From Acidobacteriota bacterium (GTDB lineage: Bacteria > Acidobacteriota > Blastocatellia > Pyrinomonadales > Pyrinomonadaceae): DNA of 64,000 nt. Position numbers and translations under genes: made by a program. Below the pieces are notes generated by a model, which did no database searches, was not told where the DNA came from, and saw nothing but the letters and a program-made list of their open reading frames with translations. Positions within the stretch are counted from its first letter, which is position 1, and every line of letters starts with the position of its first letter. The DNA is taken from contig QHXI01000065.1 of the NCBI GenBank assembly GCA_003222895.1, positions 1 through 64,000 of the forward strand, written 5' to 3'. Positions 1-64,000 of the stretch are shown here, in pieces.

Positions 1-81
1 CGCAGAGAATGCAGACGCAATGAGAATGAACGTTAGGAAGAGAAAACGCCCAGCACTCCATTGACGATTCAGTTTGTGCAT
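1..81 (-). CDS. Secreted protein, N-terminal fragment (cut by window start)
   Basis: The reverse strand opens with an ATG at 81 and stays open for 27 codons to the window edge. The peptide begins MHKLNRQW and continues into a hydrophobic stretch (FLFLTFILIASAFSA) typical of a signal peptide ending near an Ala-x-Ala cleavage site. It starts 18 bases after the stop of the upstream reverse-strand gene, so the two are probably co-transcribed. Nothing of the mature protein is visible, so no function can be given. There is no strong ribosome-binding site, which limits confidence. Confidence 0.5.
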   Translation of the reverse strand, partial: MHKLNRQWSAGRFLFLTFILIASAFSA

Positions 82-99
82 ATTCCGGATTGCGGAATC

Positions 100-456
100 T
101 TATCTTAATCCTAACATCAACAGCGCGGAACGATCTGAAACTACGCCGCCTCGCTGAAGCCATTTCTCGCGCTCAGTCCGTTCTTGATCTGAAACTGGCC
201 GATTGCCCAGACGCGCGGCCGGCGTGCGCTCGAACGCGCGATCGGTTAGGGCCATATGCGCCGTTCGGACGTGAAGCGATTCGGAATTCGCGAGTGCCCG
301 TTCGGCTGATTCACTGTCGGAAAACAACTCTTCATAGGCCATCAAGTGCCAGACAGTTTTTCCTTCTCGCTCTTCGATCGCGATCACTCGCAGCAAACCG
401 AAACCGCTTTCGAGTTGAAACAGCAAATCGTCACCGGGCGCGAACGGCTGACTCAT
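100..456 (-). CDS. Conserved hypothetical protein, 118 aa
   Basis: A 118-residue soluble, acidic protein with no signal peptide or membrane segment. It begins MSQPFAPGDDLLFQLESGFG, and an alternating hydrophobic pattern suggests a small beta-rich fold at the N-terminus followed by a charged helical tail. I do not recognise a family. It lies just upstream, on the same strand, of the partial secreted protein at the window start. The ATG at 456 is the first start in the frame. Confidence 0.6.
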   Translation of the reverse strand: MSQPFAPGDDLLFQLESGFGLLRVIAIEEREGKTVWHLMAYEELFSDSESAERALANSESLHVRTAHMALTDRAFERTPAARLGNRPVSDQERTEREKWLQRGGVVSDRSALLMLGLR

Positions 457-605
457 GAATCAGAAGTTACCAGCAGATGGGTCGCGACGGCTAGCGCCGA
501 TCTCAAAGAGTTAGGCTAATTCGCGATCATCAACCGACGAAAGAGAAAATTCAAAGTCTTCTCATTGAAAATTGGTGATCGCAATTCTACAATGCCGAGC
601 CAGTC

Positions 606-1151
606 TTGAAACGAAAGCCAAATTATTACGCGATTCTCGGGGCGAGTGAAGACGCTTCGGGGCGCGAGCTTGAGCGCCTGTACAAACGCCAAGCGCATAA
701 GCACCATCCCGATCGCGGCGGATCAGAGGAAGAGATGAAGGCGCTCAACGAAGCGTACCAGGTGTTGCACAATGAAAGTTCGCGACGGGATTACGATGCA
801 AGCCGTCAACGACCCAACGCGCAGAACACAACCATGAGAGCCGCGCCGGCAAGTCGCGAAGTTGGCATCTCCGGACAAGTGTTGAGCGCGGTGCTTTGCA
901 TGATTCTCGGGTTGATGTTGCTGTTTCTGGTTCGCTTTAATGGTCTCTGGTTCCTTTGGCCGCTCTCGATCTTGGCCGTGGGCGTTGTTTTGTTTGGAAT
1001 ACTCATGGCCCACTCAGCGATGACTAATGCGCGGGCCGCTTTGGCAATATCGAATCCAATAAGAAGACTCCGCGTCGCGCAAGAGATCCTGTTTTGGCTT
1101 GTTATCGCGTGCGGCGGTTATGGCGTCTATCTGATTCTTACTTCGGTCTGA
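606..1151 (+). CDS. DnaJ-domain membrane protein
   Basis: The first 65 residues form a J domain (NYYAILGASEDASGRELERL) with the diagnostic HPD tripeptide at residues 34-36, which in this family stimulates Hsp70 ATPase activity. A polar linker (about 66-88) leads to a C-terminal part with two adjacent hydrophobic helices (about 90-135) and a third near residues 160-178, so the J domain should sit on the cytoplasmic face of the membrane. There is no Gly/Phe region or zinc domain, so this is a class III J protein and not DnaJ itself. The start is a TTG; no better-placed ATG exists. The client is unknown. Confidence 0.8.
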   Translation: MKRKPNYYAILGASEDASGRELERLYKRQAHKHHPDRGGSEEEMKALNEAYQVLHNESSRRDYDASRQRPNAQNTTMRAAPASREVGISGQVLSAVLCMILGLMLLFLVRFNGLWFLWPLSILAVGVVLFGILMAHSAMTNARAALAISNPIRRLRVAQEILFWLVIACGGYGVYLILTSV

Positions 1152-1163
1152 TTTGAGATCCCG

Positions 1164-1523
1164 ATGATAACCGGACTCGATCTACTTTTTCTTGAGGTAA
1201 ACAATCTAGAAGAGTCGGTGGCATTTTATGCGGAGGTTTTGGGTTTTGAAATTGAATCGAACAACGCAGACGCAGAGCCACCGATAGCATCTTTGCGTTC
1301 CGGCTCACTGCGAATCACGCTGGTCCAACAAATCGAAACCATGCTTAAGCGCGGCCGCGGTGTGCATTTTGTGCTGGGCGTTGCCAATGTGGACGAGTTC
1401 TACGAGGAACTCAAGAATCGTAATGTTGCTGTTACCGAACCGCGCGACGAAGGCTGGGGCGGAAGATTCATCAGCCTGCAAGATCCGGACGGGTATCGGC
1501 TTTTTTTGGTTAACTGGAAGTGA
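1164..1523 (+). CDS. VOC-family (glyoxalase/bleomycin-resistance fold) protein
   Basis: The 119-residue length and the order of elements fit a single-chain vicinal-oxygen-chelate protein: an N-terminal strand LDLLFLEVNNLEESVAFY, the helix that precedes YAEVLGFEI, and the C-terminal strand pattern FISLQDPDGYRLFLVNW, where the DPDG turn and following strand are typical. The usual first metal ligand is not obvious, so metal use and substrate cannot be assigned. It starts 12 bases after the DnaJ-domain gene and is probably in one transcript with it. Confidence 0.75.
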   Translation: MITGLDLLFLEVNNLEESVAFYAEVLGFEIESNNADAEPPIASLRSGSLRITLVQQIETMLKRGRGVHFVLGVANVDEFYEELKNRNVAVTEPRDEGWGGRFISLQDPDGYRLFLVNWK

Positions 1524-1553
1524 TTCAGCGCTGAAGTAGAAAGGAACAACCCA

Positions 1554-1763
1554 ATGAATTATCAACATGTCGAGAATCTGCTGATTAGGTATAGAGGCGA
1601 CGCTGTAGATATTAAGACTATTTCTGGTGGAGTTTACGAGGGCTCGATCACCGATGTAACGAACGACTATGTTGCGCTCAAAGTTAAGGATGCGACCGGC
1701 GACGAAGACACCGTGGTGATTCTGCTGCATGCCATCGAATCCGTGTTAGCCAAGCGCAGTTGA
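1554..1763 (+). CDS. Small Sm-like (LSM-fold) protein, 69 aa
   Basis: A short protein (MNYQHVENLLIRYRGDAVDI...) whose centre, GGVYEGSITDVTNDYVALKV, matches the strand pattern of an Sm/LSM barrel: a Gly-containing strand, an E-G-x-I/V strand, an Asn/Asp turn and a following V-A-L strand. The C-terminal half (DTVVILLHAIESVLA) gives the last strands. An AAAGGA ribosome-binding site lies 8 bases ahead of the ATG. It is not Hfq (no Hfq KH motif), so RNA binding is possible but unproven. The fold call is inference. Confidence 0.6.
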   Translation: MNYQHVENLLIRYRGDAVDIKTISGGVYEGSITDVTNDYVALKVKDATGDEDTVVILLHAIESVLAKRS

Positions 1764-1834
1764 TAGCAATCATCAGGAAAATTAATTCCACTTATCGATG
1801 TCATACTTAAAACAGAAAAAATTTATACTTGCTG

Positions 1835-1863
1835 TTGCAACTTCACCTTGAGTTGTGCATAAT
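1835..1863 (+). promoter_or_regulatory. Sigma-70-type promoter of the predicted sRNA
   Basis: TTGCAA (1835-1840) and CATAAT (1858-1863) are separated by exactly 17 bases. The expected start point near 1870 coincides with the first base of a series of hairpins. Confidence 0.6.
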
Positions 1864-1869
1864 CACTCT

Positions 1870-1965
1870 GCGCCCGCCTCCCCGGTGGGCGAAGTGGTCG
1901 CGTGGGGTGAGGACACGTGGCCTTAGGGTGGGGCTTGTGGGAGGGCCCCGCCCGTTTTTATTTTT
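1870..1965 (+). ncRNA. Predicted small RNA with three hairpins and an intrinsic terminator
   Basis: A gene-free stretch shows three back-to-back hairpins. H1 pairs CGCCCGCC (1871-1878) with GGTGGGCG (1884-1891) around a TCCCC loop. H2 pairs GGTCGCGTG (1896-1904) with CACGTGGCC (1914-1922) around GGGTGAGGA, with two G-U pairs. H3 pairs GGGTGGGGC (1926-1934) with GCCCCGCCC (1945-1953) and is followed by a T-rich tract (1955-1965), forming the terminator. With the promoter upstream this defines a transcript of about 95 nt. It lacks the conserved SRP loop and is too short for 6S RNA. The AGGA in the H2 loop resembles a CsrA-type site, but that is speculation. Confidence 0.55.
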
Positions 1966-2152
1966 AGGCCCTAATATTTTTTAGTTAATCCAGCCTATTC
2001 GTGCACAATCCAGCCTATTAATAGTCCAGTGTTTTCGTGATCGATTGCGCGTACTGAACGCACAATTCTCAAATACTTGAAGAGCATCGATCATTATTTT
2101 GAGTGTGTGTCGTCATCCAGTCGGTTAGGCAGCTTCGTGGAACTCTGATCGT

Positions 2153-2515
2153 CTAAGCACTCGCGCTCATGGCACGCGAGGCAATGAAGCACGCGCGACA
2201 ATACACTGGTCGGCCCTGTGAGGGGTAGAATGGCACGGTCGTTTGTTCGTGGCACTGCGCGCAAGTCACGGTCACTTCGATGCGTTGTTTGACGCCGGCT
2301 GATTGCGCGGCCGAGATCGCCGCTAGTCGATCGTTTTTTGCTTGCTTGCATGACTTGCAGCGTTTGGGTTCATTCTTCAATCCCTTGTCATGAAAAAAGA
2401 CCTGCTCGCCGACGGTCCAGATGAAATTCTCGCCGCAATCCACACAAATTATCGATCGATCTTGAAAGTCAGACGTCTCTATGTTGCCGATTTGTTCAGC
2501 GTGAAGATCTGACAT
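2153..2515 (-). CDS. Double zinc-ribbon protein (CxxC-x17-CxxC type)
   Basis: Starting at the ATG at 2515, which has a GGGAGG ribosome-binding site, the protein has 120 residues. The first half carries cysteines at 24/27 and 53/56, as in the probable zinc-ribbon domain family. The second half has C85-x2-C88, exactly 17 residues, then C106-x2-C109, which is the CxxC-x17-CxxC motif. Both halves should bind one zinc each. Such proteins are common in soil bacteria and of unknown role; nucleic-acid or protein binding is only a guess. A longer reading frame extends upstream but lacks a good start. Confidence 0.75.
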   Translation of the reverse strand: MSDLHAEQIGNIETSDFQDRSIICVDCGENFIWTVGEQVFFHDKGLKNEPKRCKSCKQAKNDRLAAISAAQSAGVKQRIEVTVTCAQCHEQTTVPFYPSQGRPVYCRACFIASRAMSASA

Positions 2516-2761
2516 GCGTATCCTCCCAGTGCTTGTTGGGTCAGACTCGGTTTGAAGCTGTACGAGGAGGCTGCAAAAAACTAAACTAGCGCTGATTGCT
2601 GTGCTTTGACGGCGCGCAGGAAATGGCAGCCACAGCGGGTGCACTTATATGACTATGATCATTTACTGTCAAGGGTTTTCGAAGTGTTTTCGCGAAAGTT
2701 TTCCTAGACTTGACTAGCGAATCTTTGACCAAGTCAAACATCGGTATCGAGTAACTTCAAA

Positions 2762-4063
2762 ATGAAAATTCTTGTCATCGGATCAGGCGGCAGAGAGCAC
2801 GCGATTTGTTGGACGCTGCGTAAGACGTCAACCGAAGCCTTGGAATTGTTTTGCGCGCCTGGGAATGCGGGCATAGCGCAGCGGGCGAAGTGCTTGTCCA
2901 TATCTGCCAATGATAACGAGGCGCTGGCCGCATTCGCTCAACAAAACAAAATCGATCTAACGATGGTTGGCCCCGAAGCGCCGCTCGCCGAGGGGATCGT
3001 CGATCTGTTCAATGCGCGTGGGCTGAAGATTGCGGGCCCGAGCAGGGAAGCGGCGCGCTTGGAATCGAGCAAAGCATTCGCGAAAGATTTCATGTCCCGT
3101 CACTCGATTCCGACAGCTCGTTATGATGTCGCAGTCTCTGCGGAGGAAGCCACAGCGATTTTGATAACCGGTAAATTCGGCGATGAAAGATCGCCGGTAG
3201 TTATTAAGGCCGATGGCCTCGCTGCTGGCAAGGGTGTTTTCGTCGCGCGAAATCGACGTGAGGCTTTCGATGCCTTAAACGAAATTAAGAGCGGCGTTCT
3301 GGGAACTGAAGCTGCGAAAAAGATCGTCATAGAAGAGGCCCTCGATGGACGCGAAGTTTCCTTACTTCTGTTTTCAGATGGCAAAGATTTTCGTTTAATG
3401 CCGGCGGCCCGCGATCATAAACGCGTCGGTGAAGGCGACACTGGCCCCAACACTGGAGGCATGGGTTCAATCACGGATGCGAGTATTCTTGAGGAAGAAA
3501 CGCTAGCTCGGATCGTTCGCGAAGTTGTCCAACCAACTTTGAAGGGATGCGCAGCCGAGCGTTTTCCGTTTCGCGGAATTCTTTTCATTGGCCTGATGCT
3601 GACCATAGATGGTCCGCGCGTACTCGAATACAACGTGCGCTTTGGTGATCCAGAAACGCAGGCGATTCTCGTTCGTTTACAAAGCGATCTGGCCAACATC
3701 CTGCAAGCGATAACTGAGACGCGGCTGGGAGAGATCGAAATCAGTTGGTCCAAGGATTCCTCGGCGTGCGTAGTTCTCGCTTCGCGAGGCTATCCGGCGA
3801 AAGCTGAAAGCGCCGCTCTCATTAAGGGCCTGGACGCTGCCAAGCTGCATCCGCACGTGACGATCTTTCACGCGGCTACTTCGCGCGATGAGAATGGTGA
3901 ATGGTTAACTGCGGGCGGTCGCGTGCTGGGCGTGACAGCGACAGGCGAAGCATTGAACGACGCATTAGCCCGTTGCTACGCGGCGGTGACGGATATTTCC
4001 TGGGATGGCATGCATTACCGAAGAGATATTGGGCGATCTATTGCGGCGGCAGGATCAACCTGA
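2762..4063 (+). CDS. purD: Phosphoribosylamine-glycine ligase (GAR synthetase)
   Basis: This 433-residue protein has the full length of PurD, which joins glycine to phosphoribosylamine with ATP in step two of purine synthesis. The N-terminal domain begins MKILVIGSGGREHAICW with the family's GGREHA loop. An ATP-grasp domain follows with VVIKADGLAAGKGV, and the phosphate-binding segment RDHKRVGEGDTGPNTGGMG and LEYNVRFGDPETQ are clear. The C-terminal domain has the usual TAGGRVLGVTATG. No other purine gene is adjacent, so it is transcribed alone or with what follows. Confidence 0.97.
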   Translation: MKILVIGSGGREHAICWTLRKTSTEALELFCAPGNAGIAQRAKCLSISANDNEALAAFAQQNKIDLTMVGPEAPLAEGIVDLFNARGLKIAGPSREAARLESSKAFAKDFMSRHSIPTARYDVAVSAEEATAILITGKFGDERSPVVIKADGLAAGKGVFVARNRREAFDALNEIKSGVLGTEAAKKIVIEEALDGREVSLLLFSDGKDFRLMPAARDHKRVGEGDTGPNTGGMGSITDASILEEETLARIVREVVQPTLKGCAAERFPFRGILFIGLMLTIDGPRVLEYNVRFGDPETQAILVRLQSDLANILQAITETRLGEIEISWSKDSSACVVLASRGYPAKAESAALIKGLDAAKLHPHVTIFHAATSRDENGEWLTAGGRVLGVTATGEALNDALARCYAAVTDISWDGMHYRRDIGRSIAAAGST

Positions 4064-4250
4064 GCGCCTGATGGTTTCATGTCTTTACCTACTGCCGTCT
4101 GTCTTCTGTTCTCTGCTATACTCGCTGCAATTTCGCTCGGAAAATGCAACCATGCGCCATGCTCTTTCGTACTATTCGACGGCGCGCTGGGCTTTTCGAC
4201 GACCGCGGTGATTGCCCGATCTGCAAATCTGAAATTGGCCGGAGGATGAA

Positions 4251-4988
4251 ATGGGACTGTGGACTAGGATAAAGCGTTCGATGCGCGCGCTATTCGGAGG
4301 AATTATCGAGTCAACCGAGGATCCCGAGTTGATCCTGCAACAGACGATTCGCGACATGCGCGATCGTATTCCTGACCTGAATAATTCCGTGGCCCAGGTC
4401 ATGGCCACCGAGAAACTTCTGGCTAAGAACAAAGAGCGTTTGGAGTCGCAGGTCGTCGATCTGGATTCGAAGATCAAGGCGTCGGTGAAGATGGGCCGCG
4501 ACGACATCGCGACTGCCTATATCGGACAGCTTCAGCAAGCGCAGCTCGATCTTCAGCGCACGGGTCACCAACTCGAACACGCGCAGCTTGCATCCAAACA
4601 GGCGCTCAAGGCGCGCGACAATTACATGCTGCAAATGCAGCGTCGCACGGCTGAGGCGATGCAGCTCATCAATCAGTCGAAGCAGGCCAAGCTGCAAGAG
4701 CAGTTGGCCCAGACAATGGCTTCGTTTCAGATTGGCGACGATGCTTCAACGTTCGACGAGATGCGCGACAAGATCGATCGCCGGGCAGCGGCCGCCGAAG
4801 CGCGAATGCAGTTGGGCACAACTTCTGTAGATAACCAAATGCAGGAGATTGAAAAAGAGGCGATGGATATGCAGTTGCAGGATAAGCTGCTGGCATACAA
4901 GCGCGAGATGGGGTTGTTGCCCGCCGGTACCGAGACAGGCGCGCCGCAAGCGTTGCCGGCGCAAGGAGAAACGACTCCGCAGCAATGA
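4251..4988 (+). CDS. pspA: PspA/IM30 family membrane-stress protein
   Basis: A 245-residue protein, almost entirely helical, starting MGLWTRIKRSMRALFG with an amphipathic N-terminal helix. It then carries the family's ESTEDPELILQQTIRDMRD signature and long coiled coils. PspA/IM30/Vipp1 proteins assemble on the inner face of the cytoplasmic membrane and protect it under stress; they belong to the ESCRT-III superfamily. The GGAGG ribosome-binding site is just ahead of the ATG. The tail is Ala/Gly/Thr-rich and probably unstructured. No PspF, PspB or PspC lies nearby; the neighbour at 5058 may be its partner. Confidence 0.92.
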   Translation: MGLWTRIKRSMRALFGGIIESTEDPELILQQTIRDMRDRIPDLNNSVAQVMATEKLLAKNKERLESQVVDLDSKIKASVKMGRDDIATAYIGQLQQAQLDLQRTGHQLEHAQLASKQALKARDNYMLQMQRRTAEAMQLINQSKQAKLQEQLAQTMASFQIGDDASTFDEMRDKIDRRAAAAEARMQLGTTSVDNQMQEIEKEAMDMQLQDKLLAYKREMGLLPAGTETGAPQALPAQGETTPQQ

Positions 4989-5057
4989 CCGCGGGCATTA
5001 GCCCATGTGAGGAAAGGCTTAAGTTCTTCTAGTTATTATTAAAGAGCAGACGGTTTC

Positions 5058-5876
5058 ATGGAATTCCCCAAGATTGATTTTCGTTACGTAAAAGAAGCTT
5101 TCAAAGAGCCGATCAATTTTTGGGGAATGGCTGGCTTTGCGATCGGCGCCGCATTTTTTCAGGATGTGACGCCGCTGCTGTTGGCGATGGGAACTGAAGC
5201 TCTGTATCTTGCGGTCGTGCCCGCCAGTCCCTTCTATCGGCGTTTGGTTGGGCGTCGCGCCAAAGAACGCGCGCGCAAACTTCGCGACGCTCAACGCGAA
5301 GCGGTCATCAAAGGATTCGATCCGCGCGAAAGGGAAGCGGTTGAGTACCTGCGCTGGATGAAGAATCAGATTTATTCCAACTACAAGAAATTCACCACTA
5401 GCAAAGAGATCCCCGCGAACCTGCAATCGCTCGATCAGCGCTGGGAAGATTTCGTCGATCTGCTCGACGTATATCGGCGGCGCAAGCATCACCTGCGTTC
5501 GACTAATCGTCAGGCGGTCCAGAATCAGCTGAAGCAAGCGGAACATGCCGTGCAAACTGTCACGGACGATCGACAGAAACGCATTCAACAAGCCAACGCA
5601 GAAATTCTTAGACGACGCGTCGCTGCCTTCAACGATCTGGAACGATCGGTGAAGCTGGTCGAGGGACAGCTTCAATCGATTGAAAACTTTTTCGGGCTCG
5701 TCAACGATCAAGTGGTTACGCTGCCGACTCCCGAGCGCGTTTCAGCCCTGCATTTCGAGGAACTCAGCGATTCGATCGCGATGACCCGGCAGATGCTGGA
5801 GGAAACTTCCGACACCTACGGCTTGCTGGACAATCAGCATCGCGAATTGGACCTTCTTCTCTCCACAGGCAAATAA
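5058..5876 (+). CDS. Coiled-coil membrane-anchored protein downstream of pspA
   Basis: A 272-residue protein. Residues about 20-55 are hydrophobic (FWGMAGFAIGAAFFQDVTPL and LLAMGTEALYLAVVP) and could form a membrane hairpin. The rest is charged and helical with long coiled-coil potential through residues 150-230. No named family is recognised. It sits 69 bases after pspA on the same strand, so a shared role at the membrane is a reasonable inference. The start ATG has no strong ribosome-binding site, which may indicate coupling to pspA. Confidence 0.7.
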   Translation: MEFPKIDFRYVKEAFKEPINFWGMAGFAIGAAFFQDVTPLLLAMGTEALYLAVVPASPFYRRLVGRRAKERARKLRDAQREAVIKGFDPREREAVEYLRWMKNQIYSNYKKFTTSKEIPANLQSLDQRWEDFVDLLDVYRRRKHHLRSTNRQAVQNQLKQAEHAVQTVTDDRQKRIQQANAEILRRRVAAFNDLERSVKLVEGQLQSIENFFGLVNDQVVTLPTPERVSALHFEELSDSIAMTRQMLEETSDTYGLLDNQHRELDLLLSTGK

Positions 5877-6005
5877 AAAATCGGCGCTCGTAAGACAGCG
5901 CCAGGACCCATTTGGCCTGGCCCGCAAGGCCGAGCAAATACGGCAGCATCCTGATCTAATGCTCTGATTTCGGGTGACTTAGGCCTTCACGTAATTCTTC
6001 AAGAA

Positions 6006-6052
6006 ACACACTCTATCGTATTGAAAAAAAAGATAGCCACAAGATATTGACA
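6006..6052 (+). promoter_or_regulatory. Pair of NrdR-box-like operators upstream of nrdJ
   Basis: Aligned with the published NrdR consensus acaCwAtATaTwGtgt, bases 6006-6021 (ACACACTCTATCGTAT) match 12 of 16 positions and bases 6037-6052 (CCACAAGATATTGACA) match 11 of 16, including 9 of the 10 core positions. The sites are 31 bp apart, the spacing typical of paired NrdR sites on one face of the helix. The second site overlaps the -35 hexamer. An nrdR gene is present at 45627-46106. Binding is inferred. Confidence 0.6.
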
Positions 6053-6075
6053 TCTGCGGAAACTCGGCGTATAGT
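6047..6075 (+). promoter_or_regulatory. Sigma-70-type promoter of nrdJ
   Basis: A consensus TTGACA (6047-6052) and TATAGT (6070-6075) are separated by 17 bases. The predicted start near 6082 leaves a leader of about 200 nt before nrdJ. Confidence 0.7.
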
Positions 6076-6081
6076 CCGTTC

Positions 6082-6285
6082 TGCTTTGGTTGAGACGGCT
6101 GGCGGCGGCGGCAGAAGGGGTTCCAAGCCCGACTCCGCAGGTTAGTAGTGACTTCGCAACACCGACCGTAGTACCTGCAAAACAAATCAGTTTTTTGAGG
6201 CGATGATGAGTCGTCGTGGCATTTTATTCCCCAAATTCTCCTCGCGTGCTCTTCGAGCGCGGGAAAGGTAGACTAAGGTAGACTA
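6082..6285 (+). other. Long 5' leader of nrdJ
   Basis: A gene-free leader of about 200 nt. It holds a hairpin whose arms GCAGGT and ACCTGC are about 30 bases apart (6134-6180 region), followed by an A-rich stretch and a run of T. A cobalamin riboswitch would make sense before a B12-dependent enzyme, but the conserved B12-riboswitch core is not visible and the arms are far too close together. Whether this leader regulates anything is unknown. Confidence 0.3.
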
Positions 6286-8925
6286 ATGAACACAGCGAGT
6301 GGTGCGAAAATGACAAAGGTGTCTCAGAACGAAATCTCCGAGTCGATCGTTTCTTTCACGCGACCGGTAACACCGCTGGGTTTGAATGCGCGTAAGGTGG
6401 TCGCCAAGCGTTACTCGCTGAAGGACGCGAAAGGAAACTTCTTGGAAGAATGGAAGGACATCGTAGCTCGCGTCGTCGCCCATGTTTCGGTTGCTGAAAC
6501 TGATCCGACTCAAGGCGATCTTTTCTATAACGCGATGACCGATATTATGTCGGCGCGTGAGTTCGTTCCGAACACGCCGTGTCTCGTCAACGCTGGCAAG
6601 CCCAACGGCCAGCTCGCAGCTTGCTTCGTCCTCGATGTGCCGGATTCGATTGCCGGCATCATGAAGACCGCGACCGACGCCGCGATCATTCATCAGACCG
6701 GCGGAGGTACCGGCTTCACTTTTGAAAAGCTCCGGCCGAGTGGTTCGATGGTCAGCTCAACGCACGGCGTGGCCAGCGGTCCAGTGTCATTCATGAACAT
6801 TTTTAACACGACGACCGATACCGTGAAGCAGGGCGGCGTGCGCCGTGGCGCGAACATGGGCATGATGCGCGTAACGCACCCGGACGTCCTGCGCTTCATT
6901 CACGCAAAGAACGATCAGCACTCGCTGACAAACTTCAATATCTCAGTCAACGTCACCGATAAGTTTCTCGAGGCCGTCGATCGCAGCGAATGGTATCAAC
7001 TGGACTTCAAAGGCGAGCTTTGGAACGAACCCGTTTTCGATCCCGTCACTGGCCGCAATTACGTTGTCTATCGCCGGCCTGACGGTTCGACCGTCACGTT
7101 CCGCGATAAAGAATCTTTCGACACGGCTGATCTGTCCGACGCTTTGATTGAAGAGCCCCCCGCGCCGGGATTCGTCTACGCTCCGGACATCTGGAACCGG
7201 ATCATCGCCAGTGCTCATAAATATGCTGAGCCGGGCATTGCCTTCATCGACGAAGTCAATCGCCACAATCACATGATGGAGTCGATGGGGCCCATCATGG
7301 CGAGTAATCCCTGCGGTGAACAGTTCCTGCACTTCGCGAACTCTTGCAACCTTGGCTCGATCGATGTGAACAAGTTTTACGATCGCGAAAATCGTCTCGA
7401 TTGGGATCGTCTCGCTGAAGTCACCCATTGGACCACGCGTTTTCTCGACAACGTGATCGACACCTGCGCCTGGCCGCTGGCGGAAATCAACGACGTCGTG
7501 AAGCGCACGCGGCCCGTTGGCCTGGGCATCATGGGCTTTGCCGATCTCTGTCTGAATCTGAAGATCTCTTACGGCTCGCCCGCCTCAATCGATTTGATGG
7601 ATGAAGTAATGGGATTCATTAGACGCGAGGCGTGGACCGAATCTCTGCGTCTCGGCGCCGAACGTGGCGTCTTTCCTGAACTCGAACCGAATCGCGAATC
7701 GTACGCCGACTTTCTCTACAACGAAATCGGCATCTCACGTGAAGTTCCGCTCACCCCGCGCAACTATGAAGTTACGACGATTGCTCCTACGGGCACGATT
7801 TCCCTGGTTGCAGAAACGTCGTCGGGTGTCGAACCCAACTTCTCATGGGCGTACGTGCGAAAGGACACTCTCGGCACGCGCACGTACGTTCACACGCTCG
7901 CCGCGCAAGCGCTGGGCCTGGATGTAGATCAGACGGATCCCGATTCGATCGATGCCGCCGCTGCTTATGTAGTTGAGCACGAGCACGAGCTGCCCGGTTA
8001 TTTTATCTCCGCGATGTCCATCAGCGCAGAGCAGCACGTGCACGTACTCGCCGCCGCGCAACGCAATGTCGATAACAGTGTGTCGAAGACCTGCAACGGC
8101 GCAGTCAACGACACCATTGAGTCAGTCGATCATCTCTATCGTCTGGCGCGACAGCTCGGTTGCAAGGCCGTGAGTTATTATCGCGACGGCTCGCGCGAGA
8201 ATCAGGTGCTGACTTCGATGAAGCAGGAACCGAAGAATGAATCATCGACTGTCATCACGACGACCACGATGATTGAATCAGTTGCGGAACCGTCGATCGA
8301 TATTTCCGAAGGTCGGACTGAATCAGAGAACGAAGCAGCGGCGCGACGCTTAGCGGAAGCTGAAGCCGAAGCGAGAAAGCAAGGCGCGATTCGTCTCGAA
8401 CGTCCGCGCGAACTCTCCGGCGCGACTTGGCGCATTCCTTTTGACGGGCAGAATCTCTATGTCACCGTCAATCATGATGGCGAGATGATTGCCGAAGTCT
8501 TTGCCACCGGTCCCATCAGCGGCGGCGTCGGCATGCTCGCTTCAAAGATGCTGCGCGGCGGATTCGACGCAGCGGAAGTTTCTTACAGCTTGAACAAAGT
8601 GACGGGCACGCACGCCGTCTGGTTCAACGAGCGTCTGCTGACCTCACCCGAACAAGCCGTCGCCGAATGCCTCATGATTACCAACCGGCGTTTGAAAGGC
8701 CACCCCGATTCGGCGCGGGCGTTGAAGTCCGCGGCCAGCACTCAGCACTCAGCACTCAGCACTCAGAATTCGGGATTAGGTTCTGCCGACTCCAGACTCC
8801 AGACTCCAGACTCCGGACTTCGCATGTCTTCCATGATTACTTCCTGTCCCGAATGTCATGGTCAGCTTGAGCATTCGAGTGGCTGCGATTTCTGTCGGGA
8901 CTGTGGGTATAGCAAGTGTAAGTAG
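6286..8925 (+). CDS. nrdJ: Class II (adenosylcobalamin-dependent) ribonucleotide reductase
   Basis: An 879-residue reductase that converts ribonucleotides to deoxyribonucleotides using a B12-derived thiyl radical. Visible signatures are [14 protein letters not shown] and [14 protein letters not shown] near residues 95-120, the [18 protein letters not shown] loop, the active-site NPCGE with Cys343 and Glu345, and the APTGTIS segment. A C-terminal zinc-finger-like tail (CPECHGQ... [12 protein letters not shown]) carries the redox cysteines. Between the core and that tail, residues about 817-845 ([10 protein letters not shown]..., LQTPDSGLR) are encoded by 7-bp tandem repeats and look like an acquired linker. 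Expression is probably controlled by the NrdR-like boxes upstream. Confidence 0.95.
8736..8815 (+). repeat. Two 7-bp tandem repeat blocks inside nrdJ
   Basis: Four perfect copies of CAGCACT (8736-8763) are followed, after 24 bases, by three perfect and one near copy of GACTCCA (8788-8815). Both have a 7-bp period. They stay in frame and encode a Ser/Gln-rich linker between the reductase core and the cysteine tail. Confidence 0.9.
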
Positions 8926-8958
8926 TGGTAACGAGAACAAGGTAGGAAGGTAATTGAA

Positions 8959-9162
8959 ATGCCAAAGTACACAAGGAACACAGGGAAAGCATGGACGCGC
9001 AGCGATGTCTCGGAGTTAAGGGACTTGGCTAAGCACAACACGCCGACGAGAGTGATCGGTTTGAAACTCGGCCGAACTGAGAATGCGGTTTACAACAAAG
9101 CGAGCGAAAAGAACATCCCGCTAAAGCCGACGAATCAGTCCCCGTATAATAGAGCAAAATAG
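8959..9162 (+). CDS. Small Myb/SANT-like helix-turn-helix protein, 67 aa
   Basis: A basic 67-residue protein. WTRSDVSELRDLAKHNTPTR followed by VIGLKLGRTENAVYNKASEK has the helix spacing of a SANT/Myb-like DNA-binding fold, with the tryptophan at the start of helix one and a conserved RTENAV recognition helix. AGGAAGG lies at a good distance before the ATG. It lies 33 bases after nrdJ on the same strand. Small proteins of this kind are widespread and uncharacterised. Confidence 0.7.
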   Translation: MPKYTRNTGKAWTRSDVSELRDLAKHNTPTRVIGLKLGRTENAVYNKASEKNIPLKPTNQSPYNRAK

Positions 9163-9257
9163 TTCATTCGTTTAGTCAGCGCTCAATTGAAACCTTTCGA
9201 GAACGGCAGAACGTTCTACGTGTCTTTTGTAATTTCATTCCACCAGCGATTTTCTTA

Positions 9258-9286
9258 TTGACACAGTCAGTTTATTTCGTTAGATT
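9258..9286 (+). promoter_or_regulatory. Sigma-70-type promoter of the AIPR gene
   Basis: TTGACA (9258-9263) and TAGATT (9281-9286) are 17 bases apart in the 344-base gap after the small HTH gene. The resulting leader before the start at 9507 is about 215 nt; nothing else is recognised in the gap. Confidence 0.6.
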
Positions 9287-9506
9287 TTGCGCGTCGCACT
9301 CGGCGGAAGCCAGATGCTAGAAGGCGAAGAATCGAAAGATCTTCGCGGAACATAATTGAGTTCATCCTTCCTAGTTACTACCTGATTCTCCGTCAAGCCG
9401 ACAAATCACGGGACCTTCATGATTGAAGGACCCATTATCTTTAACCGCTGCTCGCATTGCGACAGCACGAGTTTCCATCGCTTCGGCGAGGAATAGGAGA
9501 AAAAAG

Positions 9507-10781
9507 ATGATGAACATAGAGACACTAAAACACGCGACAGATTGGTTTCGCGTCAACTCTCTCAAGAAACTAGACGATCCCAGCGAGAAAATCGATCGCC
9601 GGGAGTTGGTCGTTTCGCTCGATCAATATCCGATAGACTTCGGCCTCGGACCTAACCCCCGGAGGCCTGATCCAAAATCCCGCGTTGCAAAAGAGATTCG
9701 CCGGTCACTTGAGGAAGATGGAGAAGACTTCCATTTACTCAATAGAGGGATCACTGTCTTGGCAAAGGGACTGGACTACGACACTAAGAGCGAGCGGGTA
9801 AGACTGCGTCTTCATGAGTCTGAGGAAGAAGAAGACTATTATGGGATTCTTGACGGCGGCAACACGAATGAAAAGATAAATGATTGGAGACGTGACCTAG
9901 CTGCGGAAGGCGCTATCGACGAACTTAAGAAGCGCTTTGTGAATATGCAAGTGCTCGTCCCGCGTACCAATGTAATGACAAGCGAGGTTGAGGAACTGTT
10001 AAATGACATTAAAGAAGCGCGAAACAACAGTGTTCAGGTTAAGCAGAAGTCACTGGCTGATGCTCGTCACCATTTCGATCTGCTTAAGAATGTCTTGGCT
10101 GGCCGACCTTACTTCGATGAAATCTCCTGGCGTGAAGGTGAGAAGGGAGCCATCGATGTTCTTCAGATCATTATGTTATTGATGATCTTCTATCCACCAT
10201 TTGCTAACGAGGCTCCTGACAAAGAACCGAACGGAGCCTATGGCCGGAAAGAAAAATGCCTTGATTCGTTTCTCGGATTTTCTGAAAAACGCGGAGAGGA
10301 ATTGGAAAGATGGATAGCTATCGTGCCGGACCTTCTAAGTTTGTTTGATGAGATGCAATTAACCTTCCCGAGTTTCCTCGGAGGACGATTCGGGAAAATT
10401 GCCGAGGTTCGAATCGTAGACGAACGAATGTATGAGAAGGGTAGCAAGAAGTACCGCAAAACGCCGAGTAAGACACAGTACCTCTTTCGGGATATGAAAT
10501 ATGAATATCCCACGGCTTGGCTATACCCGATTTTTGCGGCGATGAGGGTGATCGTTGGTCCTAATGCTGACGGGACTGCAGTCACTTGGAAGAAGGACCC
10601 GATCGAATTCTGGCGAGATTGCGGGCAAGAAATTTGCGCTCGCTACAGTCCCCACTTGAGGGACGCAGGATATGCGCCGAAGAAAATTGCGACGAGTTCG
10701 ATCACTTACTCGGCGATGAAAGCGGCGGTCAGTGATTTATACAAGGACTCGGTCTTAGCTGCCGCCGGAATCTCAGTTTGA
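9507..10781 (+). CDS. AIPR-family (abortive infection) protein
   Basis: The AGGAG site places the start at the ATGATG at 9507, giving 424 residues. The segment YYGILDGGNTNEKINDWRRD matches the DGG-(Q/N)-T motif characteristic of AIPR proteins, and the following VNMQVLVPRT, NDIKEARNNSVQVKQKSLAD and FDLLKNVLAG segments also fit that family. AIPR proteins are linked to abortive phage infection; the biochemical activity of this one is not known. It stands alone, with its own promoter and a 14-bp hairpin after it, next to a toxin-antitoxin pair, which fits an accessory defence gene. Confidence 0.75.
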   Translation: MMNIETLKHATDWFRVNSLKKLDDPSEKIDRRELVVSLDQYPIDFGLGPNPRRPDPKSRVAKEIRRSLEEDGEDFHLLNRGITVLAKGLDYDTKSERVRLRLHESEEEEDYYGILDGGNTNEKINDWRRDLAAEGAIDELKKRFVNMQVLVPRTNVMTSEVEELLNDIKEARNNSVQVKQKSLADARHHFDLLKNVLAGRPYFDEISWREGEKGAIDVLQIIMLLMIFYPPFANEAPDKEPNGAYGRKEKCLDSFLGFSEKRGEELERWIAIVPDLLSLFDEMQLTFPSFLGGRFGKIAEVRIVDERMYEKGSKKYRKTPSKTQYLFRDMKYEYPTAWLYPIFAAMRVIVGPNADGTAVTWKKDPIEFWRDCGQEICARYSPHLRDAGYAPKKIATSSITYSAMKAAVSDLYKDSVLAAAGISV

Positions 10782-10803
10782 GTTGGCCTACCGGAACTTG
10801 AAA

Positions 10804-10833
10804 AGCCCGCCGGGGAATGTTCTCCGGCGGGCT
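10804..10833 (+). terminator. Hairpin downstream of the AIPR gene
   Basis: AGCCCGCCGG and CCGGCGGGCT form a perfect 10-bp stem, extendable by further pairs toward the centre. There is no T tract, so it is either a weak terminator or part of the adjacent palindromic repeat. Confidence 0.5.
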
Positions 10834-10844
10834 AATTCTCTCTC

Positions 10845-10935
10845 GCCCGCTAAAGCGGGCTCTTGGTTTCTGAAACGTAATCGTTAACCCAGGCTTGAAA
10901 GCCTGGGCTATTTTCATTCGTCCGCTGACGCGGAC
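10845..10935. repeat. Three-palindrome repeat, copy A
   Basis: Three perfect short palindromes in fixed order: GCCCGCTAAAGCGGGC (10845-10860), CCCAGGCTTGAAAGCCTGGG (10888-10907) and GTCCGCTGACGCGGAC (10920-10935). The same order and similar spacing recur at 11568 and 13995. This is a REP/BIME-like dispersed element. Confidence 0.85.
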
Positions 10936-10980
10936 GACAAGTGATTGCAGCGATTAGTGTGTGGTGCTATAAAGAACTCA

Positions 10981-11214
10981 ATGGCTACCAATCCAAAGTC
11001 CATCGAAGGCATCTACAAGCACGGCAAGGTTGAGTTGCTAGAAACTCCCGATGTTGACGAGGCGCGGGTGATCGTCACGTTCGTTCCTGAAGGCTCGGTT
11101 GATTTGGCTGCACGGGGAATCGACGAAGCTGCCGCCGTGAATTTGCGCGTGCGTTTAGCGACGTTTGCGGAAGATTGGGAGCGACCGGAAATGGGAGCAT
11201 ACGATGCCCTATAA
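10981..11214 (+). CDS. Antitoxin-like partner of the MazF/PemK gene
   Basis: A 77-residue acidic protein. The N-terminus IEGIYKHGKVELLETPDVDE resembles the AbrB-like/AF2212-type strand pattern of small antitoxins (x-G-x-Y-x-x-G-x-V-E-L-L). The C-terminal WERPEMGAYDAL would be the toxin-binding tail. The last 11 bases overlap the start of the toxin gene, the usual translational coupling of type II modules. The ATG at 10981 is chosen because the domain begins there; the ribosome-binding site is weak. Confidence 0.7.
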   Translation: MATNPKSIEGIYKHGKVELLETPDVDEARVIVTFVPEGSVDLAARGIDEAAAVNLRVRLATFAEDWERPEMGAYDAL

Positions 11215-11551
11215 GCGCGGCGATGTAATGCTCGTGCTTTTTCCTGATTCAAACCTTCGCACCGCCAAACGCCGTCCTGCTCTCATTGTTCAATCAGACA
11301 ATCTCGCAACCGGATTACCTCAGACAATCATCGCTATGATCACGAGCAACCTGACGCGCGCCGGTCATCCGAGTCGTGTCACGCTTTTGCTGAATTCACC
11401 CGACGGTAAACAGGCCGGCATTCTTATGGATTCAGTTGTGATGACGGATAACCTTGCGACCGTTCGTGAGAGTGAAATTGATCGAAGGCTCGGGACGATC
11501 AGTGATATGAGCGCCGTCAATCGGGCGCTACGGAACACACTCGGCATCTGA
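11204..11551 (+). CDS. MazF/PemK-family endoribonuclease toxin
   Basis: A 115-residue protein with the fold signature of PemK/MazF: YKRGDVMLVLFPDS at the N-terminus, RRPALIVQSD, the central AMITSNLTRAGHPSRVTL, and DSVVMTDNLATV near the catalytic region. These toxins cut mRNA when released from the antitoxin. The ATG at 11204 lies within the end of the antitoxin gene. Repeat copies lie immediately before and after the pair, suggesting it was acquired into a repeat-rich site. Confidence 0.85.
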   Translation: MPYKRGDVMLVLFPDSNLRTAKRRPALIVQSDNLATGLPQTIIAMITSNLTRAGHPSRVTLLLNSPDGKQAGILMDSVVMTDNLATVRESEIDRRLGTISDMSAVNRALRNTLGI

Positions 11552-11567
11552 ACGCAAGAAGTCTCTC

Positions 11568-11656
11568 GCCCGCTAAAGCGGGCTCTCGATCTTATTATTA
11601 ATCATGATCCCAGGCTTGAGAGCCTGGGCTATTTTCAATCGTCCGCTGACGCGGAC
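11568..11656. repeat. Three-palindrome repeat, copy B
   Basis: GCCCGCTAAAGCGGGC (11568-11583), CCCAGGCTTGAGAGCCTGGG (11609-11628) and GTCCGCTGACGCGGAC (11641-11656), in the same order as copies A and C. The middle palindrome differs by one base. Confidence 0.85.
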
Positions 11657-12238
11657 GATCATGCCGCTCCTCGAACATTTAGAGTGCACCGGCAGAGCGA
11701 AGCGGCGACGGCGCTTTGGATCATCACCGCAATCGGTCCTGCTGCACCGCTGACGCGGACGAGGAGCTCGACAACCGCCGAAGGCGCGGAATGCGAAAGC
11801 CTGGGGCAACGCCCCAGGTAGATCGTTGGTCGATTGATGAAGCTCTGAAGGAGCGAAATAGATCCACTCATTGAATGTAATGCGGATCATTTCGCCGCGT
11901 TGCGGCTTGGACGGAAATAAATCGCCGGGTCCTGGGCCGTTGGCCCAGGGCGGGGTCCCCAGCCGAGCATCTCGGCTGGGGTGCGAGACTATTACATTGC
12001 GCGCCTTTGGCGGTGGGCTCGACGCCCTCCCGCACGATCGGGCCTACTGCGCCGTGCGTTCGACGTCAGGGGATGCTAATCCACATCCACCGCATAACTA
12101 ACCATCCACAATTCAACTTGATTAAGCTGTGGACACCAGTGCTCTTTACTGTTTCATCCAGCGGCGGTTGCTCGCCGAGTCGGGCGCGTCAACTACGAGC
12201 TTTACAAGATTATCGCGGATCAAGATTCTTTGGATCTT
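11657..12238. repeat. Intergenic block of assorted palindromes
   Basis: No convincing gene lies between the MazF toxin and the membrane protein at 12479. The stretch is packed with short palindromes: CTGGGGCAACGCCCCAG (about 11801-11817), GGGCCGTTGGCCC (about 11935-11947), arms CCCCAGCCGA and TCGGCTGGGG around 11957-11981, and a fragment of the third REP palindrome (about 11749-11760). Open frames here are short and composed of repeat sequence. It looks like a landing site for REP-like elements. Confidence 0.6.
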
Positions 12239-12330
12239 CCCTCTCCCGCTGGGAGAGGGAATCGAAGGGTGAGGGTCTGGTGCGCGCTGTAAGCCCTCAC
12301 CCCAACCCTCTCCCAACGGGAGAGGGAGAA
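12239..12330. repeat. CCCTCTCCC-type palindromic element, copy 1
   Basis: A compound palindrome: CCCTCTCCCGCTGGGAGAGG at the left, GGGTGAGGG and CCCTCACCC in the centre, and CCCTCTCCCAACGGGAGAGG at the right. A second copy is at 27629. Elements of this appearance are dispersed between genes in many bacteria. Confidence 0.8.
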
Positions 12331-12478
12331 CGCGAACTAACCGCCTGCCACCAACGTATCTCACCCAAAGGCGCAACGTCGCAGCGTGTCGCAAACTGCG
12401 ACAGATCGATCGAATAATGTCAGCAGATCAAATGCCTCACTGAGAGGCGCACCCAAAATCTGACAAAGGACAGATCAA

Positions 12479-12871
12479 ATGAAACCCAACCAAATGTTGA
12501 CCATCACCTCTCTACTTTTGATCGCTCTAGCCATCGCTCACCTGGCGCAGGACGTTGCCTATGGGTACGAGCCGGGGAACATTAATAATCTCCTGGTGGT
12601 GCCCATCGCCGTCGTATGGCTGTACGGAACGCTGATGCTCGCCGGACGTCGGACGGGGTACATTATCACCCTGCTCTTCTCGCTGTTTTCGTTGGTCGTT
12701 CCGCTCGTCCACGCGCAAGGGAAAGGTTTTGGCGTTGCGAGCCGTATGGCGCACACCACCGGACACTTCTTCTTCGTCTATTCTCTCCTCTTGATCGGCA
12801 TCCTGGGGGTCTTCTCCGCCATCCTGTGCGTGCGTGGATTGTGGAGTCTGCCATGGCGGCGGCGAGGCTAG
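12479..12871 (+). CDS. Four-helix integral membrane protein, 130 aa
   Basis: A 130-residue hydrophobic protein with four predicted membrane helices (about 7-25, 38-56, 60-80 and 95-118). No conserved family motif is recognised. HLAQDVAYGYEPGNINNL after helix one faces outside or inside and carries the only charged cluster. The stop codon lies within a short 7-bp repeat (12868-12888). Function unknown. Confidence 0.65.
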   Translation: MKPNQMLTITSLLLIALAIAHLAQDVAYGYEPGNINNLLVVPIAVVWLYGTLMLAGRRTGYIITLLFSLFSLVVPLVHAQGKGFGVASRMAHTTGHFFFVYSLLLIGILGVFSAILCVRGLWSLPWRRRG

Positions 12872-13080
12872 AGACTAGAGGTTAGAAGGAAAGGACGCGG
12901 CCTCCTTCTGGTTGGCTTTTAAGACGTGCCGAGCGCGTCGGGTGCGGCGCGGCGGAATCCTCTACGAGTTGCCAGATTTTTCTCACTTCTGCGACAGGAT
13001 CGGCATTTTCCTAAGAAATCTGCAAATCAGCACCCTGCGCGCTGTCTCTGATAACCTGCGAGTCGGGTGGGAATGCAGCC

Positions 13081-13416
13081 GAAGAACCTTCGTCGTGAAC
13101 TGAAGAATCTTCGTCCAGAGCTGACAAACCCTCGTCGGAAGCTGACGAAACCTCGTCGAGAGCTGACAAACCCTCGTCGGAAGCTGACGAAACCTCGTCG
13201 GAAGCTGACGAACCTTCGTCCAGAGCTGACGAAACCTCGTCGAGAGCTGACAAAACCTCGTCGGAAGCTGACGAAACCTCGTCGAGAGCTGACGAAACCT
13301 CGTCGAGATCTGACGAAACCTCGTCGGAAGCTGACGAAACCTCGTCGAGAGCTGACGAAACCTCGTCGGAAGCTGACAAACCCTCGTCCTACGCCAATGA
13401 AGCCTCGTCCAGCGCG
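13081..13416. repeat. 21-bp minisatellite, sixteen units
   Basis: Sixteen consecutive 21-bp units with consensus GACGAAACCTCGTCGAGAGCT and a few variant positions; GACAAACCC, TCGTCGGAAG and TCGTCCAGAG variants alternate. Because 21 is divisible by three and most frames contain no stop, heptapeptide repeats are open on both strands: TKPRREL forward, and ALDEVSS and LSTRFRQ in reverse. No frame has a good start, signal peptide or a flanking conserved domain, so coding is uncertain. The surrounding gap, 12872-13552, holds nothing else recognisable. Confidence 0.9.
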
Positions 13417-13552
13417 GTGTCAGGTAAAGAAACAATCAATGGATATCAAATAATCTGCTAACGACAATAGTTCCACCTAAATATTGTTTCGCTTACGGGA
13501 TCGATGATATAAGCCGGTTCGCTAACCGTCGGACCACATCTGGAGCTGAGAC

Positions 13553-13978
13553 TTGAAGCCGTCTTTATTCTATCGAATCGCTGCTGTCCTGATACTGCTT
13601 TTTGATGTCGGACATACACTAGGCTTTCGCCAGTCCGATCCCACGTGGGGCGCGGACACGATGCTTGCCTCGATGCGATCAATTCACTTTAACGTGCAGG
13701 GGTTTAACCGGACTTATTGGGACCTCTTTGTGGGGGCTGGATTTAATGTCTCAGTCTTTCTTCTATTCGCGGCGGTCGTAGCGTGGCAACTCGGTGGTCT
13801 TCCGGCAGAGACTCTAACGCGCCTGCGCGGCATTGCGTGGGCGCTCGCCCTTTGCTTTGTCGCCCTGACCGTTTTGAGCTGGAGATTCTTCTTTATTCTT
13901 CCGATCGTTTTCTCAATCGTTATTGCCGTCTGCTTGATCGTTGCCGCATGGCTTTCAGCGAAGCCACGGCAGCCTTAG
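13553..13978 (+). CDS. Four-helix integral membrane protein, 141 aa
   Basis: The start is the TTG at 13553 with GGAG seven bases ahead. The protein has four membrane helices (about 7-20, 60-80, 93-110 and 112-135). Between the first two is a conserved-looking soluble loop, DVGHTLGFRQSDPTWG, then SIHFNVQGFNRTYWD. Small membrane proteins with this HTLGFR pattern are widespread but have no known role. A copy of the three-palindrome repeat follows at once. Confidence 0.7.
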   Translation: MKPSLFYRIAAVLILLFDVGHTLGFRQSDPTWGADTMLASMRSIHFNVQGFNRTYWDLFVGAGFNVSVFLLFAAVVAWQLGGLPAETLTRLRGIAWALALCFVALTVLSWRFFFILPIVFSIVIAVCLIVAAWLSAKPRQP

Positions 13979-13994
13979 TCAAAGAGAATCTGTC

Positions 13995-14083
13995 GCCCGC
14001 TAAAGCGGGCTCTCGTTCTTATTATTAATCGTGATCCCAGGCTTGAAAGCCTGGGCTATTCTCATTTGTCCGCTGACGCGGAC
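13995..14083. repeat. Three-palindrome repeat, copy C
   Basis: GCCCGCTAAAGCGGGC (13995-14010), CCCAGGCTTGAAAGCCTGGG (14036-14055) and GTCCGCTGACGCGGAC (14068-14083). The connecting bases TTATTATTAATC are shared with copy B, showing that the whole unit of about 90 bp, and not just the palindromes, is repeated. Confidence 0.85.
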
Positions 14084-14118
14084 AATCGCACATTGCCCTC
14101 GCAAAATATATCTCGTCG

Positions 14119-14147
14119 TTGACATATAGCGCCCACTAGGGTACGGT
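14119..14147 (+). promoter_or_regulatory. Promoter of the RRM protein gene
   Basis: TTGACA (14119-14124) is followed after 17 bases by TACGGT (14142-14147). The -10 is imperfect. It would give a leader of about 180 nt ahead of the RRM gene. Confidence 0.45.
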
Positions 14148-14333
14148 CTGTATGAACAAAGTCGAGCTTACTCTGCTCTCAGCTTCTCTGGTCACTTTTC
14201 CAGACCAACTGAATTCCACAGCTCAAACCCAGTTAGAATGCCAAGGCTTCTCTCTGTTGGATCGCGAAACCTTGGAGAATTGGGAAGCTTTGGCAGCTTC
14301 TGTTGGTCCCAAAGGGGAAAAGGTAAATTACAA
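14148..14333 (+). other. Leader of the RRM gene with an overlapping upstream frame
   Basis: A 63-codon frame (14152-14343, beginning [14 protein letters not shown]) fills the leader and overlaps the RRM start by ten bases. Its ATG falls at or before the predicted transcription start, so it may not be translated. A TCTGG/CCAGA hairpin is present. Long structured leaders are common for cold-induced RNA-binding protein genes; control here is inference. Confidence 0.3.
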
Positions 14334-14627
14334 ATGTCTATGAAACTTTATGTTGGAAATCTCTCGTTCGACACCACGAGTGGCGATTTGCAGACTCTGT
14401 TCGCGCAAGTGGGCACAGTCGAAAGCGTCTCGTTGATTGAAGATCGCGAAACCGGTCGCTCACGCGGCTTCGGTTTTGTTGAGATGCAAACCAAAGAAGA
14501 AGGCGCGGCGGCCGTCGCCCAGTTTAACGGCAAGGAAGTCGGCGGACGTGCGCTGAAAGTTAATGAAGCCAAGCCCCGCGAAAATCGCGGTGGCGGTGGT
14601 GGTTTCGGCGGCGGGTCGCGCTATTAA
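14334..14627 (+). CDS. RRM-type RNA-binding protein, glycine-rich tail
   Basis: A 97-residue protein with one RNA-recognition motif. RNP2 is KLYVGNLSF at the N-terminus and RNP1 is [10 protein letters not shown] near residues 41-50, both carrying the aromatic residues that stack on RNA. The C-terminus (about 80-97) is glycine-rich. This is the same architecture as the cold-inducible Rbp proteins of cyanobacteria. The start is the ATG at 14334, immediately before the RRM. A strong terminator follows. Confidence 0.92.
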
Positions 14628-14651
14628 TTAGCGCTCAACGCTTCTCACCAA

Positions 14652-14686
14652 AGCCTTCGGCGAATTTATTCGTCGGGGGCTTTTTT
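14652..14686 (+). terminator. Intrinsic terminator after the RRM gene
   Basis: A stem of up to 14 pairs (left arm from AGCCTTCGGCGAAT, right arm ATTCGTCGGGGGCT, three G-U pairs) followed by six T. Confidence 0.85.
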
Positions 14687-14693
14687 GATCGGA

Positions 14694-15074
14694 TCAATGT
14701 CCGACCGGAATCCGTTGAAAGCGAGTTCGGCCTTCCGCATTCTGCCAGGAAATATCCAGCACATACGGATTGACTTTGCCTTCGATCGCTTGCAGTCGTT
14801 GCAAATGATCGGCGGTGGCTTCGGCCGGCTTGCCGTTGATCCAAATAGTGTGGTGCACGATCGATTTTTCGGCCGGCAGGATGCGCTCCACAGCCTCGAA
14901 CCGGATATGGACCTGCGCCGGACCAATGTTTGCGGCGTCCTCATTTTTCAGAAACACCGTCAAAATTTCGACGCGTTTGAGTACCTCTCTGGTCGCGTTA
15001 GTTAATTCCAAGAGAAGAGTTGATCCATCGTTCACAAATTTGTAGGTGAACGGCTTTGGTTTGTTATTGGCCAT
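14694..15074 (-). CDS. Conserved hypothetical protein, 126 aa
   Basis: A soluble protein with an alternating beta pattern (FTYKFVNDGSTLLLELTNAT, VEILTVFLKN, AQVHIRFEAVERI). It resembles an immunoglobulin-like or other beta-sandwich domain. It has no signal peptide. Its ATG lies within the end of the upstream reverse-strand frame (11-base overlap), so the two are probably translated together. No family is recognised. Confidence 0.65.
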   Translation of the reverse strand: MANNKPKPFTYKFVNDGSTLLLELTNATREVLKRVEILTVFLKNEDAANIGPAQVHIRFEAVERILPAEKSIVHHTIWINGKPAEATADHLQRLQAIEGKVNPYVLDISWQNAEGRTRFQRIPVGH

Positions 15075-15297
15075 TGATGCTCGCTTTCAGCCTTGGTAAG
15101 GCGTTCATTTCGTACCCGAAAGGAGCGTCAAAACGGATTGTGAATTTGATGTCGGTAATGTCTTGGCAGTCCTTGTAAAGAAGTGTAACACGATAAGCGC
15201 GATTAATCCTGGTTGGACCAACGCGGGAGTATCTTGGTCTGGCTGTGGGCGTCTTGGCTCGCTGCCAACAACCGGCGCTCCTGCTACAATCAAACAA
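15064..15297 (-). CDS. Small hypothetical protein coupled to the next gene
   Basis: A 77-codon frame. The C-terminal half, YRVTLLYKDCQDITDIKFTI, has a beta-strand look like its downstream neighbour, while the N-terminal third is Arg/Pro-rich and may not be translated. It overlaps the next gene by 11 bases, which favours a real coupled gene. The start codon is uncertain: the ATG at 15297 has no ribosome-binding site. It is divergent from osmC. Confidence 0.4.
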   Translation of the reverse strand: MFDCSRSAGCWQRAKTPTARPRYSRVGPTRINRAYRVTLLYKDCQDITDIKFTIRFDAPFGYEMNALPRLKASINGQ

Positions 15298-15323
15298 AAC
15301 TAAGTCAGCGAGGAGAAACGAAC

Positions 15324-15755
15324 ATGGCGAAACGTACAGCGAGCGCAGTTTGGGAAGGTACGCTCAGAGAAGGTAAGGGCAAGGTCAAATTAGGCAGCGG
15401 CGCTTTTGAAGGTCAGTATTCCTTCGCGTCGCGATTTGAAGAAGGCACCGGCACGAATCCGGAAGAGTTGATTGGCGCCGCGCACGCCGGATGTTTTTCG
15501 ATGGCCCTTGCGGCGGGATTGACGAAGGCTGGTCACAGTCCGACGCGCATCAGCACAAACGCCAGCGTAAGTCTCGAAAAGGTTGGCGAGGGATTCAAGA
15601 TCACGACGATTGAACTAAACACCGAAGGGGAAGTGCCGGGCATTGATGAGCAGACGTTCCTCGACGCCGCTGAATCGGCGAAGAAGAATTGTCCGGTGTC
15701 GCAGGCTCTGGCGGGAGTTGATATCAAGTTGAACGCCAAATTCGTAAACAGATAA
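15324..15755 (+). CDS. OsmC/Ohr-family peroxiredoxin
   Basis: A 143-residue protein from the ATG at 15324 with AGGAG upstream. The two redox cysteines of the family are at Cys57 (AAHAGCFSMALA) and Cys123 (KKNCPVSQAL), and the N-terminal TASAVWEGTLREGKG is typical of OsmC. These thiol peroxidases reduce organic hydroperoxides in the cytoplasm. OsmC fits better than Ohr because of the TNPEELIGAAHAGCF sequence. It stands alone in front of the secreted-protein cluster. Confidence 0.93.
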   Translation: MAKRTASAVWEGTLREGKGKVKLGSGAFEGQYSFASRFEEGTGTNPEELIGAAHAGCFSMALAAGLTKAGHSPTRISTNASVSLEKVGEGFKITTIELNTEGEVPGIDEQTFLDAAESAKKNCPVSQALAGVDIKLNAKFVNR

Positions 15756-15899
15756 GAACAGGAGCCGGGAGTTAGAGGCGGGAGCCGGGGCAAATCTATC
15801 GCTTGTCTATTGAAACGAGCGTATACTTTTCCATCGATAAACTCTTCCGCTTTAAGCATCGACCCTCTAGTTCTTCGCCGGGCCACGAAGGAGGCTCTT

Positions 15900-16760
15900 A
15901 TGAAAATCAAGATCTTCGAGAGGCACGTAGCATTGCTGTTTGCGGCTGCGGTTCTCGTTGTAGGCGGATTCAACTTCTCGAATGCTTGCGCACAGGATCG
16001 GCGTGGCGGAGGCGGCAACAGCTCATCAAGGAGTTCTAGCAGCTCCAGCAGCAGCAGCTCGAGCCGCAGCAGCGGCAGCTCAACCAGCAGTAGCCGCAGT
16101 AGCGGCGGGTCGAGCAGAAGCAGTAGCAGTGGCAATGGAAGCGGTCGAAGTTGGGGACGTGGCGATGGTCAGAGCCGCAGTCGCGACACGAGTTCCAGCC
16201 GGAGCACCAGCAGCACGCGCTCTGAGAACCGCACGCGCGAGCGATCGAGCGATCGCAACTCCTCAGTTCTTACTTCCAGCCGCGAACGTGATCTTAATAG
16301 CGAGGGGAATCGACGCCGTGATCGAGATCGGGATCGAAAGCGAGATCGCGACCGTGACGGGGATCGAGATCGCGATCGGCACCTCAACCGGCGTAATGCC
16401 GGCTTTGATCGAAATCGCGACCGCGACGACTGGCGCCGGAGAGAATATGAACGTGGCCGTTTACTTTACCGGACGCGCGCGTATGAGTCTTCGAATTATG
16501 GTTACTACCAATACGGCTCTAACGCGTACGAGCAAGGTTATCAGGACGGCTTATTCACGGGCGCGAGCGATGCCCAACGTGGCCAGAGTTTCGATCCCGA
16601 GCGTTCTCATTTCTACAAGCATGGCGCGGGAGGCTTTCTCTCAATCTTCGGCGGCCAGGCGTCATACAGCATGGCTTATCGCGACGGCTTCCTGCGCGGT
16701 TACGAAGAAGGTTACAGTAACTATCAGAACTATTTCTTCGGCGGGCGCTTTCGTCGATAG
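15900..16760 (+). CDS. Secreted Ser- and Arg/Asp-repeat protein with C-terminal Gly/Tyr domain (paralogue 1)
   Basis: AAGGAGG precedes the ATG at 15900. The 286-residue product has a signal peptide ending near NACAQD, then a Ser-rich tract (about 40-105), then an Arg/Asp mixed-charge region (RDRDRDRK-like, about 130-185). The last ~90 residues form a compact domain with two related halves: AYEQGYQDGLFTGASDA and AYRDGFLRGYEEGY, joined by FDPERSHFYKHGAGG. The same domain ends the proteins at 18952 and 20321. I know no function for it. The pattern suggests a surface or periplasmic protein with a disordered linker. Confidence 0.75.
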   Translation: MKIKIFERHVALLFAAAVLVVGGFNFSNACAQDRRGGGGNSSSRSSSSSSSSSSSRSSGSSTSSSRSSGGSSRSSSSGNGSGRSWGRGDGQSRSRDTSSSRSTSSTRSENRTRERSSDRNSSVLTSSRERDLNSEGNRRRDRDRDRKRDRDRDGDRDRDRHLNRRNAGFDRNRDRDDWRRREYERGRLLYRTRAYESSNYGYYQYGSNAYEQGYQDGLFTGASDAQRGQSFDPERSHFYKHGAGGFLSIFGGQASYSMAYRDGFLRGYEEGYSNYQNYFFGGRFRR

Positions 16761-16796
16761 TGCGCCTATGCGACAGGTATGGCCCCGCTCCAATCA

Positions 16797-17186
16797 TCAC
16801 CCGTTGCGCACGATGGCCGCGTAGATCGCCACCAGAGTTATGGCAGCGCCAATGCCAACCACTATTAGGACATTTCTTGCGATGGAGTGTCCGCGGTTGT
16901 CGTCGACGCTCTTCACGTCCGAATATTTTATTGTGGTAGACGCGTCGCTCTTGCGATCGCGTATGACGAAGTCTTCATCGCCGGCGCTGTAAACGTAACC
17001 CTTCACTTTCGAGCCGTCGTTACGCGTGATTGTCGCGCGCGCTTTCGATCCAACGCCGAGCTTCGCCACGCTCTTCCTGGCATGGTCGATTTTCGCGGAT
17101 GTGTTCTCGGTCTTCTGTCCACCCAGAGCTTGCATGAGAGGTGTGAGCAGCAACAAGAGTGAAAGTAAATAGACGAGTTTCTTCAT
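16797..17186 (-). CDS. Membrane-anchored Sm-like domain protein
   Basis: The ATG at 17186 has GGAG four bases ahead. The 129-residue product has a signal sequence (MKKLVYLLSLLLLLTPLMQA) and a central beta domain: RATITRNDGSKVKGYVYSAG, then DFVIRDRKSDASTTIKYSDV, which matches the strand order of an Sm/LSM barrel. It ends with a C-terminal hydrophobic helix (NVLIVVGIGAAITLVAIYAA). An exported Sm-like fold would not act on RNA, so a structural role is more likely. It lies between secreted-protein genes, in the opposite direction. Confidence 0.65.
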   Translation of the reverse strand: MKKLVYLLSLLLLLTPLMQALGGQKTENTSAKIDHARKSVAKLGVGSKARATITRNDGSKVKGYVYSAGDEDFVIRDRKSDASTTIKYSDVKSVDDNRGHSIARNVLIVVGIGAAITLVAIYAAIVRNG

Positions 17187-17410
17187 GATTCTCCGATCGT
17201 TTAGTTAATTGATTTTGATTTGATGAGAAATTTCATAGCTCTCTTCAACGAAGCCGTAGTGCAATGGTGATGCCAGCGCTCCAATTGTTGAGTTTGCGCG
17301 ACAATCGATGAACTGTGCGTGATCGCGGTCACGTCCAAATTAATGATTGGTGCAAAGATCGTCCGACTGTTGAAAGGTTAGTCTGACCGTGCAGGCACAG
17401 ATGCCCGCGC

Positions 17411-18229
17411 TCAATCGAGATTGCGTAGCGCGAGCACTTCTTCCGCCGCGGTGCGGTCGCCGGTGCAGCTGATTCGCCGCGGCGCGCTTAGCTTGATTAG
17501 CTTAAAGTCCAGATCGCGGTACAGTTTCAGAATTCGCGGTGTTGCCTGGTTCGAAAGAATGACTGGACCCGCGTGTTGCGCCAGCCACTCAGCGGTTCTG
17601 AGTTGATCATTCCAACTGAACCCCCCTTTTGAATAATGCGTGAACTCGACGTCGTACGGCGGATCGGCGTAGACGAAATCATCGGGTTGAAGCTTCACGC
17701 GATCGAATCTCATGTTTGAAAATTTCCAATTCGCCAGCACCGTTTTGTAATCGGTAAAGTCGCGCCGGTAATTGACGGTCGCGTACTTGCCAAACGGCAC
17801 GTTGAATTCGCCCGAGCTATTGAACCGACAGAGACCGTTATAGCCGGTGCGATTCAAATAATAGAAAAGCGAAGCAGCCTCTTTGGTGTTCACTTGCCCA
17901 GCTTGCAGGCGTACGTTGAAGCGTTGGCGATGTTTGTAGAAGAGCGCCTGGTTGTAGCGCATGTCGATATCGATGTTCAGCCCGCGCTTTAACCAACGAT
18001 AAAAGTTGACGACGTGCGGGTTCACGTCGTTGAGCAGTGCTCGTTCAGGCATCAAGCCCAGCGCGACCGCGAGTCCGCCACAAAACGGTTCGACCAGGCG
18101 GCGATGATTCTCATGCTCCCAATATTTTCTAAGATGAGGTAATTGCCAGCGCTTACCTCCGGCCCATTTCAGCGGCGGAAGTAACGCGTCATCGTGTGCG
18201 CGGGCAAGTCTGTCGGCGGGCTGGGTCAT
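17411..18229 (-). CDS. DNA adenine methyltransferase (Dam/D12 class)
   Basis: Motif I is LKWAGGKRWQL and the FCGG (VEPFCGGLAVALGL) segment follows; the catalytic motif IV is DPPY (FVYADPPYDVEF). These define N6-adenine methyltransferases of the D12 class. The 272-residue length from the ATG at 18229 fits. A GTG at 18301 would add 24 residues and cannot be excluded. No restriction enzyme gene is adjacent, so it is an orphan methylase; target sequence unknown. Confidence 0.88.
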   Translation of the reverse strand: MTQPADRLARAHDDALLPPLKWAGGKRWQLPHLRKYWEHENHRRLVEPFCGGLAVALGLMPERALLNDVNPHVVNFYRWLKRGLNIDIDMRYNQALFYKHRQRFNVRLQAGQVNTKEAASLFYYLNRTGYNGLCRFNSSGEFNVPFGKYATVNYRRDFTDYKTVLANWKFSNMRFDRVKLQPDDFVYADPPYDVEFTHYSKGGFSWNDQLRTAEWLAQHAGPVILSNQATPRILKLYRDLDFKLIKLSAPRRISCTGDRTAAEEVLALRNLD

Positions 18230-18414
18230 CTGCGCGGCCGCATCGTAACACGTTCCGCGACTCAGTTCGTATGAAGCAAAGCCTTGGCACGACAGATGCA
18301 CCTCTCACCCCGATCACTAACAAAATAAGGGCTGCGGCGGCGTAGCTGTTATAAATGCGAACAGTTGGTTGCCGCGAATTAGAACGAATTTGAATTCACG
18401 TAAACGGAGGGATC

Positions 18415-18714
18415 ATGAAACGACAATTGAAAAAGGCAGTGGCGTTAACGCTGCTATTTCTTACTCTCCTATTTTCGGTTGGGCCAATAACATCGGCGCA
18501 AACGGTGCGTCGGCACCGTCGTTATCACAGGACGTTTTGGCAGAAGCATCGCGACAAATTAACTGTGGCCGGCAGCACGCTTGGGGGCGCGGCAATCGGC
18601 GGCATCGCTGGTGGAAAGAAGGGCGCGGCGATTGGCTCGCTGGTCGGCGCGGGTAGCGGCGCGCTGTACACGTACAAGATTAGAAAGCGTCATCGCCACT
18701 ATCGACGATACTGA
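18415..18714 (+). CDS. Secreted glycine-zipper protein, 99 aa
   Basis: GGAGGG precedes the ATG. A signal peptide (LTLLFLTLLFSVGPITSAQT) is followed by a very basic region, then a glycine zipper: STLGGAAIGGIAGGKKGAAI and GSLVGAGSGALY, a GxxxG repeat pattern of the type that inserts in membranes, and a basic tail (RKRHRHYRRY). The length is typical of glycine-zipper proteins with one hairpin. It lies in the cluster of small secreted proteins. A weak hairpin with five T follows at 18800-18828. Confidence 0.75.
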   Translation: MKRQLKKAVALTLLFLTLLFSVGPITSAQTVRRHRRYHRTFWQKHRDKLTVAGSTLGGAAIGGIAGGKKGAAIGSLVGAGSGALYTYKIRKRHRHYRRY

Positions 18715-18951
18715 TTGGAAGTGAGCAGTTAGCTGTGAGCGGTGAGCAGTAGGCAGAAAGCAGGGCAGCGCACGGACTGCTTGCGCTAGAACTTGAAAGT
18801 GCCGGCGGGCGCTCCTCGCGGCATTTTTCTTTATCGCAATCGCAATCGAGTCACAAGTCGATCGCATGGTTCGCGACACAGTTAGGCATCGCTCGTGCAA
18901 ACCAAGATTATGTGTGCAGCGTCTAAAGTATTAGAACAAGGAGGGAAGATC

Positions 18952-19365
18952 ATGAGAGGAAAATATCTACGTAGATTAGGCGGATTCATCCTCGCGGTGT
19001 TGTTACTCCCTGGAGTCGTGACGTTGCTCTCAAGCAGCACGGCGCAAGCGCAGCGGCGAGTGATTCTCGTCAATCGCCCTTACTATCGAACTTATCGTCC
19101 GTGGGGCTGGGGTTACCGCCCGTGGGGTTACGATCCTTACTTTGATTATTACAGCCGCTACGGACATTACGTGTTCAATAGCTCTGACAGAGCAGCTGAT
19201 CAAGGCTACCACGATGGATTGAGGACGGGGCGTAACGACGAGAAGGATCACAAGACGTACAATCCGCAACGATCGCATTACTATCAGGAAGCCGGCTTCG
19301 GGAACTTCGGTGAGGTTTATCGATCGGGGTTCTTGCGAGGATATGCTGATGGATACCGGGCTTAG
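18952..19365 (+). CDS. Secreted protein with Gly/Tyr domain (paralogue 2, short form)
   Basis: AGGAGGG precedes the ATG at 18952. The product has 137 residues: a signal peptide (GGFILAVLLLPGVVTLL... AQAQ), a Tyr/Trp/Pro-rich segment (TYRPWGWGYRPWGYDPY) and then the same C-terminal domain as the proteins at 15900 and 20321: DQGYHDGLRTG, YNPQRSHYYQEAG and YRSGFLRGYADGYRA. It lacks the Ser-rich and Arg/Asp linkers, so this is the minimal form of the family. A clear terminator follows. Confidence 0.75.
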   Translation: MRGKYLRRLGGFILAVLLLPGVVTLLSSSTAQAQRRVILVNRPYYRTYRPWGWGYRPWGYDPYFDYYSRYGHYVFNSSDRAADQGYHDGLRTGRNDEKDHKTYNPQRSHYYQEAGFGNFGEVYRSGFLRGYADGYRA

Positions 19366-19409
19366 ATTGGAAGCTAAAAAAGGCAAGAGCCGTATCCGTC
19401 AATTGTGAG

Positions 19410-19442
19410 ATGCCGCGAGGAAATTCGCGGCATTTTCTTTTT
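19410..19442 (+). terminator. Intrinsic terminator after paralogue 2
   Basis: ATGCCGCGA and TCGCGGCAT form a nine-pair stem around a six-base loop, followed by a T-rich run. The same stem sequence ends paralogue 3. Confidence 0.85.
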
Positions 19443-19531
19443 GGAAACCGCGCGACCTGGAAAACCGTAAAGGTTTTGGCTTTGCTCCCAGCAAAGATCG
19501 GTTGATAATTTGCGCGAGAGGCTTTCAGCAC

Positions 19532-20218
19532 ATGTTCTGTCCCCAATGTGGCGGTGAATCTGCGGAAGGGCAACACTACTGTCGTTCCTGCGGCACCAAT
19601 CTCAAAGTCATCGGCAAAGTCGTCACCTTCGCTGACGCGATTTCAAAGTCTGATGGCGTGCCGACGAAGGTTAAAGAGAAGATCGGTCACGTCGCCGATG
19701 AAGTCTCGCGCGCGATGGAGAAGGTAAATTCCGAAATCGCGCGTGGTTCAGGTGCGCATCGCCGCTGGTCGTCCTGGCGGAAACAGAAAACAGCCGAAGA
19801 ACGACGTGAGAAACACTTGACGACGGGCACTATTAAGTTCTTTGTCGGCGGCTGCTTGTCGATCTTTCTTTATTTCCTAACGCATGCATTACAACTCAGA
19901 TTGCCTGCGGAGGTAATCGCGGCGGTTCCTTTTGCGATCGATCCGGTGGTGCGAGTGTTCTGGCTGATTGGATTGATTCCGATGCTTTCGGGATTGGGTC
20001 ACATCATCGCGGGATTTGGCATCAAGCCGGAACGCGCAAAGGAGATTCAGTCTCCTGACGCATCGCCGCTGCGGATCGACGTTCCTGCTTCACACAAGAC
20101 GCGAATGGATCCCGAGCTAACGATCGTCTCACGGAATGAGCCCCCTCCGAGCGTAACTGATCGGACGACGAATATTCTCGATCGCGATCAGTCTTTGCGT
20201 ACTCGGGAAACCGGGTGA
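19532..20218 (+). CDS. Zinc-ribbon membrane protein, 228 aa
   Basis: The N-terminus MFCPQCGGESAEGQHYCRSC is a classic double-CxxC zinc ribbon, which fixes the start at 19532. A charged helical region (about 35-100) leads to two hydrophobic helices (about 108-125 and 137-162). The C-terminal 65 residues are polar and probably disordered. Proteins of this layout are common in Acidobacteriota and related phyla and are uncharacterised. Confidence 0.75.
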   Translation: MFCPQCGGESAEGQHYCRSCGTNLKVIGKVVTFADAISKSDGVPTKVKEKIGHVADEVSRAMEKVNSEIARGSGAHRRWSSWRKQKTAEERREKHLTTGTIKFFVGGCLSIFLYFLTHALQLRLPAEVIAAVPFAIDPVVRVFWLIGLIPMLSGLGHIIAGFGIKPERAKEIQSPDASPLRIDVPASHKTRMDPELTIVSRNEPPPSVTDRTTNILDRDQSLRTRETG

Positions 20219-20320
20219 CCGCCCCTGCAACTTGTCGTTGAATTCGCGCCGCGGGAGTATAATGGCGGCACGCCAACTCTTCCCGTTTTCCAACCATCCT
20301 TTCGCCCAAGGAGGAGTGTG

Positions 20321-21403
20321 ATGAAGATAAGAGTTACCGTTCTGAAGGTCAGCTTCCTGGCTTTCGCTTTGCTCGGATTTTTCCTGGCGTCATCGCCGCG
20401 CCTCAGGGCTCAGGATTTGAAGCCTGAGCGGCCTGAACCTGTTACGCCAAGTTCACCGCCGCCAAGTGCGCCTGAACCAAGTTCACCCGCACCAAGTTCA
20501 CCCGCACCAAGTTCACCGGCACCGAGTTCGCCGGCGCCCAGTACGCCCAGCGAACCGAGCCGGAGCAACGACAGCGGTAGCAGTCGCAACAACGACAGCG
20601 GCGGCAATCGTCGCGATGATCCGGTGCGCGAAACTCGCGGCGGCCGTGATAACGATCGTAGTGGATCCGATCGTAGATCCAATAACGATACCTCTGCCCC
20701 AGTGCGCCGCAGCGGTGACGGCAATGGCAGCGACAATCGGCGTGATCGCGCGCCTATAGATAATTCATCCAGCGATGAAAACACTCGCAACCTTGATCGT
20801 AGCCGCGATAAGGATCGCGATCGTGATAAGGACCGAGGCCGCGACGGGGACAAGCGTTGGGACGGTGACAAGGATCGCGACAAGGATCGCAATAAAGATC
20901 GCGACAAGGATCGCAATAAGGATCGCGACCGAGATCGTGACCGAGATCGCGACCGAGATCGCGACCGAGATCGCGACCGGGACCACGACCGCGATCGTGA
21001 CAGAGACAAGGATCGAGACAAGGACAGGGATCGGGGACGCGTCGGTCGGCGCGAGAGGCACGATTACCGCAATCGCTCTCTTTACGACGTCACCGATAAC
21101 GATTTCTACACGACGATTTACGATGACCGGAACTATGGGGGCTATGGTTACGCCCGGAGCGCTTACGATCAGGGTTACGAAGACGGGCTCTTCACCGGCG
21201 CAAGCGACGCGCGCCGCGGCCAAAACTACGATCCGGATCGCTCGCACTTTTACAAGAGCGGCGCTGGTGGTTACAGCCCCGTTTACGGCCGGCGGGACGT
21301 TTATCAGCAGGCGTATCGCGACGGCTTCCTGCGCGGGTACGATGAAGGCTATCGAAACTGGCAAAGATATTTTAGCGGCGGGAGCTTTAATCCCCGGCCG
21401 TGA
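20321..21403 (+). CDS. Secreted Pro/Ser- and Arg/Asp-repeat protein with Gly/Tyr domain (paralogue 3)
   Basis: GGAGGA precedes an ATG at 20321 (a GTG lies one codon earlier). After a signal peptide (VSFLAFALLGFFLASSPRLRAQ) come a 15-bp tandem repeat encoding SSPAP units, an Asn/Ser/Arg-rich stretch, and an unusually long Arg/Asp/Lys dipeptide region (about residues 165-245) encoded by 6- and 12-bp repeats. The C-terminal ~90 residues are the shared domain: AYDQGYEDGLFTGASDARRG, YDPDRSHFYKSGAGG and AYRDGFLRGYDEGYRNW, very close to paralogue 1. The linker is mixed-charge and should be extended. Long shadow frames here come from the low complexity. Confidence 0.78.
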   Translation: MKIRVTVLKVSFLAFALLGFFLASSPRLRAQDLKPERPEPVTPSSPPPSAPEPSSPAPSSPAPSSPAPSSPAPSTPSEPSRSNDSGSSRNNDSGGNRRDDPVRETRGGRDNDRSGSDRRSNNDTSAPVRRSGDGNGSDNRRDRAPIDNSSSDENTRNLDRSRDKDRDRDKDRGRDGDKRWDGDKDRDKDRNKDRDKDRNKDRDRDRDRDRDRDRDRDRDRDHDRDRDRDKDRDKDRDRGRVGRRERHDYRNRSLYDVTDNDFYTTIYDDRNYGGYGYARSAYDQGYEDGLFTGASDARRGQNYDPDRSHFYKSGAGGYSPVYGRRDVYQQAYRDGFLRGYDEGYRNWQRYFSGGSFNPRP

Positions 21404-21426
21404 AGCAGCCAAGACCGCATTAGGCG

Positions 21427-21460
21427 ATGCCGCGATCGGAAACGGTCGCGGCATTATTGT
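21427..21460 (+). terminator. Intrinsic terminator after paralogue 3
   Basis: ATGCCGCGA (21427-21435) pairs with TCGCGGCAT (21446-21454), then TATTGTTT. The stem is identical to that after paralogue 2. Confidence 0.75.
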
Positions 21461-21580
21461 TTCTGTCGCCGAAGAAGATTTCGGCGGCAGCGCTCCCTTT
21501 TTTTGAGCGGCGGGCCGACTCGCATAGCGAACGGCGATTGTGATATTAGAAAGCACAATTTCAGTTAGACGGAGGGGCGA

Positions 21581-22606
21581 ATGGGAAAAGCAGAAGGCAG
21601 TAGGCAGAAGGCAGTGAGCAGAAGACTCGCGTTGGTGTGCGGATCGCTGGCGGTGTTGCTTTCATTAGTCAGTGGCGCCGCCGCTCAAGAGATGGATTCG
21701 CATCATCATATGATTGCCGATCCGACGATCACGATGCCGGATGAAACTATCACGCAGGATTGGGCCAAAGATCGGCTCGCTAAATCGCCGCGGCATCGCG
21801 AGTGGGTGAAGGTGAAGAACGGCAACCGCGAAGTCAACACCTTCGTTGTCTATCCTGAGAGCAATAAGAAAGCTACCGCGGTCGTAGTCATTCACGAAAT
21901 CTTCGGCATGAGTGATTGGGTGCAGGAGTTGAGCGACGAACTCGCCGAAGCTGGCTACATTGCCATCGCTCCGGATCTTCTTTCCGGTATGGGGCCGAAC
22001 GGTGGCGGCACTCCGGAAATTGCCGCTACCGGAAACAACGCAGTCGGTCTGGCAATTCGCGCTTTGCCGCCGGATCAGCTCGCCGGCGACCTAAACGCAG
22101 TTGCTGACTATGTTTCAAAACTACCGGCGGCGAATGGCAAAGTCGCGGTCGGCGGTTTCTGTTGGGGCGGCAGCACAACTTTCTTTTTTGCCACGCGCCG
22201 TCCATCGCTGAAAGCCGCATTTATCTTCTACGGTTCGGCGCCGAGTAACAGCGCGCAAGGCCAACCATACGCGGTTGATAAAATGGCCCTGGCGAAAATT
22301 GGTGCTCCCGTTTACGGCTTCTATGCTGAAAACGACATGCGCATCGACGCAACGATTCCTCCGACGGTTGATGCGATGAAAGAATTGAACAAGATGTACG
22401 ACCCGGTGACTTATGCAGGCGCGGGACATGGCTTCATGCGCGCAGGCGAAGCGCCGGCTCCGGTCGCCCCCGCGACCACCGGAAACGTGGATGGCGACAA
22501 AGCCGCAATAGACAAGTACAACAAAGATCTGACCGCGTACAAAGCAAACAAGAAAGCGCGCGACGATGCCTGGGTCAGGTGGAAAGCAATTCTCGCGAAA
22601 CTCTAA
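21581..22606 (+). CDS. Secreted dienelactone hydrolase-family protein
   Basis: A 341-residue alpha/beta hydrolase. The nucleophile is Cys194 in GGFCWGG, as in dienelactone hydrolases; AENDMRID supplies the likely acid and GAGHGFMR the histidine near residue 284. A signal peptide (LALVCGSLAVLLSLVSGAAA) directs export. The first 15 residues before it are encoded by five 7-bp repeats (21590-21624), an unusual N-terminal extension; an internal start cannot be excluded. GGAGGGG precedes the ATG. The substrate is unknown. Confidence 0.9.
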   Translation: MGKAEGSRQKAVSRRLALVCGSLAVLLSLVSGAAAQEMDSHHHMIADPTITMPDETITQDWAKDRLAKSPRHREWVKVKNGNREVNTFVVYPESNKKATAVVVIHEIFGMSDWVQELSDELAEAGYIAIAPDLLSGMGPNGGGTPEIAATGNNAVGLAIRALPPDQLAGDLNAVADYVSKLPAANGKVAVGGFCWGGSTTFFFATRRPSLKAAFIFYGSAPSNSAQGQPYAVDKMALAKIGAPVYGFYAENDMRIDATIPPTVDAMKELNKMYDPVTYAGAGHGFMRAGEAPAPVAPATTGNVDGDKAAIDKYNKDLTAYKANKKARDDAWVRWKAILAKL

Positions 22607-22624
22607 GATCCAACGCGGGGTTAG

Positions 22625-22680
22625 AGCACCGACTTTAGTCGGGTTCTATTCGCCGCGAAAGCCCAACTGAAGTTGGTACT
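22625..22680. repeat. Two short intergenic palindromes
   Basis: CCGACTTTAGTCGG (about 22631-22644) and CCAACTGAAGTTGG (about 22664-22677) lie side by side between the hydrolase genes. Their form is like the REP palindromes elsewhere in the window but the sequence differs. Confidence 0.6.
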
Positions 22681-22692
22681 CTGACCGGCGTC

Positions 22693-23718
22693 ATGCCATT
22701 TACTCCTAAATTTGTTTTGACGACCATCTTCGCGTTGTTTGTTCTTATCTCTTCAGGCAACGGACAGACGCGGACGCAAGACGACTTTCAACTAGTCAAA
22801 GTCGCGGACGGTGTTTACGCGGCGATCGCCAAGCCCGGCGGATTGGCTTCGGGCAATGCGGGTTTCGTTATTGGCAACGACAGTGTGCTGGTCTTTGACA
22901 CGTTCTTTACCCCCGCAGCGATCGAAGATTTGATCAGCGAAATCCAAACGTTGACGAAGCTTCCGATCAAATACGCCGTCAACAGTCACTACCATCTCGA
23001 TCACACCGGCGGCAATCAGGTGCTGGTCGCGCGCGGCGTCGAGATCATCGCTCACGACAACGTGATGAAATGGCAGACGACGAAGAACAAACGTTTCCTG
23101 CCCGCGCCTGAGGATCTGCAAAAGCGAAGAGCAGATGCCGCCAAACTCTTGAGCGAGACTCCCGAAGATCAGAAAGACAAACGCGCGCAGCTTGAAAGAA
23201 CGATGCGCCGATTGGATGCGATGATGGCGATCAAGCTAACGAATCCCACCAGGACTTTCAGTTCGGGAACGATGCGTTTGAAGTTGGGCAAGCGCGAAGT
23301 GATCCTCGCGACGCTGCCCGGCCACACAGGCGGCGACGTTTTTGCTTTTGTGCCGGATGCGAACGTAGTTTTCATGGGTGATCTTGGCTGGTCAAAGACT
23401 TTGCCGAATCTGGTTGACGCGACAGTCAACGATTGGATTCCCACGCTCGATACAATCTTGAAACAACATCCCGCTTCGAAGTTTGTTCCCGGCCATGGCA
23501 ACGTAGCGACGGCTGCGGACATTCGAGACTTTCGCGACTATCTTGACGACTTGCGCGCGCGCGTGAAGCAGGGAATTGCCGACGGCCTCGCGGTCGATCA
23601 AGCGAAGGAACAATTGAAACTGCCGGAGAAATACAAGAGTTTCGCTTTTCAGAATTTCGCGACGCCCAACGTCGAAGACATGTACAAGGAGCTCAAAGGC
23701 ACAAAGCAGCTGCAGTAG
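22693..23718 (+). CDS. Secreted metallo-beta-lactamase-fold hydrolase
   Basis: The 341-residue product has a signal peptide (LTTIFALFVLISSGNGQ) and the MBL-fold zinc motif HYHLDH (His99, His101, Asp103, His104), followed by LPGHTGGDVF, the metal-bridging MGDLGW and VPGHGN. The length and the motif set fit the subclass that includes class B beta-lactamase-like and quinoprotein-relay-like hydrolases; resistance cannot be claimed. A terminator follows immediately. Confidence 0.9.
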   Translation: MPFTPKFVLTTIFALFVLISSGNGQTRTQDDFQLVKVADGVYAAIAKPGGLASGNAGFVIGNDSVLVFDTFFTPAAIEDLISEIQTLTKLPIKYAVNSHYHLDHTGGNQVLVARGVEIIAHDNVMKWQTTKNKRFLPAPEDLQKRRADAAKLLSETPEDQKDKRAQLERTMRRLDAMMAIKLTNPTRTFSSGTMRLKLGKREVILATLPGHTGGDVFAFVPDANVVFMGDLGWSKTLPNLVDATVNDWIPTLDTILKQHPASKFVPGHGNVATAADIRDFRDYLDDLRARVKQGIADGLAVDQAKEQLKLPEKYKSFAFQNFATPNVEDMYKELKGTKQLQ

Positions 23719-23744
23719 TTGCAAACTAATCGAAGCGAAGTTTG

Positions 23745-23771
23745 AGCGGCTCGGAATCGAGCCGCTTTTTT
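23745..23771 (+). terminator. Intrinsic terminator after the MBL gene
   Basis: AGCGGCTCG GAAT CGAGCCGCT forms a perfect nine-pair stem followed by six T. Confidence 0.92.
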
Positions 23772-23830
23772 GCTTTGGACGCAGCGTGCGCTTTGTTCTC
23801 AGTCGCCGCGCGATATAAATTGGTTCATCA

Positions 23831-25099
23831 ATGCCTGAAACGAACCTCGCGTCCGACTCGCCGCACACGGCAACCACTGAGCGCCAGAGTGCCTTCGCAT
23901 CGCTACGTCATCGCGACTTTCGTTTGCTTTGGATGGGCCAGATCGTTTCGGTAATTGGATCGCAGATGCAGTTGGCGGCGATCAACTGGCACATCTATCT
24001 GATCACGAGTTCACCTTTGGCTTTGGGTTTAGTCGGCGCATGTCGAGCAGTTCCGATCATTTTGTGTTCGTTGATGGGCGGCGTGCTGGCCGACGTCGTC
24101 GATCGCCGGCGAGTCATGATGACGACGCAAACCATCATGCTAGTCTGCAGCGGAATTCTGGCGCTGGTGACATTCTCAGGATTGCAACGCGCGTGGCCGA
24201 TCTTTCTGTTGACAGCGATCGCGTCCGCAGCTTGGGCCTTTGATACGCCGTCACGACAAGCATTGATGCCGATGCTTGTGCCGCTCAAGGATTTCCCGAA
24301 CGCGGTGAGCTTGAGCATGCTCGTTTTTCAAATCGGATTAATTACTGGACCACCGCTCGCCGGATTCTTGCTCGCCACTCACGGTCCGGCGTTGGTCTAT
24401 GCGTTCAATGCGGCGTCATTCATTGCAGTAATCGTTGGGCTCGCGCTGATGCGCGCGAGCGGCAAGCCAGAAAGATCGGAAAGTGAAGTCCCGGGAATTA
24501 GCTTACAAGCCCTGGTTGAAGGTCTGCGTTTTGTTTGGCGCACGCCGATTATCGTGCAGACAATGACGCTGGATTTCGTGGCGACGTTCTTCGCGTCAGC
24601 GAATCAGTTGTTGCCGATTTATGCGAAAGATATTTTAGTAGTCGGCGCGCGAGGCTATGGATTTCTTGCCGCCGCGCCGGCAGCGGGCGCGATCGTCGCC
24701 GGACTCATGATGGCGCGCCTCGGCGTAATCAAGAAACAGGGCGTCACAGTTATCGTGTCGGTCGGATTGTACGGGGCTGCGACGGTCGCCTTTGGCGTCT
24801 CTCGAGTCTTTTGGTTTTCTTTGTTGATGCTGGCGGCGGCGGGCGCCGCCGATACGGTAAGCACGATCCTGCGACAGACGATTCGTCAGCTCGTAACTCC
24901 AAACAACATGCGTGGACGCATGACTTCTATCAACATGATCTTCTTCATGGGCGGTCCCCAGTTGGGTGAAGTCGAGGCTGGAACTGTCGCGGCTTTGATC
25001 GGCGCGCCGCTTTCAGTTGTGACGGGCGGTGTTGCTTGTCTCATCGCGGCGATTCTCACTTTCGTGCGGGCAAAGAATCTGCGGCGATATGAGCAGTGA
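23831..25099 (+). CDS. MFS exporter (EntS-like, MFS_3 type)
   Basis: A 422-residue transporter with about 12 hydrophobic helices. RHRDFRLLWMGQIVSVIGSQ at the start and GGVLADVVDRRRVMMTTQ in the first cytoplasmic loop are typical of the MFS_3 group, which includes enterobactin and macrolide exporters. The second loop motif and the C-terminal half (NNMRGRMTSINMIFFMGGPQ) agree. The substrate is unknown. The stop codon is directly followed by 7-bp repeats. Confidence 0.9.
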   Translation: MPETNLASDSPHTATTERQSAFASLRHRDFRLLWMGQIVSVIGSQMQLAAINWHIYLITSSPLALGLVGACRAVPIILCSLMGGVLADVVDRRRVMMTTQTIMLVCSGILALVTFSGLQRAWPIFLLTAIASAAWAFDTPSRQALMPMLVPLKDFPNAVSLSMLVFQIGLITGPPLAGFLLATHGPALVYAFNAASFIAVIVGLALMRASGKPERSESEVPGISLQALVEGLRFVWRTPIIVQTMTLDFVATFFASANQLLPIYAKDILVVGARGYGFLAAAPAAGAIVAGLMMARLGVIKKQGVTVIVSVGLYGAATVAFGVSRVFWFSLLMLAAAGAADTVSTILRQTIRQLVTPNNMRGRMTSINMIFFMGGPQLGEVEAGTVAALIGAPLSVVTGGVACLIAAILTFVRAKNLRRYEQ

Positions 25100-25100
25100 A

Positions 25101-25215
25101 GTGAGCGGTGAGCAGTGAGCAGTGAGCAGTAAGAGTAAACACAAACACAAGTCTTGTAATTCCAAGTGAGGATTCAAACTTGAAACCTCAAACCTGAAAC
25201 TTGAAACTTGAAACC
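25101..25215. repeat. Two 7-bp repeat arrays filling an intergenic gap
   Basis: GTGAGCG and three GTGAGCA units (25101-25128) start just after the MFS stop codon. A second array of six units (TCAAACT, TGAAACC, TCAAACC, TGAAACT, TGAAACT, TGAAACC; 25174-25215) ends exactly at the ATG of the next gene and occupies its ribosome-binding region. Confidence 0.9.
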
Positions 25216-25653
25216 ATGGATTGGACTGAACTCGAGACATCGACCCATCAAGATCACGTGATCAAGCACGTGCTCGGTGCGACTGTGCTCGGCTGGTTAA
25301 TCGCCGGCGAGGCCGCACATTTTCTGCTCGACATCGGATTTCTTTGGACGGTTTATGTTGATGGCGAGATGAATCTGCTGCCGCAGGGCGTTGCGATTGC
25401 CGAACTCGACGCTGACGATCTCACCGCAAGCGATCGAACGGAATTAGCGTTGGACGCACAACAACTCCTCGCTGAAGGCCGCGAAGCGAGCGGCTTGAAA
25501 CGCTTCACCGCCGCGCCGGTTGAGTGCCTGATTACGTCAGTCGAGCTGTTCAGTTCAAATTCGCAAAGACGGATCGTGGTCATCGGCGAGTCCGCCAACA
25601 TCGAGATCGAGACGTCACTCGAAAACGCCCAGGTGATCATAAACACAGTGTGA
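25216..25653 (+). CDS. Conserved hypothetical protein, 145 aa
   Basis: A soluble acidic protein beginning MDWTELETSTHQDHVIKHVL. A hydrophobic segment (VLGATVLGWLIAGEAAHFLL, about 19-38) could be buried or membrane-associated; the second half is beta-rich (CLITSVELFS, RRIVVIGESANIEIE). No family recognised. The ATG lies against a 7-bp repeat array and there is no Shine-Dalgarno sequence, so initiation is unusual. Confidence 0.6.
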   Translation: MDWTELETSTHQDHVIKHVLGATVLGWLIAGEAAHFLLDIGFLWTVYVDGEMNLLPQGVAIAELDADDLTASDRTELALDAQQLLAEGREASGLKRFTAAPVECLITSVELFSSNSQRRIVVIGESANIEIETSLENAQVIINTV

Positions 25654-26140
25654 TTGGCGGGGCACACGCGCGGCGCGTCGGCACATGCCTTAGGAGTCTG
25701 TCGGAATAAGCCGCAGAGCGGCGAAATGTTAATAGACAGTGATTACATCCCATCCCTATTACATAATGCTCCGCATTTCGCTCACGTCGGAAAAGCTGAA
25801 AACAAGAAGCTCTTAGGTCTATAAACATTTCGCTGCCTACCGGCACTTATTCCGTATCCCCTCGCTAAAGCGAAGTGTGAATAATAAGCATTAGGCAGAG
25901 AATCGATTTGAATTCGTTCGGCGCGATCGCCGTCATGATGGCGATTGGATTTTCGACTCGCGGGCATGGACGCGACGCTGGGTCTGGCGTTTGCGAAAAC
26001 AGGATGGCTCTATCCATTCTTCACAAAGTATGAACGCGTTTTTATGAAGCCGGTGGAGCGAGTTTGACGGCTGTGATTAGTCAACGTTCTGTGTTCAAAT
26101 ACGCACAACCAACCCGGAGCCGAAAGCAACTAACGAAACC
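25654..26140 (+). other. Intergenic stretch with a possible gene remnant
   Basis: About 490 bases without a full gene. A short frame at 25966-26067 encodes MDATLGLAFAKTGWLYPFFT followed by KYERVFMKPVERV, which looks like a protein end. A different frame just before it reads NSFGAIAVMMAIGFSTRG, so this may be the frameshifted 3' end of a lost membrane protein. I cannot name the family. A small palindrome CGCTAAAGCG lies near 25863. Confidence 0.3.
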
Positions 26141-27607
26141 GTGAAAATAAAAGCTTGTTCCCCTGCGCGAATCTTTATTTTTTATTGCGCCATCCTTTCT
26201 TTTATCGCTGTTCCTTCCGCGCAGGCGAAATCCACTTTCACCAAGCACGATGACGCTTTGCCTACATGGATCACTGAAGTTGGCGCCCGACACTCGCCGA
26301 CAGGCACGCGGATTTTTTCCGCCAACTCTTACAGCGCAGTCGCTGATCAAAATAAGAATTCAACCACAGCGATCCAAAAAGCGATCGATGCTTGCGCAAG
26401 AGCCGGCGGCGGCACAGTGACGCTTAAGCCCGGAACGTACGTTACCGGCGCGCTTTTTCTAAAGAGCAATGTGCATTTGCGAATCGATTCAGGCGTGACG
26501 CTGCTCGGTAGCCAGGAAGATGCGGATTACCCTTTGATCTGGACGCGCGTCGCCGGCGTCGAAATGAATTGGCCCGCCGGCCTCATCAATATTAACGATC
26601 AGCACAACGTGGCAGTCTCGGGCGGCGGCATGATCGACGGCCGCGGAGAGAAATGGTGGAACAGGTACCGCGACCTCCGAACCGATTATGACCCGCGGGG
26701 CCTGCGTTGGGCGGCGGACTACGATTGTCAGCGGGTGCGACTGCTGGTGATTTGGAAATCAGACGATGTGACGATAAAAAACCTAAGCCTGAAGCGGTCG
26801 GGCTTCTGGACTACGCAGGTTGTCTATTCTAATCACGTCACGGTCGACGGTTTGAAGATTAGCGATAACGGCGGGCCCAGCACCGATGGCGTAGACATAG
26901 ATTCGTCCAGCTACGTGCTGGTGCAGAACTGCGATATTGACGCTTACGACGATGACATCTGTTTGAAGGCCGGTCGTGACGCGGACGGACTGCGCGTCAG
27001 CCTTCCGACCGAGTACGTTCTGATCAAAAACAACATTGCGCACGCCGGCGCCGGCTTCATTACCTTCGGCAGCGAGACGTCCGGCGGCATTCGCAAAGTC
27101 GTCGTGGATCACAACCGCGGTATTGACACGTTCGAAGGCATCCGATTCAAATCTGCCAAAACACGTGGTGGCTTTGTGGAAGACGTGCTGATCCGCGACC
27201 TCACGATGGATGGTGTATTCCTTCCGTTTACTTTCAATCTCAACTGGAATCCAAGCTACAGCTACACATTACTCCCGAAGGACATGAAGAATATTCCGGC
27301 TTCCTGGATCGCACTGACGACGCCGGTGACTCCGCCTGAGCGTGGGCTATGCGAGTTCCGCAATATCACCATCGAGAATGTAAACATCACCGGTGCGCGA
27401 AAAATCTTCTCGGCCGAAGGACTGCGAGAGAGACCAATTACCGACGTTAGATGGATAAACATCTCAGCGCAGGGCCGCATGGCAGGTACGATCAAGTACG
27501 CCCGCGATTGGACGATGAAAAATGTCAGACTGAAAATCCTTGAAGGTGATGACCTGAGGATATCCGGTTCAGACAACGTGGAAACGCCGGAGTTTGTAAG
27601 ACCGTAA
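26141..27607 (+). CDS. Glycoside hydrolase family 28 (polygalacturonase-like), secreted
   Basis: The start is a GTG at 26141. The 488-residue product has a signal peptide (IFIFYCAILSFIAVPSAQA), the DNKNSTTAIQKAIDACARAGG-like N-terminal segment typical of bacterial GH28, and a right-handed beta-helix pattern. GH28 catalytic regions are visible: GPSTDGVDIDSS, DAYDDDICLKAG (two of the three catalytic aspartates), a GAGFITFGSET where many members have GHG, and GIRFKS where they have RIK. The GHG-to-GAG change may alter activity. It probably acts on pectin-like polymers outside the cell. Confidence 0.88.
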   Translation: MKIKACSPARIFIFYCAILSFIAVPSAQAKSTFTKHDDALPTWITEVGARHSPTGTRIFSANSYSAVADQNKNSTTAIQKAIDACARAGGGTVTLKPGTYVTGALFLKSNVHLRIDSGVTLLGSQEDADYPLIWTRVAGVEMNWPAGLININDQHNVAVSGGGMIDGRGEKWWNRYRDLRTDYDPRGLRWAADYDCQRVRLLVIWKSDDVTIKNLSLKRSGFWTTQVVYSNHVTVDGLKISDNGGPSTDGVDIDSSSYVLVQNCDIDAYDDDICLKAGRDADGLRVSLPTEYVLIKNNIAHAGAGFITFGSETSGGIRKVVVDHNRGIDTFEGIRFKSAKTRGGFVEDVLIRDLTMDGVFLPFTFNLNWNPSYSYTLLPKDMKNIPASWIALTTPVTPPERGLCEFRNITIENVNITGARKIFSAEGLRERPITDVRWINISAQGRMAGTIKYARDWTMKNVRLKILEGDDLRISGSDNVETPEFVRP

Positions 27608-27628
27608 GGGACCTCGGCGGCTGGATTT

Positions 27629-27716
27629 CCCTCTCCCTGTGGGAGAGGGTCAGGGTGAGGGTGTTACGCGCCGCTAGTCCCTCACCCCTCGCCCCTCTCC
27701 CAACGGGAGAGGGGAA
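27629..27716. repeat. CCCTCTCCC-type palindromic element, copy 2
   Basis: CCCTCTCCCTGTGGGAGAGG at the left, GGGTGAGGG and CCCTCACCC in the centre and CCCTCTCCCAACGGGAGAGG at the right. Organisation is the same as at 12239. Confidence 0.8.
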
Positions 27717-27719
27717 GAG

Positions 27720-27887
27720 TCAGAACCGCGAGCGATAGCGACCGGTTCTTCACGCTTAAAGCGTGACATGTAATAGCCAGGAGCAAGGCCATGCCCCTGG
27801 ATCAAGTTCCCTAAAGAACATCCTCGCCCTGAAGGGCGAAATAATTTCTGACAATGAATGTATCCTCGTTACCGCTCGGGATTCTGA
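27720..27887. repeat. TCAGAACC-type inverted-repeat element with internal insertion
   Basis: A 22-bp arm starting TCAGAACCGCGAGCGATAGC (27720-27741) is matched in reverse by 27866-27887 (TCGTTACCGCTCGGGATTCT...). The same arms lie only 36 bases apart at 29071-29150. Here 124 bases separate them and contain further palindromes (CACGCTTAAAGCGTG, CGCCCTGAAGGGCG), so this copy seems to have received other repeats. The remaining gap to 28344 holds more small palindromes and no gene. Confidence 0.65.
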
Positions 27888-28344
27888 CACGAGTGACGCC
27901 CTTGCTGCGCGGAAAATTGCCACGGTCACGTCGCTCCTTGCCCTGGCGACCTCGCAGGCCGCCTCGGTGGCTCTGGTTCTCGCCGAGGAGTGTGCGCACA
28001 TCACCTTGGTGAGATCATTCATCACCCGGGCAGGCCCCCATAACGCCTTGGCGGTATCTCGAATTACCCGGGCGGCGTAGTTTCCCTCTTCGGCGGGACT
28101 CCCCATCGCTTAAGCGACGGCGACATTCACCCAAGTGAGAACAACCTTCTCCCCGGAATAACTCATTCATTCCCGAACGCCGCAGCGCCTCTCTCAAAAA
28201 ACTTGAGGAAATAAACGCTCTTTCCTATAATCCGCGAGGTCTTTATTCCTTTTGGCATTTCGTCTTTCTTCCCATGGGACGACACCGCGTCATCCTCAAA
28301 CGTAAACCCCGAGGCGCAAACCTCAATCAACGAAAGGAACCCTC

Positions 28345-29007
28345 ATGCCCGATTACCTTCCAAGTTCAGACACAGAGTTTCTTGCCTGGATGCAAAGCTT
28401 CATCAGTTATGCCAGCGCCAACGTTGCGGCGCTAGGCTTAACGACGGCTGACCTGACGCCGATTCAGAACCAGCAAACCACACTCGAAACTTCTTACGCG
28501 GATTTCGTGGCGACTCAAGCGCTCGCCGCGGGCAAACGTCAGCAAAAAGATGATGAGCGCACCGCTCAGGAAAGGCTGGTGCGACCGCTGGTTGCGCGCT
28601 TGCAGTCGTTCACCACTGTGACCGACGCGCAGAGGCAGGCGCTCGGTCTGACGGTGCGTTCGACTTCACGCACGGCGGCGGCGACCCCGACCTCCAGACC
28701 AATCGCGATGATCGATACTAGCAAGCGCTTACGCCACACAATCTCTTTTGTTGATGAGGACAGTCCCGGAAGCCGTGCGAAGCCAGACGGCGTGACCGGA
28801 TGTGAGATATGGATGAAAGTAGGCGAACCATCCCCTGCTGGTCCGGCCGAGTTGCGATATCTTGCGACTGACACGCGCTCACCCTACGTCGTGGAATTTG
28901 AAGCGAGCGACGCCGGCAAGATGGCCTATTACATGCTGCGCTGGGTAAACACCAGAGGCGAGCGTGGGCCCTGGAGCCAGACAGTAGGCGGGACAATCAC
29001 GAATTAA
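28345..29007 (+). CDS. Conserved hypothetical protein, 220 aa, beta-sandwich C-terminus
   Basis: A soluble protein with two parts. Residues 1-100 are helical (DTEFLAWMQSFISYASANVA; TLETSYADFVATQALAAGKR). A Thr/Ser/Ala-rich hinge follows, and residues about 125-220 look like a fibronectin-III-like fold ending MLRWVNTRGERGPWSQTVGG. There is no signal peptide. AAGGAACC lies before the ATG. Proteins of this type occur in scattered soil bacteria; function unknown. Confidence 0.65.
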   Translation: MPDYLPSSDTEFLAWMQSFISYASANVAALGLTTADLTPIQNQQTTLETSYADFVATQALAAGKRQQKDDERTAQERLVRPLVARLQSFTTVTDAQRQALGLTVRSTSRTAAATPTSRPIAMIDTSKRLRHTISFVDEDSPGSRAKPDGVTGCEIWMKVGEPSPAGPAELRYLATDTRSPYVVEFEASDAGKMAYYMLRWVNTRGERGPWSQTVGGTITN

Positions 29008-29070
29008 TAGAGTGCAACAAAGTGACGCGCCAGGCAGCGGGACAGTAGCCCGACCGTGATGGAGGGCGTG

Positions 29071-29150
29071 TCAGAACCGGGAGCGGTAGCGACCGGATCA
29101 AGAGGCAACATTGAGTTATTGATCCACCTCGCTACCGCTCGGGGTTCTGA
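29071..29150. repeat. TCAGAACC-type inverted-repeat element, intact copy
   Basis: A 22-bp arm starting TCAGAACCGGGAGCGGTAGC (29071-29092) pairs with 29129-29150 with only two mismatches. It is a short MITE-like or BIME-like palindrome just ahead of the toxin-antitoxin cluster. Confidence 0.8.
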
Positions 29151-29236
29151 AACGACGCGCTTGCTGACGCGCAGGCTACTACCCCGAGCTTCGTGCTGAG
29201 GTTTACGTCATCCCCACCCAGTGCTAATTTAAGGTC

Positions 29237-29437
29237 ATGAATGCGACGAGTCGCGAACCTGAAATCATCACGCGCAATGGCAAACCCGTGGCCGTTATTG
29301 TTCCCATCAAAGAGTACGAGGAACTTTTGGAGCGAGCGGAAGATGCTGAAGATATCGCATGGCTGAAGCGCGCTCGAAAAAAGAAGCTCAATTACCGTCC
29401 GCTTGAAGAATATCTTGGGGCACGCACCGGTAAATAA
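29237..29437 (+). CDS. Phd/YefM-family antitoxin
   Basis: A 66-residue protein with the family core RNGKPVAVIVPIKEYEELLE, the strand-helix motif by which Phd/YefM antitoxins dimerise and bind DNA. The C-terminal residues (LKRARKKKLNYRPLEEYLG) should wrap around the toxin. It ends two bases before the RelE-type gene. The module probably represses itself. Confidence 0.88.
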   Translation: MNATSREPEIITRNGKPVAVIVPIKEYEELLERAEDAEDIAWLKRARKKKLNYRPLEEYLGARTGK

Positions 29438-29439
29438 TT

Positions 29440-29784
29440 ATGTATCGCGTCTTCCTCGAACGCGCTGCGGAGAAAGATCTCAAAGACCTCCCGTCAAGGC
29501 TTCACAATCGAATAATCGTTGCACTTCAGGCGCTGGCGAAGAATCCTCGTCCCGCCGGTTGCCGAAAACTAACCGGCTCAGATAACGATTGGCGAATTCG
29601 CATAGGTGACTATCGTATCGTTTATGAGATTGATGACGCTGCGGAAGTAGTGCGCGTGAATCGCGTCAGACATCTGAAGTGTATCGGTGATTTACCTATT
29701 CACCATTTACGATTCACAATTCACGGTTCTTCTTGGTGGCCTATTGTCATTCGTCCGCTGCGCGGACTAAACTCTATGGCATGA
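29440..29784 (+). CDS. RelE/ParE-family toxin with repeat-derived C-terminus
   Basis: Residues 1-80 fit the RelE superfamily: YRVFLERAAEKDLKDLPSRL, KNPRPAGCRKLTGSDNDWRI and RIGDYRIVYEID, ending VNRVRHLK. Normal toxins end at about this point. Here the frame runs on for about 34 more residues (IHHLRFTIHGSSWW...) encoded by a 7-bp repeat array and half a REP element (29698-29766). The tail is therefore acquired and may affect folding. The stop overlaps the next ATG as ATGA. Confidence 0.82.
   Translation: MYRVFLERAAEKDLKDLPSRLHNRIIVALQALAKNPRPAGCRKLTGSDNDWRIRIGDYRIVYEIDDAAEVVRVNRVRHLKCIGDLPIHHLRFTIHGSSWWPIVIRPLRGLNSMA
29698..29766. repeat. Composite repeat copy 1 (7-bp array plus REP half-element)
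   Basis: ATTCACC, ATTTACG, ATTCACA and ATTCACG (29698-29725) are followed by a linker and CATTCGTCCGCTGCGCGGAC, the right palindrome of the three-palindrome repeat. Copy 2 lies at 30322. Copy 1 is inside the relE frame. Confidence 0.85.
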
Positions 29785-29996
29785 ATTCGAGCGATCTGAT
29801 CATAGTTGATCCAGAGATTCTCGGCGGGACGCCGGTGTTCCGAGGCACCCGCGTACCGGTTAAGACGCTCTTTGAGTATTTAGAAAACGACTACTCATTG
29901 GAGGAGTTCCTTGAATGTTTTCCTTCTGTTACGCGCGATTTGGCTTGTCAGGTATTAGAACGGTCTGAGCGCGCGTTGCTCTCTCCCGCCGCATGA
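29781..29996 (+). CDS. DUF433-family antitoxin
   Basis: A 71-residue helix-turn-helix protein. IIVDPEILGGTPVFRGTRVP and VKTLFEYLENDYSLEEFLE are the full signature of DUF433, the antitoxin partner of PIN-like DUF5615 toxins. Its ATG overlaps the RelE stop and its stop overlaps the next ATG, so it sits in a chain of coupled genes. Confidence 0.9.
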   Translation: MNSSDLIIVDPEILGGTPVFRGTRVPVKTLFEYLENDYSLEEFLECFPSVTRDLACQVLERSERALLSPAA

Positions 29997-30310
29997 AAAT
30001 TCTGTTAGACGAATGCGTTCCCTGGCCGATGAATCGGCTGCTTCGTCAACATTCCATCACGAGCGTCCAAGCGCAAGGCTGGAGCGGTGTGCGAAACAGC
30101 GAATTGCTTCGGCGAGCCGAAGCTGAGTTCGATCTATTTATCACGTCCGATCAAAACATTCGCTACCAGCAGAATCTGGCGGGCAAACGCATAGCGATTA
30201 TCGAGCTGTCCACAAACGATCTTCGCCGGATTGTCGCGACAGCCGCATTGATTGAAGAAGCGGTGGACAAGGTTCAGCCTGGTGAGCTGCGACGTTTGGA
30301 AATCCCATAA
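29993..30310 (+). CDS. DUF5615 PIN-like toxin
   Basis: A 105-residue protein with MKILLDECVPWPMNRLL at the N-terminus, where the acidic residues match the first metal-binding site of the PIN-like fold, and ELLRRAEAEFDLFITSDQNI with the second Asp. DUF5615 proteins are predicted nucleases of the VapC type. It overlaps the DUF433 gene by four bases. Confidence 0.9.
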   Translation: MKILLDECVPWPMNRLLRQHSITSVQAQGWSGVRNSELLRRAEAEFDLFITSDQNIRYQQNLAGKRIAIIELSTNDLRRIVATAALIEEAVDKVQPGELRRLEIP

Positions 30311-30321
30311 AGCGCCGGTCT

Positions 30322-30387
30322 ATTCACGATTTACGATTCACGATTCACGGCTTTCTTGGGTGGGCTATTGTCATTCGTCCGCTGCGC
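30322..30387. repeat. Composite repeat copy 2 (7-bp array plus REP half-element)
   Basis: ATTCACG, ATTTACG, ATTCACG, ATTCACG (30322-30349), then a linker and CATTCGTCCGCTGCGCGGAC. It matches copy 1 closely along its whole length, so the array and the REP half moved or were duplicated as one unit. Confidence 0.85.
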
Positions 30388-30444
30388 GGACTGGCGGCCT
30401 ATCCAGGACTTGACAGAACAAGTCCTTGCGCTAATCATTCGCAC

Positions 30445-30672
30445 ATGAGCCTTGCATCCATTCAAAACGAGATTGAAAAACTCGAACCCGCTGAAAGAGC
30501 GTCATTGATCGATCTACTCTGGGAGAGTCTCGATGAATCCCGCATTAACGAAGTCGAAGCGAAGTGGGCGGCCGAGTCCGAAGATCGCATAGATGCTTTT
30601 GAAAGAGGCGAACTGACTACTGTCGATGGGCCGTCTGCACTCAAAGAACTTCGTGCCTCCCTCAGGAAATGA
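30445..30672 (+). CDS. Addiction-module component (TIGR02574-type antitoxin)
   Basis: A 75-residue helical protein with LEPAERASLIDLLWESLDES and WAAESEDRIDAFERGELTTV. This is the pattern of the putative addiction-module component family, paired with RelE/ParE toxins. It overlaps the toxin ATG by four bases. Confidence 0.88.
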   Translation: MSLASIQNEIEKLEPAERASLIDLLWESLDESRINEVEAKWAAESEDRIDAFERGELTTVDGPSALKELRASLRK

Positions 30673-30962
30673 CGAAGTACAGACTCACTTCTGCCGCGCT
30701 TTCGGAGTTAACGGAAGCGACACTTCATTACGAGCAGGAAGAGGGCGGACTCGGAACTATCTTCCTTAGTGAGATTGATGCGACAGTCGAACGGATCGTG
30801 CGTTTTCCTCGCGCTTGGCATCCTGTGTCCGCAAGAACGAGGCGTTGCCGAACTCACCGGTTTCCATTCGGCCTTCTCTATCAAGTTCGGCCAGACGAGA
30901 TTCTGATTACAGCCGTGATGGATTTGCGTCGAGATCCGCGGCGGTGGAGAGAATTAATCTAA
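30669..30962 (+). CDS. RelE/ParE-family toxin
   Basis: A 97-residue protein: YRLTSAALSELTEATLHYEQ, VERIVRFPRAWHPVSARTRR and CRTHRFPFGLLYQV, ending VMDLRRDPRRWREL. The order and the final Arg-rich helix fit ParE/RelE toxins. It is the third toxin in 1.5 kb. It should inhibit translation or gyrase, depending on the subgroup, which I cannot decide. Confidence 0.88.
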   Translation: MTKYRLTSAALSELTEATLHYEQEEGGLGTIFLSEIDATVERIVRFPRAWHPVSARTRRCRTHRFPFGLLYQVRPDEILITAVMDLRRDPRRWRELI

Positions 30963-30980
30963 ACGTGGACGAAATTTAGA

Positions 30981-31216
30981 TTGAGCAGCATTTCCAAAGC
31001 CGATTCGGATGAGAAGATTGGCGAGTTCTGGGACACCCACGACTTCACCGAATTCGACACGGGCGCGCCCGACGCTCAATTCGAAGTGATTAGCACGTTC
31101 CCGTCCAGCTCGAATTGTTGAACGAGATAGAAAAACAAGCAGCCAAGCGCGGCGTGAAAGTCGAGACCTTGGTGAATCAGTGGCTGCAGCAGAAGCTTGA
31201 TGAAGAAGCAGCGTAA
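30981..31216 (+). pseudogene. Frameshifted CopG/BrnA-like antitoxin
   Basis: One frame encodes KIGEFWDTHDFTEFDTGAPD and FEVISTFP, then stops; the next frame continues LELLNEIEKQAAKRGVKVET and LVNQWLQQKLDEEAA to a stop. Joined, the two halves match CopG-type antitoxins of the BrnA group. A one-base change near 31100-31112 must have broken the gene. The toxin partner is absent. The start would be a TTG at 30981. Confidence 0.7.
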
Positions 31217-31293
31217 CTTCAGCTTCACATTATCTCGACATCACAGACCCTGCCATGATACAAGCGGCCTCACACCGTGGAGGTACACACCCC

Positions 31294-32430
31294 ATGAAAG
31301 TACTCTTCTACCAAGACGACACTCTCGATTTGAATTTGGACGGCTTAGTAACCGGATTGAATTCGGCTGGCGACGGCCGCATTAATTTCCGCCAGGGAAG
31401 TGCGCGTTTTCAAATATCCGGCAGCTCCATTAGATATTCCGGAACCTACCAGCAACTTTCAAAGAGTTTTGTGAAAGAGGCACAGAGAGCGGATCTGACA
31501 ATATGCTTCACCAAGATCCCTTACGATAATAATTACTTTTTCCATGGTCAGGGCAACTTGATAATCATATCGTTCTATTCGTGGGAACAACTAACTAGAT
31601 TGCCAATCGAGAACGGCGCGGTCTACTTCCTTGTTAGCGTCTTACGATTTCGATTGCCTTTTCCGACAGCGCACAGAGATGTTACTGGCTGCATTAACGA
31701 TTTTCTCTGGGACAAATCCGGCATTGATTCTGGGATGAGATCTGGATTGGTATGCGACGCTTGCACACGTCAAATTGACGATCAAAATCTTACGGTCAAT
31801 GACTACAAACTGTTGGATGTGCTTAGAGTGTTTCTTAATGATCTTGGTTTAGCTTCGCGTAATGACGAAAATGTAGTTGATTACTGGAAACGACTCAACG
31901 ACGTTAGGACGGCAAAGGCCAGTGATAGATTCGCAGTGTTTCTTTGTCACAACGTACAAGATAAGGCAGACGTTCGCATCATAAGACGGAAACTCGAAGC
32001 ATTGGGGATTAGGACATGGTTTGACGAAGAGCAATTACGGCCGGGCATGGCGTGGCAGGTGGTTCTCGAAGAGCAAATCGCGGCGATTGAAAGCGCCGCG
32101 ATATTTGTTGGTCGATCTGGCATTGGTCCTTGGCAGAGCGTAGAAATGCGAGCATTTCTCTCAGAGTTCGTCCGCCGCAGATGCCCCGTGATTCCTGTCA
32201 TTCTGGCGAGTGCTAAAGACATCCCTGAGTTACCTATATTTCTTCGCCAACTAACATGGGTTGATTTCAGAGAAACTCCAGACGACGCACTGTCGCGCCT
32301 TGTTTGGGGAATCACTGGAAAGCGCACGGACAAAATCGCCAAACCAGTACGAGCTAAGCGTAGGATCAAAGAGCCTAAGCGCGTGGTCGTTAAGAGCAAT
32401 GGTAACGCTGGCAAGCCTCGCCTATCGTAA
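31294..32430 (+). CDS. TIR-domain protein with unrecognised Cys/His N-terminal domain
   Basis: The 378-residue product has two domains. Residues 1-200 (MKVLFYQDDTLDLN...) contain H127, C133, C154 and C157 in DVTGCINDFLWDKSG and VCDACTRQI; a zinc site is likely, but I do not know the family. Residues about 209-345 are a TIR domain: DRFAVFLCHNVQDKADVRII, LEALGIRTWFDEEQLRPG and GRSGIGPWQSVEMRAF, with Glu284 in the place of the NAD-cleaving glutamate. A basic tail ends the protein. Bacterial TIR proteins often act in phage defence by consuming NAD. GGAGG lies ten bases before the ATG at 31294. The genes before it are toxin-antitoxin modules and ssrA follows. Confidence 0.85.
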   Translation: MKVLFYQDDTLDLNLDGLVTGLNSAGDGRINFRQGSARFQISGSSIRYSGTYQQLSKSFVKEAQRADLTICFTKIPYDNNYFFHGQGNLIIISFYSWEQLTRLPIENGAVYFLVSVLRFRLPFPTAHRDVTGCINDFLWDKSGIDSGMRSGLVCDACTRQIDDQNLTVNDYKLLDVLRVFLNDLGLASRNDENVVDYWKRLNDVRTAKASDRFAVFLCHNVQDKADVRIIRRKLEALGIRTWFDEEQLRPGMAWQVVLEEQIAAIESAAIFVGRSGIGPWQSVEMRAFLSEFVRRRCPVIPVILASAKDIPELPIFLRQLTWVDFRETPDDALSRLVWGITGKRTDKIAKPVRAKRRIKEPKRVVVKSNGNAGKPRLS

Positions 32431-32486
32431 CCCTACACGTAGGATGCGGGTTTGGACCGTTCGTTGAAACCCCATACGAGCCAAAC

Positions 32487-32515
32487 CTGACATCCGTTCC
32501 CGCATCCCCTATAAT
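32487..32515 (+). promoter_or_regulatory. Sigma-70-type promoter of ssrA
   Basis: CTGACA (32487-32492) and a perfect TATAAT (32510-32515), 17 bases apart. The start point near 32522 is a dozen bases ahead of the mature tmRNA end. Confidence 0.85.
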
Positions 32516-32533
32516 CATCTTGCTTCGCAAAAT

Positions 32534-32929
32534 GGGGGCGACAGGCTTCGACAGGGGCCGTAACGTCCGTCGCGATGCATGCCGGGCCTTCTCTGTGAGG
32601 ACCGTTATCAAATTGCAGGGAAACACAAATGCAAACTCTAACGAGTTCGCTCTCGCGGCCTAATTAAGCTGGCGAGCGTCTCTGCCGCAAGTTGCTCATG
32701 CGCGCGGATGGAGATGTCACTTTAGATGAGCTGGCCCATCGCTTCGGTCCGTGGCGATGGGTGAGATCAAAGCCGGACTAGCCCGTGCCAACGTCTTGCT
32801 GCTTCACTTAGTTGGAATTGGGCGAAAGTTGTTCAATCGAAAGATTGAGCGAAAAGAGAAGCAGCTAAGCATGTAGAGTCCTTCGGCGTTGGCCTTTGGA
32901 TCCGGGTTCAATTCCCGGCGCCTCCACCA
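32534..32929 (+). ncRNA. ssrA: Transfer-messenger RNA (tmRNA)
   Basis: The 5' end GGGGGCG pairs with CGCCTCC just before ACCA at the 3' end, closing the tRNA-like acceptor. GGGGGCGACAGGCTTCGACA at the start and GGGTTCAATTCCCGG in the T arm are the conserved tmRNA ends. The tag frame (32631-32660, stop at 32661) encodes ANSNEFALAA, which ends in the degron LAA expected of SsrA tags. tmRNA frees stalled ribosomes with SmpB. It is a one-piece form about 396 nt long. The 3' end of ssrA is a known integration site for mobile elements. Confidence 0.96.
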
Positions 32930-32940
32930 AATACATTGCC

Positions 32941-33021
32941 GATTTGCGATTGCCGATTGCCGATTTGAAAACTCAACACACGCAGGAAACGAATCGGCAT
33001 TTGGAAATTGGCAATTGGCAA
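32941..33021. repeat. 7-bp repeats between ssrA and murI
   Basis: GATTTGC, GATTGCC, GATTGCC and GATTTGA (32941-32968), then TTGGAAA, TTGGCAA and TTGGCAA (33001-33021). The last repeat runs into the murI ATG, so the array fills its ribosome-binding region. Confidence 0.88.
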
Positions 33022-33905
33022 TGACTTCACTTCCCATCGGCATCTTCGACAGCGGCGTCGGCGGGCTCACCGTCTATCGCGCGCTACACGAGCATCTACC
33101 GAATGAACGATTCGTTTATCTCGGCGATACGGCACGGGTGCCTTATGGCACCAAGTCGCTGGCGACAGTTGAGCGATACGCGGTTGAGAATGCTCGCTTC
33201 CTCGCCGCGCATGGAATCAAGCTGCTGGTCGTCGCATGCAATACGGCTTCGGCGCTCGCGCTGCCGGCGATTCGAAGTGCGTTGAATATCGATGTCGTTG
33301 GTGTGATTGGGCCGGGCGCGCGGGCGGCCATTGCAGTGAGAGCCAAAGAATGTGCAGAGCAAGAAATGCGGGCCGGGTGCCCGCGCTTCGCGATTGGCGT
33401 GATTGCCACTGAATCGACTGTGCAGAGCGGCGCTTACAGACAGGCGATCAAGAAGGCCGAGCCAAACGCAGAAGTTATCGAGCGCGCTTGTCCTCTCTTC
33501 GTTTCATTGGCGGAAGAAGGTTGGGCAGAGAACGAAGTAACGCGAACGATCGCAGAAACTTATCTCGCAGATTTACGAGCGACGATTGATACTCTTGTGC
33601 TTGGCTGTACGCACTATCCAATTCTGCGCGAAGTGATTCAACAGACAGTTGGCGAAGATGTGACGCTGATCGATTCGGGCGAAGCGACGGCGTTGGAAGT
33701 GAAGTCGTTGCTGAAAGAAAAAGGTTTGGCCCGGTTGACGCCGCCGACCGGTGCGCTCGAACGGCAGTTATGCGATGATTTGGATCACTTTTATGTGACT
33801 GATGCGGCGGAAAGATTCGCGCGAGTGGCGGAAACTTTTCTCGGCGCGAAGCCGTCGCGGTTGGAGGCGATTGAAGTTTGGGGAGAGGATAAATTGATCC
33901 ATTGA
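33021..33905 (+). CDS. murI: Glutamate racemase
   Basis: The 294-residue product carries the racemase signatures: PIGIFDSGVGGLTVYRAL, LGDTARVPYGTKS and VVACNTASALAL with the first catalytic cysteine, and LVLGCTHYPIL with the second. It supplies D-glutamate for peptidoglycan. An extension of about 20 residues (ECAEQEMRAGCPRF) lies in the middle. The start at 33021 is fixed by homology; earlier in-frame starts would run through tmRNA. The stop codon lies in the 8-bp repeats shared with rph. Confidence 0.96.
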   Translation: MTSLPIGIFDSGVGGLTVYRALHEHLPNERFVYLGDTARVPYGTKSLATVERYAVENARFLAAHGIKLLVVACNTASALALPAIRSALNIDVVGVIGPGARAAIAVRAKECAEQEMRAGCPRFAIGVIATESTVQSGAYRQAIKKAEPNAEVIERACPLFVSLAEEGWAENEVTRTIAETYLADLRATIDTLVLGCTHYPILREVIQQTVGEDVTLIDSGEATALEVKSLLKEKGLARLTPPTGALERQLCDDLDHFYVTDAAERFARVAETFLGAKPSRLEAIEVWGEDKLIH

Positions 33906-33948
33906 TTCATTTGTTCATTGAATCAGTGAATCAGTGAATCAATGAGTC
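33901..33948. repeat. 8-bp repeat array joining murI and rph
   Basis: Six 8-bp units (ATTGATTC, ATTTGTTC, ATTGAATC, AGTGAATC, AGTGAATC, AATGAGTC). The murI stop codon (33903-33905) lies in the first and the rph ATG (33942) in the last, so the whole junction is repeat. Confidence 0.9.
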
Positions 33949-34688
33949 AATTCTTACGCACCGACAATCGAGCCGCTGACGAATTGCGCGCTGTCAGAAT
34001 CACGCCGAACTTTCTGCCCAATGCCGAAGGGTCAGCGCTGATCGAAATGGGCAATACGCGAGTTATCTGCGCGGCATCAGTCGAAGACAAGTTGCCGCCG
34101 CATCTTCGAAATCAACGAATCGAAGGTTGGGTCACGGCCGAATATGGAATGCTGCCGCGCGCGACGCACACGCGCAGTGCGCGCGAGCTTGGCCGCGGTG
34201 GTCCATCAGGTCGTACACATGAAATTCAACGCTTGATCGGTCGTTCGATGCGCGCGATTGCGAATCGCAAGTTGATCGGCGAGCGAACCATCACCCTGGA
34301 TTGCGACGTGCTGCAAGCTGACGGTGGTACACGTACGGCAGCGATCACCGGCGCGTACGTCGCGTTTGCGATCGCTTGCGGACGGCTGATGAAAGAAAAC
34401 AAGATCAAGAAATCTCCGATCATCAGCGAGCTTGCTGCGGTCAGTGTGGGAATCGTTGACGGAGTCGGTCTGCTCGATCTGAAATACGACGAAGACTCGC
34501 GCGCTGAAGTCGACATGAACGTCGTGTGTACCGGCGATGGACGCTTCATCGAGGTCCAGGGAACCGCCGAGGGTTCGCCATTCACACGCCAGCAGATGGA
34601 TAATTTGCTTGAGCTGGCAAAGAAGGGAATTGCGGAACTTGTCTTGCTACAGCGGCAGGCGATCGACGCGGCCGGTCGCGAGGGCTAA
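33942..34688 (+). CDS. rph: Ribonuclease PH
   Basis: A 248-residue phosphorolytic exonuclease that trims tRNA 3' ends. Visible are the N-terminal [20 protein letters not shown], the conserved [20 protein letters not shown] region and [36 protein letters not shown] in the active site, and the C-terminal [20 protein letters not shown]. All are full length. It follows murI by 36 bases and is likely co-transcribed. Confidence 0.97.
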
Positions 34689-34758
34689 GACAACAACGAT
34701 GCGACTTGCGGCATCTGATTACAGGCCAAATGTGGCGGAATTCACGGAGGTTAAGTCA

Positions 34759-35283
34759 TTGCGATTGGTATTTAGTCTTCTCGGAATTATTGCTCTGGCA
34801 TTCGGCGTAATCGCGTTCCAGCCAACGGCGAGCGCGCAGGAGCACAGCTACACCAGTCCGAAGGTCGATTATGCCGTCGACTTTCCCTCGCCAACGTGGA
34901 AGCTCACTGACGAGCCGGACGAAGTTCATCAACATACAGAATTTATCTATGGCGACCGTAATGATGGTTATCTTCGCATTCGTAAAGAGGCGTTGGAACA
35001 GGGACTTACGATCAAGGAATTCGCGCGTCGCGATCAGGACCAAAAGACGCGCTATCTGCCGGGTTACGTCGATGGTAAGGAAGACACGTTCTCGGGTCGA
35101 CTGTCTGGCATGACGTTATCCTACGAATTCACCGAGCGCGGCAAGCCGATGGCTGGCCGCACTTATTATCTGCAAGGTGACAGTTCGACGGTTTACGTCT
35201 TGAGATTCACAGGCATGCGCGACAAGCTTTTGCGCATTCGCAATCAGACGGATCTAATCGCGCGCAGTCTCAGACTGAAGTAG
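34759..35283 (+). CDS. Secreted protein, 174 aa, stress-type domain
   Basis: The GGAGG sequence and the signal peptide fix the start at the TTG at 34759: LRLVFSLLGIIALAFGVIAF, ending TASAQE. The mature part resembles the soluble protein at 53586 in its general layout, with a substrate-fold like PsbP/YjgA-type single domains: VDYAVDFPSPTWKLTDEPDE, FIYGDRNDGYLRI and YYLQGDSSTVYVLRF. The comparison is by eye. Function unknown. Confidence 0.65.
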   Translation: MRLVFSLLGIIALAFGVIAFQPTASAQEHSYTSPKVDYAVDFPSPTWKLTDEPDEVHQHTEFIYGDRNDGYLRIRKEALEQGLTIKEFARRDQDQKTRYLPGYVDGKEDTFSGRLSGMTLSYEFTERGKPMAGRTYYLQGDSSTVYVLRFTGMRDKLLRIRNQTDLIARSLRLK

Positions 35284-35529
35284 TCAGCTAAATTTTATTT
35301 GGTAGTCACGTTTGATCTCGAATTCTTAGACCAACTTCTTCCGTAACTTTTCTCTCGTCTCCCGTAATACCCATTAGGTCTCCCCGATCTACGCGGTCTA
35401 TTTAGCCGGCGGGTCGCTGCTCGTCGTCATTCGCCCAGCCTGGATTCAGGGCGTGGCGTTCACACGCTTTTCAGATGCAAGAGTTTCTCCCCGCCGCAGT
35501 TCACGTCCGCAAAGAACGAGGAGCTTGTG

Positions 35530-35718
35530 ATGAAAATATGCCCAGCGTGTTCCGAAACATTTGAAAGTCACTCTAGATTTTGTCCGATTGATGGAAGCAT
35601 TCTAGATCAAGCCAAATCGCGTGAGACTTATGGCTATTCTCCCGACGCTAATCAGCGATCTGCCGTTGGTGCTTCGCTCTGCCGGCGCACTCCAAATTTC
35701 CACCTATCGCGAGGTTGA
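35530..35718 (+). CDS. Short zinc-ribbon protein, probably truncated
   Basis: AGGAG precedes a GTGATG. MKICPACSETFESHSRFCPI has the CxxC plus CP zinc-ribbon layout often found at the N-terminus of longer Acidobacteriota proteins. After about residue 38 the composition looks non-native and the frame ends at 62 residues. A second frame (35630-35785), ending LTFYPQEHEAELSF, looks more protein-like. A frameshift in a longer gene is possible. Confidence 0.45.
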   Translation: MKICPACSETFESHSRFCPIDGSILDQAKSRETYGYSPDANQRSAVGASLCRRTPNFHLSRG

Positions 35719-35846
35719 ATCCGTGCAAGGTCTCCCTTCTTTGACGTTCTATCCCCAGGAACACGAAGCTGAATTGAGTTTCTAACCACAGGTTATCAAC
35801 CGTCGATTAGCCGCGGGCGAAAGATAACGTGTTTAAGGAGAAGACG

Positions 35847-38360
35847 ATGCATCGCAAATTCTTTTTCAAATCCTTTTTACTAATCGCAGTCATTTCGGCG
35901 TCATTGATCGGCCTGCAACTTCTAAGAAGTTCGGGTTCTATCGCCTCCGCGCAGAACGTCGCGACGCAGGGCTCGCTTCAAGTCGTCGATCCAAACGGCG
36001 CCCCCAAAGCTGTTTGTCCACTTAAGCATACGGACGTGAAGGCAGAAATCAGCGGATTCCTGGCGCGCGCGACCGTGACGCAGGAGTTCGAGAATCCGTT
36101 CAAGGAAAAGATCGAAGCCGTCTATACATTTCCCTTACCGCAAAATGCAGCGGTCGATGACATGACGATGATCGTTGGCGATCGCACCGTGCGTGGAAAG
36201 ATTTTGCAGCGCGAAGAAGCCGAGGCCGTGTATGAAGCTGCGAAGACGCGGGGCCAAACCGCGAGCTTGTTGAATCAGGAGCGGCCCAACATCTTCACGC
36301 AATCCGTCGCGAACATTCTTCCCGGCGAGCAGATCAAAATTACAATCAGCTACGTCGAAACTTTGAAGTACGAAGATGGCGCGTACGAGTTTAGTTTTCC
36401 GATGGTCGTCGGACCGCGCTATGTTCCGGGCAATGCGACTGGCGCGCAAGGCAATGGTTTCGCGCCGGATACGGATCGGGTCCCTGACGCATCGCGCATC
36501 ACGCCGCAACCGGCTGCAGAAGGCATGCGCGCTGGTCATGATCTCTCGATAGAGGTGGCTGTGGATGCAGGCGTGCCGATCGACGGTTTGACTTCAAAGA
36601 CCCATGACGTCGACGTCGAGCGTCCCGACGATCACCGGGCCGTCGTGAGACTGAAAGATCAGTCCACGATTCCTAACAAAGATTTCGTCCTTCGTTACGA
36701 CGTCGCGGGCAAGAAAATTTCCGACGCGTTGTTGACGCATTCGTCCGACAAAGGTGGCTTCTTTACTTTGATTCTGCAACCGCCAGAGCGGGTGACGGTT
36801 GAAGACGTGACGCCGAAGGAACTTGTGTTCGTGCTCGACACATCGGGATCGATGTCGGGATTTCCGATCGAGAAAGCGAAAGAGACGATGAAGCTCGCGC
36901 TCGATAATCTTTATCCGTCGGATACGTTCAATCTGATCACTTTCTCTGGCGATGAACACATCCTGTTTCCCGAACCGGTGCCGGCAACAAAAGAAAATTT
37001 GGCGAAGGCGCAGGCATTTCTCGAAAGTCGTCAGGGCGGCGGCGGGACCGAAATGATGAAGGCTATCAAGGCCTCGATGGATCCATCCGACGCGCAAGAC
37101 CATGTTCGCATTGTGGTTTTCATGACTGATGGCTATGTCGGTAACGACATGGAAATCATTGGCGAAGTTCAGAAGCATCCCAACGCGCGCGTGTTCTCCT
37201 TCGGCATCGGCAGCAGCGTGAATCGGTTTCTGCTGGACGGCATGGCCAGGTACGGACGGGGCGAAGTCGAGTACGTTGGACTGAATGACGATGGCTCAGC
37301 GGCGGCGCGCCGCATGCATGAACGCGTGCGCAATCCGCTGTTGACCGACATCTCGATCGAGTGGAATGGGATGCCGGTGTCGGACGTGTATCCGAAGACC
37401 ATTCCAGATCTCTTTAGTGCCAAGCCCGTGATTCTCACCGGTCGTTACACCGGCGCGGGCAAAGGCACGATCCGCTTGAAAGGAAAAATGTCTGGCCGCG
37501 ATTTCGTGCGCGAAATTCCGGTCGACTTTTCTGCCCAGCCTCAGCACGATGTGCTGGCGACATTGTGGGCACGGACTCGCATCGATGATTTGATGAGTCA
37601 GGATTTCAACGGTGCGCAACGAGGGACGATGAAAGATGAGGTGAAACAGAGCATCGTCAAACTTGGTCTCGATTATCGGTTGATGACACAGTTCACTTCG
37701 TTCGTTGCGGTCGAAGAAATGATCGTGACCGACGGCGGCCAGCCGCGGCGCATCGATGTTCCGATCGAAGTGCCGGAAGGCGTCAACCGAAGCGCGATCT
37801 TTGGTGATGACGAGGAGATGCCGATGAACGGCAGGCTCGCGAGTCCGATGGTGATGAGTCAGTCGATGATCGTAACTACAAGGTCAGCGCGCGCTGAAAG
37901 ATCTAAGGCCCCGCGTTCAGGCGGCGGCGGTGGCGGATCCGGATCGGGTCAGGGTGTTGGCGGCGCCGCGCCTCCTCCCCAAAAAGCCAGTGGTACTTTC
38001 GCAATTGACGGGGTGCGAGACGTCGACAATCGGCCGTCAACGCCGGAAGGGAAAAAGCGCGCGGACTTGCAGACGCGATTTCATCCGTCGGTGCTCGCCG
38101 TCATCGATCGATTGAAAGATAAGAAACCCGCAAAGGCTGATGAATCTAAATTCATTCGCAATGGCAAAGCAGAAATTCAGATCTGGTTTACCGACAAATC
38201 AGACGAAGCGATGGCTAAGCTGAAAGAACTTGGATTCGAAATCGTACTCGATCCAAAAACAGCGAAGCTGGTGATTGGATGGTTGCCGATCGAGAAGCTG
38301 GCGGCTCTAGCCGAGATGAAATCGGTTCGATACGTTGCGCCGCAAGTCTCCGTCAGGTGA
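35847..38360 (+). CDS. Secreted VIT- and VWA-domain protein
   Basis: AAGGAG precedes the ATG at 35847. The 837-residue product has a signal peptide, then a VIT domain (about 40-170; EAVYTFPLPQNAAVDDMTM, RPNIFTQSVANILPGEQIK), then a VWA domain with the MIDAS motif DTSGSMSGFP near residue 330 and MTDGYVGND. A Gly/Ser/Pro-rich hinge (about 690-720) leads to an unusual ~90-residue C-terminal domain (LKELGFEIVLDPKTAKLVIG, IEKLAALAEMKSVRYVAPQ). VIT/VWA proteins bind ligands through divalent metal; the target is not known. Confidence 0.88.
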   Translation: MHRKFFFKSFLLIAVISASLIGLQLLRSSGSIASAQNVATQGSLQVVDPNGAPKAVCPLKHTDVKAEISGFLARATVTQEFENPFKEKIEAVYTFPLPQNAAVDDMTMIVGDRTVRGKILQREEAEAVYEAAKTRGQTASLLNQERPNIFTQSVANILPGEQIKITISYVETLKYEDGAYEFSFPMVVGPRYVPGNATGAQGNGFAPDTDRVPDASRITPQPAAEGMRAGHDLSIEVAVDAGVPIDGLTSKTHDVDVERPDDHRAVVRLKDQSTIPNKDFVLRYDVAGKKISDALLTHSSDKGGFFTLILQPPERVTVEDVTPKELVFVLDTSGSMSGFPIEKAKETMKLALDNLYPSDTFNLITFSGDEHILFPEPVPATKENLAKAQAFLESRQGGGGTEMMKAIKASMDPSDAQDHVRIVVFMTDGYVGNDMEIIGEVQKHPNARVFSFGIGSSVNRFLLDGMARYGRGEVEYVGLNDDGSAAARRMHERVRNPLLTDISIEWNGMPVSDVYPKTIPDLFSAKPVILTGRYTGAGKGTIRLKGKMSGRDFVREIPVDFSAQPQHDVLATLWARTRIDDLMSQDFNGAQRGTMKDEVKQSIVKLGLDYRLMTQFTSFVAVEEMIVTDGGQPRRIDVPIEVPEGVNRSAIFGDDEEMPMNGRLASPMVMSQSMIVTTRSARAERSKAPRSGGGGGGSGSGQGVGGAAPPPQKASGTFAIDGVRDVDNRPSTPEGKKRADLQTRFHPSVLAVIDRLKDKKPAKADESKFIRNGKAEIQIWFTDKSDEAMAKLKELGFEIVLDPKTAKLVIGWLPIEKLAALAEMKSVRYVAPQVSVR

Positions 38361-38368
38361 CAGTCACA

Positions 38369-38493
38369 TTAACCACGGAGGACACAGAGAAGAACAACCA
38401 GAAAGAAGAGAGACCGTCTCTTTTCACCAGTCGTAACACTTCCACCATGATTCTGGTTGACGGTTCGTCTTGCTCTGTGACCTCTGTGGTTAA
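38369..38493. repeat. 125-bp MITE-like palindromic element
   Basis: TTAACCACGGAGGACACAGA (from 38369) is matched in reverse by CTCTGTGACCTCTGTGGTTA (from 38473) with two mismatches in 21 bases. The inner sequence shows no gene. It resembles the TAACCACAGAGG-type inverted repeats that are scattered between genes in many bacteria. Confidence 0.75.
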
Positions 38494-38516
38494 GTTTCGT
38501 CGTACAATGAGAGCTG

Positions 38517-38942
38517 ATGAAGCTCGCGCACGGTCTGGCGATCCGGAAATCGCGAATTAACGGCAAAGGCTGCTTTGCTACGATTGATTTCAAACGCGGA
38601 AGAAAGATCGGGGAATATGCCGGCGAACGAATCACAGATCTCGAAGCCAGGAAGCGCGCGCGCAAGCGGCGCTTTCTTCGCATTTGCGATATCGACGGTC
38701 GCTTCAGTTTGGACGGCAGTCGCGGGGGCAACGGCACGCACTACATCAACCACAGCTGCGATCCCAACGCTTACATGAAGACGCTTTATGGTCACGTCTT
38801 GTTTTTTGCTTTGCGGAATATTCGCCCGGGCGAAGAGATTACGATCGATTACGAGCATACCTTGCTTCCGGATTCGAAGCGTTGCTTCTGTGGCGCGAAG
38901 AATTGTCGCGGCACAATTAATAAGCAGACGTTTTACGGCTAG
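38517..38942 (+). CDS. SET-domain protein-lysine methyltransferase
   Basis: A 141-residue stand-alone SET domain. [20 protein letters not shown] is the S-adenosylmethionine-binding start, NHSC (residues 78-81, in INHSCDPNA) and ITIDY (108-112) form the pseudoknot and active site, and C123, C125 and C130 make the post-SET zinc cluster. The enzyme should methylate lysine on an unknown cytoplasmic protein. Its stop codon overlaps that of the convergent yifB gene. SET proteins are typical of eukaryotes but are known in bacteria. Confidence 0.9.
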
Positions 38943-40504
38943 GTCCAGTAGGTTCGATCGAGCGAGCGATAATGGACGGCTTCGGCGACATGGCTGGATT
39001 GAATATCGTCTGAGGTTTCCAAATCGGCAATCGTGCGACTAACTTTCAAAATGCGATCGTAAGCGCGCGCAGATAATCCCAGTCGCGACATCGCCCGCTC
39101 GAGCATCGTTTCACTCTCAGAATCAATTCGACAGTACTTCCGTATCAACCGCGGAGTCATCGCCGCGTTCGCGAAGATTCCTTCAGCGGCGAATCGTTGA
39201 CGCTGTCGCTCGCGAGCGTTGATGACTCGCTGACGAATCGCTGCTGAGTCTTCCGCGTCAGGCGGTGGGTCGCCGGTCAGTTCACGAAAGCGCACCGCCG
39301 GAACATCGACGTGAATGTCGATGCGATCGAGCAACGGCCCGGAGATGCGACCGACATAGCGTTGAATCTGAAGAGGTGTGCAGCGACATTCGCGTGTCGG
39401 ATCATTCCAAAAACCGCAAGGGCAGGGATTCATGGCTGCCGCCAGCATTAGCGACGCCGGAAAGGTGAGCGACATCGCCGCGCGACTGATGGTTACTTTT
39501 TGATCTTCGAGCGGCTGGCGCAAAACTTCGAGGACGCTCCGATCAAATTCCGGCAATTCATCTAGAAACAAAACGCCTTGATGCGCGAGTGAAACTTCTC
39601 CGGGCCGCGGTACTGCCCCGCCGCCAATTAATCCCGCGTCGCTGATCGTGTGGTGCGGCGATCGAAACGGGCGGTTTGTGACCAAACCCGCTCGTCCAGT
39701 CAGTCCGGCGACCGAATGAATCTTTGTGAGTTCGAGCGCAGCTTCGAATTCCAACGGTGGCAAGATCGTCGGCAGACGTTTCGTCAACATCGTCTTGCCT
39801 GATCCCGGTGGACCGATCAGTAGAATGTTGTGACTGCCGGCAGTCGCAACCTCGAGGGCACGTTTGGCTGCTTGTTGGCCGCGAACTTCTTTGAAATCGA
39901 CGCTGTAGTGATCGTCGTGGACCAGAATCTCGGCGGGATCGACCCGAATCGATTCGGGCGGATTGTCCGATCGAATCGCCGCAATCATCTCAACCGCGTT
40001 TCGCAGATCGGTAACCGCATAGACCTTCACATCAGACACAACGGCTGCTTCCTTCGCGTTCTCATCAGGCAGCAACAGGTGCTTGGCTTTTGATTGTCGC
40101 GCGCGCAAAGCGATCGGCAGTGCGCCCCGAATTGCGCGGACGCGTCCATCTAATGAAAGTTCGCCGACGGAGAGAATGTCCGTCAGATGTTCAGCATCCC
40201 CAAGATCGCCGTTCGCTCCGAGAATCCCGAGCGCGATCGGCAGATCGAAACTCGCGCCTTCCTTGCGCACATCCGCGGGCGCAAGATTGATCGTGGTTTT
40301 CTGAAAGGGAAAGAAGAATGCGCTGTTGTTAATCGCGGCGCGGATGCGTTCGCGGGACTCGCGCACGGCGAGATCGGGTAATCCGACGATGATGACCGGC
40401 GCAGGTGTGTCGGCTTCATTTCTGATCGGCGTCAGGTCAACTTCGACGTCGACAAGGTTGGCATCGATTCCGTAGACGGCGGCGGATTGTGTGCGAAAGA
40501 GCAT
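38939..40504 (-). CDS. comM: YifB/ComM-family Mg-chelatase-like AAA ATPase
   Basis: A 521-residue protein. The N-terminal Lon-protease-like domain (VEVDLTPIR..., [20 protein letters not shown]) is followed by the AAA core with Walker [19 protein letters not shown], Walker [11 protein letters not shown] and the zinc-like [15 protein letters not shown]. ComM is a helicase that helps branch migration during natural transformation; YifB proteins often lack an assigned role. It is the first gene of its strand here and ends on the SET gene. Confidence 0.93.
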
Positions 40505-40657
40505 GCGGGGGTAAGATGATTCTCAAAGTACGCGAAAGATAAAGTGCTCAATTGTTTGCGATTCTTGAGCCCAAAAAGCCAGCAAGCGCGCCTCAAATGA
40601 AGCGCGCTTGCCGAATTATCTGCGCTCACGCCGAAGCGAGAGCTTTGTGAATGCTGT

Positions 40658-42394
40658 TTACCTGCGACGGCTGCTGCTTGCGGGAGCCGTCGAGCCAGGC
40701 AACTTGATTTCCTGACCCGCTCGCAACTCAGCATCCGGCGCGATGCCATTGAGGCGAGCAACTTCATCAGCGGCCAATTTATGCGCGGCGGCAATCTTGG
40801 CGATCGTGTCGCCTTTGCGTGCGCGCACAGTGTTGAGACTCGGACTTGCCGCATCAGTGGTCGCAGCCGACCGGCGCCAATTCGTCAAACGAATGCTGCT
40901 GTTTGGAACGATCAGCTTCGTCGAGTTCGAATCGATTCCAGGATTCATAGATTGCAGACTAGCCACGGTCACGCCCGTGCGGTTAGCTACGGCTTGAAGG
41001 TCTTCTCCCGGTGCGATCGAAATGATTCGCGTATTGTCGCGTCGATCTGTGGGCACGCGCTTGAGCACGGAAACCAATTGCTTTCCTTTGCCGGCCGGAA
41101 CGCGCAGGTTGTAGGCCTCGCCGCGCGGTGTTGTATCGCGACGCAACTCAGGATTCAGTGATTGCAAATACTCGACGCTGCTGTCGGTCGCATCAGCCAC
41201 AAGGCGCAAACTGGTCGCCGATTGGACTGGGATAGTTTCAAAAGACATCGGCGCTTCAGGTCTGATTCCATGGAATCCGTATTTCTCTGGATTCTTAGCA
41301 ATCATGATCACCGCCAGGATGTTTGGAACGTAGTTGTGCGTTTCTTGAGCGATGTATGGATAAATCTTCCAGTAGCTGGCTTCGCCGGCATGCGAGATGG
41401 CGCGATCGACGTTCAATGCGCCGGTGTTATAAGCCGCCATCGCCAAAAGCCAATCGCCATTGTAGCGTCTGGCTAAATCCTTTAAGTATCGGGCTGATGC
41501 AGCTGTAGGCTTCTCGATGCCGTTGCGCTCATCGACCCAAGCAGTCTGTCGGAGACCGTATTGAGCACCGGAACTCGGAACGAATTGCCACAAGCCGGAA
41601 GCGGCGGCCCATGAACGAGCCTTCGGACTCCAGGCGCTCTCGACTTGTCCTAACCAAGTGATGTCCTCCGGCACGCCTTCACGACGGAAAGTCTCGCGCG
41701 CAATCTTCATGAATCGACCAGAGCGACGCAGACCCGCTTCCATCGTGGAACGACCGCGACCCTGATAATAATTGATGTACTGCTGAATCAGAGGATTGAT
41801 CGTGAAATTAAAATCGAGTGCGTTTTTGGCTTGCTCGAGGGTATTAAGCTGCTCGTCGGTGACCTTGGTTTCGTCTTTGTTCAGAATCAGCTTGCTCAGC
41901 GGATCGAGTGGCGAAGGATCGAAACCCTGTTGACGAAAACCGATCTGAACCTGCTTAGGGCGCTCAGCCTTGGCAACTTCGGTAATCTCAACTTTTGGAT
42001 TCGCCGCATCCTGAGCAACAACCGGCATCACATTCTGCTGAGGTGCGGTCTGCAGCACCGGAACCTCTTCGCGATAAATGCGCTCAACCAACTCCAGGTA
42101 GTATTTCTGAAGTTTCTGGCTAGCTCGAACATCGAGGCCCGACATCAAAATCTCGTCGACAGCTCTGTCGAAATCCGAACGCGCGGCGTCGCGCTTATTG
42201 TCTTCGAGGTTTAGCTTGCCTTGTTTGAAGTAGGTCTCAGCGCGATCGATCACCTGGTCGACACGCGGTTCGGCTTTCTGAACTTCGGTGGGAATTTCGC
42301 GAGCTGAAGAGCCCTGGGCTTGTATGATTGCGGGAAAGAAAACGGTCGCAGCAAAAAAGGCGCTTACAGCTAAACCAAGACGGGTACGGGTCAT
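40658..42394 (-). CDS. MltD-like lytic transglycosylase with LysM repeats
   Basis: The start is the ATG at 42394, with AGAGGAG eleven bases ahead. The 578-residue product has a signal peptide (LAVSAFFAATVFFPAIIQAQ), a helical N-terminal part (about 30-180), then the SLT catalytic domain with the glutamate in WLGQVESAWSPKARSWAAAS and GLWQFVPSSGAQYGLRQT. Three LysM-like modules follow; the clearest is VRARKGDTIAKIAAAHKLAA... LPG at the end. It should cleave peptidoglycan in the periplasm. A promoter is at 42545. Confidence 0.93.
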   Translation of the reverse strand: MTRTRLGLAVSAFFAATVFFPAIIQAQGSSAREIPTEVQKAEPRVDQVIDRAETYFKQGKLNLEDNKRDAARSDFDRAVDEILMSGLDVRASQKLQKYYLELVERIYREEVPVLQTAPQQNVMPVVAQDAANPKVEITEVAKAERPKQVQIGFRQQGFDPSPLDPLSKLILNKDETKVTDEQLNTLEQAKNALDFNFTINPLIQQYINYYQGRGRSTMEAGLRRSGRFMKIARETFRREGVPEDITWLGQVESAWSPKARSWAAASGLWQFVPSSGAQYGLRQTAWVDERNGIEKPTAASARYLKDLARRYNGDWLLAMAAYNTGALNVDRAISHAGEASYWKIYPYIAQETHNYVPNILAVIMIAKNPEKYGFHGIRPEAPMSFETIPVQSATSLRLVADATDSSVEYLQSLNPELRRDTTPRGEAYNLRVPAGKGKQLVSVLKRVPTDRRDNTRIISIAPGEDLQAVANRTGVTVASLQSMNPGIDSNSTKLIVPNSSIRLTNWRRSAATTDAASPSLNTVRARKGDTIAKIAAAHKLAADEVARLNGIAPDAELRAGQEIKLPGSTAPASSSRRR

Positions 42395-42544
42395 CAATCG
42401 TTGTTCTCCTCTGGTATTGCGTCGGGCGAATCCACGACTGCGACTTCCACCGAGTCGCGCCTGCGGCATTCACTACTAGTAACACACTACGGAACAAGGA
42501 AAAGTTCCGCATTTTAGTGGCTAAAATCAACCACTTGAGCCGCG

Positions 42545-42573
42545 AGGGTATCATACGAGTCGGGGGGTGTCAA
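42545..42573 (-). promoter_or_regulatory. Promoter of the transglycosylase gene
   Basis: On the reverse strand TTGACA (42573-42568) is followed after 17 bases by TACCCT (42550-42545). It separates the MltD-like gene from the lon operon upstream. The rest of this 276-base gap has no gene. Confidence 0.55.
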
Positions 42574-42670
42574 TCAAATGGAAGCCGCCAAAAATGGGCT
42601 CAAGACGCTGATTCGCAGCCTCAAACTAGATGCTGCGGAGGGAGTTAGGTTTGCCTGTGACGAGCCGGGG

Positions 42671-45118
42671 TTACGAGACATTTCGACCGCCGGCGGCCTG
42701 CGGCAGGCGCGCTGGCCGCGGACCCGAAAGTGCCGGAGCAATCTTTTCCTTAAGCGCTTCGCGGAAGACCTGCTTCATATTGTCGACGAAAACAAAGGTG
42801 ATGTCCTTAAATAATTCCTTTGGCACTTCGTCGAGATCACGGCGGTTCTGAGTCGGAAGGATGATTTTTGTCACCCGCGCGCGTCGTGCGGCCAGAACCT
42901 TTTCTTTGACGCCGCCAACGGGAAGCACATTACCGCGCAGCGTTATCTCGCCCGTCATCGCCACGTCCTTCCGCACTGGCCGAAGTGACAATGCTGAGAC
43001 GAGCGCAGTCGCCAGCGTAATTCCCGCCGACGGTCCGTCTTTCGGAATCGCGCCTTCGGGAATGTGTATGTGCATATCGTAGGTGATGAAGTCCTCGGGA
43101 TCGATTTGCAGTTCTTTCGCGCGCGACTTCGCATATGAATAAGCGGCCTGCGCCGATTCGCGCATCACGTCACCGAGTTGGCCGGTTAGAACGAGATTGC
43201 CTTTACCTTTCATTCGCAGCGCTTCGACGAACAACACGTCGCCACCAACCGCGGTCCAGGCAAGACCCGTTGCCACACCAATCTGATCTCGCTTCAAAAC
43301 TTCTTCGGGAATTATTTTCGGCGCACCGAGAAACTCGTGCAGGTTATTGGCTGACACTCGGATGACGCCTTTGTGGCCTTCTCCGATGCGCCGCGCAACT
43401 TTGCGACAGATGGATCCGAGTTCACGCTCGAGTTGCCGAAGCCCGGCTTCCAGCGTGTAGCGCAAGATAATCGCCGACAACGCTGTGCGAGAAATATTTA
43501 CATCGCGCGGCGTGATGCCGTTCTCTTCCATCTGCTTTGGCAATAGGTGGCGCCGGCCGATTTCAAGTTTTTCTTCTTCTGTGTAACCAGCAAGCCTGAT
43601 TACCTCCATGCGATCGCGCAACGCAGATTGAACCGGGTCGAGAATGTTCGCGGTCGTCATGAAGATCACATTCGACAAATCGAATGCGACGCCGAGATAG
43701 TTGTCGCGGAAACTGAAGTTTTGTTCCGGGTCAAGAACTTCGAGCAGGGCTGACGACGGATCGCCGCGGAAATCTGCGCCGACTTTGTCGATCTCATCGA
43801 GCATGATCAGCGGATTGTTTGTTCCGGCTTGCTGAATCGCCTGAATGATTCGGCCGGTCATCGCGCCGACATAGGTCCGACGGTGGCCGCGAATTTCAGC
43901 TTCGTCGTGCACGCCCCCTAAACTCAAACGCACGAACTTGCGGTCCAGCGCGCGCGCGATCGATCGTCCGAGACTGGTCTTGCCAACGCCTGGTGGTCCG
44001 ACTAAACAAAGAATCGGGCCCTTCGGTTTTTCCTTTAGTTTGCGAACGGCGAGAGCTTCAACGATTCGTTCCTTAACTTTTTCCAGGCCATAGTGATCTT
44101 CGTCGAGAATTTTCTCGGCCTTCAGCAGGTCTAGATTGTCTTTTGAAGATTTCGACCACGGGAGATCGGTCATGATTTCCATCCAGTTGCGCAGCGTCGC
44201 CGTCTCGGCCGCGTCCGGATGCATGCGCTCGAGCTTTTTCAATTGGCGCAGCGCTTCATCTTCCGCCGGTTTTGGCATTTTCGCGCTCTCGATTTTTTCG
44301 CGAAACTGCTGGACCTCTTCTGCGAGTTCGTTGCCTTCGCCAAGCTCAGTCTGAATCGCTTTCATCTGCTGCCGGAGATAAAACTCGCGCTGCGATCGAT
44401 CGATGTCGGCGCGAGCTTGCGTATTGATTTCCTGCTGCACTGTCAGCACTTCGATCTCCTTATTCAGGAGCTCGTTCACGCGCCGCAGGCGGGCGGTCGT
44501 CTCGGCAATTTCCAAAACTGATTGCGCGTCTTCAACTTTTAGTTCGAGATTTGAAGCTGAAAGATCAGACAATCGCCCTGCATCATCCAGGTTCGCGATG
44601 ATCGCCATTACTTCCGGTGAGATGTTCTTGCCAAGGTTAGCCGCCTTTTCCATCGAGGCGCGCACGTTGCGCATCAACGCTTCAACTTCCAGCGAACGCT
44701 CCGGCGCCGGCTCTTCCGCCATCGGCTCCAGCTTCGCGTGCAGACAATCGCCCTGGGAATTAACCGATTCGACGCGCGCTCGCGAAACACCTTGCACGAG
44801 AATGCGGATGCGACCGTCGGGCAGCTTCAGCATGCGCATGATGACGGCGACCGTGCCGACTTTGTAGAGATCGTCCTGGTGCGGTTCTTCCTTATCAAGA
44901 TCCTTCTGACACGTCAGCAGGATCATGCGATGTTCGCCGAGCGCTTCGTCCACGGCGCGGATCGATTTCTCGCGCGAGACGAACAACGGCACGATCATGA
45001 AGGGATAGATCACGATGTCGCGGAGCGGCAGCAGTGGTAACTCGCCCGGAATTTGTAGCTGCGGATCGGGCTCGGCCGTCTCGAGCGCTACGGGAATGTG
45101 TTCGTCAATATCAGCCAT
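42671..45118 (-). CDS. lon: ATP-dependent Lon protease
   Basis: An 815-residue Lon. The N-terminal domain begins with the substrate-binding region ([20 protein letters not shown]). Walker A is [20 protein letters not shown]. The protease domain has the catalytic serine in KDGPSAGIT near residue 697, with the lysine further on. Lon destroys damaged and regulatory proteins. The start is the ATG at 45118, which lies eight bases after the hsp20 stop, so it is translated from the same mRNA. Confidence 0.97.
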
Positions 45119-45126
45119 TTTTGAAC

Positions 45127-45609
45127 TCAAAATTTATCTTCGGATGCTATTTCCTGGATCGGGATTATATGTTCTAAGCCCCGTCGGTCTTTAATCTTTG
45201 GCAATCGAATTAAGAGAACGCCACCCCGCAACTCGGCGGATGAGTCTTTCACGCTAATCGTCCAACGAACCGGCATAACGCGGTTGAAGCGGCCATAGCT
45301 TCGTTCAGAGCATAGATGCGAAACGATTTTTTGCCGAGCCTTGCGCCGCTTCTTTTCACCGCAAATTCGTAGCTTGTCGTTGCTCAGCGCGATCTTGATT
45401 TGATTTGCGCTCACCCCGGGGAGCTCCATGCGAATACTGACCGCGTCTCTGGATTCGCAAACATCAACCGCGGGCGTCCACGCGCCCGCGAGCGGCGCGC
45501 TTTCAGTTTCGGCAGCTTCGCGCAAAACCGAATAGAGCTTGCCCAGCCGCTCAGTTAGTCGCTTCAGTTCGATGCGCTCGAGGCCCGCCGCGCCGACGCT
45601 TTTTACCAA
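45127..45609 (-). CDS. Hsp20/alpha-crystallin small heat-shock protein
   Basis: A 160-residue chaperone with the alpha-crystallin core: VSIRMELPGVSANQIKIALS, DKLRICGEKKRR and SERSYGRFNRVMPVRWTISV, ending AELRGGVLLIRLPK. The N-terminal 50 residues are variable. It holds unfolded proteins, which fits its place directly before lon. The start, a TTG at 45609, has no clear ribosome-binding site and may rely on coupling to nrdR. Confidence 0.9.
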   Translation of the reverse strand: MVKSVGAAGLERIELKRLTERLGKLYSVLREAAETESAPLAGAWTPAVDVCESRDAVSIRMELPGVSANQIKIALSNDKLRICGEKKRRKARQKIVSHLCSERSYGRFNRVMPVRWTISVKDSSAELRGGVLLIRLPKIKDRRGLEHIIPIQEIASEDKF

Positions 45610-45626
45610 CGTTCGTCTAATCGCGC

Positions 45627-46106
45627 TTACCCTTTCTTCATCGCGTTGCCCGCCCGCGCGCGCACGAGCGTCTTCAACTCGCTCATGAATTCTGAGACGT
45701 CTTCGAACTCTAGATAGACCGACGCGAAGCGAACGTATGCAACTTTGTCGAGTTCCTTCAGCCTCCGCATAATCACTTCACCAATCTTGCTCGTTGGCCG
45801 TTCGCGCTCTGGCGACTCTTGCACGTACTTCTCAACCGCGTTCACGATGCTATCAAGTTTGGATGACGGCACCGGACGCTTTTCACATGCTCGCAAAAGC
45901 CCGGCCATAACTTTGTTACGGTCAAACGTTTCGCGACGGCCATCTTTTTTGATGACCATGTAAGGAATTTGGTCGATGCGTTCGTAAGACGTAAATCGGC
46001 GTTCGCATTTCAGACATTCACGCCGCCGCCGAATTGCTTCGCCTTCACGCGATTCGCGCGAGTCGACAACTTTATCTTCCAGGAAACCACAGAAGGGACA
46101 TTTCAT
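45627..46106 (-). CDS. nrdR: NrdR, repressor of ribonucleotide reductase genes
   Basis: A 159-residue protein with a zinc ribbon (C3, C6, C31, C34; MKCPFCGFLEDKVVDSRESR) and an ATP-cone domain (VIKKDGRRETFDRNKVMAGL). NrdR binds paired boxes and represses reductase genes when dATP is high. Two box-like sites lie before nrdJ in this window. It is placed between a flippase gene and hsp20-lon, with gaps of 33 and 17 bases, so it shares the operon. Confidence 0.96.
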   Translation of the reverse strand: MKCPFCGFLEDKVVDSRESREGEAIRRRRECLKCERRFTSYERIDQIPYMVIKKDGRRETFDRNKVMAGLLRACEKRPVPSSKLDSIVNAVEKYVQESPERERPTSKIGEVIMRRLKELDKVAYVRFASVYLEFEDVSEFMSELKTLVRARAGNAMKKG

Positions 46107-46139
46107 GTTTTTATCCTCCGACTGGTGAAGGACTCTTCG

Positions 46140-47258
46140 TCACGCGCTTTCAGCGACGGTCACAGGTTCATCTTCGACCATATGCTCGACCGCTTTGACT
46201 GAAATCAGAGCGCGCAGCCGCGTTACGTTGATGTCGCCGCGCAAGAAATAGAACAAACCAAACAGCGCTGCTGGGCCAAAATCGACAAGGTGGAGAATGA
46301 TCGCGGTTGCGGCAGCTTGATCGCGACCCACACCAAGAAGTACGAGCGCGGCTCCGGTCGCCGCGTGAAATGCGCCGGCAGCGCCGCCCGGCGTCGGCAC
46401 GGCAGAGCCAATCATCGACCAACCAAGCACGAATAGGATTTGCGAAAAGCCGAACGGAATTCCAAAGGCGCGACACACAAGAAGATTTGCCAGGGCCACA
46501 GATCCCCACAAAAGCAGCGACCAAAAAATACTAATCATCAATAACCGAACATCTGACAAAACCTTCAACGCGGCGGCGAGTTGTTCGAGTGTGCTCAACA
46601 ACGCGTGCTTGATTCTCATCATTAAACTCGAACGTGCACTGATTCGAGCGTCGATCCAACCAATCGCTGAGGACGAGCGTCTTTCGAACCAAATTAGCAG
46701 CGCCACTGCAACGATCAGCAATGCGACCAGACCAAAGCCGATTAGCCGCGCGCGTCCAAGATGCCTGGCCGAATCCGCCGTGGGCTTCAGCCAGAGTAGA
46801 TTCACGGCGAATACGAGCATCACGGTCATCGTGTCGTATAGCCGCTCGATCATGATCGTGACGAACGAAGCTGCGGGCCTGACGCGTGAATCACGCATCG
46901 GCAGAACGACCGGCCGCACGACTTCACCGACTCGCCCGACGAGTAGTACTGCGCCGAATCCCACCGTGGTTGCGACCCAGACTGCTTTTAGATTGGCTTT
47001 TGTGAGCGGCTTCAGGAATGCCTGCCAGCGCATCGCTCGCCATGCGTAGGCGATTAAAACTATGACGCACGCGAGAAGGATCAAGCGCCAATCTGACTTC
47101 TGCATGGCGAGTTTGACCTGAGCCCAATCCAGCCGCCGGCCAAACCACCAAATGATCAGCCCAGCTAATAGCACCAGCGCGGCGAATTCAATATATTTGC
47201 GGTATTTACTCAACGGATTTTCGCGGACAGAAGCTTGACTAACGAAGTCCTCAACCAC
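46140..47258 (-). CDS. Flippase-like membrane protein (YbhN/LPG-synthase TM family)
   Basis: A 372-residue protein with about eight hydrophobic helices. The conserved segments WRAMRWQAFLKPL, GFGAVLLVGRVGEVVRPVVL and VGRDQAAATAIILHLVDFGP are typical of the lysylphosphatidylglycerol-synthase transmembrane region, which includes flippases for lipids. A synthase domain is missing, so only flipping or transport is likely. The substrate is not known. It appears first in the nrdR-hsp20-lon operon. Confidence 0.87.
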   Translation of the reverse strand: MVEDFVSQASVRENPLSKYRKYIEFAALVLLAGLIIWWFGRRLDWAQVKLAMQKSDWRLILLACVIVLIAYAWRAMRWQAFLKPLTKANLKAVWVATTVGFGAVLLVGRVGEVVRPVVLPMRDSRVRPAASFVTIMIERLYDTMTVMLVFAVNLLWLKPTADSARHLGRARLIGFGLVALLIVAVALLIWFERRSSSAIGWIDARISARSSLMMRIKHALLSTLEQLAAALKVLSDVRLLMISIFWSLLLWGSVALANLLVCRAFGIPFGFSQILFVLGWSMIGSAVPTPGGAAGAFHAATGAALVLLGVGRDQAAATAIILHLVDFGPAALFGLFYFLRGDINVTRLRALISVKAVEHMVEDEPVTVAESA

Positions 47259-47361
47259 AAGATATTGGGTGGCGACGCAAGGCTACAACAGTTTAATGGT
47301 GCACGCAACAATGCGCTTCTCTCGTCTGGCTTTCCGGTTACCGGCATTTCTTAGCGCATTC

Positions 47362-47390
47362 GGAACTTTGCGGCGAGCAGTAACGTAATG
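47362..47390 (+). promoter_or_regulatory. Possible ECF-sigma-type promoter of the sigma factor gene
   Basis: GGAACTT (47362-47368) is followed after 15 bases by CGTAATG (47384-47390). That is close to the RpoE-type pattern GGAACTT-N15-(G/C)TC. It suggests that the ECF factor activates its own gene; inferred. Confidence 0.35.
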
Positions 47391-47453
47391 ACGGACTGTC
47401 GGGCACGGTAACTTGTCGCCCTCAGCACGCCGCACGAATCGGAGACGCAAATA

Positions 47454-48047
47454 GTGGGAGCCGCCAAACTCTTGGCTACCAACGAAGGCGCTGAATTAGT
47501 CAGAAGATGCCGCGCAGGCGACGGTGCGGCTTGGGAAGAGATCGTCCAAAACTACAGCCGCCGCATTTACAATCTCGCTTACCGATTCACTTCCAGGGCC
47601 GACGCCGCGGAAGACCTGACACAGGAAGTTTTCATCCGCGTCTATCGCTCGCTCGAGCAATACAATCCGAAGCAGGGAGATTTGCAGAATTGGCTGATGC
47701 GGCTCGCGCGCAATCTGATCATCGATGATTATCGAAAGCGACAACGCGCCCCGCAGGACACGGCCGCGGAAGACCTGGAAGATCATCAATATCATCTGCG
47801 GGCAGCGGGCGGGACGGTGCAGCGTGAAATGGAGCGACGTGAACTTGGCATTCAGGTCCAAGCCGGAATCGACAAGCTGTCGTCGGACCTCCGAACTTGC
47901 GTAATCCTCCGCGATATTGAGGAACTGAGCTATCAGGAGATTGTTGATTTGTTGAAAATCCCTGAAGGAACTGTCAAATCGCGGATTAATCGGGGACGCA
48001 TTGAACTTGCGAAGATTTTGCGTCGTATGCGTGTAGTGGAGGCGTAG
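47454..48047 (+). CDS. ECF sigma factor (RpoE-like)
   Basis: A 197-residue sigma factor. Region 2 is DLTQEVFIRVYRSLEQYNPK and NWLMRLARNLIIDDYRKRQR; region 4 is LSSDLRTCVILRDIEELSYQ and EIVDLLKIPEGTVKSRINRG. The start is a GTG at 47454. It is followed by an anti-sigma factor at 48138. It recruits RNA polymerase to a stress regulon of unknown content. Confidence 0.93.
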   Translation: MGAAKLLATNEGAELVRRCRAGDGAAWEEIVQNYSRRIYNLAYRFTSRADAAEDLTQEVFIRVYRSLEQYNPKQGDLQNWLMRLARNLIIDDYRKRQRAPQDTAAEDLEDHQYHLRAAGGTVQREMERRELGIQVQAGIDKLSSDLRTCVILRDIEELSYQEIVDLLKIPEGTVKSRINRGRIELAKILRRMRVVEA

Positions 48048-48137
48048 CCTCTGAGATTTGAGATCTCAGATCTGAAATTTGGAGATTTCAGATTAAGGAA
48101 CCAGATTAAGGGAAGAGCCCAGATTCAAGAGTCCAAA

Positions 48138-48995
48138 ATGCTTTGTCACGAATTTGAAGATCGATTGATCGATTACCTGGACGGCGCGTTGGACGTGGAG
48201 GGACACAAGCAGTTTGCCGAACACGCGATGCGCTGCCCGGTTTGTCACGATCTGCTCGGAGAGGTTAAGAATACGATCGTCGCTTGCTCGGCCTCGGAGG
48301 CCCCAGCGGCGAGTGCCGGGCTGGAAGCTCGCATCTTGCTCAAAACCATTCCCGAAACTGCGATTACCTGCGCCGAATTCGAAGAACACTTAACCGATTA
48401 TCTCGATGGATTCCTGCTGGCGCCGCTGTATCACCGCTGGGAACGTCACGCGGCGCTGTGCAAGAGCTGCAGCGAATTGCCGGGCGACGTAGTTCGGTCA
48501 ATCGGCGCTTGTTACACATACAAGCAGGACGAACTGCCAGTGCCCGCGGGGGTTGAAGCTCGGATTCTACAGAGTACGATCGGAAACGTTTTGCCGCAGC
48601 AAGTTCGCGCACCCTTTGCTTCGCGTCTAGTCGAATGGCTGCGCGGCGCACTCGATCCAATCGTCTCGCCGCAACTGGCTTCGGTCGCGACGATGTTGCT
48701 CGTGTCGATATTCGTCTTGACTAACACCGTTTCGACGGACGGCTCGGTTGGCGGCATCTATCACGCGAGTCTGCAATTGGCGCAGCAGACCGCTGACAAC
48801 GCGACCAGGAGTCCAGCATTGCCAGAGGGCATGAAAAAACTGGAAGGCAGCGTTAATGATTTGATGGGAACTGACGAGAACGCTGACAAGCCGTCGAATC
48901 CAAACAACAACCAGAACTCAGCCAATCAGAATTACGCGCCGCAGAATCAACAGAGTAAGCCAAAGAATGGTGAGTCACGACAGAAGAATCGGTAA
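48138..48995 (+). CDS. Membrane anti-sigma factor with two zinc-binding domains
   Basis: A 285-residue protein with two zf-HC2 modules. The first has HAMRCPVC (H-x3-C-x2-C) near residue 30; the second has HAALCKSC near residue 110, and both are preceded by the CxEFE-x-x-L-x-D-Y-L-D-G helix (EFEDRLIDYLDG; EFEEHLTDYLDG). A hydrophobic helix (LASVATMLLVSIFVLTNTV) near residue 185 crosses the membrane, and a polar Asn/Gln-rich tail follows. Such proteins hold the ECF factor until a signal frees it. Its duplicated module is unusual. Confidence 0.88.
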   Translation: MLCHEFEDRLIDYLDGALDVEGHKQFAEHAMRCPVCHDLLGEVKNTIVACSASEAPAASAGLEARILLKTIPETAITCAEFEEHLTDYLDGFLLAPLYHRWERHAALCKSCSELPGDVVRSIGACYTYKQDELPVPAGVEARILQSTIGNVLPQQVRAPFASRLVEWLRGALDPIVSPQLASVATMLLVSIFVLTNTVSTDGSVGGIYHASLQLAQQTADNATRSPALPEGMKKLEGSVNDLMGTDENADKPSNPNNNQNSANQNYAPQNQQSKPKNGESRQKNR

Positions 48996-49022
48996 TGAAA
49001 TAATCGAGTCGAGAAGAATTAG

Positions 49023-49781
49023 ATGAACTGCTCTTATCACACAAAGAATCCCGCCACGGTGCAGTGCAACCAGTGCGCGAGGTCGTTGTGTCCAGCGTGC
49101 GACCATCGAATTCGCGGATTTCCCTTTTGTCAGGATTGCATCGTTGCGGGAGTCGAAATGCTGCGTTACCAACAATCGCGCACTCCCGATTCGCACATCA
49201 TCCGGCGCAAGACCTCGCCATTCATCGCGACATTTCTTTCATTTTTCGTGCCGGGACTAGGCGCCGCTTACAACGGACAAACTTCAAAAGCAATTGTGCA
49301 CTTCGCGGTTTTTGCCAGCTTCTTTCAGATGGCCGTCGTCACGAACGGTGTCACATTCTTCGTGTTGGGAGTTGTGGGAACCTGGTTGTTCGCCGCGGTC
49401 GATGCCTGTCGAACGGCGCAATTAATGCGCGCTGGCTTGGCACCTGACGCTGAAGAAGACGCAATCACGCGACAACTCTACGGCAATCCCATTGCTTGGG
49501 GTGTCACGCTGGTGACGCTAGGGATCGTATTCCTGATGCACACCTTGCTGGGTGTTCAATTTCCGGTGAAGAGAACGCTGCCGGTCGCGTTGGTGATTCT
49601 CGGCGCGTACATGCTGTTTGATTATTTGAAGCGACGAAGGCGTCGCGAAGAGTTGCGCGGCTTTGAAATTGGCGCCCCACCGCCATCAGTAGTTTCGAGT
49701 TGGCCGGTTGAATCAGCGAGATTCGGAGATTTTCCAACGCATGTCGGCGGACGTCAGCTTCGTTCCGCGAGATTGAAGTAA
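49023..49781 (+). CDS. B-box zinc-finger membrane protein
   Basis: A 252-residue protein. The N-terminus MNCSYHTKNPATVQCNQCAR with CPACDHRIRGFPFCQDC is a B-box-type zinc finger. Hydrophobic helices follow: FIATFLSFFVPGLGAAYNGQ (the TM2-like pattern), a region at about 85-120, and two more at 145-180. Basic residues follow. It comes 28 bases after the anti-sigma gene and could be part of its operon. The function is unknown. Confidence 0.78.
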   Translation: MNCSYHTKNPATVQCNQCARSLCPACDHRIRGFPFCQDCIVAGVEMLRYQQSRTPDSHIIRRKTSPFIATFLSFFVPGLGAAYNGQTSKAIVHFAVFASFFQMAVVTNGVTFFVLGVVGTWLFAAVDACRTAQLMRAGLAPDAEEDAITRQLYGNPIAWGVTLVTLGIVFLMHTLLGVQFPVKRTLPVALVILGAYMLFDYLKRRRRREELRGFEIGAPPPSVVSSWPVESARFGDFPTHVGGRQLRSARLK

Positions 49782-49790
49782 GGATTCATC

Positions 49791-50006
49791 ATGGGACTTC
49801 TTTTAGGGTTTGGCCGAGGCACCGCGATAGCGGCTATCGTCTTATTTGGGTTCGCGCTGCTGAAGCGACTGATCATCGTGTTCGGCTTTTTGTTCGCGTT
49901 GGTTAAGTTCGCCATCGTTCTCGCCTTCCTGATTCTGTTAATTTCGATTGCCGTCGCCGTGATTCGCGACTGGTCGCGCGATAAAAACGGCGTTAAGAGC
50001 ACGTAA
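49791..50006 (+). CDS. Small membrane protein, 71 aa
   Basis: A 71-residue protein with two hydrophobic helices (AAIVLFGFALLKRLIIVFGF; LFALVKFAIVLAFLILLISI) and a basic tail. It starts ten bases after the B-box gene. Nothing more can be said. The following 320 bases hold no gene; a short direct repeat, ACCTTTCTTCGT, occurs twice near 50068-50100. Confidence 0.65.
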   Translation: MGLLLGFGRGTAIAAIVLFGFALLKRLIIVFGFLFALVKFAIVLAFLILLISIAVAVIRDWSRDKNGVKST

Positions 50007-50327
50007 GCCCCTACTTCCCTTAAAAATTCTATTCCGGTTCTGCGGTGATTTGGATCACTGCGAACACCTTTCTTCGTTTGCCTTGACCTTTCTTCGTGTG
50101 ATAGGGTTCGCCCTCAAACAGCTATCCAAGGAAGTCTAATTGAATCCATGTCGGGGATTCCGCAGATGCTCCAGCTGTTTACTTCAAGCAGGTCTTATCA
50201 AGCAGGTTAGCTGGTAACCTCCCGATATTAAGTTAGTTTTCAGTCGCCATCGATCGGCGTCTGTTACTTTCCGGTCGCCATGCGGCCCCCATTTTTTGAG
50301 CCGCGCATGGCCGATCGTAGGAGCAGA

Positions 50328-51191
50328 ATGATGACCCGAGACGACCGTTTCTATGCCTTTATCGTCGCTAGAACTTCAAGATCCAGAGCCCACATTCGTC
50401 GAATTTGCGTACATAAACGTTGGCTGAAAGCTTCGGCGATCGGCCTGTTTGTTGTGATGTGCGGATTGATGTACGGGTTTTATGGCCTGACGCAACAGGC
50501 TGAACATCTTCGGATAGAGCACGAGAACCAACGGCTGCGTGCGGAAAATGACAAGCAGCGCCAGGAATTGCAGAACCTTAACAATCGCGTCGATGCCGTC
50601 GAAGATACTTCGCGAAAGTTAGTTGAAGCTTCTGGCGTCGAGAACCAGACGCCGCAGTCGCGAGGCCAGGGCGGTCCGGCGCGCCCCGTCGACAGTGCCG
50701 CGGCACTCGCCGCATTAGACGCCAAGACGGCGAAGGTTGAGCGGCAGCTGCGCATATACGAAGGTTTCCTGCGCAAGCATGGTGGCGCCACGCCGTCGAT
50801 TTGGCCTGTATACGGAAAACTCGAGAGCGGAGTCGGCGGCCGGCGAAATCCTTTTGGCGGCCGTGGTTTTGAATATCACGAAGGGCAAGATATCGACGCG
50901 GTTTACGGCACCCCGGTTCAAGTCGCCGCCGGCGGCAAAGTAACCATTGCCGGATGGTTGAGAGGTTATGGCAAAGTGGTCTATGTCGATCACGGGAATG
51001 GCTTGTCGACGCGCTATGGCCACTTGTCCGAAATTGACGTGACGGTCGGGCAGACCGTGACGCAGGGACAAAGGATTGGTTTGGTTGGCTCGACCGGTCG
51101 ATCGACCGGACCGCATCTGCATTACGAAGTCCGAATCAACAATCAGCCGGTCGACCCGAAGCCATATCTTCCCGGAGCTGCCAACCAGTAG
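50328..51191 (+). CDS. M23 family metallopeptidase, membrane-anchored
   Basis: AGGAGC precedes ATGATG at 50328. The 287-residue product has one membrane helix (ASAIGLFVVMCGLMYGFYGL), a coiled coil (about 60-100), and a C-terminal LytM/M23 domain. Zinc ligands lie in HEGQDIDAVYG and GPHLHYEV (H-x-H), with YGHLSE between. The glycine-glycine endopeptidase cuts peptidoglycan cross-links or regulates amidases. All catalytic residues appear present. Confidence 0.92.
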   Translation: MMTRDDRFYAFIVARTSRSRAHIRRICVHKRWLKASAIGLFVVMCGLMYGFYGLTQQAEHLRIEHENQRLRAENDKQRQELQNLNNRVDAVEDTSRKLVEASGVENQTPQSRGQGGPARPVDSAAALAALDAKTAKVERQLRIYEGFLRKHGGATPSIWPVYGKLESGVGGRRNPFGGRGFEYHEGQDIDAVYGTPVQVAAGGKVTIAGWLRGYGKVVYVDHGNGLSTRYGHLSEIDVTVGQTVTQGQRIGLVGSTGRSTGPHLHYEVRINNQPVDPKPYLPGAANQ

Positions 51192-51202
51192 CTCGTTATT
51201 GA

Positions 51203-51243
51203 GTACCAGGTTCAGCAATCATCTCGATCGCTGAACCGGGTAC
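51203..51243 (+). terminator. Hairpin after the M23 gene
   Basis: GTACCAGGTTCAGC (51203-51216) pairs with GCTGAACCGGGTAC (51230-51243) with one mismatch. No T tract follows, so termination would be weak or Rho-assisted. Confidence 0.55.
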
Positions 51244-51343
51244 CTGCAAACATCAGCGGAATCTCACCTTCTTCCTTTCGCATTCCAATAGCGTCTGTTA
51301 ACATCGCTCAACTTCGCTTGACTACTGGAAAAGGTAAAATTTG

Positions 51344-53560
51344 ATGAATTCGAAGTACTCGCGCGTGATCGCGCTTTTTCTTTCTCTGCTGTTCACAATC
51401 AGTCTGCTTCCGGTTTCCGTTTTGGGCGACGAAGGGATGTTCCTGCCGGACACGCTCAACGGATTGCCGATTAAGAAATTGCAGCAGCGCGGTCTAAAGA
51501 TTCCCATCACTGATATTTACAATCCAAACGGGCCCAGCATTAAAGACGCAGTCGTCATCGTAGATGGAGGTACCGGCGAGTTTCTTTCAAACGAAGGGTT
51601 GTTGTTGACCAACCATCACGTGGCGTTCGACGCGTTGGTTTCCGCTTCAAGCGCGGCGAAGGATTACGCGACGAATGGTTACTTGGCGAAGAACCGCAAG
51701 GAGGAACTGCCGGCGCAGGGCTACAACGTTCAAATTACGCAGGATTTGAAAGATGTGACTTCTGAAATTCTCAGCGTTGTGACCGATGCGATGTCTCCGC
51801 AGGAACGCAACGCCGCTATCACCGGCAAAGCCCGATCGATTCAAGCGGCAAACGCTAAGCCTGCTGAGGGAATCACCGCCCAAGTTCAGGCGCTGAACGA
51901 AGGTTTGTCTTACTATCTTTTCACTTATTTGACTTTGCCTGACGTGCGGATCGTATATTCCCCACCGAAGAACATCGGATTCTACGGAGGTGACCCGGAC
52001 AACTTCGAGTGGCCGCGACACGACGGCGATTTCACTTTCATGCGAGTGTATATGGGCGCAGATGGGAAGCCTGCTGAATATTCACCGAACAACGTGCCGT
52101 ACAAGCCAAAAAAGTTTCTTTCGATTTCGATGGGCGGCGTTAGGGAAAACGATTTCGTGATGGTAATGGGTTATCCGGGTTCGACGCGTCGATATCGCGA
52201 AAGCTATTCGGTTGCTTACAACCAGGACGTCTTCATGCCGTTTCTGATCGATTTGTTCCATGAGCAGATCGATGCTTTACAAGAAGTCGGAAAAACCAAT
52301 CGGGAGCTTCAGATCAAGCTGCAAAGTAGAATTTTCGATATCGCCAATACGCTGAAAGATTTTGAAGGCTCAGTCACTGCAATGCGCCGCGAAGGAATCG
52401 TCGATACCAGGCGGAAAGAGGAAGCAGCCTTCATACAATGGGTGAATCAGAATCCAGACCGTCAGAAGAAATATGGTGAGGTCCTACCGTCGCTGCAAAA
52501 AGCCTACGACGATTTGAACAAGACACAGCCGCGCGACTCTCTCGTGCAGCAGCTGAATTCAGTCAGCGATGTTTTTCAGATCGCGGGAATTCTTAGCGCG
52601 CTCGCCGCGGATAAGGAAAAGCCTCAGGCCGAACGGAATCCAAACCTCGCCGTGTTGGCCGTGCGTGCGCGCGCAGCGATACCGGAAGTTTTCGCGGAAC
52701 GCATGCCCACTTACGAACGGCGCATACTTGCCCTTTTGCTAAGGAAGGCAGCGGAATTGCCGCCGGGGCAAAAAATTGCGGCGATCGAAAAGCGCTTTGG
52801 CAATCTGCAGGGCGACGCGCGCATTCGCGCGGAAGAAGAATTCGCGAGCGCGGTGCTCGAAAGCAAAAAGCTGACAACGCCTGACTCGTTTGCGGCCTTG
52901 TTCGACATGACTCCGGCTCAATTGCGAGAGCTGCATGAGCCGCTGATCGACTTTGCCGGAGAAATGGCCGCTCTGAGTGACGCAGTGCAGGAACACACGC
53001 TCTCTTTCAACGCGACGGTCGCGAGGTTGCGGCCATTATTAATGCGTGGCATTAGGGAAATGCGCGGCGGCATCCCTTATCCCGATGCGAATCGCACGCT
53101 TCGATTCACGTATGGCGACGTGAAGGGCTACATGCCCAAGGACGCCGCGATCTATCAACCGTTCACTGGTCTTGCTGGCGTGATTGAGAAAGATACCGGC
53201 CGCGAGCCCTTTAACGCACCTGAGAAACTGAAGCAGCTGTATCGCGCGCACGACTTTGGTTTGTACGCCACACCCGACGGTCAAAACGTGCCGGTTGATT
53301 TCCTTTCGACGACTGACATCATCGGCGGGAACTCAGGATCGCCGATCATGAATGGCCGCGGCGAGCAGGTTGGAATTGTATTTGACGGGAACTACGAAGG
53401 GCTTGGCAACGAATTCTTTTATAATGACGCGAAGGGCCGAACGATTTCCGTCGACATCCGCTACGTGCTCTTCATTGCCGATAAATTTGGGGGCGCAGGT
53501 TATTTGCTGAACGAGCTTGATATCAAAAACGCGCCGGCCTCTTTGCGAAAAGCGGCTTAA
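51344..53560 (+). CDS. S46 family dipeptidyl-peptidase, secreted
   Basis: A 738-residue serine peptidase of the DPP7/DPP11 type. After a signal peptide (VIALFLSLLFTISLLPVSVL) come DEGMFLPDTLNGLPIKKLQQ and the catalytic histidine in LLTNHHVAFDAL. The serine is in DIIGGNSGSPIMNGRGE near residue 663, and DPDNFEWPRHDGDFTFMRVY carries the aspartate region. S46 enzymes remove dipeptides from peptide N-termini in the periplasm, supporting growth on protein. It begins at the ATG at 51344 after AAAGGT. Confidence 0.95.
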   Translation: MNSKYSRVIALFLSLLFTISLLPVSVLGDEGMFLPDTLNGLPIKKLQQRGLKIPITDIYNPNGPSIKDAVVIVDGGTGEFLSNEGLLLTNHHVAFDALVSASSAAKDYATNGYLAKNRKEELPAQGYNVQITQDLKDVTSEILSVVTDAMSPQERNAAITGKARSIQAANAKPAEGITAQVQALNEGLSYYLFTYLTLPDVRIVYSPPKNIGFYGGDPDNFEWPRHDGDFTFMRVYMGADGKPAEYSPNNVPYKPKKFLSISMGGVRENDFVMVMGYPGSTRRYRESYSVAYNQDVFMPFLIDLFHEQIDALQEVGKTNRELQIKLQSRIFDIANTLKDFEGSVTAMRREGIVDTRRKEEAAFIQWVNQNPDRQKKYGEVLPSLQKAYDDLNKTQPRDSLVQQLNSVSDVFQIAGILSALAADKEKPQAERNPNLAVLAVRARAAIPEVFAERMPTYERRILALLLRKAAELPPGQKIAAIEKRFGNLQGDARIRAEEEFASAVLESKKLTTPDSFAALFDMTPAQLRELHEPLIDFAGEMAALSDAVQEHTLSFNATVARLRPLLMRGIREMRGGIPYPDANRTLRFTYGDVKGYMPKDAAIYQPFTGLAGVIEKDTGREPFNAPEKLKQLYRAHDFGLYATPDGQNVPVDFLSTTDIIGGNSGSPIMNGRGEQVGIVFDGNYEGLGNEFFYNDAKGRTISVDIRYVLFIADKFGGAGYLLNELDIKNAPASLRKAA

Positions 53561-53585
53561 ATAACTTAGTTGAAGGAAGGACAAT

Positions 53586-54110
53586 ATGAAGAAACTCACA
53601 ATGGTTTTGTGTGCCGCGATTATTGCGGCGACTTGCATCGCTCGCACGCCGGCACATGTCTATACAATCACGCGCGTGGCAATCGCCCAAGGCGAGGTCT
53701 TCACTCACAAGGAAGCAGGCGTTCAGTTCCAACTTCCGAAGGGCTGGAAGGCAAAGCCGGACGGTGAAGTCATTACTGTCTCAACCGCGGATGACAGCTT
53801 GCAGATGGTTTTTTGGGTGCCCGATGAGGACACTTTCGATGCGGCGGTAAAGGACATTGACAAGGAGTTGGACAAAACAATCAAGAACATTAAGACCACT
53901 GACAAAGGAACGTCAGATACTCACAATGGCATGCCGCATTTCAGCACGGGTGGGACTGGTGACGTTGACGGCACCAGGATCGAGTGGAGTGTCGACGTGC
54001 TGGCGGCCAAAAAGATTGTGATCATTCTGACTTTTGCGGCGCCCGGCGTCGCGGAAAAGCATGATGCCGAGAGCTTGCAGTTTATCAATAGCATCAAGAA
54101 AACCCCGTAA
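53586..54110 (+). CDS. Secreted protein, 174 aa
   Basis: AAGGAAGG precedes the ATG. A signal peptide (VLCAAIIAATCIARTPAHVY) is followed by a mature domain beginning FTHKEAGVQFQLPKGWKAKP and containing STADDSLQMVFWVPDEDTFD and IEWSVDVLAAKKIVIILTFA. The first strand resembles the PsbP/LpqN-like fold of small exported domains, as in the protein at 34759. It comes 26 bases after the S46 gene, so it may be in the same transcript. No role is known. Confidence 0.68.
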   Translation: MKKLTMVLCAAIIAATCIARTPAHVYTITRVAIAQGEVFTHKEAGVQFQLPKGWKAKPDGEVITVSTADDSLQMVFWVPDEDTFDAAVKDIDKELDKTIKNIKTTDKGTSDTHNGMPHFSTGGTGDVDGTRIEWSVDVLAAKKIVIILTFAAPGVAEKHDAESLQFINSIKKTP

Positions 54111-54171
54111 CAGGCCAAGAAGGTAAAGGTCGGCGACTTTGGCCGTTTTTGGGAATAACCCAAATTTTGTA

Positions 54172-54200
54172 TTGACAGGGCAAAACAGCATCGTTTAGCA
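54172..54200 (+). promoter_or_regulatory. Promoter of the cold-shock gene
   Basis: TTGACA (54172-54177), 17 bases, TTAGCA (54195-54200). It leaves a leader of about 290 nt before the cold-shock start, without another credible gene. Long leaders are typical of cspA-type genes. Confidence 0.6.
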
Positions 54201-54496
54201 TTCGCCGACGTTTCAATCAGTGCCAGGGTTTGGATTTACACCTGCCTTCGCATTTCGATTTGCAAGCGCGAAAAACTGTAGTGAGTTTGTTTTTGCTGAA
54301 GTACGTGTATGACGAGTCCGCAGCCTCGCGGATTCGCGTGCACTTTGTTCGTTGTGTGTTTTCGGTATTGCGCCCCAACAGTAAGCGCGTCCGGCTCACA
54401 GCATTAACCTTGGCAACGGTAGCTAGAGACTTCAATCTTTGAATATCCACAGCTACTTAAGCCATTTTCGTCGAATCGTTAGGAGGATTCGTTTGT

Positions 54497-54703
54497 ATGT
54501 CTAGAATAACCGGTAAGGTCAAGTGGTTTAACAACTCGAAGGGCTATGGCTTCATTGAGCAGCCAGGTTCTTCGGACATCTTCGTTCACTATAGTGCCAT
54601 TCAAGGTGATGGCTTCAAGACTCTCGAAGAGGGTCAAGAAGTCGAGTTTGAAGTGACGCAAGGCCCGAAAGGACCGCAGGCCGAAAAAGTGACAAAGGCG
54701 TAG
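54497..54703 (+). CDS. Cold-shock protein, CspA family
   Basis: A 68-residue OB-fold protein with both nucleic-acid-binding motifs: KGYGFIEQ (RNP1, residues 15-22) and DIFVHYSAI (RNP2). [15 protein letters not shown] is a near-perfect family match. It binds single-stranded RNA or DNA and acts as an RNA chaperone. AGGAGG lies ahead of the ATG. A perfect terminator follows. The exact copy number in the genome is unknown. Confidence 0.96.
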
Positions 54704-54775
54704 GTCTCCCCGGCTTGCTTTTTAAGCGGAGCCACTGACCACTTCCGGTCGTGAGCCCGGAAGACGCGTAACAAG

Positions 54776-54811
54776 AAAAAGGCGATCTCGTTAATTCGAG
54801 ATCGCCTTTTT
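54776..54811. terminator. Bidirectional intrinsic terminator
   Basis: AAAAAGGCGATCTCG TTAATT CGAGATCGCCTTTTT is a perfect palindrome with A and T flanks. It serves the cold-shock gene and the convergent gene at 54840. Confidence 0.95.
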
Positions 54812-54839
54812 CGTTCGTAGCTCTTACTCGAGTCTGTCT

Positions 54840-55478
54840 CTACTTGTCAGCTTTTGCCTTGAAGCTCACGTGTCCACCCTCAACATCCACAGAAAACAAG
54901 ACTCGCTCACATCCCACTTGCTCTTTTAGAGCCTCGGTGCGCTCCGTAACCAACCGATGAAATTTCGCGAAAGAAAGATCGCGCGTGGGCTCACCGCAAT
55001 TTCTCTTGGCTTCAACCAGGGCGTCGTAAACGCCTTTCACAGTGCGTACGTCATGCTTCACATCGGCGCACGAAAATTCAGACCGTTCAAAAGGAACATT
55101 TGGATCTCGCACCAGTGGTCGCGCATTGCCTCCCATTCCGCGTCCCTCTTCACGATCCTGCAAGGTGCGACGCCAGAGTTGATTGAACGAGTTATATCGC
55201 GTGGCCAGCGTATTGTAGTGATATCGCTGTGCAAAGTTGAGTGTGCGATCGTCACCGAGGCGTTTCAAATGCGATTCGAGGCGAAGCTTTGTATCGTATG
55301 GCGGCCGCTTCAATCCGCCGTTGAAATAGATATCGAACTCGACCTTGAGCCGGCGAATATCGTCCTCAATGCGCATGAGTTGTTCTTCGACCGTCGGCTC
55401 AACTTCGAAACCGCCGGCCTTCATGCGTTCGCGGCGTTCTTTCGCCAACCTGGCTAATTTATTTTCATTTCTGGACAA
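54840..55478 (-). CDS. MXAN_5187 C-terminal-domain-like protein, 212 aa
   Basis: A soluble basic protein with helices throughout. VEEQLMRIEDDIRRLKVEFD and IYFNGGLKRPPYDTKLRLES and LNFAQRYHYNTLATRYNSFN are the conserved segments of the MXAN_5187 C-terminal domain family, first described from a Myxococcus protein. The remaining C-terminal half (KFHRLVTERTEALKEQVG) is less clear. It has no signal peptide. Function unknown; a role in polarity or motility was suggested for the Myxococcus homologue only by context. Confidence 0.7.
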   Translation of the reverse strand: MSRNENKLARLAKERRERMKAGGFEVEPTVEEQLMRIEDDIRRLKVEFDIYFNGGLKRPPYDTKLRLESHLKRLGDDRTLNFAQRYHYNTLATRYNSFNQLWRRTLQDREEGRGMGGNARPLVRDPNVPFERSEFSCADVKHDVRTVKGVYDALVEAKRNCGEPTRDLSFAKFHRLVTERTEALKEQVGCERVLFSVDVEGGHVSFKAKADK

Positions 55479-55627
55479 ATGCGGAATCTCCTTGAAAAGC
55501 GGCGCAAGCAGGGTCGCCGCCCGTTGATTCGAGTGTATGGGTTCGCTTTGACGCGTGTCAATAATCTTTTTCGCAATTGCCTCGAACGAGAGAAACGGCT
55601 TATGCTCTCAACGTTTAGGCCACGCAA

Positions 55628-57052
55628 ATGTTGAAATCAAAGACTGACAATTCGATGCTCCGAGCGTTGCCTTCGATTGATTCGCTACTAAAAAGCGAGG
55701 TCGCGCGGCGTCTGAACGTCCAGATTGGCGCAGAGAAACTGGCGTCACTTGCCCGCCAGGTTACGGCTGAGATACGCGAAAAAGTGAAGTCGAAATCTTT
55801 CACGGCAACGAAGGGTTCGACCGGGAACAACGGTTTGCGCGAGCGGCTGATGAAAGAGGCTGAACGGCGTCTGGTCGATCTTCACCTCAGTCAAAAAGCA
55901 ACGGGCCTACAGCGCGTGATCAATGCCACCGGTGTCGTTCTGCACACGAATCTTGGACGGGCACCATTGTCGCAAGCTGCGCGCGAAGCGATCGATGTTG
56001 CGTCGGGTTACTGCACTCTGGAATATGACATCGCCAGCGGTGGTCGCGGACGACGCGGCGCGCGGGTGGAAGACTTGCTCGTTGATCTCACGGGCGCGGA
56101 AGCGGCCCTGGTCGTCAACAATTGCGCGGCAGCAGCATTGCTCGTGCTAAGCACGTTCGCGCGCGACGGAGAAACGATCGTTTCGCGCGGTGAGTTGGTC
56201 GAGATCGGCGGCGACTTTCGCATGCCTGACATCATGGCGCAATCCGGCACACGCATGATTGAAGTCGGCACGACCAACCGCACGCGCTTGTCGGATTATC
56301 GCAAGGCGATTTCGGACAACACGCGCCTGGTGATGCGGGTTCACACTTCGAATTACCGGATCGTCGGGTTCACGAAAACGCCGGAGCTTACGGAACTCGC
56401 GGAGTTGGCTCACGCTAACGGTTTGTTGCTTTATGAAGACGCGGGATCAGGCGCGCTGGTCGATTTTAAAAAGTTCCGAATCGAAGGTGAACCGGTGATT
56501 CGTGAGTCTATCACCGCGGGCGCCGATGTAGTTTCGTTTAGCGGCGACAAACTTTTGGGGGGGCCGCAAGCCGGACTCATCGTTGGCCGCAAAGAATCAA
56601 TCGAACGGATGCGGAGCAATCCGCTGTATCGTGCTTTGCGCGCTGACAAACTCCGCCTGGCCGCGCTTGAGGCAACGCTCGAAGCATATCGTCGCGATGA
56701 AAGAGTTCTCACCCAAAACTTGATCGCGATGTCGTCGGATGAAATAGGCAAACGCGCAATGAAATTAATCAATCGATTCAACAAACGATCTAGCAGGCTC
56801 GAGCTAAACACAATCGATGGAGAGTCTGCCGTCGGTGGAGGCTCCGCTCCGACTTCGCCTCTGCCAACTGTGCTCATTGCCATAACCGATCCCGCGCGCA
56901 CGCCGAATGAGATCGAACAAGATCTACGAAAATGGCAAACGCCGATCATTGTCCGAATCCTCAATGACCGTGTGTTAATCGACTTGCGCACGGTTGCCGA
57001 AAACGAAGAAGCGCATCTGGAAAAAGCGCTCGAATCGCTCTCAGCCCGCTAG
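55628..57052 (+). CDS. selA: L-seryl-tRNA(Sec) selenium transferase
   Basis: A 474-residue PLP enzyme that converts seryl-tRNA(Sec) to selenocysteyl-tRNA. The N-terminal domain (LRALPSIDSLLKSEVARRL) is typical, then GVVLHTNLGRAPLS, VEIGGDFRMPDIMAQSGTRM and the PLP lysine K308 in SFSGDKLLGGPQAG. The length is full. It implies selenoproteins elsewhere in the genome, but no selB, selD or selC is in the window. It is a single gene here. Confidence 0.96.
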   Translation: MLKSKTDNSMLRALPSIDSLLKSEVARRLNVQIGAEKLASLARQVTAEIREKVKSKSFTATKGSTGNNGLRERLMKEAERRLVDLHLSQKATGLQRVINATGVVLHTNLGRAPLSQAAREAIDVASGYCTLEYDIASGGRGRRGARVEDLLVDLTGAEAALVVNNCAAAALLVLSTFARDGETIVSRGELVEIGGDFRMPDIMAQSGTRMIEVGTTNRTRLSDYRKAISDNTRLVMRVHTSNYRIVGFTKTPELTELAELAHANGLLLYEDAGSGALVDFKKFRIEGEPVIRESITAGADVVSFSGDKLLGGPQAGLIVGRKESIERMRSNPLYRALRADKLRLAALEATLEAYRRDERVLTQNLIAMSSDEIGKRAMKLINRFNKRSSRLELNTIDGESAVGGGSAPTSPLPTVLIAITDPARTPNEIEQDLRKWQTPIIVRILNDRVLIDLRTVAENEEAHLEKALESLSAR

Positions 57053-57177
57053 TCTCACCAAAACCGGCGCAAAACCGCTGATCTTTGTTGTTCCAAAGCG
57101 ACGCCTTCGCCATGTATAATCGAAATCGCAGCGGTTAACCTCGCCGCTGACGCAACGCCTCACATCATCTCTTAACC

Positions 57178-59229
57178 TTGAAGACCTTCTCCTGGAAATC
57201 TCTGTTTGTCTCGTTGTTGCTTGCGTTCGGCGCGGGCGTCGCGACGTGTGTGGTTTGGCGCGCCGGGCTGATCGATTCGCTGCAAGCCGGCTTTGTCGTC
57301 AACGTCTCGCACGGTGAAGCGCCGCTGCAGACTCCGCAAACGTGGCTCGGCCTGTTGCTAATTGTCGGCGTCAGTCTTAGCAGTGGCTTCCTCGTGAGTC
57401 GCGCCGGCGCGCGCAGCTCGTTTTGGATTCTTGGCATGGGCTTTCTGTCGACTGCCGCGGCGAGCCTTCTCGCTTCGCGATATTTGAAAGTCGATATCGT
57501 CTTCGCGCCGATGGCCATCGGCAGCATCAGCGCGGTCTTTGTCGTGCAGCTTTATCGTCTCTGGTTGATCGATAGCTTATTGACGAATCGCGTCAACGAA
57601 ACGTCGGCGCGAACCGACATCGTTGAGCCCGGCCTGTCACAAGGCAGATTAGGAAGCGGCCTCAAACTTTTGCAGACGATTCTGCCGCTTGAAGAAGCAG
57701 TGCTCTTTCAACCAAACGAGTTCGGCAAGCTTGTTCCCGTTGCTCGTGTGCGCAGGAGCCCGAACGGCACGCTCCAATCAGAGCGCAATAAGGTTTGGCG
57801 TCGTCTAGTGAATCTCTGCGATCAAGCAGTGCAAGCAAACGAGATCGTTTTGTCAGCCGCAGGGGAGATCGATTCGTTCGAAACCGTTGCGATGCCAGTG
57901 CAGCACGAGAGTCACGTCGTTGGGGCGATGCTCTTGCGTTTGCGCGAGCCATTCGATCAGAGCGACCGGCGTCTGCTGGCCGCGGTCGGCGGGCAGCTCG
58001 CGCGCAACTTGCAACGCGAAGAAGCGCGCAAGAAAAGGCTGAATGGAAATCTTCCGGCGCTTGTCTCAGCTCGCACCTCGGGCCATCGCTTGCACGCCTT
58101 TGATTATTTGAGCGGCGTAATTACCGAACAGCGTTTTGGCGCGCAAGTTCTGGCCGAGGCTCCCGACGCTTATGCGCTCGCGTACCTCGATGGCACGATT
58201 GCGTACCTAAACAAATCGATGCTGGCGGCTGCGAAACTTGACCACGACGAAGCTCAAAGCATCGACCTTTTTGTCTTGCTCGATCAATTTAAGTCCGGCG
58301 TGTTCGACGAGCCGGCGATCGCCGTTCGCAGAGTGCTGCAATCAGGCCAGCCGTACGAGCGTGAATTGGCGTTTTCGGATCGCAACCAGACGCTTGAGCT
58401 GAGAATTTCGCTGACCAACGAAGCGACCGCCAGAAATGGAAACGGTAATGGAAAAAGCAGCGGTAACGGCAACGGTTCCCACGAAAGCGGCCCGCTTTGC
58501 TTCGCGATTCGCGTGCGCGACGTGACCCGCTTGAAAGAATACGATCAGATGAAGAGCGACATGATTTCGCTAATGTCGCACGAGCTGCGCACGCCGCTGA
58601 CGAGCATCAACGGGTTCGCCGAGCTGCTCGCGATTGATGAAGGCATTCCCGAAGAATCGCGCGAGTTCCTGCAAATCATCTCGAACGAATCGCAGCGGAT
58701 GTCGCGCATGATCGACACGTTCTTGTCGGTGACGCAGCTTGAGCGCGCCGACAAGAAGGAAGTTGTGCACGTTCCGGTGCGGCTCGACGAATTGGTGCGC
58801 GAAACGATCAGCACGATGCAGCCGGTCGCGAAGAAGAAACGCATTCGCCTGGTCGATCAGGCGACGGGAACGATTCCGCCGGTCGCCGCCGACAAGAGTT
58901 TGATTACGCAAGCGCTGATGAAGCTACTCGATAATGCGATTCGCTATAGCCCGGAACGTACGACAGTCACAGTTTCAACGGTGCTCGAAGCGGAATGCGT
59001 CCGAGTGATTGTTGAAGATCGCGGCTACGGCGTGCCGGCCGAATCGATCGATCGCATCTGGGAAAAGTTTTATCGTGTTGTGCGCGATGGCCAGGAAAAA
59101 GACGAAGAATCAACCGGCCTCGGTTTGGCTTTCGTGAAAGAGGTCGTGGAACAACACGGAGGATCTGTGAGCGTCGAATCCGAAGTTGGGCGCGGATCGA
59201 AATTCAGTTTTGCGTTGCCGAGGTTGTAA
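57178..59229 (+). CDS. Membrane sensor histidine kinase with GAF- and PAS-like domains
   Basis: The start is a TTG at 57178. Residues 1-130 contain four membrane helices (LFVSLLLAFGAGVATCVVWR first). A GAF-like region (about 155-285) and a PAS-like region (about 320-430) follow; a Gly/Asn-rich spacer lies at about 418-440. HisKA has the phospho-acceptor histidine in SLMSHELRTPLTSI near residue 467. The ATPase has KLLDNAIRYSP (N box), EDRGYGVP and STGLGLAFVKE. No response regulator gene is adjacent, so it is an orphan kinase. Confidence 0.93.
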   Translation: MKTFSWKSLFVSLLLAFGAGVATCVVWRAGLIDSLQAGFVVNVSHGEAPLQTPQTWLGLLLIVGVSLSSGFLVSRAGARSSFWILGMGFLSTAAASLLASRYLKVDIVFAPMAIGSISAVFVVQLYRLWLIDSLLTNRVNETSARTDIVEPGLSQGRLGSGLKLLQTILPLEEAVLFQPNEFGKLVPVARVRRSPNGTLQSERNKVWRRLVNLCDQAVQANEIVLSAAGEIDSFETVAMPVQHESHVVGAMLLRLREPFDQSDRRLLAAVGGQLARNLQREEARKKRLNGNLPALVSARTSGHRLHAFDYLSGVITEQRFGAQVLAEAPDAYALAYLDGTIAYLNKSMLAAAKLDHDEAQSIDLFVLLDQFKSGVFDEPAIAVRRVLQSGQPYERELAFSDRNQTLELRISLTNEATARNGNGNGKSSGNGNGSHESGPLCFAIRVRDVTRLKEYDQMKSDMISLMSHELRTPLTSINGFAELLAIDEGIPEESREFLQIISNESQRMSRMIDTFLSVTQLERADKKEVVHVPVRLDELVRETISTMQPVAKKKRIRLVDQATGTIPPVAADKSLITQALMKLLDNAIRYSPERTTVTVSTVLEAECVRVIVEDRGYGVPAESIDRIWEKFYRVVRDGQEKDEESTGLGLAFVKEVVEQHGGSVSVESEVGRGSKFSFALPRL

Positions 59230-59252
59230 CAGAAGGCCGAAGAAGCCAGTGC

Positions 59253-60563
59253 CTACTGAAGAGAATAGGCCTTTCGTCCCGTAACAGTGAATTCGGGATG
59301 ATTGCGCACCTGGATTGTTAACTGTCGGAGTTTTCCGTCCCGCTTTCGATTGGTTGGGGAATAGCCAAGGACATATCGATTCTTGATCACCGTGAAAATG
59401 TCTGAATAAATATTTTCGGCATCTTCCGGTTTTTCAATGAAACTTGTGAAGCCGCCCGACAACTCTGCCACTTTGAACATGAATGTTTGCCCGGCGGTAC
59501 GGGCATCGACTTCCCTGTATTGATAGTAGTTGATTACGTCAGGCATCTCTCTTTCTTTGTTCCATCTATATAAATTATTAAGTTCGGTTAGTGTTAATTT
59601 AGCCCGTGCTAGCTGCTCTTTTTTTGAGAGTCCGAGGAACCTAACACCGTTGACGACTGAGTAAATCGTGGCTCGCGAACTTTCGATTGCTTCTTTGATT
59701 TCCCGGAATCCGAATTCGGAAAAAGGATCTTTCACATATCTCAATCCACTTCTGTCGTAGCTTGAGTAAGAGACTTGGTACGGAGACTCCTTGTCCGGCT
59801 TGAGCCAGATCCCATGAACTCCATCACCCTGAAAGATTACAATCCGTTGCCGGTTCTGCTCATCGAACATTTCATTCAAGACCGCCACCAAGGTATCAAA
59901 TTCATCGCTGCGCACGCTGTAGCTCGTATCAAGACGCCGTGCGTCCGGAGTTTGCAGCGGGTCGCCGCAAGTAGTAAATGCAATCTTGCGTCCGTCGCTT
60001 GGAACAAGGGAGTCCAGTGTCTTCTTGAGCAGAGTCTTGTCTTGGGTAAAGTCCAGCCGGAGTTTTAGGTCACTGGTAACAATTGCCATCCTGTCTTGTG
60101 GAGCGAGTTTATCGATAAGAACTTTTGCCGCCTCGACGCTGGTCTTCATGTAGGGACCCTGGAGGCCGCCACACTGAATTATTAAGACAACCGAGCGCGG
60201 CACGGTTGCGCTTTCGCCCGAAGCAAACATTTGGACCGTTTGCTGCGTGCCATCTTCCGTCACAACAAAATCATCTTTTTGCAGCCCGAGGATTACGTTT
60301 CCTTTTTGATTCGTCACCAGGACATCGTTCACAACTAAGTCTGTTGAGACGCGAACAACGTCGTCATCTGAGTCGCTGTTGTCCTTCGTTTGTGTCTTCT
60401 TCGGCTCCTTTTTTCCATATCGCTTTAGGCTTGAGCCAAAGTCTCTCGCTCGGGGCATTTCTGGTGGAGCGGACTGAGCAGGTGTCGGCGAGACGGAAGG
60501 CGTTTGTCCAAAGAGATGGGGAACGAACGCGAGAAACAAAAGCGCTATCAAACGATGCTTCAT
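59253..60563 (-). CDS. VWFA-related Acidobacterial domain protein (copy 1)
   Basis: A 436-residue exported protein. The signal peptide (LIALLFLAFVPHLFGQ) is followed by a Pro/Ser-rich segment, a domain starting VVRVSTDLVVNDVLVTNQKG and ending GLQKDDFVVTEDG, then a VWA-like fold (VPRSVVLIIQCGG) whose metal site is incomplete. The C-terminal part (DIFTVIKNRYVLGYSPTNRK) is typical of TIGR03436. These proteins are abundant in Acidobacteriota; function unknown. Its neighbour at 60567 is a duplicate of the same length. Confidence 0.9.
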   Translation of the reverse strand: MKHRLIALLFLAFVPHLFGQTPSVSPTPAQSAPPEMPRARDFGSSLKRYGKKEPKKTQTKDNSDSDDDVVRVSTDLVVNDVLVTNQKGNVILGLQKDDFVVTEDGTQQTVQMFASGESATVPRSVVLIIQCGGLQGPYMKTSVEAAKVLIDKLAPQDRMAIVTSDLKLRLDFTQDKTLLKKTLDSLVPSDGRKIAFTTCGDPLQTPDARRLDTSYSVRSDEFDTLVAVLNEMFDEQNRQRIVIFQGDGVHGIWLKPDKESPYQVSYSSYDRSGLRYVKDPFSEFGFREIKEAIESSRATIYSVVNGVRFLGLSKKEQLARAKLTLTELNNLYRWNKEREMPDVINYYQYREVDARTAGQTFMFKVAELSGGFTSFIEKPEDAENIYSDIFTVIKNRYVLGYSPTNRKRDGKLRQLTIQVRNHPEFTVTGRKAYSLQ

Positions 60564-60566
60564 AAT

Positions 60567-61877
60567 TTACTGGAGAGAATAGGCCTTTCGTCCCGTAACA
60601 GTGAATTCGGGATGATTGCGCACCTGGATTGTTAACTGTCGGAGTTTTCCGTCCCGCTTTCGATTGGTTGGGGAATAGCCAAGGACATACCGATTCTTGA
60701 TCACCGTGAAAATGTCTGAATAAACATTTTCGGCATCTTCCGGTTTTTCAATGAAACTGGTGAAGCCGCCCGAAAGCTCAGCAACTTTGAACATCGCTGT
60801 TTGCCCGGCGGTCCGAGTCTCGGCTTCCGCGTATTGATAGTATCCGACTATGGTCGGCATGTCGCTTTCTTTGTTCCATTTGTAAAACTTGTTCAGGTCG
60901 ATTAGTGACAATTTGGCCCGCGCTAGCTGCTCTTTCTTAGAGAGCCCGAGAAACCTAATACCGTTGACGACTGAGTAAATAGTAGCTCGCGAACTTTCGA
61001 TCGCCTCTTTGATTTCCCGGAATCCGAATTCCGAAAATGGATTCTCCCTCGTCCATCTTAATCCACTTCTTTCCAAGGTTGAGTAAGATATCTGATACGG
61101 AGTCTCCTTGTCCGGCTTGAGCCAGATCAGAGGAACTCCATCTCCCTGAAAGATGATGATCCGTTGCCGGTTCTGCTCATCGAACATTTCATTCAAGACC
61201 GCCAGCAAGGTGTCAGATTCGCCGCTGTGCCTCCTGTACTTGGTATTAAGGCGCAGCGCGTCCGGAGCTTGCAACGGGTCAGCGCAAGTAGAAAATTCTA
61301 TTTTCCCTTCGTCCCTTGGAACAAGTGAATCCAATGTTTTCTTAAGCAGAGTTTTGTCCTGAGTAAAGTCCAGCCGGAGTTTTAAGTCGATAGTAACGAT
61401 CGCCATCTTGTCTTGGGGAGGGAGTTTATCGAGCAGAACTTTGGCCGCCTCGACGCTCCTCTTCATATAGGGACCCTGATTGCCGCCACAACCGATTATT
61501 AAGACAACCGAGCGCGGCACGGTGCCGCTCTCTCCCGAAGCAAACATTTGAATCGTTTGCGGTGCGCCATCTTCCATTACTGTAAAATCATCTTTTTGCA
61601 GCCCGAGGATTACGTTCCCTTTTTGGTTCGTCACCAGAACATCGTTGACGACTAAATCTGTTGAGACGCGAACAACGTCGTCATCTCGCTCATTGTTCGT
61701 GGTCTGTGTCTTCTTGCGATCCTTTTTTCCATATCGTTTGAGGCTTGAGCCAAAGTTTCTAGTTCGGGGCATTTCTGGCGGAGCGGACTGAGCAGGTGTC
61801 GGCGAGACGGAAGGCGTTTGTCCGAAGGAACAAGGAACGAAAAAGAGAAACAATAGCAGTACGAAACAACGCTTCAT
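60567..61877 (-). CDS. VWFA-related Acidobacterial domain protein (copy 2)
   Basis: The likely start, ATG at 61877, follows AAAGG and a frame without good signals. The product has 436 residues: a signal peptide (VLLLFLFFVPCSFGQ), then the same domains as copy 1 (VVRVSTDLVVNDVLVTNQKG; DGAPQTIQMFASGESGTVPR; GLSKKEQLARAKLSLIDLNK). It is separated from copy 1 by three bases, and both are 1311 bp, so this is a tandem duplication. The C-terminal 48 residues of both proteins are the same. Confidence 0.9.
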   Translation of the reverse strand: MKRCFVLLLFLFFVPCSFGQTPSVSPTPAQSAPPEMPRTRNFGSSLKRYGKKDRKKTQTTNNERDDDVVRVSTDLVVNDVLVTNQKGNVILGLQKDDFTVMEDGAPQTIQMFASGESGTVPRSVVLIIGCGGNQGPYMKRSVEAAKVLLDKLPPQDKMAIVTIDLKLRLDFTQDKTLLKKTLDSLVPRDEGKIEFSTCADPLQAPDALRLNTKYRRHSGESDTLLAVLNEMFDEQNRQRIIIFQGDGVPLIWLKPDKETPYQISYSTLERSGLRWTRENPFSEFGFREIKEAIESSRATIYSVVNGIRFLGLSKKEQLARAKLSLIDLNKFYKWNKESDMPTIVGYYQYAEAETRTAGQTAMFKVAELSGGFTSFIEKPEDAENVYSDIFTVIKNRYVLGYSPTNRKRDGKLRQLTIQVRNHPEFTVTGRKAYSLQ

Positions 61878-61972
61878 AATTACCTTTACCTGCATTATCG
61901 GCTTCCGGTCGGGAAAACAAAAGGCGCCTCCTTTTGCAAGACAGAAGCGAAGCGCCTCCTTCACACGCCATG

Positions 61973-62470
61973 TTACTGGCAACTATCAACCTTGCTCGCC
62001 AGCCGGCAGGCTGAATACTGCTCGTAGACAGCGAGCCGTTCGTCAAGATCCGAATAATCCGGATACGGGTACTGGACGATACAGGCATCAGCCATCGCTC
62101 GCGCCTGGGCGCACTCGTCTACTGTTAGCGGCGTACAAGTGCCAAGCGCTGCGGCAAGCAAATTGGTGTCGGCAGCGGCCAGCGAGGTTTGTCGAGTTGT
62201 CTGGCAATCGGCGACGCACTGGGTATAGGCTGCACCAGTAAAACCTCCGGAAGCACAGTCAGCTGCGCAGGTGGTAGGGCTACCATAAAACAAACTGATC
62301 CGGGCGGTGTCATAAGCGTTGTCGGCAGTGTAGAAGTCGAGCCATGCTTCGTAGCACGTCTTGGCGTCGACAGAAACGGTCCTGGTTGAACCGACAAGTA
62401 TCAGTCCCGCGATGAAAAGACCCAAGACCAAAACTTTAGCCGGGATTTTAGTAAGCCTTCGTTTTTTCAT
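61973..62470 (-). CDS. Secreted cysteine-rich protein, 165 aa
   Basis: AAGGAG lies ahead of the ATG at 62470. A signal sequence (VLVLGLFIAGLILVGSTRTV) precedes a mature part with ten or more cysteines, in pairs such as TTCAADCASGG, QCVADCQTT, GTCTPLTVDECAQ and DACIVQYPYPDYSD. The spacing suggests disulfide-linked helical hairpins. No family is recognised. It lies upstream of the VWFA pair on the same strand and may be co-expressed. Confidence 0.7.
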   Translation of the reverse strand: MKKRRLTKIPAKVLVLGLFIAGLILVGSTRTVSVDAKTCYEAWLDFYTADNAYDTARISLFYGSPTTCAADCASGGFTGAAYTQCVADCQTTRQTSLAAADTNLLAAALGTCTPLTVDECAQARAMADACIVQYPYPDYSDLDERLAVYEQYSACRLASKVDSCQ

Positions 62471-62809
62471 TTCTTCTCCTTGGGGGTTAGGCGCAACTTG
62501 CCGCGGGCAATTGCTTCTCTGCCAATGATGGTTTGATCTACGAAACCTAACATTGGATTTTCGCGCCAGCCTTAACTCCTCCTATCCAACGCGTCGGGTC
62601 AAAACCGCATCGGGTTTAAGGCAGCGCCGGCCCTCCGAGAAATCAGTCGCAGGCAGTTCAACTTGTCCATCACGCATCTTCTCTGCATACTAAAAAGCGG
62701 CCAGGCTAGATTCAACAGGCAAGCAGACATAACGCGATCTATTGGATTGCGTTCTGGTTATTAGAAGGAGCCGCAAGCTAAAGGCTTGCGCTACGGGCCG
62801 TAGATTTGC
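62471..62809. other. Divergent intergenic region with a REP-like palindrome
   Basis: This 339-base gap lies between the reverse-strand Cys-rich gene and the forward sigma gene, so it should hold both promoters. Neither is clear. A GCCGCAAGCTAAAGGCTTGC palindrome (about 62771-62790) resembles dispersed intergenic repeats. Confidence 0.45.
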
Positions 62810-63406
62810 TTGTCGATTAGTAAACCAGTGGCTGCGAGCGAAACACAAACACCGAAAGTCTCGGATTTTGAACTGGCGCAACGCTCTGCCGAAGGCGACA
62901 TGAAGTCCTTCGAAGAGCTTTACCAGCGTCACAACCGGCGCGTATATTCGCTGTGCCTGCGGATGACCGGAAACGTGACTGAAGCCGAAGATCTCGCGCA
63001 GGAAGTTTTCATCCAGCTCTTTCGTAAGATTGGCAGCTTTCGCGGCGAGTCGGCATTCACCACCTGGCTGCATCGTTTGACGGTGAACCAGGTTCTGATG
63101 CACTTTCGCAAACGCGGCGTGCGGCTTGAGCAGACGACTGAGGACGGCGAGGCGCCGATTCAAATCGTAAAGGGGACCGAGAATCCGAACGCGATGCCGG
63201 TCGTCGATCGCATCGCGTTGGACAAGGCGATTGCGCAATTGCCGCCGGGTTATAAGATGGTTTTCACGCTGCATGACATCGAGGGACACGAACACGAAGA
63301 AATCGCCCGAATGCTGGGCGTTTCGGTAGGCACGTCAAAATCGCAATTACACAAGGCAAGAATGAAATTACGCGGCCTGCTCAGGCAACAGATTAAGCCC
63401 AAGTAG
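62810..63406 (+). CDS. ECF sigma factor (second)
   Basis: A 198-residue sigma factor. Region 2: [40 protein letters not shown] and [20 protein letters not shown]. Region 4: [40 protein letters not shown]. It starts with a TTG at 62810. An anti-sigma gene follows at 63599, as with the pair at 47454. It is RpoE-like; the regulon is unknown. Confidence 0.92.
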
Positions 63407-63414
63407 CAACCAAG

Positions 63415-63443
63415 AACCGGCCCCCAAAAATGGGCTCGGTTTC
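63415..63443 (+). terminator. Hairpin between sigma and anti-sigma genes
   Basis: AACCG and CGGTT with CCC/GGG inside form an imperfect stem, followed by three T. It could reduce anti-sigma expression relative to sigma. The 190-base gap holds no gene. Confidence 0.5.
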
Positions 63444-63598
63444 GTGCTCACAGTCACGGGCCACTTTGACATCTAGCGCGCGAATGCGCCGCTATTTTCG
63501 AATCAGACGACGCAGTCTCCCCTTTGTTGCTTTGAGACCGCGAGAGTTGCGCGCCGAAGCTGTGAAAAGAAAATTGCGCGACCGCTGAGGTTAGGACA

Positions 63599-64000
63599 AT
63601 GAACTGCGAGCAGTACCAAGAGTTGTTGAGCGATCTGGTTGACGGATTCGGATCAGGCGAAGACCGCAATCGGATCGAATCACATTTGAGTGGATGTGTG
63701 GCGTGCGCCGAGGTGCGCGACGACTTTGTCGCGATCGCCGGTTATTGTCACGAGCATCGCGGCGAATACGACGCGGTGCCGAACGAGCGCGCGCTTTGGT
63801 TGCGGATTAGTAATACGATCGAGGCTGAAAATGCTGTGCGCGCGAAAGAGAGTGTGCCGAGCGGCGCGAGTTCGTGGTTTCGTCTCATGAATCGAAGTTG
63901 GCAGTTGTCATTCGGACAACTCGCCGTGGCTGTGGCCGCAATTGTCTTAGTTGTTTCGATCGCGACTGTTGCTAGCATGAAGCAGTTGTACTCTGGCGGA
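63599..64000 (+). CDS. Zinc-finger anti-sigma factor, partial (cut by window end)
   Basis: An ATG at 63599 with AGGACA ahead opens a frame of 134 codons to the edge. MNCEQYQELLSDLVDGFGSG and HLSGCVACAEV give the zf-HC2 zinc site (H-x3-C-x2-C). A hydrophobic helix, FGQLAVAVAAIVLVVSIATV, near residues 108-127 is the membrane anchor. It follows the sigma gene and should be its partner. The C-terminal sensory part lies outside the window. Confidence 0.88.
   Translation, partial: MNCEQYQELLSDLVDGFGSGEDRNRIESHLSGCVACAEVRDDFVAIAGYCHEHRGEYDAVPNERALWLRISNTIEAENAVRAKESVPSGASSWFRLMNRSWQLSFGQLAVAVAAIVLVVSIATVASMKQLYSGG

Follow-up and report, generated by a model that had tools for sequence, protein, structure and literature searches.

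An uncatalogued family of exported-looking acidobacterial proteins with a predicted glycine-packed helical hairpin at the end of variable linkers

We analyzed a 64,000-nucleotide stretch of DNA from a soil acidobacterium (the window) in which three genes on the forward strand, here called A, B, and C, encode proteins that share a C-terminal domain. Gene A (15900 to 16760) encodes 286 amino acids: a signal sequence, a linker that is first Ser/Arg rich and then Arg/Asp (RD) containing, and the domain, which own-genome searching placed at 16518 to 16724. Gene B (18952 to 19365; 137 amino acids) is the minimal form, as the first-pass annotation proposed, with a signal sequence, a Tyr-rich spacer, and a domain with a shorter central loop (19189 to 19362, from an own-genome profile search). 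Gene C (20321 to 21403; 360 amino acids) has a signal sequence, a Pro/Ser tract, a long RD/KD tract, and the domain (21158 to 21361, from own-genome search and a structure model). Each gene starts with an ATG preceded by a GGAGG-type ribosome site, and Sec-type signal sequences were recognized by eye in all three, ending in ACA in A, AQA in B, and LRA in C, each followed by Q.

The shared domain spans about 69 residues and reads GYxxGxxxGxxD, then YxPxRSHYY, then YRxGFxRGYxxGY. When the A domain was used as a query against its own genome, C matched at 68% identity (E value of 2e-28) and B at 50% (E value of 1e-8), values that set the resemblance apart from chance. The three secreted genes, their common domain, and the motifs quoted in the first-pass annotation were all found where it had placed them.

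The genes are interspersed with neighbors outside the family. A small exported or membrane protein, called Sm-like by the earlier reader, is encoded on the reverse strand at 16797 to 17186; it has no Pfam match and is kept in relatives. Next come a D12-class DNA adenine methyltransferase (17411 to 18301, reverse strand), so named from the appearance of its sequence, and an exported glycine-zipper protein (18415 to 18714, forward strand), for which the earlier assignment held up with a PF13488 match at 26.3 bits (cutoff, 25). A zinc-ribbon membrane protein (19502 to 20218, forward strand) lies between B and C; its best Pfam match, DZR, is below the cutoff, and its true start is probably the ATG at 19532. 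The methyltransferase and zinc-ribbon genes, both between A and C, were missing from the first-pass annotation. Among the neighboring open reading frames (ORFs) we found none that points to a pathway.

Across the genus, the surrounding gene order is largely kept: OsmC, A where present, the small membrane protein, the D12 methylase, the glycine-zipper protein, B, the zinc-ribbon protein, C, in some genomes an extra copy, a dienelactone hydrolase, and an MBL-fold protein (OsmC, D12, hydrolase, and MBL being names from sequence appearance). Copies have been gained and lost within the genus. A is absent from its position in genomes G301 and G297. In G301, G297, and G298, a fourth copy, which the window does not contain, separates C from the hydrolase; in G300 it adjoins the hydrolase. 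The stretch of G298 that was covered shows no B. Located 3' of both B and C is a strong terminator-like hairpin of 13 pairs on the forward strand (19407 to 19436 and 21426 to 21455, respectively), so B and C are probably separate transcription units. These terminators, together with the coming and going of A and the extra copy, speak against a single, fixed operon for assembly. We regard the block as a conserved neighborhood on the chromosome and not as a demonstrated operon.

The linkers of A and C had been described as very long Arg/Asp regions, and this applies strongly to C but only modestly to A. C contains 69 D-R or D-K dipeptides (shuffle mean, 28; maximum, 40) and an alternating run of 22 residues, against a maximum of 8 in shuffles. 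A contains 24 such dipeptides (shuffle mean, 9; maximum, 18), and its longest alternating run, 6 residues, is no longer than in shuffles; we therefore describe the A linker as Ser/Arg rich with a modest RD part. The likeness to eukaryotic RD-rich proteins holds in composition and extends no further. At the DNA level, the Pro/Ser tract of C is encoded by a 15-bp tandem repeat (20447 to 20535) and its RD/KD tract by 12-bp-based tandem repeats (20867 to 21033), both read on the forward strand. Full-length A and C also drew serine-rich and SD-repeat adhesin matches from NCBIfam, which we rejected as reflections of linker composition, far below the cutoff. Across the family, the linkers that carry the domain at their end are rich in Ser/Arg, Pro/Ser plus RD, Gln/Arg, or Gly/Tyr/Asn, so that linker chemistry is not conserved.

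What is conserved is the domain. In a 40-sequence alignment, glycines at positions i, i+4, and i+8 are invariant or nearly so in both halves, giving a GX3GX3G pattern in each (the first helix of B fits GY-x2-G-x3-G). Tyr and Phe residues and one Asp are nearly invariant, and one Arg is invariant. Library searches returned no match above the cutoff in Pfam for the window genes or the 40 family members, none in the PDB by sequence, none among plasmids, and only weak matches in NCBIfam and in PHROGs, where the families matched were RIIB and others of unknown function (best E value, 3e-4). The glycine-zipper families PF13488 and PF13441 did not match A, B, or C. For the longer Gln/Arg type of the domain, citrate synthase and Cas1 appeared in the PDB sequence search at E values of about 1, which we attribute to chance. 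A word search of open-access text found no description of the domain. These results bear out the suggestion that the domain had not been described, and it is conserved broadly.

We predicted the structure of the domain with AlphaFold2, as the first-pass annotation proposed, and obtained an ordered helical hairpin. The 91-residue model of the C domain has a helix at residues 6 to 29, a short helix at 40 to 44, and a helix at 56 to 84, and each of the two long helices carries one GX3GX3G. Its mean pLDDT is 80.8 and its pTM 0.71, with pLDDT values around 90 in the long helices and 76 to 79 in the middle, although AlphaFold may be overconfident on a Gly/Tyr-repetitive sequence with 40 homologs. 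The same two long helices recur in the model of the longer Gln/Arg-type region, built from an own-genome gene on contig C139 and 25 relatives. There, the predicted chain starts at the N terminus with two helices and a beta-hairpin, continues through the long pair, which encloses a short helix, and finishes with another beta-hairpin and a final helix. That model reached a pLDDT of 90.3 and a pTM of 0.86, but it is not certain because two of the five models were much worse (pLDDT of about 61). A fold consisting of two glycine-packed helices joined by a Tyr/Pro/Arg-rich loop is a well-supported prediction for the domain. Foldseek found nothing in the PDB at an E value of ≤0.001 for either model, an absence of neighbors that by itself does not prove a new fold. 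For the C-domain model, the VIA rows were photosystem I PsaL, C5a, and ribosome modulation factor (RMF) at Z scores of 4 to 6, the level of generic helical pairs; no row exceeded a Z score of 2.5 for the longer model.

In the model, one GX3GX3G helix accounts for each half, so the earlier phrase "two GY-rich halves" describes the domain correctly. The internal duplication read from it was not demonstrated. Aligning half against half with hhalign gave a score of 22.4, compared with a mean of 7.7 and a maximum of 17.1 for 60 column shuffles, over 10 columns only, and the shared motif was GY/F-x2-G-x3. Circular shifts scored 16 to 23, and all but one of the 25 also exceeded the shuffle maximum. 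The signal is therefore the short motif itself, which duplication and convergence on a GX3 helix would explain equally well.

Helices with a glycine at every fourth residue are also a feature of Yae1/Lto1 (PF09811, Yae1_N), and FliH/YscL proteins have GxxxG repeats in helices (PMC2674601). Weak matches to both families, to Yae1_N in 33 of the 40 members (best E value, 1e-4) and to FliH in NCBIfam (best E value, 2e-4 among the 40 members), would suit an adaptor with an ATPase or an export machine as its docking partner, but we consider such a role highly improbable. Yae1/Lto1 is a cytosolic Fe-S adaptor and FliH/YscL proteins are cytosolic export-ATPase regulators, whereas the ORFs described here look exported, with signal-like N termini. 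In the deca-GX3 motif, about ten GX3 units follow one another in a single stretch of 40 residues (PMC4523923), in contrast to the two separated runs of three glycines, with a loop between, seen here. The Yae1_N matches lie below the Pfam cutoff (27.5 bits); C has none, and the whole genome has none at an E value of ≤1. C likewise has no FliH match, and the neighboring ORFs include no flagellar genes and no ATPase partner. Membership in either family is not supported. RMF (PF04957), a cytosolic ribosome binder, resembles the domain in being a small two-helix protein with a GYxxG helix, and its structures appeared in VIA at Z scores of 5.2 (9iot_y) and 4.2 (2jrm), alongside unrelated structures with similar Z scores. 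We rejected homology: hhalign against Escherichia coli RMF gave 5% probability over 13 columns, and the best own-genome Pfam match scored 13.2 bits (cutoff, 27.9), at other places.

The family extends well beyond the window. The genome itself holds nine copies in eight genes, one of which has two; the A-domain query found C, B, and five further places, and a second query added one copy. The profile includes the window's own domains, and the A-to-C and A-to-B pairwise matches are independent of it. Profile matches were present in all seven genomes of the genus and in 35 of 40 relatives, with up to 12 copies each. The phylum-wide profile search that the first-pass annotation had called for found matches in at least 87 of 297 Acidobacteriota genomes (about 30%), with the best 20 candidates per genome scored. 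The Gln/Arg-tethered branch also occurs in 20 of 99 genomes of the Lysobacteraceae (the family around a Pseudoxanthomonas) and in 5 of 200 Gemmatimonadota genomes (the phylum around one metagenome-assembled genome [MAG]). In a class-wide sample of 274 genomes around the Pseudoxanthomonas seed, the seed genome was the sole match, which indicates that the profile is specific. A scan of named genomes with the Gln/Arg-type alignment A3, which measures the spread of that type and not of the RD type, kept 80 loci, mostly from Acidobacteriota; the others were from Pseudoxanthomonas, Luteimonas, Lysobacter, two Gemmatimonadota, and three MAGs labeled Deltaproteobacteria. Four of the Pseudoxanthomonas, Luteimonas, and Lysobacter relatives (L112, L114, L122, and L141) have the same domain with clear homology and differ in their Gln/Arg tether, predicted flanking beta-hairpins, and single copy per genome. 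In a tree of 76 sequences, the Lysobacteraceae sequences group together (support, 93/80), with one acidobacterial sequence at the same open fork. This grouping is consistent with a single ancient transfer and also with vertical descent followed by losses; the tree is rooted at its midpoint and therefore gives no direction.

Domain-containing ORFs commonly appear to be exported. By a crude hydrophobicity rule, 119 of 136 have a signal-peptide-like N terminus, compared with 241 of 1,066 other ORFs, and several of those lacking one are truncated by contig ends. A single, doubtful lipobox-like match was seen among the domain-containing ORFs, and we do not propose lipoprotein anchoring. The domain is doubled in 11 of the 136, and in one subfamily it stands at the front, ahead of a region that contains a glycine-zipper-like stretch (e.g., L007, L035, and L041). 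It is well supported that A, B, and C are members of a large, uncatalogued family of exported-looking proteins, with a domain that matches no characterized family in the libraries searched and is predicted to be ordered and conserved beyond this strain.

Comparison of orthologs indicates that the domain is under purifying selection (dN of 0.06 to 0.23), with dN/dS only qualitatively low because dS is mostly saturated or high. For linkers, dN was 0.12 to 0.48, and most pairs had lower identity and variable length; in one pair, the upstream part of B was about as conserved as its domain. Such selection counts against the idea that these are low-complexity, fast-expanding secreted genes of little specific function, in which repeat expansion produced the Gly/Tyr and RD tracts incidentally. 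The DNA tandem repeats behind the RD and Pro/Ser tracts of C and the gain and loss of copies within the genus agree with that idea, but the domain is also confidently folded in the prediction and kept across phyla, and we regard it as quite improbable.

A signal sequence, a long, charged, Asp-rich region, and a small C-terminal domain could instead describe a periplasmic buffer for metals or small ligands, with ions bound along the charged, disordered region and a transporter as the docking site of the compact domain. RcnB-type periplasmic proteins combine a signal peptide with a charged or disordered region. SilE does the same and is a disordered periplasmic metal sponge (PMC5008109). The domain differs from these in lacking conserved metal ligands: Gly, Tyr, Phe, Arg, and one Asp make up its invariant or nearly invariant positions, and a set of His, Cys, or Met is absent from them. 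RcnB was absent from the Pfam matches at an E value of ≤10, the neighboring ORFs include no metal transporter, and a buffer of this kind sits poorly with the unconserved linker chemistry. We consider it improbable.

A, B, and C all retain the Tyr/Arg-rich loop YxPxRSHYY, and the A linker has a net charge of +18. Both features would suit another function, the binding of anionic or aromatic polymers (lipopolysaccharide, exopolysaccharide, or extracellular DNA) by Arg/Tyr surfaces, with the linker adding charge and no helix-helix assembly. However, the C linker has a net charge of 0, and in other paralogs the RSHYY loop is exchanged for different sequences while the glycines are retained. Polymer binding of this kind is unlikely, though it deserves serious consideration.

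The reading we tentatively prefer, at somewhat less than an even chance, is that of an uncatalogued envelope domain placed at the tip of long disordered tethers, where it serves helix-helix association or ligand binding. In A, B, and C, the domain would form the folded and conserved terminus of a tether, and tether length and makeup vary freely across the family. After Sec export, the linker would stay disordered and span the periplasm or surface layer, and the hairpin would pair with another GX3 helix, its own or that of a paralog; alternatively, it would bind an envelope ligand through the Tyr/Arg loop. On this view, the proteins would be envelope modules for binding or assembly, held on tethers, and paralogs would differ in reach and charge and not in binding target. 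Mutation of the deca-GX3 glycines weakens formation of the yeast Lto1-Yae1 complex (PMC4523923), which sets a precedent for interaction through GX3 faces. The C-domain model is a monomer and so does not show self-association, and the glycine faces may pack within a single hairpin, leaving nothing over for assembly. The surface or periplasmic matrix suggested earlier is one possible version of the tether reading. A bolder form seems doubtful: an undescribed envelope domain whose fold is absent from solved structures (a GX3-packed hairpin, in its fullest form with two flanking beta-hairpins), expanded in soil bacteria of several phyla on interchangeable disordered tethers as a modular periplasmic or surface scaffold.

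Acidobacteriota are abundant in soil, and their envelopes are poorly understood. The family is ordinary in being one of many uncharacterized secreted families, and it is unusual in its breadth, number of paralogs, and diversity of linkers. The domain is a good target for family annotation, and because cultured strains of Pseudoxanthomonas, Luteimonas, and Lysobacter have it, as a single copy in the genomes tested, gene deletion is feasible without recourse to this hard-to-grow phylum. With one folded domain on many unrelated linker chemistries, the family is a natural experiment on disordered tethers.

The number of genes carrying the predicted helical-hairpin domain varies within the genus, since a fourth copy is present in four relatives and absent from the window. 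In these relatives, the additional gene adjoins the hydrolase (L070, 8581-9231; L071, 7665-8360; L072, 8365-9045; L076, 1199-1597), whereas no fourth copy lies beside the hydrolase in the window. The window's own hydrolase ORF (21581-22606) is dienelactone-hydrolase-like, based on the appearance of its sequence, and at its start is a short interspersed repeat, (A/G)GCAGAAGGCAGTAGGCAGAAGGCAG (21589-21614). The real start codon of this ORF may be further downstream. With up to two mismatches allowed, the 20-base core of the repeat occurs 11 times genome-wide, and the reversed-pattern control gave 0 occurrences.

Within the conserved gene neighborhood, the minus strand encodes a predicted D12-class DNA adenine methyltransferase (17411-18301), which is retained in two relatives, L070 and L071, at 75-79% identity. 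No restriction enzyme was recognized among the ORFs neighboring it. Upstream of the block, a plus-strand gene (14238-14627) encodes a small protein with a glycine-rich tail, likewise assigned from sequence as an RRM-type RNA-binding protein, with matches in L071 and L081.

Elsewhere in the family, a distinct subfamily (L007, L031, L035, L041, L064-L067, and L069) has the domain immediately after the signal peptide, and the domain is followed by a conserved region of ~200 amino acids that includes a glycine-zipper-like stretch. Cultured Lysobacteraceae strains carry the branch in which the domain is tethered by a Gln/Arg-rich linker (L112, L114, L122, L124, L141, and L145), and the Gln/Arg-rich regions of these members are long. 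These strains offer a genetically tractable system.
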